Part shown: piece after piece, positions 1-46,732 of the stretch
Position numbering within the stretch: position 1 is the stretch's first letter
How the letters are laid out: every line of letters starts with the position of its first letter
Source: an uncultured Bacteroidia bacterium
GTDB lineage: Bacteria > Bacteroidota > Bacteroidia > J057 > CALAJH01
Direction of reading: 5' to 3'
DNA length: 46,732 nt
Assembly (NCBI GenBank): GCA_937922655.1
Contig: CALAJH010000003.1
Coordinates: 1 to 46,732 of the forward strand
Program-made: the position numbers and the translations under genes
The notes under the pieces: generated by a model
Told to the model about the DNA's origin: nothing
Database searches by the model: none
The model's input: the letters and a program-made list of their open reading frames with translations, nothing else

Positions 1-168
1 AACCGTGTGCAAACGGTCCCTGTCCCCCAACGTGAACGCCACGGGAGTATTTAATCGAGGGTCGTCGTACTTGTCTTTTTTCGACGCCTGCGCCAAAACC
101 CAAGAAAAAAACGAAACCCACGCCACAACCCCCGCACACAATACCCGTTTCATTGTTTTATGCTTCAT
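1..168 (-). CDS. N-terminus of an unidentified secreted protein (cut by window edge)
   Basis: The reading frame is open from an ATG at 168 to the window edge, giving 56 codons. The product begins with a basic start (MKHKTMKR), a hydrophobic stretch rich in V, A, F and W, and an LAQA-like signal peptidase I site near residue 26. The start of the mature part reads DDPRLNTPVAF followed by TLGDRDRLHTV. A second ATG at 153 would also give a good signal peptide. A perfect TAnnTTTG element lies about 20 bases upstream, which supports a real transcribed gene. The DRDRL run before the edge resembles the beginning of small secreted coiled-coil proteins, but too little is visible to name a family. The function is unknown. 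Confidence 0.6.
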   Translation of the reverse strand, partial: MKHKTMKRVLCAGVVAWVSFFSWVLAQASKKDKYDDPRLNTPVAFTLGDRDRLHTV

Positions 169-188
169 CCCCAAGGCCTTCTACGACC

Positions 189-196
189 CAAAAATA
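189..196 (-). promoter_or_regulatory. TAnnTTTG (-7) promoter element, TATTTTTG
   Basis: This is a perfect match to the Bacteroidota -7 consensus TAnnTTTG, on the minus strand and about 20 bases upstream of the ATG at 168. I see no convincing TTTG (-33) box at the usual 17-23 base distance. It belongs to a set of similar elements found in this window. Confidence 0.45.
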
Positions 197-290
197 CAAA
201 ATGTTGCAACACCCCGTCCTCCCAAAACCATCCGCATAGACCTTCTTGGTTTTAAAGGCGTACGTAAAAAACAAGGTTTGCGTCGGAGAA

Positions 291-306
291 GGCGAAAATT
301 ATCGCC
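291..306 (-). other. Small hairpin after murF-alr
   Basis: A 5-bp perfect inverted repeat (GGCGA/TCGCC, 6-base loop) starts 20 bases beyond the murF-alr stop codon. There is no T-run behind it, so it is a weak terminator candidate at best. Confidence 0.25.
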
Positions 307-325
307 GTCGTAGCCGAACCGCATG

Positions 326-2653
326 TTATTCTTGAACGAAAACGCGCCTTACACGCCCGGGAATTTGCGCCAAAATTTCGTAAGGAATGGCGCCGAGCTT
401 TTGAGCGAAAGCCTCCATCGAACCGGCAAAAACGTCCACCTCGTCCCCCGGATGAACACCGGCGTCGGTAACGTCGAGCATCGTTAGGTCCATGCAAATT
501 TTTCCGACGGTGGGGCAAAGCTTGCCGGCAACGACAAAAGCAACGGCGCCGTTGCCCGCCCGACGCGGCACCCCGTCCGCATAACCGACGGGAACGGTGG
601 CAATAACCGAATCCCGGGTCAAAAACTGGGAACGTCCGTAACCAACGGATGTTCCCGCAGGCAATTTTCGGGTTTGAAGCACAACGGTTTTGAGTTCGAC
701 GACGGGGTCGAGACCGGGCCCCACGCCGTACAACGCAATGCCGGCGCGAGCCATGTTTCCCGCCTTGAACCGCACAACGCCCGCCGAATTGCACGCATGG
801 CCGTCAATTTCAGGATATTTTTCTTTAAATAGCTGCCACAATGTTTGAAAAATTTCAAGCTGTCGGTGGGTAAAGTCGTCGTGTGCGGGGTCGTCGGCCG
901 CCGCCAAATGCGTAAATACGGAAACGGGAACCAACCCCGGTCCGTCGAACGCGGACAAAACCTCTTGCGCCTCGTCGGGCATAAAGCCCAGTCTCGCCAT
1001 ACCCGTGTCAAATTCGACGTGAACCCCGATAAGGGTTTTGAGTTTGAGGGCGGTGCGCCGAAGTTCTTGCAAGAGGCGAAAATCCCCGACGGCGGGTTGC
1101 AATCGATATTCGCAGAGGTTTTCGGGCGGGGCTCCGGCAGGATTCATGACCATAATCGGCGCCTTGATTCCCGCAAGTCGAAGTTCAACCCCCTCTTGGG
1201 TATGAGCGACGCCAAAGGCGTCGGCGCCCGCCGCCTCAAGCGCTTTGGCCGTGGGAATCGCACCCGTACCGTATGCCCCCGCCTTGACCATCGCCATGAC
1301 CTTGCCGCCAAACGCCGCCTTGACCTTGCGGTAGTTGCCCGTCAAAGCATCCAAATGAATTCTAAGGTAGGTGGCGCCCGCGCGACGGGTAAGAAACGGA
1401 ATAAGCCGCTCCAACGGATGCGTTCGCGAACCTTTCAACAATATTGCGGCGTTTTTGTATTGTACGGGGTCGAAAAAATCCAACATCGTTTCGACGTCGG
1501 GATAATTTTTTTTTGCCCCCAAGGCGGCGTAACGCGGCCCCACGGTAAGCACGTTTTCCGTACCCAAAAGCGACGTTGCCAGCAAATAAAACTCTTTTTG
1601 TCGAGTAGAAGCCGCGGTTTCGTCGCGAACGGCTAAATCCGAAAGCACAACGAACTTTTTTTCATGACTTTTGACGTTTTCCAACGCGGCCAAGGCCGCC
1701 GTTATCGAAGTCGCGTCCGAAGTATACGAATCGTTGATGATATAGACGTCGGGATGGTCGGCGACGATTTCTCGGCGCATGGAAACGGCCGGTAAACCGA
1801 CGGGTTCGCGTACGTCGTCGGTCAAAAGGCGGGCGACGGCAAAGGCAAGGGCGGCGTTTTCCCGGTCGGCCTTCAATTCGTAAGGGTAATTTTTTGTTTT
1901 TCCGCCCCATGGGTAAGCCTCGGGGTCGGCGACGACGATTTTGTCCGCACACACATACCGGGCGACGAGCGTCGCCTGTTCTTTCAATACCACGACTTTT
2001 TCCGCCGAAGCAAAAAGCCGACATTTTTCGGCCAAACGTTCGTCGTCGGAAGCGAAATTTTCGGCGTGGGCCTCGCCGAAACGCGTCATCACCCCAATAC
2101 GAGGACGTATCATGGGGAAAAGAGCGTCCATGTCGCCGGGATGGGAGATGCCGGCTTCGACAACGGCCCACGGCGCATCGGACGGTACGGCCAAAATCGA
2201 CAAGGCCACGCCCAATTTGCTGTTGTAACTTCGAGGAGCGACGAATCCACGTTCACCCGTCAGTTCATTGAGCCACTCTTTGACAATGGTTTTACCGTTG
2301 CTCCCCGTGATTCCAACAAAACAAACGCCCGAAAGTCGGTCGCGCCGGCAACGGGCAAACATCGCAAGTTCGTCGAGAACGTTTTTTCCGCGCAAATACA
2401 ACACGCCCGGAATAAGGGGAGTGGGCCGGTCGGTCCAAACGACGCGTGCGCCCCGGGCGACGGCTTCGGCAATAAAGTCCGTCCCCGAACGGTTCGGCCC
2501 CGAAAGCGCCAAAAACAACCCCGTCGCCCCAGCCATCATTCGCGTATCAAAATGGATTTCTTCGAGCCTAAGCCCAAGCAAAGAAAGTTCGCCTTCGGCC
2601 GCCAAACCCACGGTGGCGACGATTTGCTCCGGCGTACATTCAACGATGCGCAT
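326..2653 (-). CDS. Bifunctional MurF ligase / alanine racemase
   Basis: This is a fusion of UDP-N-acetylmuramoyl-tripeptide--D-alanyl-D-alanine ligase (MurF) with alanine racemase (Alr). The racemase makes D-Ala; the ligase adds D-Ala-D-Ala to the cell-wall precursor in the cytoplasm. The MurF half (about residues 1-425) shows the ATP loop GSNGKT at 117-122, an E-A-G-I-S-H-P-G-D segment near 166-174, and NDSYTSD near 307-313. The Alr half begins near 430 with the PLP lysine in MVKAGAYG (K457) and has the catalytic-type tyrosine in SVGYGR near 680. The fusion is a Bacteroidota hallmark. I place the start at the ATG at 2653; a TTG lies one codon upstream. The protein has 775 residues, slightly shorter than usual. 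It is last in a three-gene run behind plsC (28-base gap). Confidence 0.93.
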   Translation of the reverse strand: MRIVECTPEQIVATVGLAAEGELSLLGLRLEEIHFDTRMMAGATGLFLALSGPNRSGTDFIAEAVARGARVVWTDRPTPLIPGVLYLRGKNVLDELAMFARCRRDRLSGVCFVGITGSNGKTIVKEWLNELTGERGFVAPRSYNSKLGVALSILAVPSDAPWAVVEAGISHPGDMDALFPMIRPRIGVMTRFGEAHAENFASDDERLAEKCRLFASAEKVVVLKEQATLVARYVCADKIVVADPEAYPWGGKTKNYPYELKADRENAALAFAVARLLTDDVREPVGLPAVSMRREIVADHPDVYIINDSYTSDATSITAALAALENVKSHEKKFVVLSDLAVRDETAASTRQKEFYLLATSLLGTENVLTVGPRYAALGAKKNYPDVETMLDFFDPVQYKNAAILLKGSRTHPLERLIPFLTRRAGATYLRIHLDALTGNYRKVKAAFGGKVMAMVKAGAYGTGAIPTAKALEAAGADAFGVAHTQEGVELRLAGIKAPIMVMNPAGAPPENLCEYRLQPAVGDFRLLQELRRTALKLKTLIGVHVEFDTGMARLGFMPDEAQEVLSAFDGPGLVPVSVFTHLAAADDPAHDDFTHRQLEIFQTLWQLFKEKYPEIDGHACNSAGVVRFKAGNMARAGIALYGVGPGLDPVVELKTVVLQTRKLPAGTSVGYGRSQFLTRDSVIATVPVGYADGVPRRAGNGAVAFVVAGKLCPTVGKICMDLTMLDVTDAGVHPGDEVDVFAGSMEAFAQKLGAIPYEILAQIPGRVRRVFVQE

Positions 2654-2681
2654 CAAAGCGTAAATTCACCTCGAAGGGCGG

Positions 2682-3458
2682 TTAACCCTCGGCTTTGGGC
2701 GGCGGGGCGACGGGAAGACCGGGATAATACGGCGCCAAGTTTTTTTGCCACAAAGCCACCACCCGCGCTTTAAGCCCCGGAATATCGGCGTGCGTCAGGC
2801 CCGCCGTCGGAATCGGCTCGTCTATCACTACCGTTACCGCAACAAACGGACGCATCAAAAAACGGCCGTCGTTTGATATGACCTTGTCGCTAAAAATCGT
2901 GGTTATCGGCACAAGCGGAACTTGGTTGTTGACGGCCAAAACAAAGGCGCCGTCGTAAAGTTCGCGCGTCAAAAATTCCGACGCCCGTTTGGTCGTCCCT
3001 TCGGGAAAAAGAAATATCGAATCCCCGCGTTTGACGGCTTTGTCGCATATTTCCATGCTTTTTTTGCGGGCGTCCTTGTCCGCACGATTGACCACGACGT
3101 GCAAACGCCGGTACGTGTAACCAAACAACGGTATTTTCGTCAATTCCTCTTTGCCCAAGTATCGTATAAAAGGCAAAACGACGGCGGTGGCGGGAATGTC
3201 CATAAAACTGCGGTGGTTGCCGACGAAAACGTAAGGCGTCCAGTGTTTGAGCCGGGCGTTACGCACCGTCTTGACCCGAACGAATATCAAGGCCAAAAAC
3301 AAATACCCCCAAATTTGATTGAGGACGTGACAGCCAAAACGCTCCACTTTTCCGCCGATAGCCAAAAACAGCGCGTAAAACGGAAACAAAGGCAAATACA
3401 CGCCCATGAACACCACCGCCACCCACACGCTCCAGATTCGCCCCAATATCGGATTCAT
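2682..3458 (-). CDS. plsC: 1-acyl-sn-glycerol-3-phosphate acyltransferase (PlsC family)
   Basis: The gene encodes a 258-residue membrane acyltransferase that acylates lysophosphatidic acid (or a related lysolipid) to phosphatidic acid. Two hydrophobic segments occupy about residues 5-60. The catalytic block I is NHRSFMD (NHxxxxD) near residue 81. Block III is FPEGTT near 151, and a VPLVPIT block IV-like segment follows. These motifs are diagnostic for the PlsC/LPLAT superfamily. It starts 13 bases after the Fe-S oxidoreductase stop and ends 28 bases before murF-alr, so the three are probably co-transcribed. An alternative role is an ornithine-lipid or other lysolipid acyltransferase, since the family does not fix the acceptor. 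Confidence 0.88.
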   Translation of the reverse strand: MNPILGRIWSVWVAVVFMGVYLPLFPFYALFLAIGGKVERFGCHVLNQIWGYLFLALIFVRVKTVRNARLKHWTPYVFVGNHRSFMDIPATAVVLPFIRYLGKEELTKIPLFGYTYRRLHVVVNRADKDARKKSMEICDKAVKRGDSIFLFPEGTTKRASEFLTRELYDGAFVLAVNNQVPLVPITTIFSDKVISNDGRFLMRPFVAVTVVIDEPIPTAGLTHADIPGLKARVVALWQKNLAPYYPGLPVAPPPKAEG

Positions 3459-3471
3459 GGCATCGAAGGGG

Positions 3472-4272
3472 TCAGACGGTCAGGCCGTTGGCGCGAGCGA
3501 CAAGCTCGGCCAAGTCCATGACCTTGATTTTGTCCTCTTTTTCAAAGTGTTTGACGCCGTCGGTCATCATCGTGTTGCAAAACGGACAGGCGACGGCGAT
3601 GTAGTCGGGATTGACGCCGAGGGCCTCTTCCGTGCGCTCGATGTTTACTTCCTTGTTGCCGGGTTCGGCGTCCTTAAACATTTGGGCGCCGCCGGCGCCG
3701 CAACACAAACCTTTGGTGCGGCAACGTTTCATTTCGACGAGGTCGGCGTCGAGGCGTTCGACGACCTTGCGCGGCGCCTCGTAGATGTCGTTGTGCCGAC
3801 CCAAATAACACGAGTCGTGGTAGGTGATGCGTTTGCCTTTGAACGCCCCGCCCTCGACCTTCAAACGGCCGGAGTCGATGAGCTGTTGCAAAAACGTGGC
3901 GTGGTGAACCACCTCGTACTCCCCGCCCAACGACGGATATTCGTTTTTAAGCGTATTGAAACAATGGGGACAGGCGGTAACGATTTTTTGGACCCCGTAA
4001 CCGTTGAGGGTTTGGATGTTCATCATCGCCTGCATTTGAAAAAGAAACTCGTTGCCGGCACGCTTGGCGGGGTCGCCGGTGCAGGTCTCCTCCAAACCCA
4101 AAACCGCAAACTTGACGCCGACGTGAGCCAAAATCCGGACAAAATCCCGGGTTACGCGCTGGGCGCGGTCGTCGAAACTACCCGCACACCCCACCCAAAA
4201 CAACACCTCGGGCATTTCTCCGCGGGCGGCCATGTCCGCCATCGTCGGCACTTCTATCGTTGTCGTGTTCAT
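3472..4272 (-). CDS. CCG-domain (Fe-S) oxidoreductase subunit
   Basis: The product is a 266-residue cytoplasmic protein with the two cysteine-rich CCG domains of heterodisulfide reductase subunit B, GlpC and LutA/LldE relatives. The first domain starts at WVGCAGSFD near residue 27 and includes an ETCTGD motif. The second contains HDSCYLGR, LCCGAGGAQMF and CPFCN, which supply the cysteines expected to bind an Fe-S cluster. Such proteins act as electron-transfer subunits, usually with a ferredoxin-like partner carrying 4Fe-4S motifs; no such partner lies next to it here. The start used is the ATG at 4272, with a TTG one codon earlier. It is first in the run with plsC and murF-alr. The true electron donor and acceptor are unknown. 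Confidence 0.8.
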   Translation of the reverse strand: MNTTTIEVPTMADMAARGEMPEVLFWVGCAGSFDDRAQRVTRDFVRILAHVGVKFAVLGLEETCTGDPAKRAGNEFLFQMQAMMNIQTLNGYGVQKIVTACPHCFNTLKNEYPSLGGEYEVVHHATFLQQLIDSGRLKVEGGAFKGKRITYHDSCYLGRHNDIYEAPRKVVERLDADLVEMKRCRTKGLCCGAGGAQMFKDAEPGNKEVNIERTEEALGVNPDYIAVACPFCNTMMTDGVKHFEKEDKIKVMDLAELVARANGLTV

Positions 4273-4362
4273 CAAAATTTCAAAATTACCGCCAAACTAC
4301 GAAAATTTCCTTTACCCCCGACGGTTGCCCAAAATCCGTCCGCAACTTGACCCGCCGGCGCT

Positions 4363-6090
4363 CTATTCGATTTTCAAAAATTTTTGCGAAACAAATCGAC
4401 GTTCCGAACCGGCGTATACGACGTACATGCCGTCGTTGTATCCGTCGAGGTTCAACAATATATCCGTTTGGGGGCCGAAAAACGTTCCCGTATGTACAAT
4501 TTTTCCGTCGGCGGCGCGAACGATTTCGTATTCGGTTTTGGCGCCCGAAAATCCGCCGAAGCGCAAACGAAGTTGTTTTTGAGCGGGGTTGGGGTATACC
4601 CCCAGACGGGCGACGTCGGACGCCAAAGCCCGCGAACTCGGCAAACGATAATCGTTCCAAAACCGATTGCCGTCGTCAACGGACAAACGCACCGCAAGGC
4701 TTTCCTCTTCGGAGATTTCGAGAATGGGACAAAACCAAAATTCCGCCGTAACGCTATCCGGTTCGACGTTCAAAACGCCGTAACCGTGCGCAACCAAATC
4801 GATAAACCGAATATGAGGATTGTTGGGGTAAACGAGGTCGCGCCCCAAACGATTGAGTTGGGCGGGGGAACCGAAAATCGTCCCGACTTGTTCGTCCAAA
4901 TTGCCGCGAGAAATGGAATTGGGCAGAAATTCGGGGGCAAAAGCGCCCGAACGGTCTTCGGCGTTGTAAGTCGAATCGGCGAAGTCGTTGGCAAAGCCGA
5001 TGTGCGCGTCGCCGCCAACCAAAACGTTGTTGGGCCGGGACAAAAGCGCTTTTCCGAAACGTTCGCGCCCGCCGGGATATTCGCCCCACGGCGAATTGTC
5101 GTTTTCGTAGCCGGGCAAACCGGGAATGGAAAAACGAGAAATCAATTTTTGATTGCCCAAAATTCTCCACTTTGCCGTCGAGGTTTGCAACGTTTGTTTG
5201 AACCAATCGAACTGCGTTTCGCCCAAGATGCTGAGCGTGTCGGGTTGGCCTTGTATTTTGGGGGGCCGGTGCAAAAGCGCGTCGAGGAGAATCAAATCGG
5301 CCAAGTTTCCAAAGGAATAGCGACGATAAATACGCCGTAGTTCGGTGGAGTCGGGCATACGGACGGGGTTCCATTCCCAAAAGGCACGGGCGCCGTCGTC
5401 GGGCGAGGAGCGGTCCAAATCGTGGTTGTCCCAAACGAGTATCCACGGCAGGTTTTGTCGCGCCGCCCGCAAATCGGGGTCCATCAAATAATAGGCGTGG
5501 CGCCGGCGCCATTCGGTCAAATTTTGCGGTACGGAAGGAAAAGGTTCGGGAACGAACACTTTTTCGTCTTCGTCCACAAAGTCGTAGATATAGTCGCCCA
5601 AATGAACGAGAACGTTGAGATCGTTGCGTTGGGAAAGCTTGCGGTAAGCGTTGAAATAACCGGAATAAATACTGCTGCAAGAAACGATTGCGAATTTAAG
5701 GTTTTCGGTGTTGTCGGCGGGTGCGGTTCGCGTTTTTCCGACAACGGAAGTTTTGCCTTCGCCGTCGATAAATCGATAAAAATAACGCGTGTCGGGCGCC
5801 AACCCGCGCACGTCCGCTTTGGCGGTATATCCGGTTTCTTCGGTAGCGACGACCGTTCCTTGCGCAACAACGTCGGTAAAATTTTCATCGGACGCGATTT
5901 GCCACGTCAAGGTTTGCGGCGAATCGGATTCGACGAAGGTCCACAACATGATTGCGTTGGGCAGGGGCGAACCCGAGGCCACGCCGCAAACAAACGGATG
6001 ATGTTCGACGTCTTTGTTCAAATGCGGCGGATAGGTTTGCGCAAACAAAAGCGTGCTTTGCACAAAAACCGCAAAAATAAGATTTTTCAT
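4363..6090 (-). CDS. PhoD-family alkaline phosphatase with T9SS type A sorting domain
   Basis: The product is a 575-residue secreted metallophosphoesterase. A signal peptide (MKNLIFAVFVQSTLLFAQ) is followed by the PhoD N-terminal beta domain (FVCGVASGSP), then the catalytic domain with metal-ligand motifs LGDYIYD, VWDNHDLD and GGDAHIG. The usual DDHE block appears as DNHD. The last ~80 residues (from LGVYPNPAQ) are a type IX secretion type A C-terminal domain, so the enzyme is probably exported across the outer membrane and released or surface-anchored. The expected role is phosphate scavenging from phosphodiesters or monoesters. Its ATG lies immediately behind a strong terminator hairpin of the upstream gene. 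No Pho-box was identified. Confidence 0.85.
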   Translation of the reverse strand: MKNLIFAVFVQSTLLFAQTYPPHLNKDVEHHPFVCGVASGSPLPNAIMLWTFVESDSPQTLTWQIASDENFTDVVAQGTVVATEETGYTAKADVRGLAPDTRYFYRFIDGEGKTSVVGKTRTAPADNTENLKFAIVSCSSIYSGYFNAYRKLSQRNDLNVLVHLGDYIYDFVDEDEKVFVPEPFPSVPQNLTEWRRRHAYYLMDPDLRAARQNLPWILVWDNHDLDRSSPDDGARAFWEWNPVRMPDSTELRRIYRRYSFGNLADLILLDALLHRPPKIQGQPDTLSILGETQFDWFKQTLQTSTAKWRILGNQKLISRFSIPGLPGYENDNSPWGEYPGGRERFGKALLSRPNNVLVGGDAHIGFANDFADSTYNAEDRSGAFAPEFLPNSISRGNLDEQVGTIFGSPAQLNRLGRDLVYPNNPHIRFIDLVAHGYGVLNVEPDSVTAEFWFCPILEISEEESLAVRLSVDDGNRFWNDYRLPSSRALASDVARLGVYPNPAQKQLRLRFGGFSGAKTEYEIVRAADGKIVHTGTFFGPQTDILLNLDGYNDGMYVVYAGSERRFVSQKFLKIE

Positions 6091-6094
6091 GACG

Positions 6095-6128
6095 AAAAAA
6101 GAAAAAGGCCTTGACGCAAGTCAAGGCC
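6095..6128 (-). terminator. Intrinsic terminator after acyl-CoA dehydrogenase, abutting the PhoD start
   Basis: A perfect 9-bp stem (GGCCTTGAC, loop TTGC, GTCAAGGCC) at 6107-6128 is followed on the minus strand by TTTTTCTTTTTT. It starts 6 bases beyond the acyl-CoA dehydrogenase stop. The T-run ends only a few bases before the PhoD ATG at 6090, so the element could also act in the PhoD leader. Confidence 0.85.
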
Positions 6129-6134
6129 CGATTG

Positions 6135-7337
6135 TTAAGCGGAAACGGCGTCGCCTTTTCGGGCTTTGATGACGATGTTTCGGTGTTGCACCTCGTCCAT
6201 GACGATTTTGGAAATCACTTCGTGCATGACTTCGGTGGTTCCGGCGCCGATGGTCAAAAGCCGTAAGTCGCGCCACGAACGCGCGATTCCGTATTCTTCC
6301 ATATAGCCGGCGCCGCCGTGGATTTGAAGCGCGGCGTCAACGACCTCCATCGCCACCTCGCTGGTGAAGGCTTTGGCCATCGAAATGACCTTGACGGCCT
6401 CGGCGCCGCGTTCGATGAACTCTTGCACGGCATGGAAAGCAAAGGCCTTGCATGCCTCGGCTTTGATGGCCATTTGTGCGATTTTATGACGAATGACCTG
6501 AAACTTGCCTATCGGCCGGCCGAAAGCCTCGCGTTCTTTGGCGTAGCGCTTGGCTTTTTCAAGGGCGGCCTCGGCGGCGAACGCCCCCGTAACCGCACCA
6601 ATGAGGCGCTCCTCTTGCAGGTTGTTCATCGCATAGTAAAAGCCCATGCCTTGTTGGCCGATGAGGTTTTCTTTCGGAACGACGACGTTGTCGAAAAACA
6701 AATGCCCCGTATCCGAAGTGTGCATGCCCAGTTTCCAATCCATTTTGTTGGCCGAAAAACCGGGGGTGTTGGTATCGATAATCAAAAAGGACATGTTGTA
6801 TCCTTCGCCGTGACGCACAAGGGTAACGACGAAATCGGCCATCGTTCCGTTGGTGATGTACATCTTCGAACCATTGACCAAATAATGGTCTCCGTTATCG
6901 ACGGCGGTGGTGGAAATGCCCGAAAGGTCGGAACCGGCGCCCGGTTCGGTCAGCCCCAACGCCGAGACTTTTTCGCCTTTGAGCGCGGGTACAAGGTACT
7001 TTTTTTTCTGCACATCGGAGCCGACGGCGTTAATGAGCGGCAAGGGAAGGTAGGTGTGCGCGTAGAGCGACATGCCCAATCCCCCGATATTCGCGTAGGC
7101 CAACTCCTCCGCAATCACAACGGCCGACCACAAATCCATGCCGCTACCGCCGACTTCGGTCGGGAAACTGACCCCGAAAAACCCTTGTTGGCCCATTTTT
7201 TCAAAAATGTGGCGGGGGCATTCCTTGTTTTTCTCCCACGTTTCGACGTTGGGCGTAATTTCTTTTTCAATAAACTTGCGGAACGAATCCCGCAACAATT
7301 GATGCTCTTCGGTAAAGGGATTGACGACGATGGCCAT
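6135..7337 (-). CDS. Acyl-CoA dehydrogenase (LCAD/IVD-like)
   Basis: This 400-residue FAD flavoprotein oxidises acyl-CoA to trans-2-enoyl-CoA in fatty-acid or branched-chain breakdown. The family signatures GLTEPGAGSD (128-137) and the C-terminal GGAGYMEEYG/ARSWRD are present. At the site where medium- and short-chain enzymes carry the catalytic Glu (IYEGT) this protein has IGAGT (Ala365). A Glu in QEERL (E243) matches the position used by long-chain and isovaleryl-CoA dehydrogenases, so that subclass is inferred. It begins 8 bases after the dipeptidyl peptidase stop, suggesting one transcript, and is followed by a strong terminator. The substrate chain length cannot be read from sequence alone. 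Confidence 0.88.
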   Translation of the reverse strand: MAIVVNPFTEEHQLLRDSFRKFIEKEITPNVETWEKNKECPRHIFEKMGQQGFFGVSFPTEVGGSGMDLWSAVVIAEELAYANIGGLGMSLYAHTYLPLPLINAVGSDVQKKKYLVPALKGEKVSALGLTEPGAGSDLSGISTTAVDNGDHYLVNGSKMYITNGTMADFVVTLVRHGEGYNMSFLIIDTNTPGFSANKMDWKLGMHTSDTGHLFFDNVVVPKENLIGQQGMGFYYAMNNLQEERLIGAVTGAFAAEAALEKAKRYAKEREAFGRPIGKFQVIRHKIAQMAIKAEACKAFAFHAVQEFIERGAEAVKVISMAKAFTSEVAMEVVDAALQIHGGAGYMEEYGIARSWRDLRLLTIGAGTTEVMHEVISKIVMDEVQHRNIVIKARKGDAVSA

Positions 7338-7345
7338 AACGTTTG

Positions 7346-9490
7346 TTATAAATTTTTTTCTATAAAATCGGTCATTAACCGGTAAAGATGCAATCGGGTG
7401 TTTCCGCCGTAAATGCCGTGGTCGCGGTCGGGATACAAAAACATTTGGAACTGTTTTCCCGCGGCAACGAGCGCATCAATCATTTCGTAGGCGTTTTGGG
7501 CGTGAACGTTGTCGTCCGCCGTTCCGTGGACAATAAGATATTTGCCTTTGAGTCGGTCGGCAAAGTGGATGGGCGAATTGTCGTCGTAACCGGTGGGGTT
7601 GAGTTGCGGGGTTTGCATGAATCTTTCGGTATAGATGGTGTCGTAGAAACGCCAGTTGGTTACGGGCGCAACGGCGATGGCGGCGGCAAAGACGTCCGCG
7701 CCTTTGGTGATGCACAAGCTGGACATATGACCGCCGTAAGACCACCCCCAAATACCGATTCTTTTCGCGTCGACGTAGGCAAGGGAGGCAAGATGTTTGG
7801 CGGCGGCAATTTGGTCTTCGGTTTCGAGTTTGCCCAATTGTTTGTAGGTGGATTTTTTGAACTTGGCGCCTTTTCCGCCCGTTCCCCGATTGTCCACGCA
7901 AACGCTGATTATCCCTTTTTGCGCCAAAATTTGGTACCACATGTCGTTGGTTCCGTCGTAACGATTGACGACCTGTTGGCTTCCGGGCCCGCCGTAAAGG
8001 TTCATCCAAACGGGATACTTTTTCGACGGGTCGAAATCGACGGGTTTGAGTATCCAAGCGTTGAGGTCGGTAAGTCCGTCTGCGGCTTTCAAGGTGATAA
8101 ATTCTTTGTTGGCGAGCTTGAGTTTGGCAAGTTCGTCTTTGACTTTGGCGTTGTCGTTGAGGGTGCGGATGAGCTCGCCGGCGGCCGAACGCAGCACCGT
8201 TAGCGTCGGCGTGGAAACGTTGGAATACTTATGAATAAAATAAGAACATTTTGGGGAAAAGGTCGCCGAATGCCAACCCGGCTCGATGTTTTTGACCACG
8301 AGTTCACGCTCCCCGCCTTTGATGTTTATTTTATAAATTTCGCGTTCGGTCGATTTTTGGGAGTAAGATTGAAAATAAAGTTTGGCGTCGTCGTTGCCGT
8401 AAATTTCGGTAACGTCCCATTCGCCCTTGGTTACTTGATTGAGAAGTTTGCCGTCGAAATCGTAACGATAGACATGATTGAAACCGTCGCGTTCGGACTG
8501 CCAAAGAAAGGTGTTGTCGGATAAAAATATCCATGTATCGTCGGAAGGTTGTTCGATGTAGGCTTCGTCGGTTTCGGTAAAAAGGAGTTTGGGTTTGGCG
8601 CCGGGCTTGACGGAAAAGACTTCGTTTTTATTTTGAAGCCGGTTCATCTTCATGACGAAAAGCGTTTCGCCCGCCCATTTTATGCGCGGAAAATAGACGT
8701 CGGTTTCGGCGCCGAAATCAATCGGTAGGGTCTTTTTTTCTTTGAGGTCGTAGAAAAACAAGGTGACGACGGCGTTGGGTTCGCCGGCCTTGGGATATTT
8801 GAACGTATAATTTTCGGGATAAAGGCCTTTGTACAAGGGCATGGAAAACTCGGGAACGCCGCTTTCGTCAAAACGATAAAAGGCTACAAAACGTCCCGAA
8901 GGCGAAGGAAAAAACGCTTGCGTAAAACCGAATTCTTCTTCGTAGACCCAATCGGTATGTCCGTTGATGACGTGATTTTTTTTACCGTCGTTGGTCAGCG
9001 CGACAATTTTTCCCGATGCCAAATCCTGTACGTAAATGTTGTTTTCGTAAACGAAGCCGACGTTTTTTCCGTCGGGAAAAAGCGTCGGCAAAAAAACGGG
9101 TTTGCCGTCGTTGAGCGAGTAAATTTTTTGTGTTTCGGTATCGAAAACATAGCAAACGTAGGTGGCCGAATGACGATAAAGCTTTTGCGGCGCAGTCGAT
9201 AAAAGGATTTTTTTGCCGTCGCCGGAAAACGAATATTCTTCGATGGAGATGTTTTTTTGCGTTTTGGGGTCGATTAATTTGGAACCCAAGACGAGGGTTT
9301 CTTGGGTTTGAGTGGCGACGGAAATTTTAACGACGTCGTTGGCCGGGGTAACGTCGGTATAGAAGTTGTCGTCGATGTACCATTGAATGTTTCCTGCGGG
9401 CCTTGCAATATATTTAAACGACCATATGTCTTCGAGCGTTTGGGCAAACGCCGAAGCGAACAACATCCATATCCAACAAACCATGCTCAT
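7346..9490 (-). CDS. Dipeptidyl peptidase IV (S9 family serine peptidase)
   Basis: The product is a 714-residue exported prolyl dipeptidyl peptidase that removes X-Pro or X-Ala dipeptides from peptide N-termini. A signal peptide (MSMVCWIWMLFASAFAQ) is followed by an eight-bladed-propeller region (about 30-450) and an alpha/beta hydrolase domain. The catalytic triad reads Ser584 in GWSYGG, Asp659 in GTADDN and His691 in DRDHGIYGG. An EEFGFT segment is compatible with the DPP4 Glu motif that binds the substrate amino terminus. The frame stays open further upstream, but that part runs antisense to sucD and lacks protein-like composition, so I start at ATG 9490 (or 9484). It is probably co-transcribed with the acyl-CoA dehydrogenase. 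Periplasmic peptide degradation would complement the nearby POT transporter. Confidence 0.9.
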   Translation of the reverse strand: MSMVCWIWMLFASAFAQTLEDIWSFKYIARPAGNIQWYIDDNFYTDVTPANDVVKISVATQTQETLVLGSKLIDPKTQKNISIEEYSFSGDGKKILLSTAPQKLYRHSATYVCYVFDTETQKIYSLNDGKPVFLPTLFPDGKNVGFVYENNIYVQDLASGKIVALTNDGKKNHVINGHTDWVYEEEFGFTQAFFPSPSGRFVAFYRFDESGVPEFSMPLYKGLYPENYTFKYPKAGEPNAVVTLFFYDLKEKKTLPIDFGAETDVYFPRIKWAGETLFVMKMNRLQNKNEVFSVKPGAKPKLLFTETDEAYIEQPSDDTWIFLSDNTFLWQSERDGFNHVYRYDFDGKLLNQVTKGEWDVTEIYGNDDAKLYFQSYSQKSTEREIYKINIKGGERELVVKNIEPGWHSATFSPKCSYFIHKYSNVSTPTLTVLRSAAGELIRTLNDNAKVKDELAKLKLANKEFITLKAADGLTDLNAWILKPVDFDPSKKYPVWMNLYGGPGSQQVVNRYDGTNDMWYQILAQKGIISVCVDNRGTGGKGAKFKKSTYKQLGKLETEDQIAAAKHLASLAYVDAKRIGIWGWSYGGHMSSLCITKGADVFAAAIAVAPVTNWRFYDTIYTERFMQTPQLNPTGYDDNSPIHFADRLKGKYLIVHGTADDNVHAQNAYEMIDALVAAGKQFQMFLYPDRDHGIYGGNTRLHLYRLMTDFIEKNL

Positions 9491-9538
9491 TGGGCGGCAA
9501 AGAGATAAAAAGGCATGAATACTAAACCATAGACACGG

Positions 9539-9577
9539 GCTTGCGGCGACGTTGTTTTTTGAGCCGTCGCCGCAAGC
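9539..9577. other. Perfect 13-bp inverted repeat (hairpin) between sucD and DPP IV genes
   Basis: The arms GCTTGCGGCGACG and CGTCGCCGCAAGC (9539-9551 and 9565-9577) are perfectly complementary with a 13-base loop. It starts 10 bases beyond the sucD stop. Neither strand has a T-run after the stem, so it is not a canonical intrinsic terminator. It could protect the sucD 3' end, terminate with factor help, or be a transcript-processing site. Confidence 0.6.
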
Positions 9578-9587
9578 GAAATTCGAC

Positions 9588-10460
9588 CTATTTACCCAAA
9601 ACTTTGGCGACGGTGGAACCGATTTCGGCCGGGGATTCGACGACGTGAATGCCGCAGGCCTGCATGACGGACATTTTTTCGGCGGCGGTGCCTTTTCCTC
9701 CGGCAATGATGGCGCCGGCGTGGCCCATGCGTCGTCCGGGGGGAGCGGTTTGGCCGGCGATGAAACCGACAACGGGCTTTTTTCCGTGGTCGCGCAACCA
9801 TTCGGCGGCAATTTCCTCGTTCGAACCGCCGATTTCTCCAATCATAATAATGGCTTCGGTGTCGGGGTCGTCGTTGAAAAGTTTGACGATTTCGACGTGG
9901 GGCGAACCGATAATGGGGTCGCCGCCGATGCCGACGCAAGTGGATTGGCCCAAGCCTTGTTTGGTTACTTGGTCGACGGCTTCGTAAGTGAGCGTTCCCG
10001 AGCGGGAGACGATACCGATTTTGCCGGGGCGGTGAATGAAGCCGGGCATGATGCCGACTTTGGCCTCGCCGGGGGTGATGACGCCCGGACAGTTGGGGCC
10101 AATCATACGCACGCCGCGTTCGTCGATGTAGCGTTTGGCGTAAATCATGTCGCGGGTGGGAATGCCTTCGGTAATGGTAACGATGAGGGAAACGGCGGCG
10201 TCGGCGGCTTCCATGATGGCGTCGGCGGCAAAAGCCGGTGGCACGAATATAATGGAAACATCGGCGCCCGTGGCGGCAACGGCGTCTTTGACGGTGTTGA
10301 AAACAGGGCGGTCGAGGTGGGTCGTGCCGCCTTTACCCGGGGTAACGCCGCCGACGACGTTCGTGCCGTAGGCTATCATTTGTTGGGCGTGGAAAGTACC
10401 TTCGCTTCCGGTAAACCCTTGAACGATGATTTTAGAGTTTTTATCTACCAATATGCTCAT
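9588..10460 (-). CDS. sucD: Succinyl-CoA synthetase alpha subunit
   Basis: The 290-residue protein is the alpha subunit of succinate-CoA ligase, which interconverts succinyl-CoA and succinate with nucleotide phosphorylation in the TCA cycle. An N-terminal CoA-binding Rossmann domain starts with [15 protein letters not shown]. The phosphorylated histidine is His247 in [12 protein letters not shown], matching the known enzyme closely. The length is typical. The beta subunit gene (sucC) is not in the window. The gene follows the peptide transporter by 22 bases on the same strand and is followed by a long hairpin. Confidence 0.96.
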
Positions 10461-10482
10461 GGTGCGTGAAAATAAATTAAAG

Positions 10483-11916
10483 CTAAGAAACCCCGTGCAT
10501 CATGGCTTTGAGCTTTTTGGCAAATAACGCCAATATCAAACCCAAGGCAATAATAACAATGGATATGTAAAGGAAAAACATTTGATAGCCGACCTTGTCC
10601 ACGACGCCGACAAGATATCCGGCGATAATGTTGGCCAAAAATACGCTAAAAAACCATACGCCCATCAACATCGACGCATATTTTGCCGGTGCAAGCTTGG
10701 TAACCATGGAAAGTCCGACGGGACTCAAACACAGCTCGCCCAAGGTATGAAAAAGATAGGCCAAAACGACCCATGCCATCGAAGCTTTGGCGACGGAGGC
10801 GGGCAATTCGTACTCTTTGCCGTTGATAAGTTTGCCGATGTTCGGGTCTCCGACCTGCAGGGCGGCGGCGTACATAAACAAAAAGCCGATGCCCGCCAAA
10901 AAAATACCCAACGCCATTTTGACGGGCGTGGAGGGTTCGCGTTTCCTTCGGGCCAAGGTCAACCATAAGGCCGCAAACACGGGCGCCAACGCCACGACGA
11001 ATATCGGGTTGATGGATTGGAACCACGAGGTTTCGATGGTAAGCGAATCGGTGAGTTTTCGTTCGATGAGGTTGTCGGTAAAAAAGGTCATGGCGGTGGG
11101 GGCAAGGTCGAAGCCCGCCCAAAACGCCGTAACAAACAGCGAAATGACAATGATGACAACGATGCGGTCGATTTCGATTTTGGTGAGCGGGCTTTGCGCC
11201 GAGGAGCCGTCGTCATTTTTCTTGTTCGCTTTACCGGCGGGTTTTTTGCTTAGGTCGCCGAGGTATTTGTCGCCCAACATCCAATAAATAATCAATCCCA
11301 AAAGCATACCTGCGGCGGCGGTCAAAAACCCGTAACGATACCCCATGAACCCGCTGGATTCGGAACGAAACCAGCCGCAAACAATAGGGGCGGCCAATGC
11401 GCCGATGTTGATGCCCATGTAAAAAATGGTGAAGGCGGCGTCACGGCGCGAGTCGCCGTCTTTGTAAAGTTCGCCGACGATGGTGGAAATATTCGGTTTA
11501 AAGAAGCCGTTCCCGAGACAAAGCAGCGCCAAACCAAGAAAAAACATCGGCAAGCCCGCTTGCGACGCCAAACACAGATGTCCGGTCATCATCATCAATC
11601 CCCCGAGGGTAATGGACAGCCGCCGCCCGATATAGTTGTCGGCAACGTAGCCGCCCAAGATGGGCATGAGGTACACAAAACCTTGAAACCAGCCCATAAT
11701 TTGTCCGGCTTCGGCCTTGCTGAAACCCAGACCCGCGATGCCCTCTTGCCCGGCGGGCATAACCAAAGCCGCCACCATATAAAGCGTCAATATCGCCCGC
11801 ATGCCGTAGTAGCTGAAACGCTCCCACAGCTCGACGAAAAACAATAAATACAATCCCGGCGGATGGGACGTGTCGCTTCTAGCGGGAAGCGGCGGTCTAA
11901 ATGTGCTCAAATTCAC
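10483..11916 (-). CDS. POT/PTR family proton-coupled oligopeptide transporter
   Basis: The product is a 477-residue inner-membrane MFS protein importing di- and tripeptides with protons. The N-terminus has the POT signature [10 protein letters not shown] (ExxER proton-coupling motif), and [10 protein letters not shown] is the PTR2 signature. About 12-14 hydrophobic segments are visible, with a charged central loop ([15 protein letters not shown]). The start appears to be GTG at 11916; no in-frame ATG precedes the ELWERF segment. The A/T-rich 132-base region upstream may hold its promoter, but I find no clear -7 box there. It ends 22 bases before sucD. Together with the secreted dipeptidyl peptidase IV downstream it suggests growth on peptides. 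Confidence 0.9.
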
Positions 11917-12048
11917 TGCAGTAATTGACTAAACGTCGTGTGTTTTTTCAATATAATTCAATATAGCAATATCTTTATTTTGAAACACTTGGACCGCGAT
12001 GGAAAAGTCCGAGTCTTTCTTGACAATAAAGGTATGTCAAATTTTTAA

Positions 12049-13008
12049 TTATCGTTCGCATATGGAATCGACCGTCAAATAACGGGCAACTTCTTCCGGC
12101 GTTATGCCGTATATTTTGGCGATGAATTCGTCCGACAAGCCTTCATTTTTCATGCGCAAAATAGCCATGCGACGCTCTTCTTGCCGACCTTTTTCGATGC
12201 CTTTTTCGATGCCTTTTTCGATGCCTTTTTCGATGCCCTCCTCCCTGCCTTTTCTCACTCCCTCCCACTCGCGCGTGAGTAGCTTCTGTTCAAGATTGGC
12301 GGCAATGACGTCCTGAACTATGGGAATTTGGAGCCAATGGTCCAATAAATTTACGTTCGATATCGTATCCATAATTTTTTGTATGAGCCAAAAAGCAAAT
12401 TCCGGTTGAATAAAACGACGCTCGCGTGCGCGATCGGTCGCGGTCAATAGCAAGACTAGGTCGGCGTCGGCAAACTTATGTACGTTTTCCGTGAACTTTT
12501 GTTGCAAATCTTCGTCCGATATTCCCTGCCTTCCGAAAAACAAGCTCAAAATCAAATCATGGGGTTCGCTCAAGTCCGACAGCTCCAACGCGGGTATCTG
12601 CGCCAAGTTGAACGCCGAAAAATACACCACGGCGCACACCACCCCCAATCCGTTGGTCAGCTCCCCCCCCGAAGCATACTTCTCGGCCCCGCCGTCGATA
12701 AACAGTACGATTTGCACGGGAAACGAGCCGTACTTTTGGTACAATGCCGCTTGGTATTCAAGCATTCGGCGCGAAATTTCGGGCCTGTCCGCCAACCATA
12801 CCTCAATGTGTACCACCACCGTTCGCCCATCGGTCAGCGTAACGAGAAAAACAAAGTCGCAGTATCTTCGTGCAACGACCATCGTCAGTTCGGTGTTCTC
12901 GAGTTGTACCGACGAAACGCGCACATTCAGAACATAAGCGATAAGCCTCGGCGCCCAATGCGGCAAAGTTGTTTTTATGACCAAATCGTAAGGCGAATGT
13001 ATTTCCAT
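12049..13008 (-). CDS. Rpn-like (PD-(D/E)XK) nuclease family protein with C-terminal 4-residue repeats
   Basis: This 319-residue protein resembles the recombination-promoting nuclease (Rpn)/transposase-like PD-(D/E)XK family. The core reads RRYCDFVFLV, then TVVVHIEVW, then RRMLEYQAALYQKY; the usual ExQ is EVW here. The C-terminus (about 250-319) has four copies of GIEK, then a helix and a short HTH-like tail (GLSDEFIAKIYGITPEEV). Known Rpn genes act as antiphage toxins, and their variable C-terminal domain is also translated separately as an antitoxin. An in-frame ATG at 12372 (M213) would give such a 107-residue protein, and a GTG at 12258 a 69-residue one. The gene follows the TPR protein by 50 bases. 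Nuclease activity is inferred, not shown. Confidence 0.75.
   Translation of the reverse strand: MEIHSPYDLVIKTTLPHWAPRLIAYVLNVRVSSVQLENTELTMVVARRYCDFVFLVTLTDGRTVVVHIEVWLADRPEISRRMLEYQAALYQKYGSFPVQIVLFIDGGAEKYASGGELTNGLGVVCAVVYFSAFNLAQIPALELSDLSEPHDLILSLFFGRQGISDEDLQQKFTENVHKFADADLVLLLTATDRARERRFIQPEFAFWLIQKIMDTISNVNLLDHWLQIPIVQDVIAANLEQKLLTREWEGVRKGREEGIEKGIEKGIEKGIEKGRQEERRMAILRMKNEGLSDEFIAKIYGITPEEVARYLTVDSICER
12188..12235 (-). repeat. 12-bp tandem repeat, four identical copies, inside the Rpn-like gene
   Basis: On the coding strand the unit is GGCATCGAAAAA, repeated four times without a mismatch and encoding (GIEK)x4. The unit length is a multiple of three, so slippage changes copy number without breaking the frame. 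Confidence 0.95.
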
Positions 13009-13020
13009 GGTCGGCGGGGG

Positions 13021-13052
13021 TTTTCCGGCCCCGTATTTCAGAGGCCGGAAAA
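13021..13052. other. Perfect 10-bp inverted repeat between TPR and Rpn-like genes
   Basis: The arms TTTTCCGGCC (13021-13030) and GGCCGGAAAA (13043-13052) flank a 12-base loop. It sits in the 50-base gap between the TPR stop and the Rpn-like ATG. On the minus strand it is followed by CCCCCG rather than a T-run. It may be a partial terminator or a translation-control hairpin for the Rpn-like gene. Confidence 0.55.
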
Positions 13053-13058
13053 AACGGT

Positions 13059-13835
13059 TTATTTTTTGTCGTCCTTGGCCAAGTCGTCAATGTTGTTTTT
13101 GGCCAATTCAAATTCGGGTTCGACTTTCAAGGCTTCTTCGAAAAGTTTTTTGGCGCCGGCTTTATCGCCTTTGTCCTTGAACAGAACGCCTTTAACGTTG
13201 AGGGCGGCGGCTTTGAGCTTGACCTCCTGACGGATGGGTCGGGCGTTGGTGCCGGCGGTGATGCTGACGGTTTCGGTTTGGGCTTCGGGTGCGGAAATGA
13301 TTTGTTCGAGCGTCGCCTCGCATTCGCCCACGCGCTTGAGGCCGTATTGCAAGACCGCGATTTGGTAAAGATGGTAAAGCGAACGAGTAAGTTTGTGGAG
13401 CTTTTCGTACATTTCCAACGAGCTTTTGGCGTCGCCGACGGCTTGGAAGGCGATGGCTTGGAGTTCGAGCATGCGCCGGTTTTCGGGTTGTTTGGCCAGC
13501 ACCTCCGACGAAAGCTGCAACGCCGGCGCAAAAGCCTGCATCGAAAAATAAAGGCCCGCCAACGTATCCTTCCATGCCAAGTCGTCGGGGTTTTGCGCCA
13601 AAATGTAGTAAACGGCGTTCACCGCCGCCGCCATGTCGTTGTACTTGACGGCCAATTCGTATACTTTTCTATGGGCGTCGGAGGCGGGGGATTGGGAAGT
13701 TTGCGGCGTTTGCGGCGCCTCGTTTTTGGGTTCGCCTTTGGACGGACGCACACCCGCAATTTGGGCGGCCGTCGCACCGGCCGTTGCCGCGACCAACGCC
13801 GCGCCCGCCACAACTTTGAGTAAACAATGCTTCAT
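13059..13835 (-). CDS. Exported TPR-repeat protein
   Basis: The product is a 258-residue protein with a clear signal peptide (MKHCLLKVVAGAALVAATAG...AAQ) and then a Pro/Ser/Thr-rich linker (about 30-50). Helical TPR-like repeats run from about 55 to 250, including a canonical C-terminal TPR near 210-245 (KGDKAGAKKLFEEALKVEP). A start at 13862 is possible, but 13835 gives the better signal peptide. TPR proteins of this kind scaffold periplasmic or envelope complexes; no partner is evident. A perfect TAnnTTTG element lies about 56 bases upstream. The next gene on the same strand is the Rpn-like nuclease. The specific role is unknown. Confidence 0.75.
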   Translation of the reverse strand: MKHCLLKVVAGAALVAATAGATAAQIAGVRPSKGEPKNEAPQTPQTSQSPASDAHRKVYELAVKYNDMAAAVNAVYYILAQNPDDLAWKDTLAGLYFSMQAFAPALQLSSEVLAKQPENRRMLELQAIAFQAVGDAKSSLEMYEKLHKLTRSLYHLYQIAVLQYGLKRVGECEATLEQIISAPEAQTETVSITAGTNARPIRQEVKLKAAALNVKGVLFKDKGDKAGAKKLFEEALKVEPEFELAKNNIDDLAKDDKK

Positions 13836-13890
13836 TGTATTGGCAAATAATTGAATTTCCATGTTTTTTGAGGGCCAAGCCCGTGCGGCG

Positions 13891-13898
13891 CAAAAATA
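13891..13898 (-). promoter_or_regulatory. TAnnTTTG (-7) promoter element, TATTTTTGCG
   Basis: This is a perfect TAnnTTTG match followed by CG on the minus strand, 56 bases upstream of the TPR gene start at 13835. No clear -33 box is seen. Confidence 0.5.
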
Positions 13899-14057
13899 AA
13901 CATTTTAACCGAATTTATAACCGACTTTTGGGTAAAAAAGTAATTATTTACAGTTCCCCTTGCCTTTACCAATGCCTTTGACCGAACGCCGTGGATAAAA
14001 TTTTTAAGGTGGAAATCATTATTTTGAACGTCGATTATCACGGGCGTAATTGCGATA

Positions 14058-14405
14058 ATGACGGGCGAAAAAGAGATTTTCGACGAAATCATGCGCCGAA
14101 TCGAGGCGTTGGCCGCCCTGCGCCGTGCCGAAAGCGATTTTCGCGAACGCATGCGCGAAGAACTCGCGCGTGCCGAAATCGCGCGCCAAGAAACCGAAGA
14201 ACGCCTCCGCCACGCCCTTTACCAACTCGAACAAACCCGAAAAAAGCTCGACGAAACCGAAAAAATCAATACCGCGCTCAAAAAACAACTAAATCTTGTT
14301 AATTTTGTACCCATAACCGAAGAGGAGGAACGCTTACGCCTCAAGAAGAAGGTGCGACGGCTGTTGAAAAGCATTGACGAAAGCCTCAAACGACTCGACG
14401 AGTAA
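14058..14405 (+). CDS. Small coiled-coil protein upstream of zapA
   Basis: The 115-residue protein is almost entirely charged alpha-helix. Heptad-like patterns run from about 5 to 85 (RRIEALAALRRAE, LRHALYQLEQTRKKLDE), and a second short helix lies at the C-terminus (LLKSIDESLKRLDE). There is no signal peptide or membrane segment. It ends 5 bases before zapA and is surely co-transcribed. In other Bacteroidota a coiled-coil gene often precedes zapA, so a role as a ZapA/FtsZ-ring accessory (ZapB-like in style, not necessarily homologous) is an inference from position and shape. Confidence 0.7.
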   Translation: MTGEKEIFDEIMRRIEALAALRRAESDFRERMREELARAEIARQETEERLRHALYQLEQTRKKLDETEKINTALKKQLNLVNFVPITEEEERLRLKKKVRRLLKSIDESLKRLDE

Positions 14406-14410
14406 AGACT

Positions 14411-14695
14411 ATGGAAAAAAAACAGAAAACCATTCGTCTGCTCAACCGAAGCTACGTCGTCAACGTTACGTCCGCCGAGGAGCCGTTGGTCGACGCCGCC
14501 GTCGAAGCGATAGAGAGCAAACTTGCCGAATTCAAAGGCAAGTTCAAGACGCTCGACGACGTCGACGCCGCCATGATGTGCTGCTTGGATTTGGCCGCCG
14601 ACCTGCTGACCGTCCAAGACGGACTTAAAGCGGCCAAAGCCGACGCTCTCGCCCGGCTAAACGACATCAACGCCAAACTGCAACAAATCGCTTAG
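14411..14695 (+). CDS. zapA: Cell division protein ZapA
   Basis: The 94-residue protein matches the ZapA family. An N-terminal beta-rich part (KKQKTIRLLNRSYVVNV, then a short acidic AEEPLVDAAVEAIESKLAEF helix) is followed by a C-terminal coiled coil for dimerisation and tetramerisation. ZapA bundles FtsZ protofilaments and stabilises the Z-ring at mid-cell. It lies between the small coiled-coil gene (5-base gap) and rny (36-base gap), an order common in Bacteroidota. Confidence 0.85.
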   Translation: MEKKQKTIRLLNRSYVVNVTSAEEPLVDAAVEAIESKLAEFKGKFKTLDDVDAAMMCCLDLAADLLTVQDGLKAAKADALARLNDINAKLQQIA

Positions 14696-14731
14696 GCCCG
14701 CGTTCGTCCCTGCGTTTTATTCACAAAATTT

Positions 14732-16297
14732 ATGGATTTAATTCTCTATCCGGTGTTTTTAATTGCCGGATTCGCGTTGGGATTTATTTTTAACAAGTAC
14801 CTGCTCAACCAACAAAACAAAAAAAGCGAGGAAAACGCCCGCTTAAAAGCCGAGGCCCTTTTGAAAGAGGCCCAACTTAAGGCCGAAAACATCCACAAAG
14901 AAAAGATGCTGGAAATTCAGGCCAAAAGTCAAGAACTCAAAGCCGCCTTCGACAAAGAAACCCACGAACGCAACCACAAACTCGCCGCCGCCGAAAACCG
15001 CGTCAAACAAAAGGAAACCGAGTTCCAGAAAAAAACCGAACAGCTCAAAAAAGAACAGCAACAGCTCGAATCGGTACGCCAAAGCCTTATGGCCCAAACC
15101 GAGGCCTTGCAACGCAAATCGGAGGACGTCGAAAAAATGCGGGCCGCGCAAGTCGCCCAACTCGAAAAAATCGCCGGCCTCACCTCCGAAGAGGCCCGCA
15201 ACCGTTTGACCGAACAATTGATTAACGAGGCCAAAACCCGCGCATCGGCCCAAATTAAAGAGGTCGTCGAACAGGCCAAGCTTTCGGCCAACAAAGAGGC
15301 CAAACGCATCGTTATTCAAACGATTCAACGCACCGCCGCCGAACACGCCATCGAAAACTCCGTAACCGTCTTCAACCTCGAAAACGACGAGGTCAAAGGC
15401 CGAATCATCGGACGCGAAGGACGCAACATCCGCGCCCTCGAAGCGGCCACGGGCGTGGAAATCGTCGTCGACGACACCCCCGAGGCCATCATCATCTCGG
15501 GATTCGACCCCATACGCCGCGAAATCGCCCGCTTGGCCTTGCACCGGCTCGTCGCCGACGGACGCATCCACCCCGCCAGAATCGAAGAGGTCGTTCAAAA
15601 AACCGAAAAGGCTCTCAACGACGAACTCGTCGAAATCGGCGAACGCACCGCCATCGACCTCAACATTCACGGTCTGCATCCCGACCTTATCCGCCTCATC
15701 GGACGCATGAAATACCGTTCGTCCTACGGACAAAACCTCCTTCAACACTCGCGCGAGGTGGCCAACCTCTGTTCCATCATGGCCGCCGAACTCGGTCTCA
15801 ACGCCAAACTCGCCCGTCGCGCCGGACTCTTGCACGACATCGGCAAGGTCGCCAGCGAAGAAAATCCCGAACTGCCCCACGCCCTGCTCGGCATGGAAAT
15901 CGCCCAACGGTGCAAAGAACATCCCGACGTTTGCAACGCCATCGGCGCCCACCACGACGAAATCGAAATGACGGCCCTGATTTCACCCATCGTTCAAGCC
16001 TGCGACGCGATGAGCGGCGCACGCCCCGGCGCCCGACGCGAAATCGTCGAATCTTACATCAAGCGCCTCAAAGACCTCGAAGCCCTCGCCCTCAAACACC
16101 ACGGCGTTACCAAAACCTTCGCCATCCAAGCCGGACGCGAACTGCGCGTCATCGTCGAAAGCGAAAAAGTTTCCGACGAAAAAGCCGACAAACTCGCCTT
16201 CGACATCGCTTCCCAAATCCAGTCCGAAATGCAGTATCCCGGGCAAATCAAGGTTACCGTCATTCGCGAACGCCGCTCGATTTCCTACGCCAAATGA
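14732..16297 (+). CDS. rny: Ribonuclease Y
   Basis: This 521-residue membrane-anchored endoribonuclease initiates mRNA decay. An N-terminal membrane helix (about 3-24) is followed by a long Lys/Glu/Ala-rich coiled coil to about 200. A KH RNA-binding domain ([15 protein letters not shown]) follows, then an HD domain with HSREV and LLHDIGK metal-binding motifs, and the conserved C-terminal part. The length and domain order match the family exactly. It sits downstream of zapA, and its stop overlaps the start of the DUF4249 lipoprotein gene (ATGATGA), so that gene is translationally coupled to it. Confidence 0.96.
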
Positions 16298-17148
16298 TGA
16301 AAGGACAAGTTTTTTTGAAGGCATGGGGGACGTTTGACAACCCAACGCCCCCCCTTCGCTTGGTATTTTATGCCGTCGTCGGGCTTTGCCTCGTCGCTTG
16401 CGAAGAACCCATCGCCCTCAAATTGAACAACGCCCCCAAAAACATCGTCATCGAAGGCTTTGTTACCAACCGTCCCCAACCCGACACCGTTACCGTCACC
16501 CGCACCGCGGAATACTTTGCCCCCAACGTTTTCGACCCCGTACCGGGGGCGAAAATCGTCGTTGCCGTCGACGAAAAGACCGACACGCTCCGCGAAGTCG
16601 CCCCCGGCAAATACGTCTTTTCTCCCGAATTTCCGCGCCTGCCCCAAAAAACCTATCGCCTTTGGGCTGAAATCGAAGGCAAACAATACCGCGCCACGAC
16701 GTGGTCGGCCGAAGTCGTCGAACTTTCCGCCCTTACAGCCCGCTATCGAAACGACGCCTCGGCCCTGATTCAACCCGGACATTACGTAACGATTTACGGC
16801 AAAGACCCCGACACCGCCGGCAACTGTTACCGCCTTTTCGTCCGCAAAAACGACTCGCTCTATACGGGCGTTACCGACCTCCAATTCGCCGACGACGTCT
16901 ATTTCAACGGACGTCCCTTTTTCCTCGAACTCAATTATCGCTTTGAAATCGGAGACACCGTAACCATCGCTTTGGCTTCCATCAGCCAGCCGCAATACGA
17001 ATATTATATCACGCTTTTCCGGCAGTTGATTAACGGCAGTCCGTTCGCCCCCCCCGGCGACAACCTCAAATCCAATATCGAAGGCGGCGCGTTCGGCTAT
17101 TTTGGTACGTTCATGCTTTCGGAACGCACCCTGATTATTACGCCGTGA
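16294..17148 (+). CDS. DUF4249-family lipoprotein
   Basis: The 284-residue product begins with a signal peptide ending in a lipobox (CLVAC, Cys about residue 35) and continues as [12 protein letters not shown]. This matches the DUF4249 family of Bacteroidota surface or outer-membrane lipoproteins. Characteristic features are [20 protein letters not shown] near the N-terminus and [12 protein letters not shown] near the C-terminus. Family members are usually encoded next to a TonB-dependent receptor with a carboxypeptidase-like N-terminal domain; such a receptor lies about 5 kb downstream but not adjacent. The start is ATG 16294 (or 16297) overlapping the rny stop. The frame is open far upstream, but that part is a shadow of rny. 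The function is unknown, perhaps substrate capture. Confidence 0.82.
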
Positions 17149-17169
17149 ACCGTGGTTTTGCTTTTTCGT

Positions 17170-17177
17170 TAATTTTG
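17170..17177 (+). promoter_or_regulatory. TAnnTTTG (-7) promoter element, TAATTTTGCG
   Basis: This is a perfect TAnnTTTG followed by CG in the 37-base gap after the DUF4249 gene. Only 8 bases separate the box from the ATG at 17186, so a transcript starting here would be nearly leaderless. Confidence 0.5.
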
Positions 17178-17185
17178 CGTTCGTT

Positions 17186-18394
17186 ATGAGCGACGATGTA
17201 CCGAGGTGGCTGACGGTTTGGATTTTGGGAATAAGCTTAACGACGGGCCTGCTCTCTTCGGCCACCGCTTGTTTTTCGCTCAACGACGGCGAACGCCGGC
17301 TTAAGCCGCGTTCCCAATTGCGTTTGCGTTGGATTTTCGGACTCTTGCAAGACCACGAAACGTTGATTGCCGTCTTACATGCGGGGGGATTGGCGGGCTT
17401 GGGCATGGCGGCGTATGCGGCATTCGAGTTGGGGATGTTGTTGGTTCCGTCGCCGTGGAACGCCTTGGTCGGCGCCGTAGCGACATTGACCACTTCGTTG
17501 GTCGGCGCCGTCGCCTTACCCCGGCTTTTGGGAGGCTATTTCCCTTTACAAACCCTGAATATCTTCGCACCGCTGACCTTCGTCGCTTACGGCGCGCTTT
17601 TCGTTCCCGCGCGTTGGATGCGTCCGTGGTTGAAACGTTTATATTTACCCTTCGTACTCGAAGACAAACCCCGTTCCGCCGCCAACCCCCAAGAAAAAAT
17701 GCTCAAGGCCCTCATCGGCCTCGAAGAAATTCCCGTCAAGGCCGTCATGCGTTCCCGCGTCGAAATCAACGCCATCGCTTTCGACGCAAGCGCCGAAGAA
17801 TTGATTTCCGCTTTCGACCGAACGGGCAATTCCCGGCTTGTCGTTTACGACAAAACCCTCGACGACGTCAAAGGCGTCGCCTATGCCAAAGACTGCATCC
17901 CCATGCTCGAAAATCCCAACGCCTACGATTGGAAATCCCTGATTCGCCCCCCGTTCTTCGTCCCCGAATACGTCAAACTCAACAAACTGCTTCAAGAATT
18001 TCGCGCCCGCAAACTACATTTCGCCATCGTCGTGGACGAATTCGGAGGCACCGCAGGCATTGTCACCCTCGAAGACGTATTGGAAGAGATTTTCGGCGAA
18101 ATCAACGACGAATACGACAAGTCCGTCGGCGGCTATTCCAAGCTGTCCAAAGACGAATTTGTTTTTCCGGGGCGTACGTCGTTGATGGACGTTTGTCGGT
18201 TTGCCGATTTGCCCGACGACGTTTTCGACGACGTCAAGGGCGACAGCGAAACCTTGGCGGGATTGATTTTGGAATTGAACGGCGGATTTCCTCGCAAGGG
18301 CCAAACCTTGACGATGGACGGTTTCGTTTTCACGGTCGAAACGATTACTCCCACCGCCGTTACGCGAATCAAAATGAAGGTCTTGCGCTCGTGA
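17186..18394 (+). CDS. GldE-like CNNM/CorC-HlyC family membrane protein with CBS domains
   Basis: The 402-residue protein has an N-terminal membrane domain of DUF21 type (about 1-150, four hydrophobic segments). A CBS-pair domain follows (about 175-310, with VKAVMRSRVEINAI and VDEFGGTAGIVTLEDVLEEIFGEI split across the pair), and then a C-terminal CorC/HlyC domain. This architecture is shared by the gliding-motility-associated GldE of Bacteroidota and by Mg/Co-efflux CNNM proteins. At the start of the membrane domain the usual SG(S/A)E motif is SSATAC, so the conserved Glu is missing. No gldD lies beside it. It overlaps the methyltransferase start by four bases. Ion transport versus a T9SS/gliding role is not decided by the sequence. 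Confidence 0.78.
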   Translation: MSDDVPRWLTVWILGISLTTGLLSSATACFSLNDGERRLKPRSQLRLRWIFGLLQDHETLIAVLHAGGLAGLGMAAYAAFELGMLLVPSPWNALVGAVATLTTSLVGAVALPRLLGGYFPLQTLNIFAPLTFVAYGALFVPARWMRPWLKRLYLPFVLEDKPRSAANPQEKMLKALIGLEEIPVKAVMRSRVEINAIAFDASAEELISAFDRTGNSRLVVYDKTLDDVKGVAYAKDCIPMLENPNAYDWKSLIRPPFFVPEYVKLNKLLQEFRARKLHFAIVVDEFGGTAGIVTLEDVLEEIFGEINDEYDKSVGGYSKLSKDEFVFPGRTSLMDVCRFADLPDDVFDDVKGDSETLAGLILELNGGFPRKGQTLTMDGFVFTVETITPTAVTRIKMKVLRS

Positions 18395-19734
18395 ACGCTT
18401 TTTGGGACAGGATGGCCTCGCGCTTGGGCGACGAATATCCGGCGTTTTGTCGAGCGATGCAATCCCCCCCCGTAACGGGCGTGCGCTTGCGTCGAACGCC
18501 TAAGAATTGGTTCGACGACTGCCGGCCGCATCCCGTACCGTGGCATCCCGACGGTCGGGCGCTGCAACGCCGTCCCGACTTTACCCTCGACCCGCTCTTT
18601 CACGCCGGCGGTTATTACGTCCAAGAACCGTCTTCGATGATAATCTATCAAGCGGCGGAAAGCGTGATACGTTCCGATTCGCGGGTGTTGGATATGTGTG
18701 CGTCGCCGGGCGGAAAAAGTACTTTATTGCTGGCGCTGAATCCGGCCGTCGTCGTGGCCAACGAGGCGATTGCCGCGCGCGTAGGGGTTTTAACGGAAAA
18801 CATGGCCAAATTCGGCGGAATCAATTCGGTTGTTACCCGCGCCGACCCCGAGGCCTTCGACCGGGCGTATTTTGATTTTGTGTTGGTGGACGCGCCGTGT
18901 TCGGGGGAGGGTTTGTGGCGAAAAACGCCCGAGGCGCAGGCGCAATGGTCGCAAAAAGCGGTAGCCTTGTGTGCGGGGCGGCAGGCGCGGATTCTCAACG
19001 CCGCGTATCGCGCGTTGAAGCCCGGCGGCAGGCTGGTCTATTCCACCTGCACCTTTGCGCCCGAGGAAAACGAAATGAACGTCGAGGCGTTTTGTCGTCG
19101 TTTCCCCGACATGTCGCCCGTCGCTTTTGATTTTCCGAAAAGTTGGGGGGTGGAAACGGTAGGCATGGGTTATGCGCTTTTGCCGCACCGGTGCGCGGGC
19201 GAAGGGTTTTTCATGGCCGTTTGGGACAAGGACGACGGTCCGGAGTCGCGTTTTTCGTCGCGTTTGCCTCGCGAGGGCCGCCCGCGATTTGCAACGCCGG
19301 GGCGTTGGTACGATTACGGGGGCGTTTGGCGCGTAGCGAGCGAAGAGGCCGCGCGAACGGCAAGCCTTATGCCCGGGGTCAAGGCCGTGGGCATCGCCGC
19401 CGGCAAAGACGCACGCAAGGGTTTCGTTCCCGTCCATGAAGCGGCCTACCTTCCCGGCGACGGCTTCGAACTCGACCGCCTTTCGGCTCTTCGCTACCTT
19501 AAAGGCGAGGTTCCCTTACCGAAGCCCGAACATCCCCAACAACTTTTGCGTTTGACGTACCAAGGTTTGGGTTTGGGATGGGCCAAAGCCGCCGGTCCCG
19601 ACCGCTGGAACTCGTCCCTTCCCCCCGGCTTGCGCATCCGCAAACCCATCGACGAAGAAAACCCTACCAATCAAACGAACAAAACAAATACTTCTTTTTC
19701 ACTTGAGACCATAGAAATTTTACGCAACGAATGA
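18391..19734 (+). CDS. RsmF/NOL1-NOP2-Sun family rRNA (cytosine-C5) methyltransferase
   Basis: This 447-residue SAM-dependent m5C methyltransferase most likely modifies 16S rRNA (RsmF/YebU type). SAM motif I is DMCASPGGKST. The motif IV cysteine is in VDAPCSGEG and the catalytic motif VI cysteine in YSTCTFAPEENE. The C-terminal RsmF-B and PUA-like region extends from about residue 290. The start is inferred as GTG 18391, whose GTGA overlaps the upstream stop; an ATG at 18412 is a weaker option. Reading further upstream in this frame only gives a shadow of the GldE-like gene. The exact target base cannot be stated from sequence. Confidence 0.9.
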   Translation: MNAFWDRMASRLGDEYPAFCRAMQSPPVTGVRLRRTPKNWFDDCRPHPVPWHPDGRALQRRPDFTLDPLFHAGGYYVQEPSSMIIYQAAESVIRSDSRVLDMCASPGGKSTLLLALNPAVVVANEAIAARVGVLTENMAKFGGINSVVTRADPEAFDRAYFDFVLVDAPCSGEGLWRKTPEAQAQWSQKAVALCAGRQARILNAAYRALKPGGRLVYSTCTFAPEENEMNVEAFCRRFPDMSPVAFDFPKSWGVETVGMGYALLPHRCAGEGFFMAVWDKDDGPESRFSSRLPREGRPRFATPGRWYDYGGVWRVASEEAARTASLMPGVKAVGIAAGKDARKGFVPVHEAAYLPGDGFELDRLSALRYLKGEVPLPKPEHPQQLLRLTYQGLGLGWAKAAGPDRWNSSLPPGLRIRKPIDEENPTNQTNKTNTSFSLETIEILRNE

Positions 19735-19884
19735 AAAACATTGGTGGCGGCTTGCGATATTTGCAAAGAATTTTGACCTAAACCCTTGAACGGTTCGTTA
19801 TCGGAGTGGGAAGCGGTCGCTCCGCCGACGCCCCACGTTCCGGCCCCGGCGTTAGTCAAGCGCCGTTTTCGGGCGGCGGCGAGA

Positions 19885-20814
19885 ATGCGTGTTTTTCGTC
19901 GTCGTTACATCGGCCATGCGGCCATGATTCTACAAATTTTGCTTATCGGTCCGGCCTACGTCATCGTCAAACAAACGACGGCCGAGTTCGACCCCGTACT
20001 TTTACAAACCTTTCGTTCGACGATAGCGGGCGCGGTGTTGGCCGTTGTTTTTTTTGCACGCGGCGGTTTGAAGGGTAAAAAACTCGAACGCCGGGATTGG
20101 TTTGGACTTTTGGGAATGTCGCTTTCGGGCATGGTCGTCAACCAGATATTGTATTTGGCGGGTTTGAAATTAACGACCCCCGCCAACAGCGCACTGATTT
20201 ACGCGCTTACGCCGATGTTGGTTTTTGCCGCGTCGATATTTTGGTTGAAAACCGAACGCGGAAGTTTTCGCAAAGGTTTGGGGGTGGGTTTGGCGTTGGC
20301 GGGCGTTTTGGTCGTGATATTGACCGCGCCGACGACGGGTCGCGACGCGCCCAACATCCCCCTCGGCAACGCCATGACCGTCGTCGCCCTTTTGGCATGG
20401 ACGTATTACGTGCTAAAAAGTCCGTCGGTGGTGGCGCGCGTCGGCGCCGTGACGGCCACCGCCATACCCGTCTTTATTGCGGCGGCGATATTTTTGCCTT
20501 TGGGCATCCCCAAATTTCTGGAAGCCGACTTTTCCGGCGTTACGCCGATGGGTTGGTTCGGTTTGGGGTACGTGTCTTTATACAATTCGGCGTTGTCGTT
20601 TTTTTTGATGGCTTTCGCCCTAAAAAGTTTGAAGGCGTCGCAGGCGGCGATATACATGAACGCCCCGCCGATTATTGCGGGTCTGTTCAGCGTCGTGATG
20701 GGTTACGACGAACCTCGAGCGTCTTTGGTTATCGGCGGATTGCTGACCGTCGGCGGCATTTACACCCTCAATTCCGCCCGTCAAGGCGCTAAAAGACGTT
20801 GGGGCAAGCAATAA
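19885..20814 (+). CDS. EamA/DMT family transporter
   Basis: The 309-residue inner-membrane protein has ten hydrophobic segments arranged as two EamA repeats, starting with MILQILLIGPAYVIVKQTT. The first repeat ends near residue 140 and the second runs to about 295 (AIYMNAPPIIAGLFSVVMG). The start is ATG 19885 (MRVFRRRYIGH). The frame continues upstream to a TTG at 19786, but that 33-residue stretch is unlike the family. Drug/metabolite transporters of this type export amino acids, nucleosides or other small metabolites; the substrate is unknown. The 150 bases upstream hold a near-match -7 box (GATATTTGCA at 19756). It precedes the second Rpn-like gene by 16 bases. Confidence 0.88.
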   Translation: MRVFRRRYIGHAAMILQILLIGPAYVIVKQTTAEFDPVLLQTFRSTIAGAVLAVVFFARGGLKGKKLERRDWFGLLGMSLSGMVVNQILYLAGLKLTTPANSALIYALTPMLVFAASIFWLKTERGSFRKGLGVGLALAGVLVVILTAPTTGRDAPNIPLGNAMTVVALLAWTYYVLKSPSVVARVGAVTATAIPVFIAAAIFLPLGIPKFLEADFSGVTPMGWFGLGYVSLYNSALSFFLMAFALKSLKASQAAIYMNAPPIIAGLFSVVMGYDEPRASLVIGGLLTVGGIYTLNSARQGAKRRWGKQ

Positions 20815-20830
20815 ATGTTTATTTTTGTGC

Positions 20831-21748
20831 ATGAGCGCGTTGGAGTCTCAGATATACGATTCGACGGCCAAAGTGTGCGTGGCCGTACTCGCCCAATGGT
20901 TCTACGACCGGGTTCCAACGGGCGTTGCCGCCGTTGTCGGACGCGAGTTGAGTCAGGAACTCATCCATATTTTCGGCAAACACCGTCGTTTGTGCGACCT
21001 GCTTTTGGAGCTCACGGGCGTGAAATTGAACGGCCAAGCCGTGGAAGCCGTCGCCCTCTATGACATTCAGGCCCGCGCGCGCGGCGACGAAATCCATCGC
21101 AACGCCGGTTACGCGGGACGCATATTGGAAAACGAACGTTTTTGGCGGGTGGAATTTTTCGTCCAACTGCTTTTTTTGCTTACCGAAACACCGGAACGTT
21201 TTCGCACCCGCATTCACGGTTTTCCCAACGTTTTTCAACTCTTCGTCATCGACCTAACGAAGGTGGACGGTTTGGAGTTGTTGAAGGAAGGGATACCCGA
21301 GGCGGCGGTATTGGCGACGTTGAGCGCCGTCGTGCCACGCAACCTTTTGATAGCCGGCATCGTAGAAATCCTGACGGCGCTGCCAACGTTGCAAGCGTGG
21401 TCGGCATGGACGGAAAAAGTTTTCGCCTTTGCCAAATTGAGAAAGGATTATCGAATTTTTACCATGGAACTGTTGCAAGAAATCAAACGCACAACGCCCG
21501 ACGACCAACGTCAAGCCGAGCTTCGCTTCATCTATGGCGCCTTTATCGAAGAAGGCTATGACATGGGCATCAAAGACGGCGTCAAAAAAGGTATCAAAAA
21601 AGGTATCAAAAAAGGTATCGAAAAAGGCGAAGATATCGGACGACAAAAGGAACGTAGCGAACTCGCCCAAAAAATGAGGGAAAAAGGCTACGACCCCGCC
21701 GAAATATCCGCCCTGACCGGCATCCCCAAAGAGCAAATCCCGGAATAA
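20831..21748 (+). CDS. Rpn-like family protein with C-terminal 4-residue repeats (second copy)
   Basis: The 305-residue protein has the same overall plan as the one at 12049-13008. A degenerate PD-(D/E)XK-like core (CDLLLEL near residue 57, then ALYDIQARARGD in place of the ExQ motif) is followed by helical domains. The C-terminal module carries KKGI repeats (about 250-265) and a short HTH-like tail (GYDPAEISALTGIPKEQI). The start is ATG 20831; a TTG at 20825 is possible. An in-frame ATG at 21464 (M212) lies almost at the same residue position as in the first copy and would give a 94-residue C-terminal protein, as for RpnS antitoxins. Because the motif is weak, catalytic activity is uncertain. 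Confidence 0.65.
   Translation: MSALESQIYDSTAKVCVAVLAQWFYDRVPTGVAAVVGRELSQELIHIFGKHRRLCDLLLELTGVKLNGQAVEAVALYDIQARARGDEIHRNAGYAGRILENERFWRVEFFVQLLFLLTETPERFRTRIHGFPNVFQLFVIDLTKVDGLELLKEGIPEAAVLATLSAVVPRNLLIAGIVEILTALPTLQAWSAWTEKVFAFAKLRKDYRIFTMELLQEIKRTTPDDQRQAELRFIYGAFIEEGYDMGIKDGVKKGIKKGIKKGIEKGEDIGRQKERSELAQKMREKGYDPAEISALTGIPKEQIPE
21578..21625 (+). repeat. 12-bp tandem repeat, four near-identical copies, inside the second Rpn-like gene
   Basis: The units read GGCGTCAAAAAA, GGTATCAAAAAA twice, and GGTATCGAAAAA, encoding G(V/I)(K/E)K. The Gly and Ile codons differ from the first Rpn-like gene only in part, so the arrays look related in kind but expanded independently. Confidence 0.92.
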
Positions 21749-22072
21749 CGCAGTGAATTCGCGGCACTTTGGCCAACCCGAGCGTTCCATAAGCTTGCAA
21801 TCGTCCAAAGCCTAATTTTATCCTTACTTTCAACCCCGTGCACGACAACAACCCAAGCAAAACGTTCGCAATCCGTCTTCACTTGCTTTGGTTTTGCGGA
21901 TAAATGGCTAATTTCGCAATCGAAATTCAATTTAGGGAAAAATCCGCCCCTTGGCCTTTGGGAAAACGTTCCCGTCCATCGTCAAAGAATCCGAAAAGCG
22001 GCGCTCGCACGACTTGGACAAGGCAATTGAATTTACAATGCGTCAAGGACGCGTTTTTTCCCACGTCATCCA
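21749..22072. other. 324-base intergenic region before the TonB-dependent receptor
   Basis: No convincing gene lies here. The plus-strand open frame beginning at 21904 has no family features and runs into the receptor in another frame. The region holds a promoter candidate (21887-21916) and a 12-codon mini-ORF (22038-22076). Its TGA overlaps the receptor's TTG start. Confidence 0.5.
21887..21916 (+). promoter_or_regulatory. Bacteroidota-type promoter: TTTG, 18 bases, TAATTTCG
   Basis: A TTTG at 21887-21890 is followed after 18 bases by TAATTTCG (21909-21916), one mismatch from TAnnTTTG. The spacing is within the usual 17-23 range. It would give a leader of about 150 bases for the TonB-dependent receptor. 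Confidence 0.42.
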
Positions 22073-22076
22073 TTGA
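22038..22076 (+). other. 12-codon mini-ORF overlapping the receptor start
   Basis: The short frame ATG...TGA encodes MRQGRVFSHVIH. Its stop TGA (22074-22076) overlaps the TTG (22073) from which the receptor's signal peptide begins. It may couple translation to the TTG start, or it may be fortuitous. Confidence 0.3.
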
Positions 22077-24613
22077 AATACGGGCTGATTTTCTGCATAC
22101 TCGGGTATGCAACGGGCGCATGGGCGCAAAATTTCAAAGTGGGAATCACGGTAGTCGAAGATTCTTCGTCCGCCGTTGCCGACGCATACGTCTATTTCGA
22201 TCCGACGGCGCCGGGGCAAAAAAGCCGTCGAATACGAACGGGGCCGGGGGGAAAAGCGGAGGTTGAAATCGCCGCGGGAACGTATAAAGTTCGCGTTCGG
22301 CACATCGGCTATCGCGCGTGGGATTCGACGCTCGTCGTTTCACGCAACCTGACGCTCGTCGCCCGACTGCGTTCGCTCGACCTCGTTACCGACACCGTCA
22401 GCATCTCGGGCCAACGCGAACGCACCGACCTCCAACACAAACCCTTTGAAGAAGTACTGCCCATCGACCTCGAAGAGGCCTACAAGTCCCCGACGCCTAA
22501 ACTCGACGTCGAAAGTTTGATACAACGCATGCCCGGCGTAGCGGGAAGCAGTGAATTTTCTTCGCAATACCGGGTGCGCGGCGGCAACTACGACGAAAAC
22601 CTCATTTACATCAACGACGTGGAAATCTATCGTCCGCAGTTGGTACGGACGGGGCAACAAGAGGGTTTGGGCGTAACCAACGCCGCGCTCACGCAAGACG
22701 TTACCTTCAGCACGGGCGGTTTCGGGGCGCATTACGGCGATAAACTTTCCAGCGTTCTCAACCTAAACTACAAAACACCCAAACGTTTCCGTGCGTCGGC
22801 GGAGGTAGGCCTGCTCACGCTCAACGCCCACGTCGAGGGAAGCGCCAAAAACAAAAGCGACAGCCTGCAATCGGGACGCTTGACCTACCTCGTCGGGGTT
22901 AGGCGTTTTTCCGCCGCCTACCTTTTGCGTTCGTTGGACGTGGCCGGCGACTACCGGCCCCAATTCTGGGACGGCCAAATGCAACTGACCTTTTCACCCA
23001 AACTCAAAAACCCCGAAACCGTCGTTTACAAAACCCGCAAAAACGGCGGCGTGGACACCGTCTACCGCGCCGCAGACCGGCTGACCTTCAGCCTGCTGAG
23101 CATCGTTCAATACAACCAATTTTACTTCGAGCCGTCGGGAAGGGAGACAACCTTCGGCGGTTTTAGCAACGCCTTCAAATTGTCGGTGGCGTTTATCGGC
23201 GCGGAACAGTCGAACTATCTGACGGGTCAGGGCGCCTTGACGATACAATACCGCCCCAACCTCAGACTGACGCTCAAAAACATCGTTTCGATGTTCAAAA
23301 GCGAAGAAAGCGAACTGGTGGACGTCGAAGGCGGTTACCGCTTGGCGGACGTAAGCACCAACCCCGACAACGCGGGCGAAGAACTTTTTGTACGCGGCAT
23401 CGGCACCGAACTTCGACGGGCGCGAAACTATTTGGACGTTACAAGCCTGAGCCTCGAGCACCGGGGCGAATGCGCCCTCGACCGCGACTTTTATTCACGG
23501 CTCAATCGGGGTGAAAGCCGCGTGCGTCATACGCTTCGTTGGGGCGCGCGTTTTCAATCCGAATTTATCGACGATTGGCTTAAAGAATGGACGGCGACCG
23601 ACTCGGCCGAATACGTCCGTTACAATGAATACGTTTCGGCAAAAAACAAATTGGAATCGTCGCGCATATCGGCTTATCTATCGGAAACGTGGCGCGTAAG
23701 CGAAGGAATAACCCTGGTCGGCGGCATCCGGGCCAATTATTGGACGCTCAACGGCGAGGCCTTGGTTTCGCCCCGGGTACAGTTCGTTTTTCACCCCCAC
23801 GTCAAAACGCCCGACGGCCTCATCGTCGCGTGGCCCGCGCAATTTCGTTTCGCCGTCGGGCTTTACGGACAACCCCCGTTTTACCGCGAACTCCGCGACT
23901 TCGACGGCGTCGTTTTTCGAGACGTTAAATCCCAACGTTCGATGCACGTTATTCTCGGCGCCGACTACCGGTTTGAAATTCGCCGGCGCCCTTTCAAACT
24001 TTTTGCCGAAGTGTTCTACAAACCGTATTTTCACCTCATCCCTTTTGAATTCGAGAACGTTCGCATTCGCTATTACCCCGACCGAACGGCCATAGGTTAC
24101 GCCTACGGCATGGACGCAAAAATCAACGGCCAATTTATCCCCGGCATCGATTCGTGGTTCAGTCTGAGTTTGTTGCGGACAATGGAGGACGCCGACGGCG
24201 ACGGCCGCGGCTTTGTCCGCCGGCCCACCGACAACAACGTCATCATCAGCTTTTTCTTCCAAGACGAGGTGCCGCGTCTGCCGTCGTTGAAGGCACACAT
24301 AAACCTGACCTACAACAGCGGCTTGCCTTTCGGCCCGCCCCGGGTCTATGCCAACCGCACGCCTTTTCAAACGCCGTCCTATTTTCGGGTGGATTTGGGG
24401 TTGAGTTACATGGTTTTTTTCAAGTCGCGTTACGACCGCAAAAAACGCTACGGCGTGGAATCGGTTTGGATAGGCTTGGACGTTTTCAATCTTTTGGGGC
24501 GCCAAAACGTTGTCTCTTATCAATGGATTGAAGATTTGTTTCGGATACGTTGGGCCGTTCCCAACTACCTTTCCCAACGCTTGGTCAACGGACGCGTGGT
24601 GGTAAAGTTTTAA
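22073..24613 (+). CDS. TonB-dependent outer-membrane receptor with carboxypeptidase-like N-terminal domain
   Basis: The 846-residue outer-membrane protein has a signal peptide (KYGLIFCILGYATGAWAQ) and a carboxypeptidase-regulatory-like beta domain (about 20-105, ending in LRSLDLVTDTVSISG). A plug domain follows (about 120-240, with LIQRMPGV and YRVRGGNYDENLIYINDVE), then a long barrel ending in the C-terminal Phe typical of outer-membrane proteins (RVVVKF). The only start that keeps the signal peptide is TTG 22073; no in-frame ATG lies between it and the upstream stop. No SusD partner is adjacent, so it is not a classic polysaccharide locus. The DUF4249 lipoprotein at 16294 is the kind of partner usual for this receptor type. 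The substrate is unknown. Confidence 0.88.
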   Translation: MKYGLIFCILGYATGAWAQNFKVGITVVEDSSSAVADAYVYFDPTAPGQKSRRIRTGPGGKAEVEIAAGTYKVRVRHIGYRAWDSTLVVSRNLTLVARLRSLDLVTDTVSISGQRERTDLQHKPFEEVLPIDLEEAYKSPTPKLDVESLIQRMPGVAGSSEFSSQYRVRGGNYDENLIYINDVEIYRPQLVRTGQQEGLGVTNAALTQDVTFSTGGFGAHYGDKLSSVLNLNYKTPKRFRASAEVGLLTLNAHVEGSAKNKSDSLQSGRLTYLVGVRRFSAAYLLRSLDVAGDYRPQFWDGQMQLTFSPKLKNPETVVYKTRKNGGVDTVYRAADRLTFSLLSIVQYNQFYFEPSGRETTFGGFSNAFKLSVAFIGAEQSNYLTGQGALTIQYRPNLRLTLKNIVSMFKSEESELVDVEGGYRLADVSTNPDNAGEELFVRGIGTELRRARNYLDVTSLSLEHRGECALDRDFYSRLNRGESRVRHTLRWGARFQSEFIDDWLKEWTATDSAEYVRYNEYVSAKNKLESSRISAYLSETWRVSEGITLVGGIRANYWTLNGEALVSPRVQFVFHPHVKTPDGLIVAWPAQFRFAVGLYGQPPFYRELRDFDGVVFRDVKSQRSMHVILGADYRFEIRRRPFKLFAEVFYKPYFHLIPFEFENVRIRYYPDRTAIGYAYGMDAKINGQFIPGIDSWFSLSLLRTMEDADGDGRGFVRRPTDNNVIISFFFQDEVPRLPSLKAHINLTYNSGLPFGPPRVYANRTPFQTPSYFRVDLGLSYMVFFKSRYDRKKRYGVESVWIGLDVFNLLGRQNVVSYQWIEDLFRIRWAVPNYLSQRLVNGRVVVKF

Positions 24614-24702
24614 CTTTCAATTTATTTGACGCCGTTGGCCGACGGCACGGCGCCAACCGAAAAAGTTTGCCCAAGGTGGAAAGGATGCGGAAAAAATCTT
24701 CG

Positions 24703-24710
24703 TAAATTTG
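24703..24710 (+). promoter_or_regulatory. TAnnTTTG (-7) promoter element, TAAATTTGCG
   Basis: This perfect TAnnTTTG match followed by CG lies just upstream of ctaA; 7 bases separate it from the ATG at 24718. Transcripts from it would have a leader of only a few bases. No good -33 box is visible. Confidence 0.45.
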
Positions 24711-24717
24711 CGTAACG

Positions 24718-25632
24718 ATGCAAAGATTTGTGCGTTGGGGCGTGGCCTGCTGGGTGATGGTGGGCTTGGTGGTGTTGGCGGGCGGGGTTGTCCGCGCAAC
24801 GGGCGCCGGCATGGGCTGTCCCGATTGGCCCAAATGCTTCGGTTTGTGGATTCCTCCCACCGACGTTTCTTCGCTCCCCCCCGACTACCAAACCCGTTAC
24901 AACGTTCACGGCCACGGCGTCGAACCGTTCAACGTCTACAAAACTTGGACCGAATACATCAACCGCCTTTTAGGGGCGGCGTCGGGACTGGTGGTATTGG
25001 GTTTTGCGGGAACGGGATTGTTTTCGGGCGTGGCGTCACGGGCCAAGCGCGCGGCCGTCGTTTCTTTGGTCTTGATGGCGTTTCAAGGTTGGCTGGGCTC
25101 CAAAGTCGTGGATTCCAACCTTGCGCCCGTCATGGTTACCGTCCACATGGTCGTCGCGCTAACTATAATATTGACCTTGATGACGGCCGTGCATTGGGCG
25201 CGTGCTTTTCCCGCAATTGAACGGCGTTATTTTCGGCACGCGTTGGCGCTCACGGCGATGATATTCGTACAAACGGTTTTGGGTACGCGGGTGCGCGAGG
25301 CGGTGGACGTACAAACGTTCGCGGGCGCGGAACGCGCCGCATGGATAAAGGGCGTCGGCGCGTTGTTTTATGTTCACCGGTCGTTTTCGGTTTTGATGGC
25401 GGGCTATGTGTTGTTTTTGGCGTGGCGCTTTCGACGCGAAGGAAAAATTCCCACGACGGTGGCGGTCATGACCGCGGCCACGCTTTTCGCTTCGGTGTTG
25501 GGCGCGGTGATGTATTACGCCGATTTTCCCGCATGGGCCCAGCCCTTGCATTTGGTGAGCGCGACGGCTTTGGCCGCCTCGATTTTTTACTTTTTATTGC
25601 AAACGACGCATGGCGACAACGACGCTCGGTAA
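24718..25632 (+). CDS. ctaA: Heme A synthase (COX15/CtaA)
   Basis: The 304-residue inner-membrane enzyme oxidises the C8 methyl of heme O to give heme A for aa3-type cytochrome oxidase. About eight membrane segments are visible. The N-terminal segment leads into GAGMGCPDWPKCFG, the loop typical of the family. Conserved histidines occur in NVHGHGVEPFN, VTVHMVVAL, FYVHRSFSV and LHLVSATALA. The Glu of YINRLLG-type context is present in WTEYINRLLG. It heads the cluster ctaA-ctaB-oxidase subunit III; its stop is 4 bases before the preferred ctaB start. Confidence 0.9.
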   Translation: MQRFVRWGVACWVMVGLVVLAGGVVRATGAGMGCPDWPKCFGLWIPPTDVSSLPPDYQTRYNVHGHGVEPFNVYKTWTEYINRLLGAASGLVVLGFAGTGLFSGVASRAKRAAVVSLVLMAFQGWLGSKVVDSNLAPVMVTVHMVVALTIILTLMTAVHWARAFPAIERRYFRHALALTAMIFVQTVLGTRVREAVDVQTFAGAERAAWIKGVGALFYVHRSFSVLMAGYVLFLAWRFRREGKIPTTVAVMTAATLFASVLGAVMYYADFPAWAQPLHLVSATALAASIFYFLLQTTHGDNDAR

Positions 25633-25636
25633 AACA

Positions 25637-26458
25637 ATGGCCACGACGTTACGCGACTATTGGGCGTTGGGCAAACCGCGGCTTTCGCTGTTGGTGGCGT
25701 TTTCGGCGGCAATGGGGGCGGCGACGGTTTCGGAATATGAAACGGGGGCGTTTTGGGCGGTGGTGGTCGGCGGCCTGCTCGTTACCTTTTCGGCCAACGC
25801 CGTCAATCAACTGCTTGAAAGCCCGTACGACGCGCTGATGAAGCGCACCTTGTCGCGTCCGTTGCCCGGCGGACGCTTGAGCGACGAAGAGGCCTTAGGC
25901 TTTGCAATCGCGACGGGCTTGACGGGATTGACGCTCATGTTGTGGTACGCCAAGCCCGCGGCCGCATTTTTTTCCATGCTCTCGTTTATGGTGTACGTTG
26001 GGGCGTACACGCCGCTCAAACGCATATCGCCGATAGCGGTAGGGGTGGGGGCGATACCGGGGGCTTTGCCGCCGTTGATTGGTCGGGTCGCCGTCGGAGA
26101 ACTCGATTCCGCCGCTTGGACTTTGTTTTCGATACAATTTTTTTGGCAACTGCCCCATTTTTGGGCCATTGCCAAACTCGGCGAAGAGGATTATCAAAAA
26201 GCGGGATTTCGATTGCGACCCATGGGGGGCGCGGCCTTGCACGCGCTGATTTCTTGTTTGCCGTTGGTCGGTGCGGGATTTTTGGCCCGATACGTCGGAT
26301 TGACCGAAACCGCCGTCCCTTTGACGATTTTGGGAATTATTTATACGTTTTTTGCCTTACGTTTTTGGCGGCAAAGCAATAGAAAAACGGCTTTGGCTCT
26401 GATGTTCGCCTCGTTTTTTTATTTACCTTTGGCGCTGGCATTCATTTATTGGTTTTAA
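25637..26458 (+). CDS. ctaB: Heme O synthase (protoheme IX farnesyltransferase)
   Basis: This 273-residue UbiA-type membrane prenyltransferase adds a farnesyl group to heme B, giving heme O, the substrate of CtaA. The first prenyl-diphosphate motif is NQLLESPYDALMKRT followed by SRPLP, with the Glu variant common in Bacteroidota. Seven to nine hydrophobic segments follow. Helix regions such as GAIPGALPPLIG and FFWQLPHFWAIA are strongly conserved in CyoE/CtaB. I start at ATG 25637 (MATTLRDYWALGKPR); an ATG at 25610 would add nine residues and overlap ctaA by 23 bases. Confidence 0.93.
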   Translation: MATTLRDYWALGKPRLSLLVAFSAAMGAATVSEYETGAFWAVVVGGLLVTFSANAVNQLLESPYDALMKRTLSRPLPGGRLSDEEALGFAIATGLTGLTLMLWYAKPAAAFFSMLSFMVYVGAYTPLKRISPIAVGVGAIPGALPPLIGRVAVGELDSAAWTLFSIQFFWQLPHFWAIAKLGEEDYQKAGFRLRPMGGAALHALISCLPLVGAGFLARYVGLTETAVPLTILGIIYTFFALRFWRQSNRKTALALMFASFFYLPLALAFIYWF

Positions 26459-26461
26459 AAC

Positions 26462-27076
26462 ATGAATACGGTTTCCACGCAACGCGGCGTGCATCCGCAT
26501 CTGTTGATGATGTGGATATATTTGGTATCGATGACGATGATGTTCGCGGGCTTGACGAGCGCGCTCATCGTCGGGCGGGCCGACCACCTCGACAACGAGT
26601 CGTGGCGAAACTTCGACCTTCCCTCGGCTTTTCATTTCACGACCGTCGTCGTACTGTTGAGCAGTGCGACGATGTACGGGGCGCAACGGGCCGCTCGGCG
26701 TAATATTTTCCCGGCCTTGCGCCTGTTTTTGTGGATAACCACGGCGTTGGGATTTGCGTTTCTCATTGGTCAATGGCTGGGATTCAAACAACTCTACGCC
26801 TCGGGAGTATATTTTATCGACAACGCCGAACTTTTGGGTACACGCTTTCAAGTGAACAACGTTTCGGGGTCGTTTTTGTTTCTCATTACGGGACTGCACG
26901 CCTTACACGTGGTCGGCGCCCTCATAGCGGTCTTTGTCATGATGATTCGGGCCATAGGTTACAAAATCACGTCGGAAAAAATGACGGGACTTAAAGTCAG
27001 CGCCGTATTTTGGCACGCCCTCGCCCTACTTTGGCTGTATTTGTATTTCTTTTTGTCGAATATTTACGGACTATGA
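26462..27076 (+). CDS. Cytochrome c oxidase subunit III
   Basis: This 204-residue inner-membrane subunit III of the heme-copper oxidase family has five hydrophobic segments, the short form usual in Bacteroidota and in CyoC. Conserved landmarks are FHFTTVVVLLSSATMYGA, GVYFIDNAELLGT-like loop residues, FLFLITGLHALHVVGAL and the C-terminal VFWHALALLWLYLYF. Subunits I and II are not in the window. It starts 3 bases after the ctaB stop and its TGA overlaps the ATG of the PspC-domain gene. Confidence 0.9.
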   Translation: MNTVSTQRGVHPHLLMMWIYLVSMTMMFAGLTSALIVGRADHLDNESWRNFDLPSAFHFTTVVVLLSSATMYGAQRAARRNIFPALRLFLWITTALGFAFLIGQWLGFKQLYASGVYFIDNAELLGTRFQVNNVSGSFLFLITGLHALHVVGALIAVFVMMIRAIGYKITSEKMTGLKVSAVFWHALALLWLYLYFFLSNIYGL

Positions 27077-27705
27077 TTGACAAAACGCAATTCGCCGCGG
27101 AGGTCGCGGGAGAAGTGGCCGGCGAGGTGATAAAAGAAGTTTTCGACTTTCGGCCCGCCACCGCTACAAACAACAAACAACAGCACGAGCGCCAACTCCA
27201 ACAACTTATTCAGTACAGCGACGAGCTCAAAGCCGCCGACAAAAAGTCCAAACGCAAACAAAACAACACGTTTGCGGCGACGGGCATAATCATGGCCGCC
27301 GCGGGCGTACTGACCATGCTTTCCACGATTGTTCCCGAACTGGCGGTTTTGGGAGCGCCTTTGGGGGTGATTGGCATGGTGGTGGGCGGTTTGACGGCGC
27401 TTTCCGCCTTCGGCGCCGCCCCGCTCCAAAAACTCCACGACGAAGTCAAACGCGGCCGACAAAAAATCTCTTTCGACCTCTCCAAACGCAACGTTCAACT
27501 CCCCCAACTTTCCGCCAAAAATCGGAAAATCATCGCCGGCGTGTGTTCGACCATCGCCGACAAAACCGGCATTCCCGTCGGACTGGTGCGTTTTCTTTAT
27601 TTGTTGCTTATTCCGTTTTCGAGCGGCTTTTTGATACCGATATATTTCGTGGCGGCGGTGGCCTTGGGCCTGTCCAAAACCGACGACGAAAAGTTGAAAT
27701 TATGA
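27073..27705 (+). CDS. PspC-domain membrane protein
   Basis: The 210-residue protein has a charged helical N-terminus (about 1-70), a hydrophobic pair (about 75-115), an amphipathic linker, and a C-terminal PspC domain (about 155-205). The domain shows RKIIAGVCSTIADKTGIPV and a following membrane segment. PspC domains sense envelope stress or bind partner proteins in the phage-shock response. Here the domain is C-terminal, whereas many PspC proteins begin with it. The start ATG 27073 overlaps the oxidase III stop (ATGA), and its own stop overlaps the hldD start in the same way. The role is unknown; the context suggests inner-membrane integrity around the respiratory chain. Confidence 0.75.
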   Translation: MIDKTQFAAEVAGEVAGEVIKEVFDFRPATATNNKQQHERQLQQLIQYSDELKAADKKSKRKQNNTFAATGIIMAAAGVLTMLSTIVPELAVLGAPLGVIGMVVGGLTALSAFGAAPLQKLHDEVKRGRQKISFDLSKRNVQLPQLSAKNRKIIAGVCSTIADKTGIPVGLVRFLYLLLIPFSSGFLIPIYFVAAVALGLSKTDDEKLKL

Positions 27706-28679
27706 TAGTCGTTACGGGCGCGGCAGGATTTATCGGCAGCGCGACGGTCGCCGCCCTTAACGAGCGTCGTTACTACGATTTGGTTCTTGCCGACGACTTT
27801 CACCGTCCCACAAAAGCACGAAATTTTGCCGACAAAAAATATTCGGTACTCGTCGACCGCGATCGGCTCTTGGAATTTTTGGCGGGCAAAGAAAACGAGG
27901 TGCAGGCGATAGTGCATTTAGGCGCGCGCACCGACACGGCGAACCCAACCCCCGAACCCTTCCGAATCCTGAATCTGGAATACTCCCAAGCGCTGTTCAA
28001 GTATTGCACCCGGGCGCAAATTCCGTTGCTTTACGCTTCGAGCGCGGCCACCTACGGCGCCGGCGAACACGGCTTCGACGACGCCCCCGAACTTCATTCC
28101 CGTTTCCGCCCCCTCAACCCCTACGCCCGCTCCAAACACGAATTCGACCTTTGGGCCCTCGAACAATCCGAAAAACCGTATTATTGGATGGGCTTCAAAT
28201 TTTTCAACGTCTACGGTCCGAACGAGTATCACAAGGGACGCATGGCCAGCGTCGTTTTCCACGCCGCCGAACAAATCGAACAAACGGGCCGCCTCAAACT
28301 TTTCATGTCCCACAGGCCCGAATACGGCCACGGGGAACAGGCCCGCGACTTTATTTACGTCAAGGACGTAACCCAAGTTTTAATCCATTTTTTGGAAAAC
28401 CGAAACCCTCGAAACAACGGCATTTATAACTTGGGTACGGGGCGCGCGCGGACGTTCAACGACCTTGCCGCCGCCGCCTTCGCCGCCCTCGGACGCGAAA
28501 AAAACATCGAATACATCCCCATTCCCGAAGACATCCGCCAATCTTATCAATACTTTACCGAGGCGAAGATGACGAGGTTGCGAAACGCGGGCTACACCGC
28601 CGCTTTCGCCTCCATCGAAGAAGCAATCGGCGATTATTTGCGCAACTATCGCAAAAACGGTCAATGGACGGTATGGTAG
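27702..28679 (+). CDS. hldD: ADP-L-glycero-D-manno-heptose 6-epimerase
   Basis: The 325-residue SDR-type epimerase makes the heptose donor for lipopolysaccharide inner core. The N-terminal NADP motif is GAAGFIGSA, and the active-site Tyr and Lys are in NPYARSKHEFD. The highly specific FKFFNVYGPNEYHKGRMAS segment identifies HldD/RfaD rather than other epimerases. The length is typical. The ATG at 27702 overlaps the PspC-gene stop. Other heptose genes are not visible nearby, although a glycosyltransferase lies just downstream on the other strand. Confidence 0.94.
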   Translation: MIVVTGAAGFIGSATVAALNERRYYDLVLADDFHRPTKARNFADKKYSVLVDRDRLLEFLAGKENEVQAIVHLGARTDTANPTPEPFRILNLEYSQALFKYCTRAQIPLLYASSAATYGAGEHGFDDAPELHSRFRPLNPYARSKHEFDLWALEQSEKPYYWMGFKFFNVYGPNEYHKGRMASVVFHAAEQIEQTGRLKLFMSHRPEYGHGEQARDFIYVKDVTQVLIHFLENRNPRNNGIYNLGTGRARTFNDLAAAAFAALGREKNIEYIPIPEDIRQSYQYFTEAKMTRLRNAGYTAAFASIEEAIGDYLRNYRKNGQWTVW

Positions 28680-28706
28680 AAAGCCGTAGGGCCTCTACGC
28701 CGCTTT
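28679..28706. terminator. Possible bidirectional terminator hairpin between hldD and DUF3822 gene
   Basis: In the 25-base gap between converging genes an imperfect inverted repeat (AAAGC-CGTAG ... CTACG-cc-GCTTT) could form a 10-bp stem with a 2-base bulge. The outer A/T pairs supply short T-runs on both strands. It is weak but well placed. Confidence 0.35.
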
Positions 28707-29523
28707 AAGGCGTGGCAAACAAATAACCGAACTTGTGCGCGAAGGTACGCAAGCGCGTGTCGTTCATCGAAGAGAAATAGTCGGCGCCGTTGTTGGCCTG
28801 CCCGGGAAAAAACGATTCGAGCAGACGGGCCACGGCGGGCTCGGAATCGTGCAAGTAATAACTCCAAGCTTCCACGCCCACGGCTTGGTTCACGCTTTTG
28901 ACGTAATAAACAACGTCCTCGGGGCCGGCAATAGGGAAAAAATTGGCAAAGACCGGCTCTTGTCCCTTGAATACGAGGTATAAAAATCGGGCGTTGAGAA
29001 CGGCGACGGTGGCGGTGTAGGGGGTTTTGGCGTTTTTGTGGACGTGGCGGTGAAAAAGGATAAAAGCCGTCAAGACATGTTTAAATTTAGGTTGCCGAAA
29101 AAAATACGTGCATTTTTGCAATAAAGCGTCTTCGACGGCGTAAATGACGCAAAGTTTGAGCGGACGGATGTAGTCGCGGTAAACGTGGCGCGGCGCGGAA
29201 TCGAAAAGGGCGGCGAGATATTTTTCTTCGGAACCGGCGGGAACGAACTCTCCGGGGACGATAAGCCAACGGGGGTCGTGAACCACGATTTCGACGGGCT
29301 CCCACGGGTTTTTGAGCAGTTCGTCGTTGCGGGCGGCGGCGGCGAGAACGTCGGGCGAATCGGGCGGGCCGTCGCCGGGCACGTGTTTGACCACCGCGGC
29401 TTCCCCCGTTTTGCCCGCCAGCGCGTAGGCAAAGCCGCGATGCGACACCGTCCCCGACAGCCGGTAAAGCCACGGAAACTGTACGTCAAAACCCGGCGCG
29501 ATATAGTCCGCTTCAAATGACAT
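28705..29523 (-). CDS. DUF3822 family protein
   Basis: The 272-residue cytoplasmic protein matches the Bacteroidota-specific DUF3822 family in length and style. A first domain starts with a SHRGFAYAL-like strand and reaches YRDYIRPLKLCVIYAVEDAL near the middle. A second half with FLYLVFKGQEPVFANFFPI and DVVYYV follows, suggesting a duplicated actin/ASKHA-like fold. No catalytic residues can be assigned. It lies 30 bases after the glycosyltransferase stop but also has its own near-consensus -7 box in that gap. The function is unknown. Confidence 0.7.
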   Translation of the reverse strand: MSFEADYIAPGFDVQFPWLYRLSGTVSHRGFAYALAGKTGEAAVVKHVPGDGPPDSPDVLAAAARNDELLKNPWEPVEIVVHDPRWLIVPGEFVPAGSEEKYLAALFDSAPRHVYRDYIRPLKLCVIYAVEDALLQKCTYFFRQPKFKHVLTAFILFHRHVHKNAKTPYTATVAVLNARFLYLVFKGQEPVFANFFPIAGPEDVVYYVKSVNQAVGVEAWSYYLHDSEPAVARLLESFFPGQANNGADYFSSMNDTRLRTFAHKFGYLFATP

Positions 29524-29530
29524 GGCCCCG

Positions 29531-29538
29531 CAAATATC
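29531..29538 (-). promoter_or_regulatory. Near-consensus -7 element GATATTTGCG
   Basis: One mismatch (first T to G) from TAnnTTTG, followed by CG. Seven bases separate it from the ATG at 29523, the same short distance as at ctaA. Confidence 0.35.
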
Positions 29539-29553
29539 CGAAATCCCTACGCA

Positions 29554-30498
29554 TTATTTGTCGTCGGTGGAAAAATTCGGTTCCGACGTTTGCCGGACGA
29601 TGTACAAAGGCCGATTTTTGACCGCGTCGCTGACCCGGCCCAAGTACTCGCCCAGAATACCGATGCAAATCAGTTGTACGCCGCCCAAAAAAAGGATTAC
29701 AATCATCATCGAGGCCCACCCCGGTTCCACGGGCGCGCCTATTGCTTTCAAAACCAAAACCCAAATTATCAACACGAAGGCCAAACCCGCCGTCAAAAAA
29801 CCCAATATCGCCGCAAACTTTAACGGCACGGTCGAAAAACCGGTGATGCCGTCGAGGGCCAAGCGCAACATTTTTCGCAAAGGATACTTGGTTTTGCCCG
29901 CATGACGCGCGTCGCGTTCGTAAACAACGAACGTTTGCCGAAAACCTATCCAACTGATTTGCCCGCGAATAAATTTTTGTTTTTCGGGCATGGCCCGCAA
30001 AACGTCCGCCACCTCTTTGGAAATGACCCGAAAATCGCCGGTATCCACGGGAATTTCCACCGACGCCAAACGCCGCAACAAGCGATAAAAAAACTTGGCC
30101 GTCCATTTTTTGAACCACGATTCCCCCTCGCGCTTGACGCGCCGGGCGTAAACGACCTCGTAGCCTTCGCGCATTTTTTCGAGCATCGGAACGATAAGCT
30201 CGGGCGGGTCTTGAAGGTCGGCGTCGATGATGACTATCGCGTCGCCACGGGCGTGGTCGATGCCCGCCGAAACCGCAATCTGATGCCCGAAATTACGCGA
30301 AAAGTCCACGAACCGTATCCTCGAATCCTTCGCTCGCAATGCTTTTATTTTTTCAAGCGTGCGGTCTGTGCTGCCGTCGTTGACGAAAACAAATTCACAG
30401 TTCGCGTCCAATGTTTCCACCACCGCGCTCAAGCGTTGATAAAGCGGTTCGACGTTCGGCTCCTCGTTCAATACCGGAATAACGACGGATAGCAACAC
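29554..30498 (-). CDS. Family 2 glycosyltransferase (polyprenyl-phosphate sugar transferase type)
   Basis: The 314-residue protein has a GT-A domain opening with SVVIPVLNEEPNV. It has the nucleotide-sugar motifs FVNDGSTDRT and DADLQDPPE, then FSRNFGHQ and TGDFRVIS. Two membrane segments lie near 230-290, followed by a short cytoplasmic tail. This is the DPM1/GtrB/ArnC-like architecture that moves glucose or another sugar from a nucleotide donor to undecaprenyl phosphate for cell-surface glycan modification. The start appears to be GTG 30498 (TTG 30495 is possible). A perfect -7 element TAGATTTG lies 26 bases upstream. The sugar specificity is unknown. Confidence 0.88.
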   Translation of the reverse strand: MLLSVVIPVLNEEPNVEPLYQRLSAVVETLDANCEFVFVNDGSTDRTLEKIKALRAKDSRIRFVDFSRNFGHQIAVSAGIDHARGDAIVIIDADLQDPPELIVPMLEKMREGYEVVYARRVKREGESWFKKWTAKFFYRLLRRLASVEIPVDTGDFRVISKEVADVLRAMPEKQKFIRGQISWIGFRQTFVVYERDARHAGKTKYPLRKMLRLALDGITGFSTVPLKFAAILGFLTAGLAFVLIIWVLVLKAIGAPVEPGWASMMIVILFLGGVQLICIGILGEYLGRVSDAVKNRPLYIVRQTSEPNFSTDDK

Positions 30499-30524
30499 GA
30501 AAGTAACTTTTTGACTTTGGACGA

Positions 30525-30532
30525 CAAATCTA
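30525..30532 (-). promoter_or_regulatory. TAnnTTTG (-7) promoter element, TAGATTTG
   Basis: This is a perfect TAnnTTTG match on the minus strand, 26 bases upstream of the glycosyltransferase start, in the divergent gap shared with the PaaE-like reductase. No good -33 box is seen. Confidence 0.42.
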
Positions 30533-30605
30533 CAAAAATTTTAACGCATTTATTCGTCGTTTGCCCGGGTTTTCGAAAAAGTAAACCAAATGGATAAATT
30601 ATTGT

Positions 30606-30613
30606 TAATTTAG
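30606..30613 (+). promoter_or_regulatory. Near-consensus -7 element TAATTTAGCG
   Basis: One mismatch from TAnnTTTG, followed by CG. It lies 30 bases before the ATG at 30644 and 6 bases before an in-frame GTG at 30620. Confidence 0.3.
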
Positions 30614-30643
30614 CGGTGGGTGAAGTCGCCCAAACACGCAATC

Positions 30644-31711
30644 ATGTCAAAATTTTATCCCTTGGTCGTCAAAGAGGTGGTTCACGAAACGCCGACGGCC
30701 TTATCGTTGAAGTTTGTCAATCCCGACCCGTCGATTTTCCGTTACCTTCCGGGTCAATATTTGACGTTGAAGGTGCCGGTAGGGGGGGAGGTGTTGCGCC
30801 GGGCGTTTTCGCTTTCGTCGGCGCCGGGCGTCGACCCGGAGTTGCAGGTTACCGTTAAATGTATCGAAGGCGGCCGGGCGTCTTGGCATTTGAAAAAAAA
30901 CGCCAAAGCGGGCCAAACTTACGAGGTCTTCCCGCCTTTGGGAAACTTCACCGTCGAAATCAAACCCAAAGAGAGCCGTCACTTTGTTTTGGTCGGTTGC
31001 GGAAGCGGCATTACCCCGCTGTTTTCGATTCTTAAATCGGTATTGCACTTTGAGACGCGCAGTCGCGTTACGCTTCTTTACGGCAACCGCAACCGCGAAG
31101 AAACCATATTCAACGACGAGCTCGACCGTTTGAAAGCCGATTACGTCGAACGTTTCAAATTGGTACACGTCATGAGTCGTCCGCACCCCGGCGACGAACC
31201 CGACCGTACGGGCCGTATCGAAGGCCCGTTGGCCGCGGAGCTTTTGCGCAACGCGCTCGAAGGCCCCGAAGAAGAAGCGCTCGTCTATCTTTGCGGCCCC
31301 GAAGGCATGATGCAGTCCGTTCAAACGGAACTTAAAAAACTCGCGTTTCCCGAATCCCGTATCTTTCGCGAACACTATTCCGCTCCGTTACCCGCGCAAA
31401 CCGACGACGCCCCGCAAGAAATCGACTATGAAATCGTCGACAGAAACGTTTCCGTCGTCCTTGAAGGCAAAACGCATTCGGTTTTCGTCAAGGCGGGAAC
31501 CAACATCCTTCAAGCCGTCATCGACAAAGGCCTCGACCCGCCTTATGCTTGTCAAGAGGGCGTTTGCGCCACGTGTCGGGCGCATCTGGACGAAGGACTA
31601 GTGCAAATGATGGAGCGCGACGGGCTTTCGGACGAGGAAATCAACGCCGGCTACATTCTCACCTGCCAATCCTACCCCCTGACCGACGGCGTCAAACTCG
31701 AATATTGTTAG
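30644..31711 (+). CDS. PaaE-like ferredoxin-NAD(P)H reductase with C-terminal 2Fe-2S domain
   Basis: The 355-residue flavo-iron-sulfur reductase has an FAD domain (about 1-105, with RAFSLSSAP), an NAD(P)-binding domain (about 110-230, with VGCGSGITPLFS and CGPEGMM), and a plant-type ferredoxin domain at the C-terminus. The cluster cysteines are in CQEGVCATCRAH and LTCQS. This order is that of PaaE, the reductase of the phenylacetyl-CoA epoxidase, and of related oxygenase reductases. The other paa genes are absent, so the partner is unknown; in Bacteroidota stand-alone copies are common. I choose ATG 30644; a GTG at 30620 would add eight residues. Its stop overlaps the stop of the converging lipoprotein gene by 3 bases. 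Confidence 0.88.
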   Translation: MSKFYPLVVKEVVHETPTALSLKFVNPDPSIFRYLPGQYLTLKVPVGGEVLRRAFSLSSAPGVDPELQVTVKCIEGGRASWHLKKNAKAGQTYEVFPPLGNFTVEIKPKESRHFVLVGCGSGITPLFSILKSVLHFETRSRVTLLYGNRNREETIFNDELDRLKADYVERFKLVHVMSRPHPGDEPDRTGRIEGPLAAELLRNALEGPEEEALVYLCGPEGMMQSVQTELKKLAFPESRIFREHYSAPLPAQTDDAPQEIDYEIVDRNVSVVLEGKTHSVFVKAGTNILQAVIDKGLDPPYACQEGVCATCRAHLDEGLVQMMERDGLSDEEINAGYILTCQSYPLTDGVKLEYC

Positions 31712-32454
31712 TCGGGTTGCACGGTGCAAAAAGAATGCGTGCGGAATAAAAGAGGCGGTAGACCAAGCGGAAAAGGATTTTTTTGCGGAATAAAATAATC
31801 TTGCGGACGATTGGGAAAGGGAAAAACGACAAAGCCGCCGTCGGCAAGATAAACGCCGGTTTCTTGTTCGCCGTCGTTGACGGGGCCGCATTTTTCGAGC
31901 GGTGCGAGGACGAAAGCGTTGCCGACGCGGGCGGTGCGTTCGGCCCACTCGGCGCCGTAACATCCCAACAGCGCCATCCCTCCGCCCAAGCGTATTTCTC
32001 GCGTTCGCAAGGCCGTTTCCCAGTCGGAGTAAAACGCTTGTTGGTCGCCGCCGCCGTAAAGGTCGTCGGGGTTCCATGCGGGGTCGAGGATGCGTTCGTG
32101 GTAAAGGCCTTGTTGGGGCGCGAAAAAAATGCCGTTGGAATCGCCGTGGGCGATGAGGTAAGTTATGGGCAAGGCGCCGCGCCGCGCGGTAATATTTTTG
32201 AGCGTATCCAAAAATTCTTGGGCGCAAAACGCTTCGCGAACCGCAAATCCGAAGGCCCGGGCCAAAGCCGCCGCTCGTCGTCGGAACGTTTCGTCGTCGC
32301 GACCGCGCCACGTTACACCCGAAAGCGCGACGACCACCAATCCTTGGTCGAGCGAATCGGCCACGACGGTTTCAGCCACGGAGGGTGCGGACGGAGGTTG
32401 GGCAACGCATGCGGCCAAGGCCAGGACGAACGCCGTACCTATCCACGGGCGCAA
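31708..32454 (-). CDS. Lipoprotein with a caspase/CHAT-like (clan CD) His-Cys signature
   Basis: The 248-residue lipoprotein has a signal peptide ending in a lipobox (LALAAC, Cys16). Two segments recall clan CD cysteine peptidases: ITYLIAHGDSNG, a hydrophobic strand ending in His103-Gly, and MALLGCYGAEWAERTA, a second strand ending in Cys165. The strand-HG and strand-C layout, 62 residues apart, is that of caspase, CHAT and C80-like folds. The remainder has a short N-terminal domain and a Gly/Asp-rich loop. Peptidase activity is an inference. The start is TTG 32454, 2 bases after the acyl-CoA carboxylase stop, so the two genes are probably co-transcribed. It could instead be a non-catalytic member of the fold. 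Confidence 0.6.
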   Translation of the reverse strand: MRPWIGTAFVLALAACVAQPPSAPSVAETVVADSLDQGLVVVALSGVTWRGRDDETFRRRAAALARAFGFAVREAFCAQEFLDTLKNITARRGALPITYLIAHGDSNGIFFAPQQGLYHERILDPAWNPDDLYGGGDQQAFYSDWETALRTREIRLGGGMALLGCYGAEWAERTARVGNAFVLAPLEKCGPVNDGEQETGVYLADGGFVVFPFPNRPQDYFIPQKNPFPLGLPPLLFRTHSFCTVQPD

Positions 32455-32456
32455 AG

Positions 32457-34007
32457 TCAGAGCGGAATATTGCCGTGTTTGCGTTTGGGTCGGGAAAGGG
32501 CTTTGTTTTCCAAGAGTTCGAAAGCCGCCGCAAGCTTTGCCCGCGTTTGCGACGGAAAAATCACCGCGTCGACAAATCCCCGTGCCGCCGCCTGATAGGG
32601 ATTGGCAAAGCGTTCGGTGTATTCGGCGATTTTTTCATCGAGTTTGGCCTTAGGGTCTTGGGCTTGGGCAATTTCGTTTTTGAAAATGATTTCCGCGGCG
32701 CCGGCCGCGCCCATAACGGCGATTTCGGCCGTCGGCCATGCAAAATTGAAGTCGGCGCCGATGTGTTTGGAGTTCATGACGTCGTAAGCGCCGCCGTAGG
32801 CCTTGCGCGTAATGACCGTTACGCGCGGCACCGTCGCCTCGGCAAAGGCATACAAGAGTTTGGCGCCGTGCATAATGACCCCGTTCCATTCTTGGTCGGT
32901 GCCGGGCAAAAAACCGGGCACGTCCACGAAGGTCAAAAGCGGGATGTTGAAAGCGTCGCAAAAGCGTACGAAGCGTGCGGCCTTAATTGACGACTTGATG
33001 TCCAAAACGCCGGCCAAAACGGCGGGTTGATTGGCCACCACGCCCACCACCCGTCCGTCCAAACGCCCAAAGCCCACGACGATGTTCTCGGCGAAGGCGG
33101 CGTGCACCTCCATGAACGAGCCGGCGTCGAGGGTCAGGGCGATAACGTCCTTCATGTCGTAGGGCTGATGGGAGGCGGACGGAATGATGGCGTCGAGTTC
33201 GAAGACGGGTTGGTTTGCGGGACGGTCGGAGGGATAGCGGGGCGGCAACTCTTCGCAATTTTGGGGCAAATACGAAAGCAGACGTTTGACGTTTTCAATG
33301 CATTCGACGTCGTTGGTTGCGGTAAAGTGGGTAACGCCGCTTTTGGTTGCATGGGCGCTCGCGCCGCCCAAATCCTCAAACGACACGTCCTCGTGCGTAA
33401 CGGTCTTGACGACGTTCGGCCCCGTAACAAACATATACGACGTATCCTCGACCATGAAAATAAAATCGGTGATGGCGGGGCTGTACACCGCGCCGCCCGC
33501 ACACGGCCCCATAATCGCCGAAATTTGCGGCACCACCCCCGAGGCAAGCGTGTTACGGTAAAAAATATCGGCGTAACCGGCCAAAGAAACAACCCCCTCC
33601 TGAATACGCGCGCCGCCCGAATCGTTCAATCCCACGACCGGCGCCCCTACTTTCAGCGCCATGTCCATGATTTTGCAAATCTTTTCGGCGTACGTCTCCG
33701 ACAACGAACCGCCAAAAACCGTAAAATCCTGACTGAAAACAAACACCGTGCGTCCGTTCACTTTGCCCGCCCCCGTAACCACGCCGTCGCCCAAATATTT
33801 TTCTTTGTCCAAGCCAAAGTCGGTCGCCCGGTGGGTGACGAACTTGCCGATTTCCTCAAAACTGCCTTCGTCAAGCAACAAATCGATGCGTTGCCGGGCG
33901 GTGAGCTTACCTTTGGCGTTCTGTTTGGCCAAACGGGACTTTCCCCCGCCCTCCAAAGCCGCCGCCTCAAGTTCCGTTAATTGCTTAAACTTCGTTTCCA
34001 ACGACAT
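32457..34007 (-). CDS. Acyl-CoA (propionyl-CoA type) carboxylase beta subunit
   Basis: The 516-residue carboxyltransferase subunit is of the propionyl/methylmalonyl-CoA carboxylase family and moves carboxyl from biotin to acyl-CoA. The N-terminal acyl-CoA binding half includes [32 protein letters not shown] and [12 protein letters not shown]. The C-terminal biotin-binding half has [32 protein letters not shown] and EIAVMGA. The start is ATG 34007 (MSLETKF); a TTG further upstream would make the N-terminus longer than usual. The biotin carboxylase and biotin-carrier subunits are not in the window. The preferred acyl-CoA (propionyl versus a longer chain) is inferred only from family resemblance. 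Confidence 0.9.
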
Positions 34008-34144
34008 TGTTTTCGCGATTTCGCGCCGCAATTTATCAATTTTTGGCGACAATCGCCGAACGTCCCGACATTTGTAAAATATTCAAATACATATTTTTTT
34101 TCGACGATACTCTTAATTTTTTTTGTAATAGAACCGTCGACGAA

Positions 34145-35506
34145 TCAAAAAAGCGCAAAGAGGGCTTCGGAAAGTTTGGCGACGGGTACGGGCCGAAGGG
34201 TTAATCCGGAAACGTCGAGGCCCTTCATGGCGGCGGCGGGTAAAAACATGCGTTCAAAGCCCAATTTTTGCGCCTCGGCCAAACGCAAATCCACCCGCGA
34301 AACGGGTCGTATTTCGCCCGACAACCCCACCTCGCCCGCAAAGGCCGTTTTTCGGTCGACGGGAAGGTCGCGATACGACGACGCTATCGCGCACGACATG
34401 GCCAAATCCAGCGCGGGGTCGTCGGTTTTGAGGCCGCCCGCCACGTTGATAAACACGTCTTTTCCCCCCGTTTTGAGTCCGCAACGTTTTTCCAACACCG
34501 CCAAAAGCATATTCATGCGCCGAAGGTCGAAACCCGTGGCGCTGCGTTGCGGATAGTTGAACGTCGTATCGGACACCAACGCCTGCGTTTCCAACAATAT
34601 CGGCCTTGCGCCTTGCATCGTCGCACCGACGACCGTGCCAACCGTCCCCGGTTCCATTTCCGTCATAAAGAGTTCGGAGGGGTTGGCGACTTCGCGTAGG
34701 CCGTCGTGCGCCATTTCGTAAACGCCGAGTTCGGGCGTGCGTCCAAAACGATTTTTCACCGAACGGACGATGCGGTAATTGTATTGTTTGTCGCCCTCGA
34801 ATTCCAAGACGGCGTCGACCATGTGTTCCAAGACCTTCGGCCCCGCTATCATGCCTTCTTTGGTGATGTGGCCGACGAGAACGACGGAAATTTTTTTTTC
34901 TTTGGCGAAACGTAAGATTTTGGCCGTGCATTCGCGCACTTGGGCCATACTGCCGGGCGTGGCGTCGACGTCGTCGGTATAAACGGTTTGGATGGAATCG
35001 AGAATAAGCACCGCGGGCTTGAGTTCGAGGGCGTAAGCCAGCACGTTTTCAAGCCACGTTTCGCAATAAACGAACAAATTCGGGTTTTTGACGGGCAAAC
35101 GTTCGGCCCGCATCTTGATTTGTCTTTCCGATTCCTCCCCCGAAACGTAAAAAACGGTTTGGGGACCCAAACGCAAGGCAAGTTGGAGGAGAAGGGTGGA
35201 TTTGCCGATGCCCGGCTCGCCCGCAAGGAGCGTAAGCGAGCCTTCGACCAGCCCGCCGTCGAAGACCCGTTGCAATTCGCCATCGGGTAAAACCAGTCGC
35301 GCCTCGCCGCCGAATTGCACTTCTTCCAGCGGCACGGGAACCCGGCCAACTTCGCCGCCCGCCCAACGTTTAAAATGAGTTTCCGTCGTCGGTTCTTCGC
35401 CGACGACGGTGTTCCATTTTCCGCATGAAGAACATTGCCCTTGCCACTTGGCGTGCTTGTAACCGCATTCGACGCACACGAAAACGGTTTTGCCTCTTTT
35501 GGCCAA
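34145..35506 (-). CDS. radA: DNA repair protein RadA (Sms)
   Basis: This 453-residue RecA-like branch-migration ATPase acts in homologous recombination. An N-terminal zinc finger (CVECGYKHAKWQGQCSSCGKW split by C-x2-C pairs) precedes a Walker A motif GEPGIGKST (96-104). A Walker B strand (PAVLILDSIQ), the RadA-specific KNRFG motif and a Lon-like C-terminal domain (PVDRKTAFAGEVGLSGEIRPV in two strands) follow. The length is typical. The only reasonable start is TTG 35506, 3 bases after the rpsU stop. It is therefore read in one transcript with ribosomal protein S21. Confidence 0.96.
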   Translation of the reverse strand: MAKRGKTVFVCVECGYKHAKWQGQCSSCGKWNTVVGEEPTTETHFKRWAGGEVGRVPVPLEEVQFGGEARLVLPDGELQRVFDGGLVEGSLTLLAGEPGIGKSTLLLQLALRLGPQTVFYVSGEESERQIKMRAERLPVKNPNLFVYCETWLENVLAYALELKPAVLILDSIQTVYTDDVDATPGSMAQVRECTAKILRFAKEKKISVVLVGHITKEGMIAGPKVLEHMVDAVLEFEGDKQYNYRIVRSVKNRFGRTPELGVYEMAHDGLREVANPSELFMTEMEPGTVGTVVGATMQGARPILLETQALVSDTTFNYPQRSATGFDLRRMNMLLAVLEKRCGLKTGGKDVFINVAGGLKTDDPALDLAMSCAIASSYRDLPVDRKTAFAGEVGLSGEIRPVSRVDLRLAEAQKLGFERMFLPAAAMKGLDVSGLTLRPVPVAKLSEALFALF

Positions 35507-35509
35507 AGC

Positions 35510-35704
35510 CTAGGACTCCAATTCGTTCAAATATTTTTGACGGCGCTCGGCCTTTTTGCGAATCTCGCGACGCTTGACGCTCGGCGGCGTGAAATACATC
35601 CGCGAACGAACTTTTTTCATCACGCCCAAACGTTCAAATTTTTTCTTAAACCGGCGCAAAGCCCTGTCGAGCGTTTCTCCTTCCTTGACTTCAATAATTA
35701 TCAT
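35510..35704 (-). CDS. rpsU: 30S ribosomal protein S21
   Basis: The 64-residue basic protein begins MIIIEVKEGETLDRALRRF and continues with KFERLGVMKKVRSRMYFTPP, which is S21 in sequence and size. S21 binds the 3' domain of 16S rRNA in the small subunit and is involved in initiation. The frame stays open upstream to 35776 but the S21 start is clearly ATG 35704. A perfect -7 box lies about 35 bases upstream and a 14-bp palindrome farther up. It is followed after 3 bases by radA. Confidence 0.95.
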   Translation of the reverse strand: MIIIEVKEGETLDRALRRFKKKFERLGVMKKVRSRMYFTPPSVKRREIRKKAERRQKYLNELES

Positions 35705-35738
35705 GCACTGTATGCCGCAAATCGCTTGGATTAGGCCG

Positions 35739-35746
35739 CAAAAATA
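35739..35746 (-). promoter_or_regulatory. TAnnTTTG (-7) promoter element, TATTTTTGCG
   Basis: A perfect TAnnTTTG followed by CG on the minus strand, about 35 bases upstream of the rpsU ATG. It is the likely promoter of rpsU-radA. No strong -33 box is seen at 17-23 bases. Confidence 0.55.
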
Positions 35747-35777
35747 CAACTTTTTGGAAATTCCTAGCGTCGGCAAA

Positions 35778-35791
35778 ACAAAATATTTTGT
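35778..35791. promoter_or_regulatory. 14-bp perfect palindrome ACAAAATATTTTGT upstream of rpsU
   Basis: The palindrome ACAAAAT/ATTTTGT is complete and is flanked by GGC (35772-35774) and GCC (35794-35796). It lies about 32 bases upstream of the rpsU -7 box, where an activator or repressor could bind. It could also be a weak 3' hairpin, but no upstream gene on the plus strand ends here. Confidence 0.4.
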
Positions 35792-35847
35792 GTGCCGCCG
35801 TATTTTTAATTTATCGACCGGGATAAGGACGGGGAGCCTCGGCTTAA

Positions 35848-36408
35848 TCAGTCGTCGGAGAGCGCTTCTTGGACGGCGACGAGTTCGTCGTAAAAATCTT
35901 GTCCGAAGCGTTGAACGAGGGCGTCGCGAAGAAATTCGACGAGCGGCACGCCGAGATAATTTCTAGCGGGTTTGCATACGCCCCATTTTTCGTAGCGCAA
36001 AAAGATTTTGGCCATTCGCCGCTCCTCGCGTATAGGGTAAAGTTTGCAGGAGATGGGTTTGTTGAAACCGTGGGCTTCGAGAGCGCAGCGGGCCGTTCCG
36101 TCGTTCTCAAAGACGGCGAAAACACAGGGCCCCGATTCGCCGACGAGCGTCGTTTCCCATCCGTCGCAAAATTGTACGGGGCCCGCAATTTCGGCGGAGG
36201 CGACGGCTTCGGGTCGGAGTTTGTGGCGAATTTGCGGATAAACGTCTTGAAGATATTCGGCTTCGCCGGGGGTAAGCGGGGCGCCCGATTCGCCCTCGAC
36301 GCAACACGCGCCTTTGCACGCCCCCAAATTGCAACAGAATTTGGCCGTCAGCACGTCGCGGGCCACGGGAACGTCCCGTATCAATACGTATTCGTCGCCG
36401 CGGCTCAT
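35848..36408 (-). CDS. DUF3109 family cysteine-rich protein
   Basis: The 186-residue cytoplasmic protein has the cysteine cluster FCCNLGACKGACCVEG near residues 24-38, plus further Cys in VQFCDGW, GPCVF, ARCALE, ISCKLYP and WGVCKP. This matches the DUF3109 family, related to the YkgJ-type (CxxxCxxCC) putative Zn or Fe-S binding proteins. The function is unknown. Its ATG overlaps the DUF2480 gene stop (ATGA), so the two are translated together. The same DUF2480-DUF3109 neighbourhood is typical of Bacteroidota. Confidence 0.82.
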   Translation of the reverse strand: MSRGDEYVLIRDVPVARDVLTAKFCCNLGACKGACCVEGESGAPLTPGEAEYLQDVYPQIRHKLRPEAVASAEIAGPVQFCDGWETTLVGESGPCVFAVFENDGTARCALEAHGFNKPISCKLYPIREERRMAKIFLRYEKWGVCKPARNYLGVPLVEFLRDALVQRFGQDFYDELVAVQEALSDD

Positions 36409-36905
36409 TTGGCTTTAAATACCGGCACGGTGGAACAGGGTTCACCGTACATTATGGATTTGACCCACGGCCGCAAACGGGCGGTGAGTTCGACGTAAAC
36501 GGCGTGCGGCGTACCGCCGCAACCTTTAAGCACCACGCGTTTGTCCCGATATTCGGAAAAATCGGTTTGGCGAATTTTGCGCAAAAACAATTCGGCCTCC
36601 AAAGCTTGGGGCGTTCCATAAAACACCGACCGTGCCACCGGCGCCAACGTCGCGGCCAAGAGCATGTACGCCCACACGGGTACTATCGCGTCCGCCGAAC
36701 AGTGCAGCGCCACGTGCTTGTCCCGGTACTTTTCGACGTCCATTTCCGCCACAAACGCCCTGAAATCCTTTTCTTTCAATATCAGGCCCATGAACAACCG
36801 TTGCTTGACGTCGATTTCGACGATTTCGCCCGCCTCGCGGAAATCTTGGGGGTCGAGCGTAACAAGCGAACTTTGCGCCACCCGATTGACTATCGTCGTT
36901 TCCAT
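36405..36905 (-). CDS. DUF2480 family protein
   Basis: The 166-residue cytoplasmic protein matches DUF2480. It begins METTIVNRVAQSSLVTLD and has VALHCSADAIVPVWAYMLLA near residue 70 and a VVLKGCGGTPHAVYVELTA segment near 125. It has no signal peptide or membrane span. I use ATG 36905; a TTG at 36914 would add three residues. It is coupled to the DUF3109 gene by an ATGA overlap. The function is not known; the two conserved cysteines (HCSADA, KGCGG) may be functional. Confidence 0.82.
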   Translation of the reverse strand: METTIVNRVAQSSLVTLDPQDFREAGEIVEIDVKQRLFMGLILKEKDFRAFVAEMDVEKYRDKHVALHCSADAIVPVWAYMLLAATLAPVARSVFYGTPQALEAELFLRKIRQTDFSEYRDKRVVLKGCGGTPHAVYVELTARLRPWVKSIMYGEPCSTVPVFKAK

Positions 36906-37002
36906 TGTCGGCAATCAATTTCCGATTTAAACGCCGACGAACGGCAAATAGTTTGGGAGATAAAAAAATGACGGCCAATATCGAAAAAACGCGTCAATTT
37001 GC

Positions 37003-37010
37003 TATTTTTG
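37003..37010 (+). promoter_or_regulatory. TAnnTTTG (-7) promoter element, TATTTTTGCA
   Basis: This is a perfect TAnnTTTG match followed by CA, 82 bases before the start of the PorE-like gene, in the divergent gap with the DUF2480 gene. It would give a leader of about 75 bases. Confidence 0.48.
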
Positions 37011-37092
37011 CACGGAATGCTTGCAGGAAGACCTTCAAGACGTTTTCCCGTGTTGCATTTTTGTTTATTTTTACCTTTTGAATAAAGAAAAT

Positions 37093-39105
37093 ATGAAGTG
37101 TTGTAAAATATTCTTGTGCGCGACGGCATTGGCGGTTGCCGTCTTTTCGTCGGTTTACGGCCAAAAGTTCAACTCCAAAGAAGAAAAACAAGCCTACGAA
37201 AAAGGTCTGAAACACTTGGAGGAAAAAGAGTTCAACTTGGCCGCCCAACAATTGACGCAAGCCGTCAAAATGAATCCGGCCAACGCCCACGCGCAATACT
37301 GGCTAGGAATGGCCTATTTCGAGGGCGGCTTCCGAAAAAAAGCCGTCGAACCCCTATCCGAAGCCTACAAATCCAACCCCAATCTTACGCCCGACCTACG
37401 CCTTTACCTCGGCATGGCCTACCAATTCAGCCTCGAATTCGACGAGGCCATCAAAATGCTCAACGAACACAAAAACCAGTACAAGGGAAAAGACCGGGAT
37501 TCCATCGTTCGCCTCACCGACCGTTTCATCATGCAATGTAAAAACGGCAAAGAACTCGTCGCCAACCCCGTTTCCGTCACGATAGAAAACCTTGGCCCCA
37601 ACGTCAATACCAAGTTCCCCGACTACGCGCCCGTCATCACCGCCGACGAATCGCAAATTTTTTTCACCAGCCGCCGCCCGGGCAACCTCGGCAAAGACGC
37701 CTCCGACGGCCTGCCCTACGAGGACGTCTGGTATTCGGACTACGTCGATTCGGCGTGGACGCCCGCCAAAAACATCAAGGCGCCCGTCAATTCCATTTAC
37801 CACGACGCGACCATCTCCGTTTCCGCCGACGGCGCCACCCTGCTCGTCTACCGCGACGAATCCGGCGGCGGCATCTTTCTTTCCGACCTCAAAGGCGACA
37901 AATGGGGCGAACCCAAATCGATTGGCAAAGTCATCGACTCCAAAGACTACGAACCCTCGGCCTCCATCAGCGCCGACCGAAAAACCGTCGTTTTCACCCG
38001 GGGAAACGTCAACGGCGACCTTGACCTCTTCATTTCCACCAAAGACAAAAAAGACCGTTGGACCGAACCCAAAAACCTTGGCCCCGTCGTCAACACCCCT
38101 TACCGCGAAGACAGCCCCTTTCTCCACCCCGACGGCAAAACCCTTTATTTTTCTTCCAAAGGCCACAACTCCATGGGTGGATACGACATTTTCAAAACCG
38201 TTCGTCAAGAGGACGGCTCGTGGTCCAAACCCGAAAACCTCGGTTACCCCATCAACTCCCCCGACGACGACCTTTATTTCGTCGTCGCCGCCAGCGGCCG
38301 CCGCGCTTATTATTCGTCGCTTAAAGACGGCGGTTACGGCGACAAGGACATCTACGTCATCACCTTCACCCAACCCCGACCCAAAGTCAAGGCGCAAACC
38401 GACACCGTCGTCGCGCAAATTTCCACCCAACCCGAACAAAAAGTCGAAGAGTCCTTTGCCGAAATGTCCTTTACCGAACTGACGCTCGTCAAAGGACAAA
38501 TCGTCGACGAATCGACGCAAAAACCCGTTGAGGCCACAATTTACATCATCGACAACGAAAAAGGCGACACCGTTTCCGTGCTTAAATCCAACTCCGCCAC
38601 GGGTAAATACCTGGCTACGCTGCCTTCGGGTAAAAACTACGGCATTTCCGTACAAAAAGACGGCTACGTGTTCCATTCCGAAAATTTTGACCTGCCCAAA
38701 GGCGCCGATTATGCCGAGGTAAACAAAAAAATATCGATGAAACCCTTGGGATTTGCCGTCGGAAGCAAAATTATTCTCAAAAATATTTTTTACGACTTCG
38801 ACAAATACACCCTTCGCCCCACGTCCATCGCCGAACTTGAAAGACTGCTCAAAATTTTGGAGGACAACCCCAAAATGCGCATTCGCATCCTCAGCCACAC
38901 CGACTCCAAAGGTTCGGACGAATACAACATGGTGCTTTCCAACAACCGGGCGCGGGCCGTGGTCGATTGGCTCATCTCCAAAGGCGTGGCCAAAGACCGA
39001 CTCGAATACAAAGGCATGGGCGAAACCGAACCCATCGATACCAACGACACCGACGAGGGACGGCAAAACAACCGCCGCACCGAATTTGAAATCCTTTCGC
39101 TTTAA
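37093..39105 (+). CDS. PorE-like outer-membrane protein: TPR, WD40-like propeller, CRD and OmpA domains
   Basis: The 670-residue exported protein starts at ATG 37093 with a signal peptide (MKCCKIFLCATALAVAVFSS). Residues about 30-150 form TPR-like repeats. About 170-455 is a six-bladed PD40/WD40-like propeller with repeated ADxxxxxFxS strands (e.g. ITADESQIFFTSRRPG, HPDGKTLYFSSKGHN). About 490-575 is a carboxypeptidase-regulatory-like domain. The last ~95 residues are an OmpA peptidoglycan-binding domain (IFYDFDKYTL, SHTDSKGSDEYN, NRRTEFEI). This is the domain set of PorE, a T9SS component that links the machinery to peptidoglycan. dapF follows after 26 bases. Paralogues of this layout exist, so the T9SS role is inferred. 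Confidence 0.82.
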   Translation: MKCCKIFLCATALAVAVFSSVYGQKFNSKEEKQAYEKGLKHLEEKEFNLAAQQLTQAVKMNPANAHAQYWLGMAYFEGGFRKKAVEPLSEAYKSNPNLTPDLRLYLGMAYQFSLEFDEAIKMLNEHKNQYKGKDRDSIVRLTDRFIMQCKNGKELVANPVSVTIENLGPNVNTKFPDYAPVITADESQIFFTSRRPGNLGKDASDGLPYEDVWYSDYVDSAWTPAKNIKAPVNSIYHDATISVSADGATLLVYRDESGGGIFLSDLKGDKWGEPKSIGKVIDSKDYEPSASISADRKTVVFTRGNVNGDLDLFISTKDKKDRWTEPKNLGPVVNTPYREDSPFLHPDGKTLYFSSKGHNSMGGYDIFKTVRQEDGSWSKPENLGYPINSPDDDLYFVVAASGRRAYYSSLKDGGYGDKDIYVITFTQPRPKVKAQTDTVVAQISTQPEQKVEESFAEMSFTELTLVKGQIVDESTQKPVEATIYIIDNEKGDTVSVLKSNSATGKYLATLPSGKNYGISVQKDGYVFHSENFDLPKGADYAEVNKKISMKPLGFAVGSKIILKNIFYDFDKYTLRPTSIAELERLLKILEDNPKMRIRILSHTDSKGSDEYNMVLSNNRARAVVDWLISKGVAKDRLEYKGMGETEPIDTNDTDEGRQNNRRTEFEILSL

Positions 39106-39131
39106 ATTTCCGATTCGGCGACGGATATCCC

Positions 39132-39926
39132 ATGCGGTTTTCAAAATATCAAGCCACGGGCAACGACTTCGTCATGGTGGACAACCGTACGGGCGTGTTG
39201 CCCCGCCGCTCCCCCAAAGCCTTTCGCAAACTTTGCCACCGACGCACGGGCGTCGGGGCCGACGGCTTGATAATGATTGTTTCCAAGCCCGGCTACGACT
39301 TTGAAATGGTTTATTACAACAGCGACGGCAACGAGGCGACGTTTTGCGGCAACGGTGCGCGTTGCGCCGCCAAGTTCGCCCTGCAAATCGGCGCGGCCAA
39401 AAAAACGTCGCGCTTTCTGACCGCCGACGGCGAACATCACGCCCTCGTCGCCGACGACCTCGTACGCATTTCGATGTCCACGCCGCAACATTTCAACGCC
39501 TTTGCCGACGGCTTTTTTGTCCATACGGGTTCGCCGCATTTCGTCGTTTTTGTAGAGGACGTGGAGGTTCTGGATTCCTTGAACGTCGCGGAAAAAGGAG
39601 AAATGCTTCGCCACGATGCACGTTGGGCCAAATACGGCGGCGCCAACGTCAATTTCGTCGGCGAACTCGATACCGAAACGCTGTTCGTGCGCACCTTTGA
39701 GCGGGGCGTCGAGGCCGAAACGCTCAGTTGCGGCACGGGCGTTACCGCCGCCGCCTATGTTCGTCTCAGGCGCGACGGCCGTTTGGGCGAAAACGTCGCC
39801 ATGCGCGTGCGTACCCCCGGCGGCCTGCTTACCGTCCATTTCGGCGCCGACGGCAAAACCGAACTCGAAGGCCCCGCCGTAAAAGTTTTTGACGGCGAAT
39901 ATCCTTTCGTTCCCGACGAAAACTAA
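39132..39926 (+). CDS. dapF: Diaminopimelate epimerase
   Basis: The 264-residue cytoplasmic enzyme converts LL- to meso-diaminopimelate for lysine and peptidoglycan synthesis. It begins MRFSKYQATGNDFVMVD. The two active-site cysteines are in FCGNGARC and LSCGTGVTAA. Length and motif spacing are normal. It lies 26 bases after the PorE-like gene. Its stop codon directly abuts the stop of the converging SDR gene, leaving no room for a separate terminator. Confidence 0.95.
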   Translation: MRFSKYQATGNDFVMVDNRTGVLPRRSPKAFRKLCHRRTGVGADGLIMIVSKPGYDFEMVYYNSDGNEATFCGNGARCAAKFALQIGAAKKTSRFLTADGEHHALVADDLVRISMSTPQHFNAFADGFFVHTGSPHFVVFVEDVEVLDSLNVAEKGEMLRHDARWAKYGGANVNFVGELDTETLFVRTFERGVEAETLSCGTGVTAAAYVRLRRDGRLGENVAMRVRTPGGLLTVHFGADGKTELEGPAVKVFDGEYPFVPDEN

Positions 39927-40628
39927 TCAAACAAATTCGGATTCGTCGATATCCCCGGCTAACGGGCGTACAACCAGCTCTTCAACGACCGCACCGTATT
40001 TTAGACGACAAGCCGTCCATACGATGTCTCCGATATCTTCGGCGGCAATGAAGCGCTCGGCCGGCAAATCGACCCCCGCCCAAGAGTCGGTCAATGTGGC
40101 GCCGGGCAAAATCGAAACCACCCGTACGCCCTTGGGTTTGAGTTCTTCGCGCAAAACTTTCGAAAAACCCAAGAGCGCAAACTTACTGATACAATACGAC
40201 GCCCCGTTGGGATAGGCGGTAATCGAGGCGGTGCTGCAAATATTGACGACCGTCGAACCGAAGGCCAATTTGCCCAGCAATCCTTTGGTGACGTAATACG
40301 GACCGCCGACGTTGATTGCCATCAGCGTTTCAAACGTTTCGTCGGCTTCGGTTTCGATTTTTCCCGGAATGTAACGGCCGGCGTTGTTGACCAAAACATC
40401 GATACGCTCGCAACGGCCTTTGACGTATTCGCAAAAGGCGCGAACGTCGTTTTTGTTGGAAAGGTCGGCTTTGACCACGTCAAAATCGGGATGTTTTTCC
40501 CCAACGGCGGCCACGCTTTTTTCCGAACTTGCGCAACCCACGACCCGAAAATCTTCGCGGGAAAACCGTTTGGCGATTTCCAATCCGATGCCCCGGGAAA
40601 CGCCGGTAATTACGATAAATTTACTCAT
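39927..40628 (-). CDS. Short-chain dehydrogenase/reductase
   Basis: This 233-residue classical SDR has the cofactor motif TGVSRGIGLEIA and the NNAG motif (VLVNNAGRY). The active-site Ser is in NICSTASI and the Tyr and Lys are in SYCISK. The family is NAD(P)H-dependent; the substrate cannot be read from the sequence. It is last in a run of five minus-strand genes, its ATG overlapping the SUKH gene stop (ATGA). The 3' end meets dapF with no gap. Confidence 0.88.
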   Translation of the reverse strand: MSKFIVITGVSRGIGLEIAKRFSREDFRVVGCASSEKSVAAVGEKHPDFDVVKADLSNKNDVRAFCEYVKGRCERIDVLVNNAGRYIPGKIETEADETFETLMAINVGGPYYVTKGLLGKLAFGSTVVNICSTASITAYPNGASYCISKFALLGFSKVLREELKPKGVRVVSILPGATLTDSWAGVDLPAERFIAAEDIGDIVWTACRLKYGAVVEELVVRPLAGDIDESEFV

Positions 40629-41176
40629 TGAAATTTACGGTGTTTGAAAAGTTTGGAGACGAAATCGTCGAAACCGACGGCCACTTTATACATTCTCTTA
40701 TCGGCCTCGGCTTGATAAGCGGAGATTTTTCCGTCCCGGCCGGGTCCCCATTTGATAAAATACACCCCGCCGTCGGAAAGCGAAACGCCCATGAGGTTGT
40801 TGAACTTATCGACGGCGAAAGGCAAAAAATTCGCGGGAAAAGTATGTTTGTTCTTTTTCCAAAAATCAATCATGTTGATGCGTTCTTTTCTGTCCAAAGA
40901 CAAAAAGCGCGCAATAACGAAGGAATAGAGTACGCCGTAGGGATTGTCGGGTTTGTCTTCGTCGGCCACCTCGCAAACGTAGGATTCCAGTTGGGGTTTG
41001 GGATATTTGAGCAGGTAGTTGCGGAGTTCATGCGGCAGTCGTTCGCCCAAGATCCGTTCAAGGTCGGCGATGGCGGCCGCGGGTTGAAAAACGGACTTGC
41101 GCGAAAAAAGGCGTTTGAATAAGTCTGCCAGCATCGACTGCAACGATGTTATAAAGTCTATCGCAACGGAAAACAT
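40625..41176 (-). CDS. SMI1/KNR4 (SUKH) family protein
   Basis: The 183-residue protein has an N-terminal amphipathic region (about 1-30) and then a SUKH-like domain. Key segments are LERILGERLPHELRNYLLKYPKP, the IARFLSL/DRKERINMIDFWKK part, and LPFAVDKFNNLMGVSLSDGGVYFIKWG. SUKH proteins are common immunity proteins against secreted toxins but also occur as plain binding modules. The start ATG 41176 overlaps the TAA of the SpoIIE gene (TAATG). A longer upstream start is unlikely since it would lie inside the phosphatase. No toxin is recognisable nearby, so an immunity role is speculative. Confidence 0.72.
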   Translation of the reverse strand: MFSVAIDFITSLQSMLADLFKRLFSRKSVFQPAAAIADLERILGERLPHELRNYLLKYPKPQLESYVCEVADEDKPDNPYGVLYSFVIARFLSLDRKERINMIDFWKKNKHTFPANFLPFAVDKFNNLMGVSLSDGGVYFIKWGPGRDGKISAYQAEADKRMYKVAVGFDDFVSKLFKHRKFQ

Positions 41177-42708
41177 TACAATACCACTCCGGCGATAGTG
41201 ATATCGTCGAGCTGATGATACTTTGTTCCCATCCAATCGGAAAGGACTTGGTTGATGTGCGTTTTTTGTTCGATGGCGGGTTTGCCCGAGATTTCCTTGA
41301 GCATTTCTTTAAGGCGGGAAATCATGAACTTTTTACCGTCCGGGCCGCCGAATTGGTCTTGCAAACCGTCGGAAAACATATAAAACGCGTCGCCGGGCTG
41401 ATAAGCTATTTGGTGCATAAGATAAGTGCGTTCGGCTTCGGTTTGCTTGCCGCCGATGCCTTTTTTGTCCGGAGCGTGTTCGGTAATTTCCCCTTTGCGG
41501 ATGTGGACGAGCGGGATGTTGGCTCCCGAAAAAAGAATGATTTTTTTTGCATGGTCGAGGGTGATAAATCCAATTTCCATGCCGTCGCGGCTCTGAGAAT
41601 CGGCTTTGTCTTGGTTGAGCAGGGTGCGAACGCCGATGTTGAGTTGTTTGAGGATTTCGTCGGGTGAAAGAATGTTTTTTTCGTTGACGATTTGGTTGAG
41701 CAGGGTGTTTCCAATCATGGTCATGAACGCGCCCGGCACGCCGTGACCCGTACAGTCGGCCACGGCCAAAAGGCTTTTGCCGTCTTTGTACGCGTACCAG
41801 TAGAAGTCGCCCGAAACCACCTCTTTGGGCTTCAAGATGACGAACGAATTGGGCAAGGATTGTTGAATGACCTCCATTTTGGGTTGGAGGGCGGATTGAA
41901 TTTTGAAGGCGTAATTGATGCCGTCGGTGATTTCGGCCGTTTGTTCCTGAATGGTTTTGTAGGCTTTTTCGAGTTCCTTGCTTTTTTCTTCGATGAGCTT
42001 TTTTTCCTGTTCGGCGGCGTCTTTTTCGGCGGTGAGTTTTTTGGCGGTCATTTCTTTTTCGCGGAGCACACCCTCTTCTTTTTTGCGTTGGGTAACGTCT
42101 CGGGCGGTCAAAACCACGCCTTGAATATTGGGGTTTTGGGTCAGGTTGTTGGCGTAAGTTTCGAAGTAAAGCCAGTTTCCGTCGTGGTGTTGCAAACGGA
42201 CGGTGAAAACGACGGCGCCGCCGCCTTGTCTTTCGAGCGCGTTCTTGAGAATGCTTTGGTCTTCTGCGTGAACGATGTCGAGCAGGTTTTGACCGACGAG
42301 CTCCTTGCCCGAATAGCCCAATGTTTTTTCCGCCGAAGGGCTTTGAAAGCGCAACTTGCCTCCTTGCTCGACGATGAAAATCACGTCTTGGGCGTTCTCA
42401 ATCAAGACCTTGAATTTGTTTTCTTCGGGCGTTTGTGCGACGTCGAAATTAACCGTCTCCTCGTTCTCGTCTTTTGAAGACGCTTTGGAAAGCGAATAAT
42501 AAAGATAACCGCCGTAGGCGAGGGCGCCCAAACCAATGGCCGACTGCAAAACGGCGATTGGCAAGTCCCCCAAAACGCCGGCAAGAAAATCGTCGGGTTC
42601 GGCGATAAACAGTACGACAATACCAAAAAGGGTAAAAAAGAGGGCGCCGCTTTTGTTGCGCACTTCGCTTTTGAATCGGGCGAGTCGGCGTTCGGCTACT
42701 TGCATCAT
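41176..42708 (-). CDS. PAS domain plus SpoIIE/PP2C-type protein phosphatase, membrane anchored
   Basis: The 510-residue protein has two membrane segments (about 22-37 and 50-72) and a PAS domain (about 97-205, ending GVVLTARDVTQRK). A Lys/Glu-rich coiled coil (about 210-275) leads to a C-terminal PP2C/SpoIIE phosphatase domain. Metal-binding aspartates are visible in SGDFYW, VADCTGHGVPGA, MFSDGLQDQF and LDDITIAG. Such proteins sense a signal and dephosphorylate serine or threonine on partners such as anti-sigma factor antagonists. The start ATG 42708 is 2 bases after the PorP/SprF stop. The target is unknown; no anti-sigma factor or antagonist gene is visible nearby. Confidence 0.88.
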   Translation of the reverse strand: MMQVAERRLARFKSEVRNKSGALFFTLFGIVVLFIAEPDDFLAGVLGDLPIAVLQSAIGLGALAYGGYLYYSLSKASSKDENEETVNFDVAQTPEENKFKVLIENAQDVIFIVEQGGKLRFQSPSAEKTLGYSGKELVGQNLLDIVHAEDQSILKNALERQGGGAVVFTVRLQHHDGNWLYFETYANNLTQNPNIQGVVLTARDVTQRKKEEGVLREKEMTAKKLTAEKDAAEQEKKLIEEKSKELEKAYKTIQEQTAEITDGINYAFKIQSALQPKMEVIQQSLPNSFVILKPKEVVSGDFYWYAYKDGKSLLAVADCTGHGVPGAFMTMIGNTLLNQIVNEKNILSPDEILKQLNIGVRTLLNQDKADSQSRDGMEIGFITLDHAKKIILFSGANIPLVHIRKGEITEHAPDKKGIGGKQTEAERTYLMHQIAYQPGDAFYMFSDGLQDQFGGPDGKKFMISRLKEMLKEISGKPAIEQKTHINQVLSDWMGTKYHQLDDITIAGVVL

Positions 42709-42710
42709 AA

Positions 42711-43760
42711 TTAAAACGCGGCGAAGGGTAAAAGGTTGCCTTTGTATTTGTCGGCGCCGAAGTTGTAGCCGGCCGTAAGGTGAAAGCCCGCCATCGGCGT
42801 ATTGATACGTTCGTTGCCGGTGTAAACGTCGGCGCTGACGCCGAATAAAAACGCTTTTTTGTATTGTAGGCCGACAAACGGTGAAACCGTTTCCATGACC
42901 CGGGCGTTGAAACCGAATATCAACGCCGCCGTTTCTTTGCCGAAAAGCTCGCCGTTTTCGTAAAAGACGTACCGTACTTGGGCGTTGAGGCCGAACAGCC
43001 TGCTGCGATTCTGAGCGAAAAACAGCAAGGCGGCGTTGAAATCCACGGGCCCGCGCGTCAATTGTTTCATGCCCGCGTAGGCCGTATAGCGCATGGTCGT
43101 CGGCTTTTTGCTCCAAAAGCCGATTTCGGGCCGATTGACGTGCTGAATCGCTCCGCCGACGAACGGCAAAAACTCCGGGTTGCCCAACACCTTTTGCGTT
43201 CGATACCACATTAGTCCCAGTGAAACGTCGGCGTTGATTTGGGTAAGGTTCGAAAGCGAATTGAGGTCGGTCGTGGTTGCGGAAAAATTCCTTCCCGTGA
43301 ACTGGTCTTCAAAAAAAAGACCGCCCGCATCAAGGGCGCGTTGGGCAAAGCCCGCCTGAAATCCGGCTCGCAAATGGTCGTAGCGTACCTTGTAGCCCAA
43401 CGGCACGTCGTAAGAAAGGGCAAAGAGTACCTCCGTGGTGCGTACGCCGGCGGTTACGTCGTTGGCAATGTAGACCCCGCCGCCGCCTTTGTAAATACGC
43501 GTAAGAATGGGTACGTCCACCGAGAGCGTTGTAAGATTGGAATGGCTTTGTCCCGCAATCGGCAGATAACGCGTTTCGGTATTGGAAACGAAGTTGCGAA
43601 ACAGATGTCCCGCCGTTATTGTAGCCACGCTTTGTTTTAAGCCGGCAAACGACGGCGACAAGGCCTGCGGCTGGGCAAAAAACAACGCCCCGCCGTAGTC
43701 CTGCGCGCACAATCGCCCCGCCCCCAACGTCAACGTCAATAATAATATCGTCTGTTTCAT
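42711..43760 (-). CDS. PorP/SprF family outer-membrane protein (type IX secretion)
   Basis: The 349-residue protein has a signal peptide (MKQTILLLTLTLGAGRLCAQ) and a beta-barrel of the PorP/SprF family. The family motif near the start reads AQPQALSPSFAGLKQSVAT, and the C-terminus has the G-Y/F-rich barrel strands (HLTAGYNFGADKYKG). PorP/SprF proteins attach or guide T9SS substrates, and type B substrates usually have one encoded downstream. It follows the type B substrate gene with stop and start codons adjoining (TAAATG). Confidence 0.88.
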   Translation of the reverse strand: MKQTILLLTLTLGAGRLCAQDYGGALFFAQPQALSPSFAGLKQSVATITAGHLFRNFVSNTETRYLPIAGQSHSNLTTLSVDVPILTRIYKGGGGVYIANDVTAGVRTTEVLFALSYDVPLGYKVRYDHLRAGFQAGFAQRALDAGGLFFEDQFTGRNFSATTTDLNSLSNLTQINADVSLGLMWYRTQKVLGNPEFLPFVGGAIQHVNRPEIGFWSKKPTTMRYTAYAGMKQLTRGPVDFNAALLFFAQNRSRLFGLNAQVRYVFYENGELFGKETAALIFGFNARVMETVSPFVGLQYKKAFLFGVSADVYTGNERINTPMAGFHLTAGYNFGADKYKGNLLPFAAF

Positions 43761-46259
43761 TTAGCGTACCAATGTTACGTAACCGGTATAAGTAATCAAC
43801 CCGCCGGGGTCTTGGTCGATGACCGCTTTGTAGGAGTAGACTCCGGGGTCGAAGGGCTTGCCTTTTTCGGTGTTGCCATCCCAACCGTTGGGGTCGGTCG
43901 TTTCAAAGATTTTTTGGTTGTAGCGGTCATAGATTTGCAAAGTTACCAATTTCGTTTGGGCCAAGCGCGCCTCGTCGCCTTTTTGCCAGTCGATAGGCAA
44001 AGGACGGAAGCGGTCGTTGACGCCGTCGCCGTTGGGGGAAAACGCCGTCGGAAAATAAAACTCCTCGCCGCGAATGGTAATGTAGTCCACTTTAATGACC
44101 GGGTTGGCGCAAGCGGAGTTGTTTACCGTCAGGGCCACGGTGAATTTGCCCGAACGGGAAAAGGTATGCTCGGGGTTGCGTTGCGTGGAAATATTGAAGG
44201 AGCCGCTCTGTTCGTCGCCGAAGGTCCAAAAATAGTTGTTCACCGCCGTATCGCCCGTATAAACAAATTGGATTGAACGGTCGGTAAAGGCGCGGTCGGT
44301 GCGTCCGTCCGAAACGGTGAAATCGGCCGCAGGTAGTTTCAACACCGAAAAATTCACGTCTTTCAAACTGTGGCAGCCGCGTTCGTCCACGCATGAAAAG
44401 CAATAAGTGTATTCTCCGCGAACGGACGTTACGGACGTGTCCACATAGGCCGAATCCGTGGCCGAAAGCCAATTCGGGTGGTCTTGGGCGGAAAGTGTTT
44501 CTCCGGCTTTGAGACGCGCCTTGACGGATTCGGGCAAATTGAACGAAGAGGTGGAAAACCAGTTTTTAACGACGCATTCGGCCGGATTGCGCATCGTCAA
44601 ATAGTGGTCGGGGACGTATTGGCAAATGTTTTCGGCTTTGAGGTTGGGGTTGGGCGGAGAAAGAACGTTAACGCGCACCACGCCCGAGGTTTCGCATTTG
44701 CCCGGCGCCCGTGCGATGAACGTATACGTCGTCGTCGTGGCGGGTGAAGCCGTCGGCGTACGCACGTTCGGATTGGACAAACCCGTTTCGGGCAACCATC
44801 GGAACGTCGCTTCTTCGCCTACGACCGTGAGCGGTATCGAATCGCCGGGACAAATGTCGCCCCCTATGCCGACAAATTCGGGCAAACGTGTTTCTATCGT
44901 CACCAACAAGGTATCGTACGATTCACAAACCACGCCGTTGGAAACGGGCAGACTGAATTTGACGATAAAACGCGAGCCGATGCGCGGATAGGCAATTGGG
45001 CGCGGCGTATTGGGGTAAACAATCGATTCGGCGCTTATCCATTCGTAAAAACCCGTAAATCCGGGCGCTTCGGCTATCAATTCCAAGGGGTCGCCGCTAC
45101 AAACGGCGGTATCGGCCGCAGGACGTACGATTCGAACTTGTGGCGAGGGAACGATATACAGGTTCACCGACTGGCGCAACGTTTCTTGACAAACGGTATT
45201 GACGACCTGCCATGTGAATCGTCGGGTCAAGCCGCTTTCTTCGAGACGAGGTTGGTAACGGACGACGTTTTGCCCCGCATTGACAATCGTTCCCGTGCAT
45301 TCTTCACAAATCCATTGACCGACGCCGTTGGTCGCCGTAGCTCGGAAGGTCGAGCTGACGCCCGTGGCACAAACGTTTTCGGGGGCTTCGACGATGGCAA
45401 ACGTTGCTCCCGAAAGCACGTCCAACTCATGAGAATAGACCCGGGGCGGACAGGGGCCGTTTTCGACGACCCAACGCAGGGTAATTCTGCGACCCGCGTC
45501 GGCGGCCACGCTTTGGTATCGTGCATTGGGGTCCAAAACGTTGGTAAACGTGCCTTGCCCCGTTGTTTCCCAACGGCCGATGCCGACGAGGGTTTGGGCT
45601 TGCAGGGGCAATGTGGGTTTGCCCGCACATATCGGCGCCGGCGCGACGTTGAACGTTCCCATCGGTTCGGCATACGCCGTTACGCGAAACACGTTGGAAA
45701 CAGTTGTGCAAGGCCCGGTGGAAATACGGACGCGATAAACGCTGTCGGCCTGTAATCCGGGAGTTTGGTAGCCGGTTCGGTCGTTGTTGAAAATACCGAA
45801 GCGGGCTTCGCGCCACGGTCCGTTTTCCGCCGGCGCGACCTCCCAAACACGATTTTGACCAATAGCGGCGTTGACGTTGAGCGCGGCAGAAACGTTTCGA
45901 CAAATAGCGGCCGGTCCGGAAAGCAAGCCCGCCACGGCCTCGCAGTCGTTTTTGTAAACGACGAGGGTGTCGCGCAAAACGGAGCCGTCGTCAAGGGTAA
46001 CCGCGGCAACGATTCCGTTTTGACCAACGCCTTGAAATCTTGCGCGCAAGGTCGGCGTTAAAAAATCGTACAACGTTACACCGCCGCCCAATGCCGTCCA
46101 ACGGTACGTCGTCGCCGTCGGAGGAACGCCGTTTAACGAATAGTATACGTCGCCGGAGGGCGTGACGACGGCATTGGCCCCGGAAATGGTTATTTGCGCA
46201 TGCAAACCCATAGCGGTAAAGAGTATCGCCGCCGTCCCAAAATATTTCAAGAGCGTCAT
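43761..46259 (-). CDS. Large secreted protein with PKD-like domain and T9SS type B sorting domain
   Basis: The 832-residue surface or secreted protein starts at ATG 46259 with a signal peptide (MTLLKYFGTAAILFTAMGLHAQ). The long central part is built of Ig/PKD-like beta domains with scattered Cys. A PKD-like segment (FWTFGDEQSGSF, HTFSRSGKFTVALTV) lies near residues 640-735. The last ~90 residues are a gliding-motility-type (type B) CTD, beginning FYFPTAFSPNGDGVND and ending with a SYKAVI/YTGYVTL barrel-like hairpin. The following gene is its likely PorP/SprF partner. Longer starts at 46304 and 46343 exist but lack a clean signal peptide. No enzymatic motif is seen; an adhesin role is inferred. 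Confidence 0.88.
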   Translation of the reverse strand: MTLLKYFGTAAILFTAMGLHAQITISGANAVVTPSGDVYYSLNGVPPTATTYRWTALGGGVTLYDFLTPTLRARFQGVGQNGIVAAVTLDDGSVLRDTLVVYKNDCEAVAGLLSGPAAICRNVSAALNVNAAIGQNRVWEVAPAENGPWREARFGIFNNDRTGYQTPGLQADSVYRVRISTGPCTTVSNVFRVTAYAEPMGTFNVAPAPICAGKPTLPLQAQTLVGIGRWETTGQGTFTNVLDPNARYQSVAADAGRRITLRWVVENGPCPPRVYSHELDVLSGATFAIVEAPENVCATGVSSTFRATATNGVGQWICEECTGTIVNAGQNVVRYQPRLEESGLTRRFTWQVVNTVCQETLRQSVNLYIVPSPQVRIVRPAADTAVCSGDPLELIAEAPGFTGFYEWISAESIVYPNTPRPIAYPRIGSRFIVKFSLPVSNGVVCESYDTLLVTIETRLPEFVGIGGDICPGDSIPLTVVGEEATFRWLPETGLSNPNVRTPTASPATTTTYTFIARAPGKCETSGVVRVNVLSPPNPNLKAENICQYVPDHYLTMRNPAECVVKNWFSTSSFNLPESVKARLKAGETLSAQDHPNWLSATDSAYVDTSVTSVRGEYTYCFSCVDERGCHSLKDVNFSVLKLPAADFTVSDGRTDRAFTDRSIQFVYTGDTAVNNYFWTFGDEQSGSFNISTQRNPEHTFSRSGKFTVALTVNNSACANPVIKVDYITIRGEEFYFPTAFSPNGDGVNDRFRPLPIDWQKGDEARLAQTKLVTLQIYDRYNQKIFETTDPNGWDGNTEKGKPFDPGVYSYKAVIDQDPGGLITYTGYVTLVR

Positions 46260-46344
46260 TTGGGTTGTATGTTGAGGATGCGTGCAAAACGCATTTTCTA
46301 TCATGTCGTTCGTTTTGATGTGGAAAAACAAAGTGGAGGACACG

Positions 46345-46359
46345 CGCTACGTCGTAGCG
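46345..46359. promoter_or_regulatory. 7-1-7 perfect dyad CGCTACG-T-CGTAGCG
   Basis: A short perfect inverted repeat lies about 86 bases upstream of the type B substrate start and just after the Rpn-like stop. With a one-base centre it cannot be a normal RNA hairpin, so it is a candidate DNA operator. Confidence 0.3.
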
Positions 46360-46365
46360 GATACG

Positions 46366-46722
46366 TTACGAATCCACGCCGTTAAGTTCGGTTCCATTTT
46401 TACGCGTTAGAATGGCGTTCACTTTGTCGGCGGGAATGTCCAGTAGAAAGGCAATTTGTTCCGGAGTCACGCCTTTGGAGTGCATGGAAAGCACGTTGTT
46501 TTCGATACCTTTTTCGATACCTTTTTTGAGGCCTTTTTCAAGGCCTTTTTCGAGGCCTTCTTTTCTGCCTTCGATTCTGCCCTCTTTTTTTCCCTCTTTT
46601 CTGCCCTCGCGTCGGGCTTTGCGTTTGACGTTCGAAAGCAGGGCGTATTCGATGGCCTCAAAATGTTCTTCGGTCAGGACGCGACCGACCTCTTTAAATT
46701 CGATTCTCGTTTTCATATCCAT
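46366..46722 (-). CDS. C-terminal part of an Rpn-like protein, or a stand-alone RpnS-like protein
   Basis: An ATG at 46722 gives 118 residues, but the frame stays open to the window edge, so this may be the end of a longer Rpn-like gene. It has a helical start (MDMKTRIEFKEVG), then about ten 4-residue units (RREG, RKEG, KKEG, RIEG, then LEKG, LKKG, IEKG), and an HTH-like tail (MHSKGVTPEQIAFLLDI). The layout matches the C-terminal modules of the proteins at 12049 and 20831. The Met sits at the position where those two have internal Met codons. It converges on nothing; the next gene on the same strand is the T9SS type B substrate, 106 bases away. Confidence 0.6.
   Translation of the reverse strand: MDMKTRIEFKEVGRVLTEEHFEAIEYALLSNVKRKARREGRKEGKKEGRIEGRKEGLEKGLEKGLKKGIEKGIENNVLSMHSKGVTPEQIAFLLDIPADKVNAILTRKNGTELNGVDS
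46498..46557 (-). repeat. 12-bp tandem repeat array (five near-identical copies, decaying to about 46605)
   Basis: On the coding strand the units are GGCCTCGAAAAA, GGCCTTGAAAAA, GGCCTCAAAAAA, GGTATCGAAAAA and GGTATCGAAAAC. More degenerate GR(K/I)E and GKKE units lie upstream to about 46605. Confidence 0.9.
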
Positions 46723-46732
46723 AACAAACTGT

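Follow-up and report, generated by a model that had tools for sequence, protein, structure and literature searches.

A probable gene-within-gene RpnL/RpnS toxin-antitoxin unit with a predicted non-Shine-Dalgarno internal start in an uncultured Bacteroidia bacterium

In Escherichia coli, RpnA, RpnB, RpnC, and RpnP2 have been described as RpnLS toxin-antitoxin systems (Zhong et al. 2023, PMC10327210), and the intragenic antitoxin was previously known from E. coli and from one Clostridioides gene (Zhong et al., PMC10327210). A preliminary description of the DNA analyzed here had pointed to the internal antitoxin of the E. coli Rpn proteins as its published basis, and this matches the study of Zhong et al. 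2023 (PMC10327210). The window, meaning the whole 46,732-nucleotide stretch of DNA that was analyzed, is one whole contig (C3) of a genome assembled into 84 contigs and 3.58 Mb, the genes of which point to Bacteroidota. It carries an RpnL-like full-length Rpn-family gene on the minus strand (12049..13008), a frame of 319 amino acids with an ATG start that was assigned from the open reading frame, the TIGR01784 match, and an alignment of paralogs. We put the probability at roughly 70% that this gene is an RpnL/RpnS gene-within-gene toxin-antitoxin unit with a longer RpnS that is initiated without a Shine-Dalgarno sequence. Its family membership, its repeats, the selected internal start, and the stand-alone tail genes of the same genome are all established by computation.

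Family membership and the nuclease core

The window protein scores 53.2 bits against TIGR01784, the NCBIfam model of the Rpn family, a narrow margin over the cut-off of 52.1, and its best-scoring stretch is the repeat and tail portion (residues 240-309). This bears out the preliminary call of an Rpn-like gene at 12049-13008. That call had come with a proposed HMM search against PF04754 and related Rpn families, of which the related family TIGR01784 gave a match while PF04754 (Transposase_31) reached 14.2 bits, below its 21-bit gathering score. No Rpn copy of the genome reaches the PF04754 gathering score, indicating that the Rpn branch found here is divergent. Close orthologs of the window protein were not found in GTDB genome contigs or in IMG/VR, its closest relatives within its class being weak matches, and a PDB sequence search yielded no informative match. 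In the profile of its sub-branch, conservation was too low along every stretch to support a further scan. PADLOC returned only a weak "putative invertase" match on the repeat helix, and the immediate neighbors are non-defense genes encoding a TPR protein, a POT transporter, and ZapA. An inverted repeat (CCGGCC/GGCCGG, 13014-13056), noticed by eye in the interval that separates the Rpn start from the TPR gene upstream of it, might act as a terminator or might hide the first start codon.

Two profile searches placed 57 and 54 Rpn-like places in the genome, from which 25 full-length Rpn frames were assembled, plus many contig-end fragments. More than 20 contig ends lie in or beside Rpn-like genes (e.g. 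C1, C2, C17, C26, C36, and C43, and further C49, C59, C66, C67, C77, and C83), so that the assembly was probably interrupted by recent, near-identical copies and more copies probably exist than were counted. Two further members reside in the window itself. One is a full-length paralog with a D-I-Q motif on the plus strand (20831..21748), and the other is a third Rpn-like gene on the minus strand (46366..46731) that the contig end truncates to its C-terminal part, in which long degenerate 12-bp repeats occur.

Alignment of the 25 paralogs locates the PD-(D/E)XK core residues of the window gene at 12766..12987 on the minus strand, as equivalents of residues characterized in RpnA (Kingston 2017, PMC5350276). 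These are D8 (12985-12987; RpnA D11), D51 (12856-12858; RpnA D63), E69 (12802-12804; RpnA E82), and R81 (12766-12768; RpnA R94), with W71 (12796-12798) at the position usually occupied by glutamine, RpnA Q84 (all minus strand; PMC5350276). When the window protein was aligned with the six paralogs of its sub-branch, D8, K12, and D51 were invariant. The preliminary reading of EVW in place of the usual ExQ is confirmed by the alignment, in which E69-V70-W71 pairs with the ExQ of the paralogs. The residue at the catalytic glutamine position is Q in 18 of the 25 paralogs, F in three, E in two, Y in one, and W in one, the last being the window gene alone. Aromatic residues at this position occur in three separate clusters (F in C69, C1c, and C62b; Y in C2; W71 in the window gene), and an aromatic residue here is possibly a functional variant of the Rpn active site. 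As the RpnA Q84A mutant is still toxic and SOS-inducing while Q84K has lost both properties (Kingston 2017, PMC5350276), activity with W71 is not predictable, and the Q-to-W change could lower nuclease activity. A full-length AF2 model computed from a two-sequence input had a low confidence of 54 and was kept out of the judgement of the active site.

The repeat helix, the tail, and the internal start codon

The tetrad-repeat helix (12187..12270, minus strand), delimited with Tandem Repeats Finder and a tetrad parse, consists of seven tetrads that all end in glycine: EWEG, VRKG, REEG, and four copies of IEKG. Tandem Repeats Finder reports a 12-bp unit at 12188-12237 (4.2 copies, 100% matches, score 100), and the protein form of these perfect repeats, lying inside the seven tetrads, is GIEKGIEKGIEKGIEK. 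The C-terminal tail (12052..12186, minus strand) was assigned two short HTH-like helices from an AF2 model of 12049-12372 and fold comparison. Single-sequence AF2 prediction of the 107-amino-acid product encoded there gave a mean pLDDT of 84.6 and mainly one long helix with two short helices. A fold search with this model returned only HTH-type matches, to DNA-binding HTH domains with modest Z scores of at most 6.5, and 7TH0 (RpnAS) was absent among the matches listed; an HTH_23 match in the window protein was sub-threshold (E 0.12). Both structural features named in the preliminary description are thus recovered, the GIEK x4 repeat as four perfect 12-bp units and the HTH-like tail as a sub-threshold HTH_23 match plus predicted helices aligning to HTH domains at Z of at most 6.5.

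A start-context profile for this genome was built from 317 long unannotated open reading frames in 527 kb of sequence, set against 1496 internal in-frame ATGs, and reached a held-out AUC of 0.88-0.93; a second version, whose training data excluded the Rpn genes and the window, had 1332 internal ATGs of non-Rpn genes as reference. Starts in this genome are rich in A/T; A is favored at -13 to -10 and at -3, and G is depleted at -12 to -6. This profile agrees with the initiation determinants reported for Bacteroidetes, which are A at -3, -6, and -12/-13 together with low structure (Baez 2019, PMC6847099). Shine-Dalgarno-like 4-mers precede 4.5% of unambiguous starts versus 8.1% of internal ATGs, and this lack of enrichment at starts indicates that the genome does not use Shine-Dalgarno initiation.

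Within the window gene, the codon of M213 (12372-12370) lies 37 residues ahead of the repeats, in a predicted internal translation initiation region (12361..12397, minus strand; tttgctttttggctcatacaaaaaatt-ATG-gatacg) recognized by the start model and by folding energy. The region is A-rich, has A at -3 and -6, and is weakly folded, with a dG around M213 of -6.9 versus a gene mean of -11.5 kcal/mol. M213 has a context score of 10.0 (99.9th percentile), compared with -4.4 for the annotated first ATG, and in the model whose training excluded the Rpn genes and the window, none of the 1332 non-Rpn internal ATGs ranks as high. Its synonymous-codon z is 2.38 (p about 0.01). Reading from M213 to the stop codon gives a predicted RpnS-like internal product of 107 amino acids (12049..12372, minus strand), a prediction resting on start context, synonymous z, and the AF2 model. 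The ATG at 12372 had been named beforehand as a candidate start, and with start-context, synonymous-codon, folding, and stand-alone-copy evidence from 25 paralogs, the internal start at 12370-12372 is now well supported by computation.

The same arrangement recurs across the family. An in-frame ATG is located 20-50 residues ahead of the repeats in all 25 paralogs, versus 44% expected from methionine frequency, and the predicted internal products range from 74 to 131 amino acids. The internal methionine occupies a common zone among the 25 paralogs, but not always one alignment column. Compared with other Rpn ATGs, the 36 ATGs in this zone have a median context percentile of 97 versus 52 (P = 5.6e-13), in a test that takes in all 36 and hence involves no choice of candidate. 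Synonymous-codon resampling was conducted so that codon choice could be judged apart from constraint on the amino acids, with one candidate chosen where a gene had two nearby ATGs. The internal ATGs had a mean z of 1.86 and a Stouffer z of 9.3 over 25 paralogs of shared ancestry, while controls had mean z values of 0.01 (121 other Rpn ATGs) and -0.27 (1496 genome ATGs). With the paralogs grouped into 12 clusters at 40% identity, the signal was positive in all 12, with a combined z of 7.4. In addition, each of the 25 genes has weaker RNA structure around its internal ATG than it has on average along its length (mean z 1.67). In the second window paralog, the internal ATG (21464-21466, plus strand) is at percentile 99.7 with a z of 2.07 and opens a predicted 94-amino-acid product that includes 12-bp IKKG repeats (21569-21628, plus strand; Tandem Repeats Finder). 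By these computations, the predicted internal start is under selection at the nucleotide level across these paralogs.

The synonymous signal takes the form of an A/T-rich peak about 18 codons wide (about -10 to +8) with its maximum at the ATG, and because the peak is broad, part of it could stem from an internal promoter or from a junction that is AT-rich in general. In G004, a relative from the same order, the signal is weak (Stouffer 2.1), and the relatives of the C51/C73a type found there have leucine at the corresponding place (LRNL versus LRNM). Several other relatives examined have no methionine in the zone ahead of the repeats, which means that Rpn-like genes do not all share the feature. 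A different Rpn-like branch in G013, G015, G002, and G046 (loci L138, L045, L032, L033, and L035) has GIEKG-type tails and no methionine near the tail.

Repeat number and stand-alone tail genes

A comparison of repeat number among relatives had been proposed in the preliminary description, and among the paralogs of this one genome the number does vary between near-identical copies. Near-identical paralogs carry 14 (C1c), 13 (C62b), and at least 17 (C77) tetrads, with the upstream DNA of C1c and C62b being 96.5% identical, and a second near-identical set carries 6 (C71), 10 (C66), and 9 (C59).

Separate tail copies follow Rpn genes, either full-length or cut by a contig end, at five loci, from which it appears that tails are kept as genes of their own in this genome. 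C17b starts with MVKQN 3 nt past the upstream stop codon and C73b with MIAGLL 20 nt past it, in both cases at a methionine homologous to the internal one; C36b has two adjacent candidate methionines, both homologous to internal methionines, and C26b and C1b have ATGA stop-start overlaps with the upstream gene. An apparent sixth tandem-tail case (C83) is cut by a contig end. The stand-alone tails are 89-108 amino acids long, a range that includes the 107 amino acids of the predicted window product. In all five, the repeat count is unlike that of the neighboring upstream gene (3/6 for C73a and C73b, then 9/7, at least 7/6, 7/8, and 7/5; the stand-alone tails are, in no matching order, loci L077, L078, L079, L080, and L057), a mismatch for which no earlier report was found in the literature searched. 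As one added repeat abolishes neutralization in E. coli RpnC (PMC10327210), these stand-alone tails may not silence their neighbors. Tentatively, and with the odds against it in our estimation, the Rpn genes of this genome might form a network in which stand-alone tails neutralize other or former repeat-length variants as a kind of antidote bank. If this were true, arrays could change length without self-poisoning, and the bank could also act as a guard against incoming alleles.

Proposed mechanism, alternatives, and relation to known systems

Under the favored reading, the full-length 319-amino-acid protein would be a PD-(D/E)XK nuclease bearing tetrad repeats on its C-terminal helix, and a second ribosome start at the ATG at 12370-12372 would yield the 107-amino-acid protein, comprising only the repeat helix and the HTH-like tail. 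The identical repeat helix would let the small protein bind its full-length counterpart and hold the nuclease inactive for as long as the complex is not disturbed by phage infection or stress, and the weak first ATG next to the strong internal one may provide the antitoxin in excess. Nuclease toxicity, neutralization through the repeat helix, and phage defense are carried over here by analogy with E. coli and are to be read as predictions.

Several other explanations were weighed against this one. It is very improbable that initiation takes place instead at GTG 12258 or TTG 12345, producing a shorter, E. coli-like RpnS. The TTG (L222) does have a context at the 92nd percentile, and the GTG (V251; 12256..12258, minus strand), which had been put forward earlier on account of the preceding GGGAGGGA, has a score of -4.0 that places it at the 71st percentile of internal ATGs, versus the 99.9th for M213. 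The GGGAGGGA directly abuts the GTG with zero spacer, and since Shine-Dalgarno-like 4-mers are rarer at the starts of this genome than at internal ATGs, the candidate is not plausible and was rejected. We also regard it as improbable that there is no internal product and that the methionine and its A/T-rich codons are kept at a domain boundary for protein or DNA reasons, such as helix packing, a junction for tail-swapping recombination, or an internal promoter. The breadth of the A/T-rich peak and the weak G004 signal fit such an account, but the G004 relatives with leucine and the several sub-families without the methionine argue against a structural need for this residue, the signal resides in the choice among synonymous codons and not in amino acids, and the stand-alone tails begin at or beside the homologous methionine.

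A further explanation accepts the internal start and supposes that W71 has left the toxin dead or weakened, so that the gene would now chiefly produce the tail protein, which would counteract other Rpn copies of the genome as antitoxin or decoy. D8, D51, E69, and R81 are nevertheless all present, the frame of the window gene is fully open, four paralogs of other clusters are aromatic at the same position (F, F, F, and Y), and the RpnA Q84A precedent (PMC5350276) shows that loss of the glutamine can leave toxicity intact. We therefore consider a dead or weakened toxin unlikely, even though the tryptophan is confined to this one paralog, the first ATG has a poor context where the internal one has the best, and tails alone are kept elsewhere in the genome.

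Relative to what was known before, the new element is that a single genome, from a lineage without Shine-Dalgarno usage, contains about 25 divergent paralogs, all with a selected internal start as computed here. These findings suggest an ancient and general gene-within-gene layout, one that a start-context test can detect with sequence as its only input. The near-identical copies, which differ chiefly in repeat number, together with stand-alone tails of other counts, constitute natural sets in which the idea that repeat length sets specificity is directly testable.

In comparison with the TIGR01784 family (recombination-promoting nuclease/putative transposase, COG5464), the window protein scores above the curated cut-off and keeps the D, D, E, and R residues, whereas the match is strongest in the repeat and tail stretch and PF04754 stays below its cut-off. 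The C. difficile Rpn with a verified RpnS (PMC10327210) is likewise non-enterobacterial with an internally initiated tail, a tail that is predicted in our case; mutations made in E. coli verified its ribosome-binding site and its start, while the start described here is computational and has no such ribosome-binding site. Unlike the E. coli RpnLS systems, initiation here would rely on an A-rich, unstructured context and not on a Shine-Dalgarno sequence, the window gene carries tryptophan where RpnA has Q84, the 3.6-Mb genome contains about 25 full-length copies, and five of five tandem stand-alone tails differ from their neighbor in repeat number. The predicted small protein of 107 amino acids (74-131 across paralogs) compares with 5.4 kDa for E. 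coli RpnAS, and the distance from start to repeats is 37 residues (22-49 across paralogs) versus 8-20 in E. coli. The three-helix fold of RpnAS (PDB 7TH0) can be set beside the tail model, which is mainly one long helix with two short ones. What is shared with E. coli RpnLS is the PD-(D/E)XK core (here its D, D, E, and R residues), the C-terminal tetrad-repeat helix with a helical tail, an in-frame start ahead of the repeats (on computational evidence here), hypervariable repeat number (seen here among the paralogs of one genome), and, as with E. coli rpnES and rpnCS (PMC10327210), additional stand-alone tail genes.
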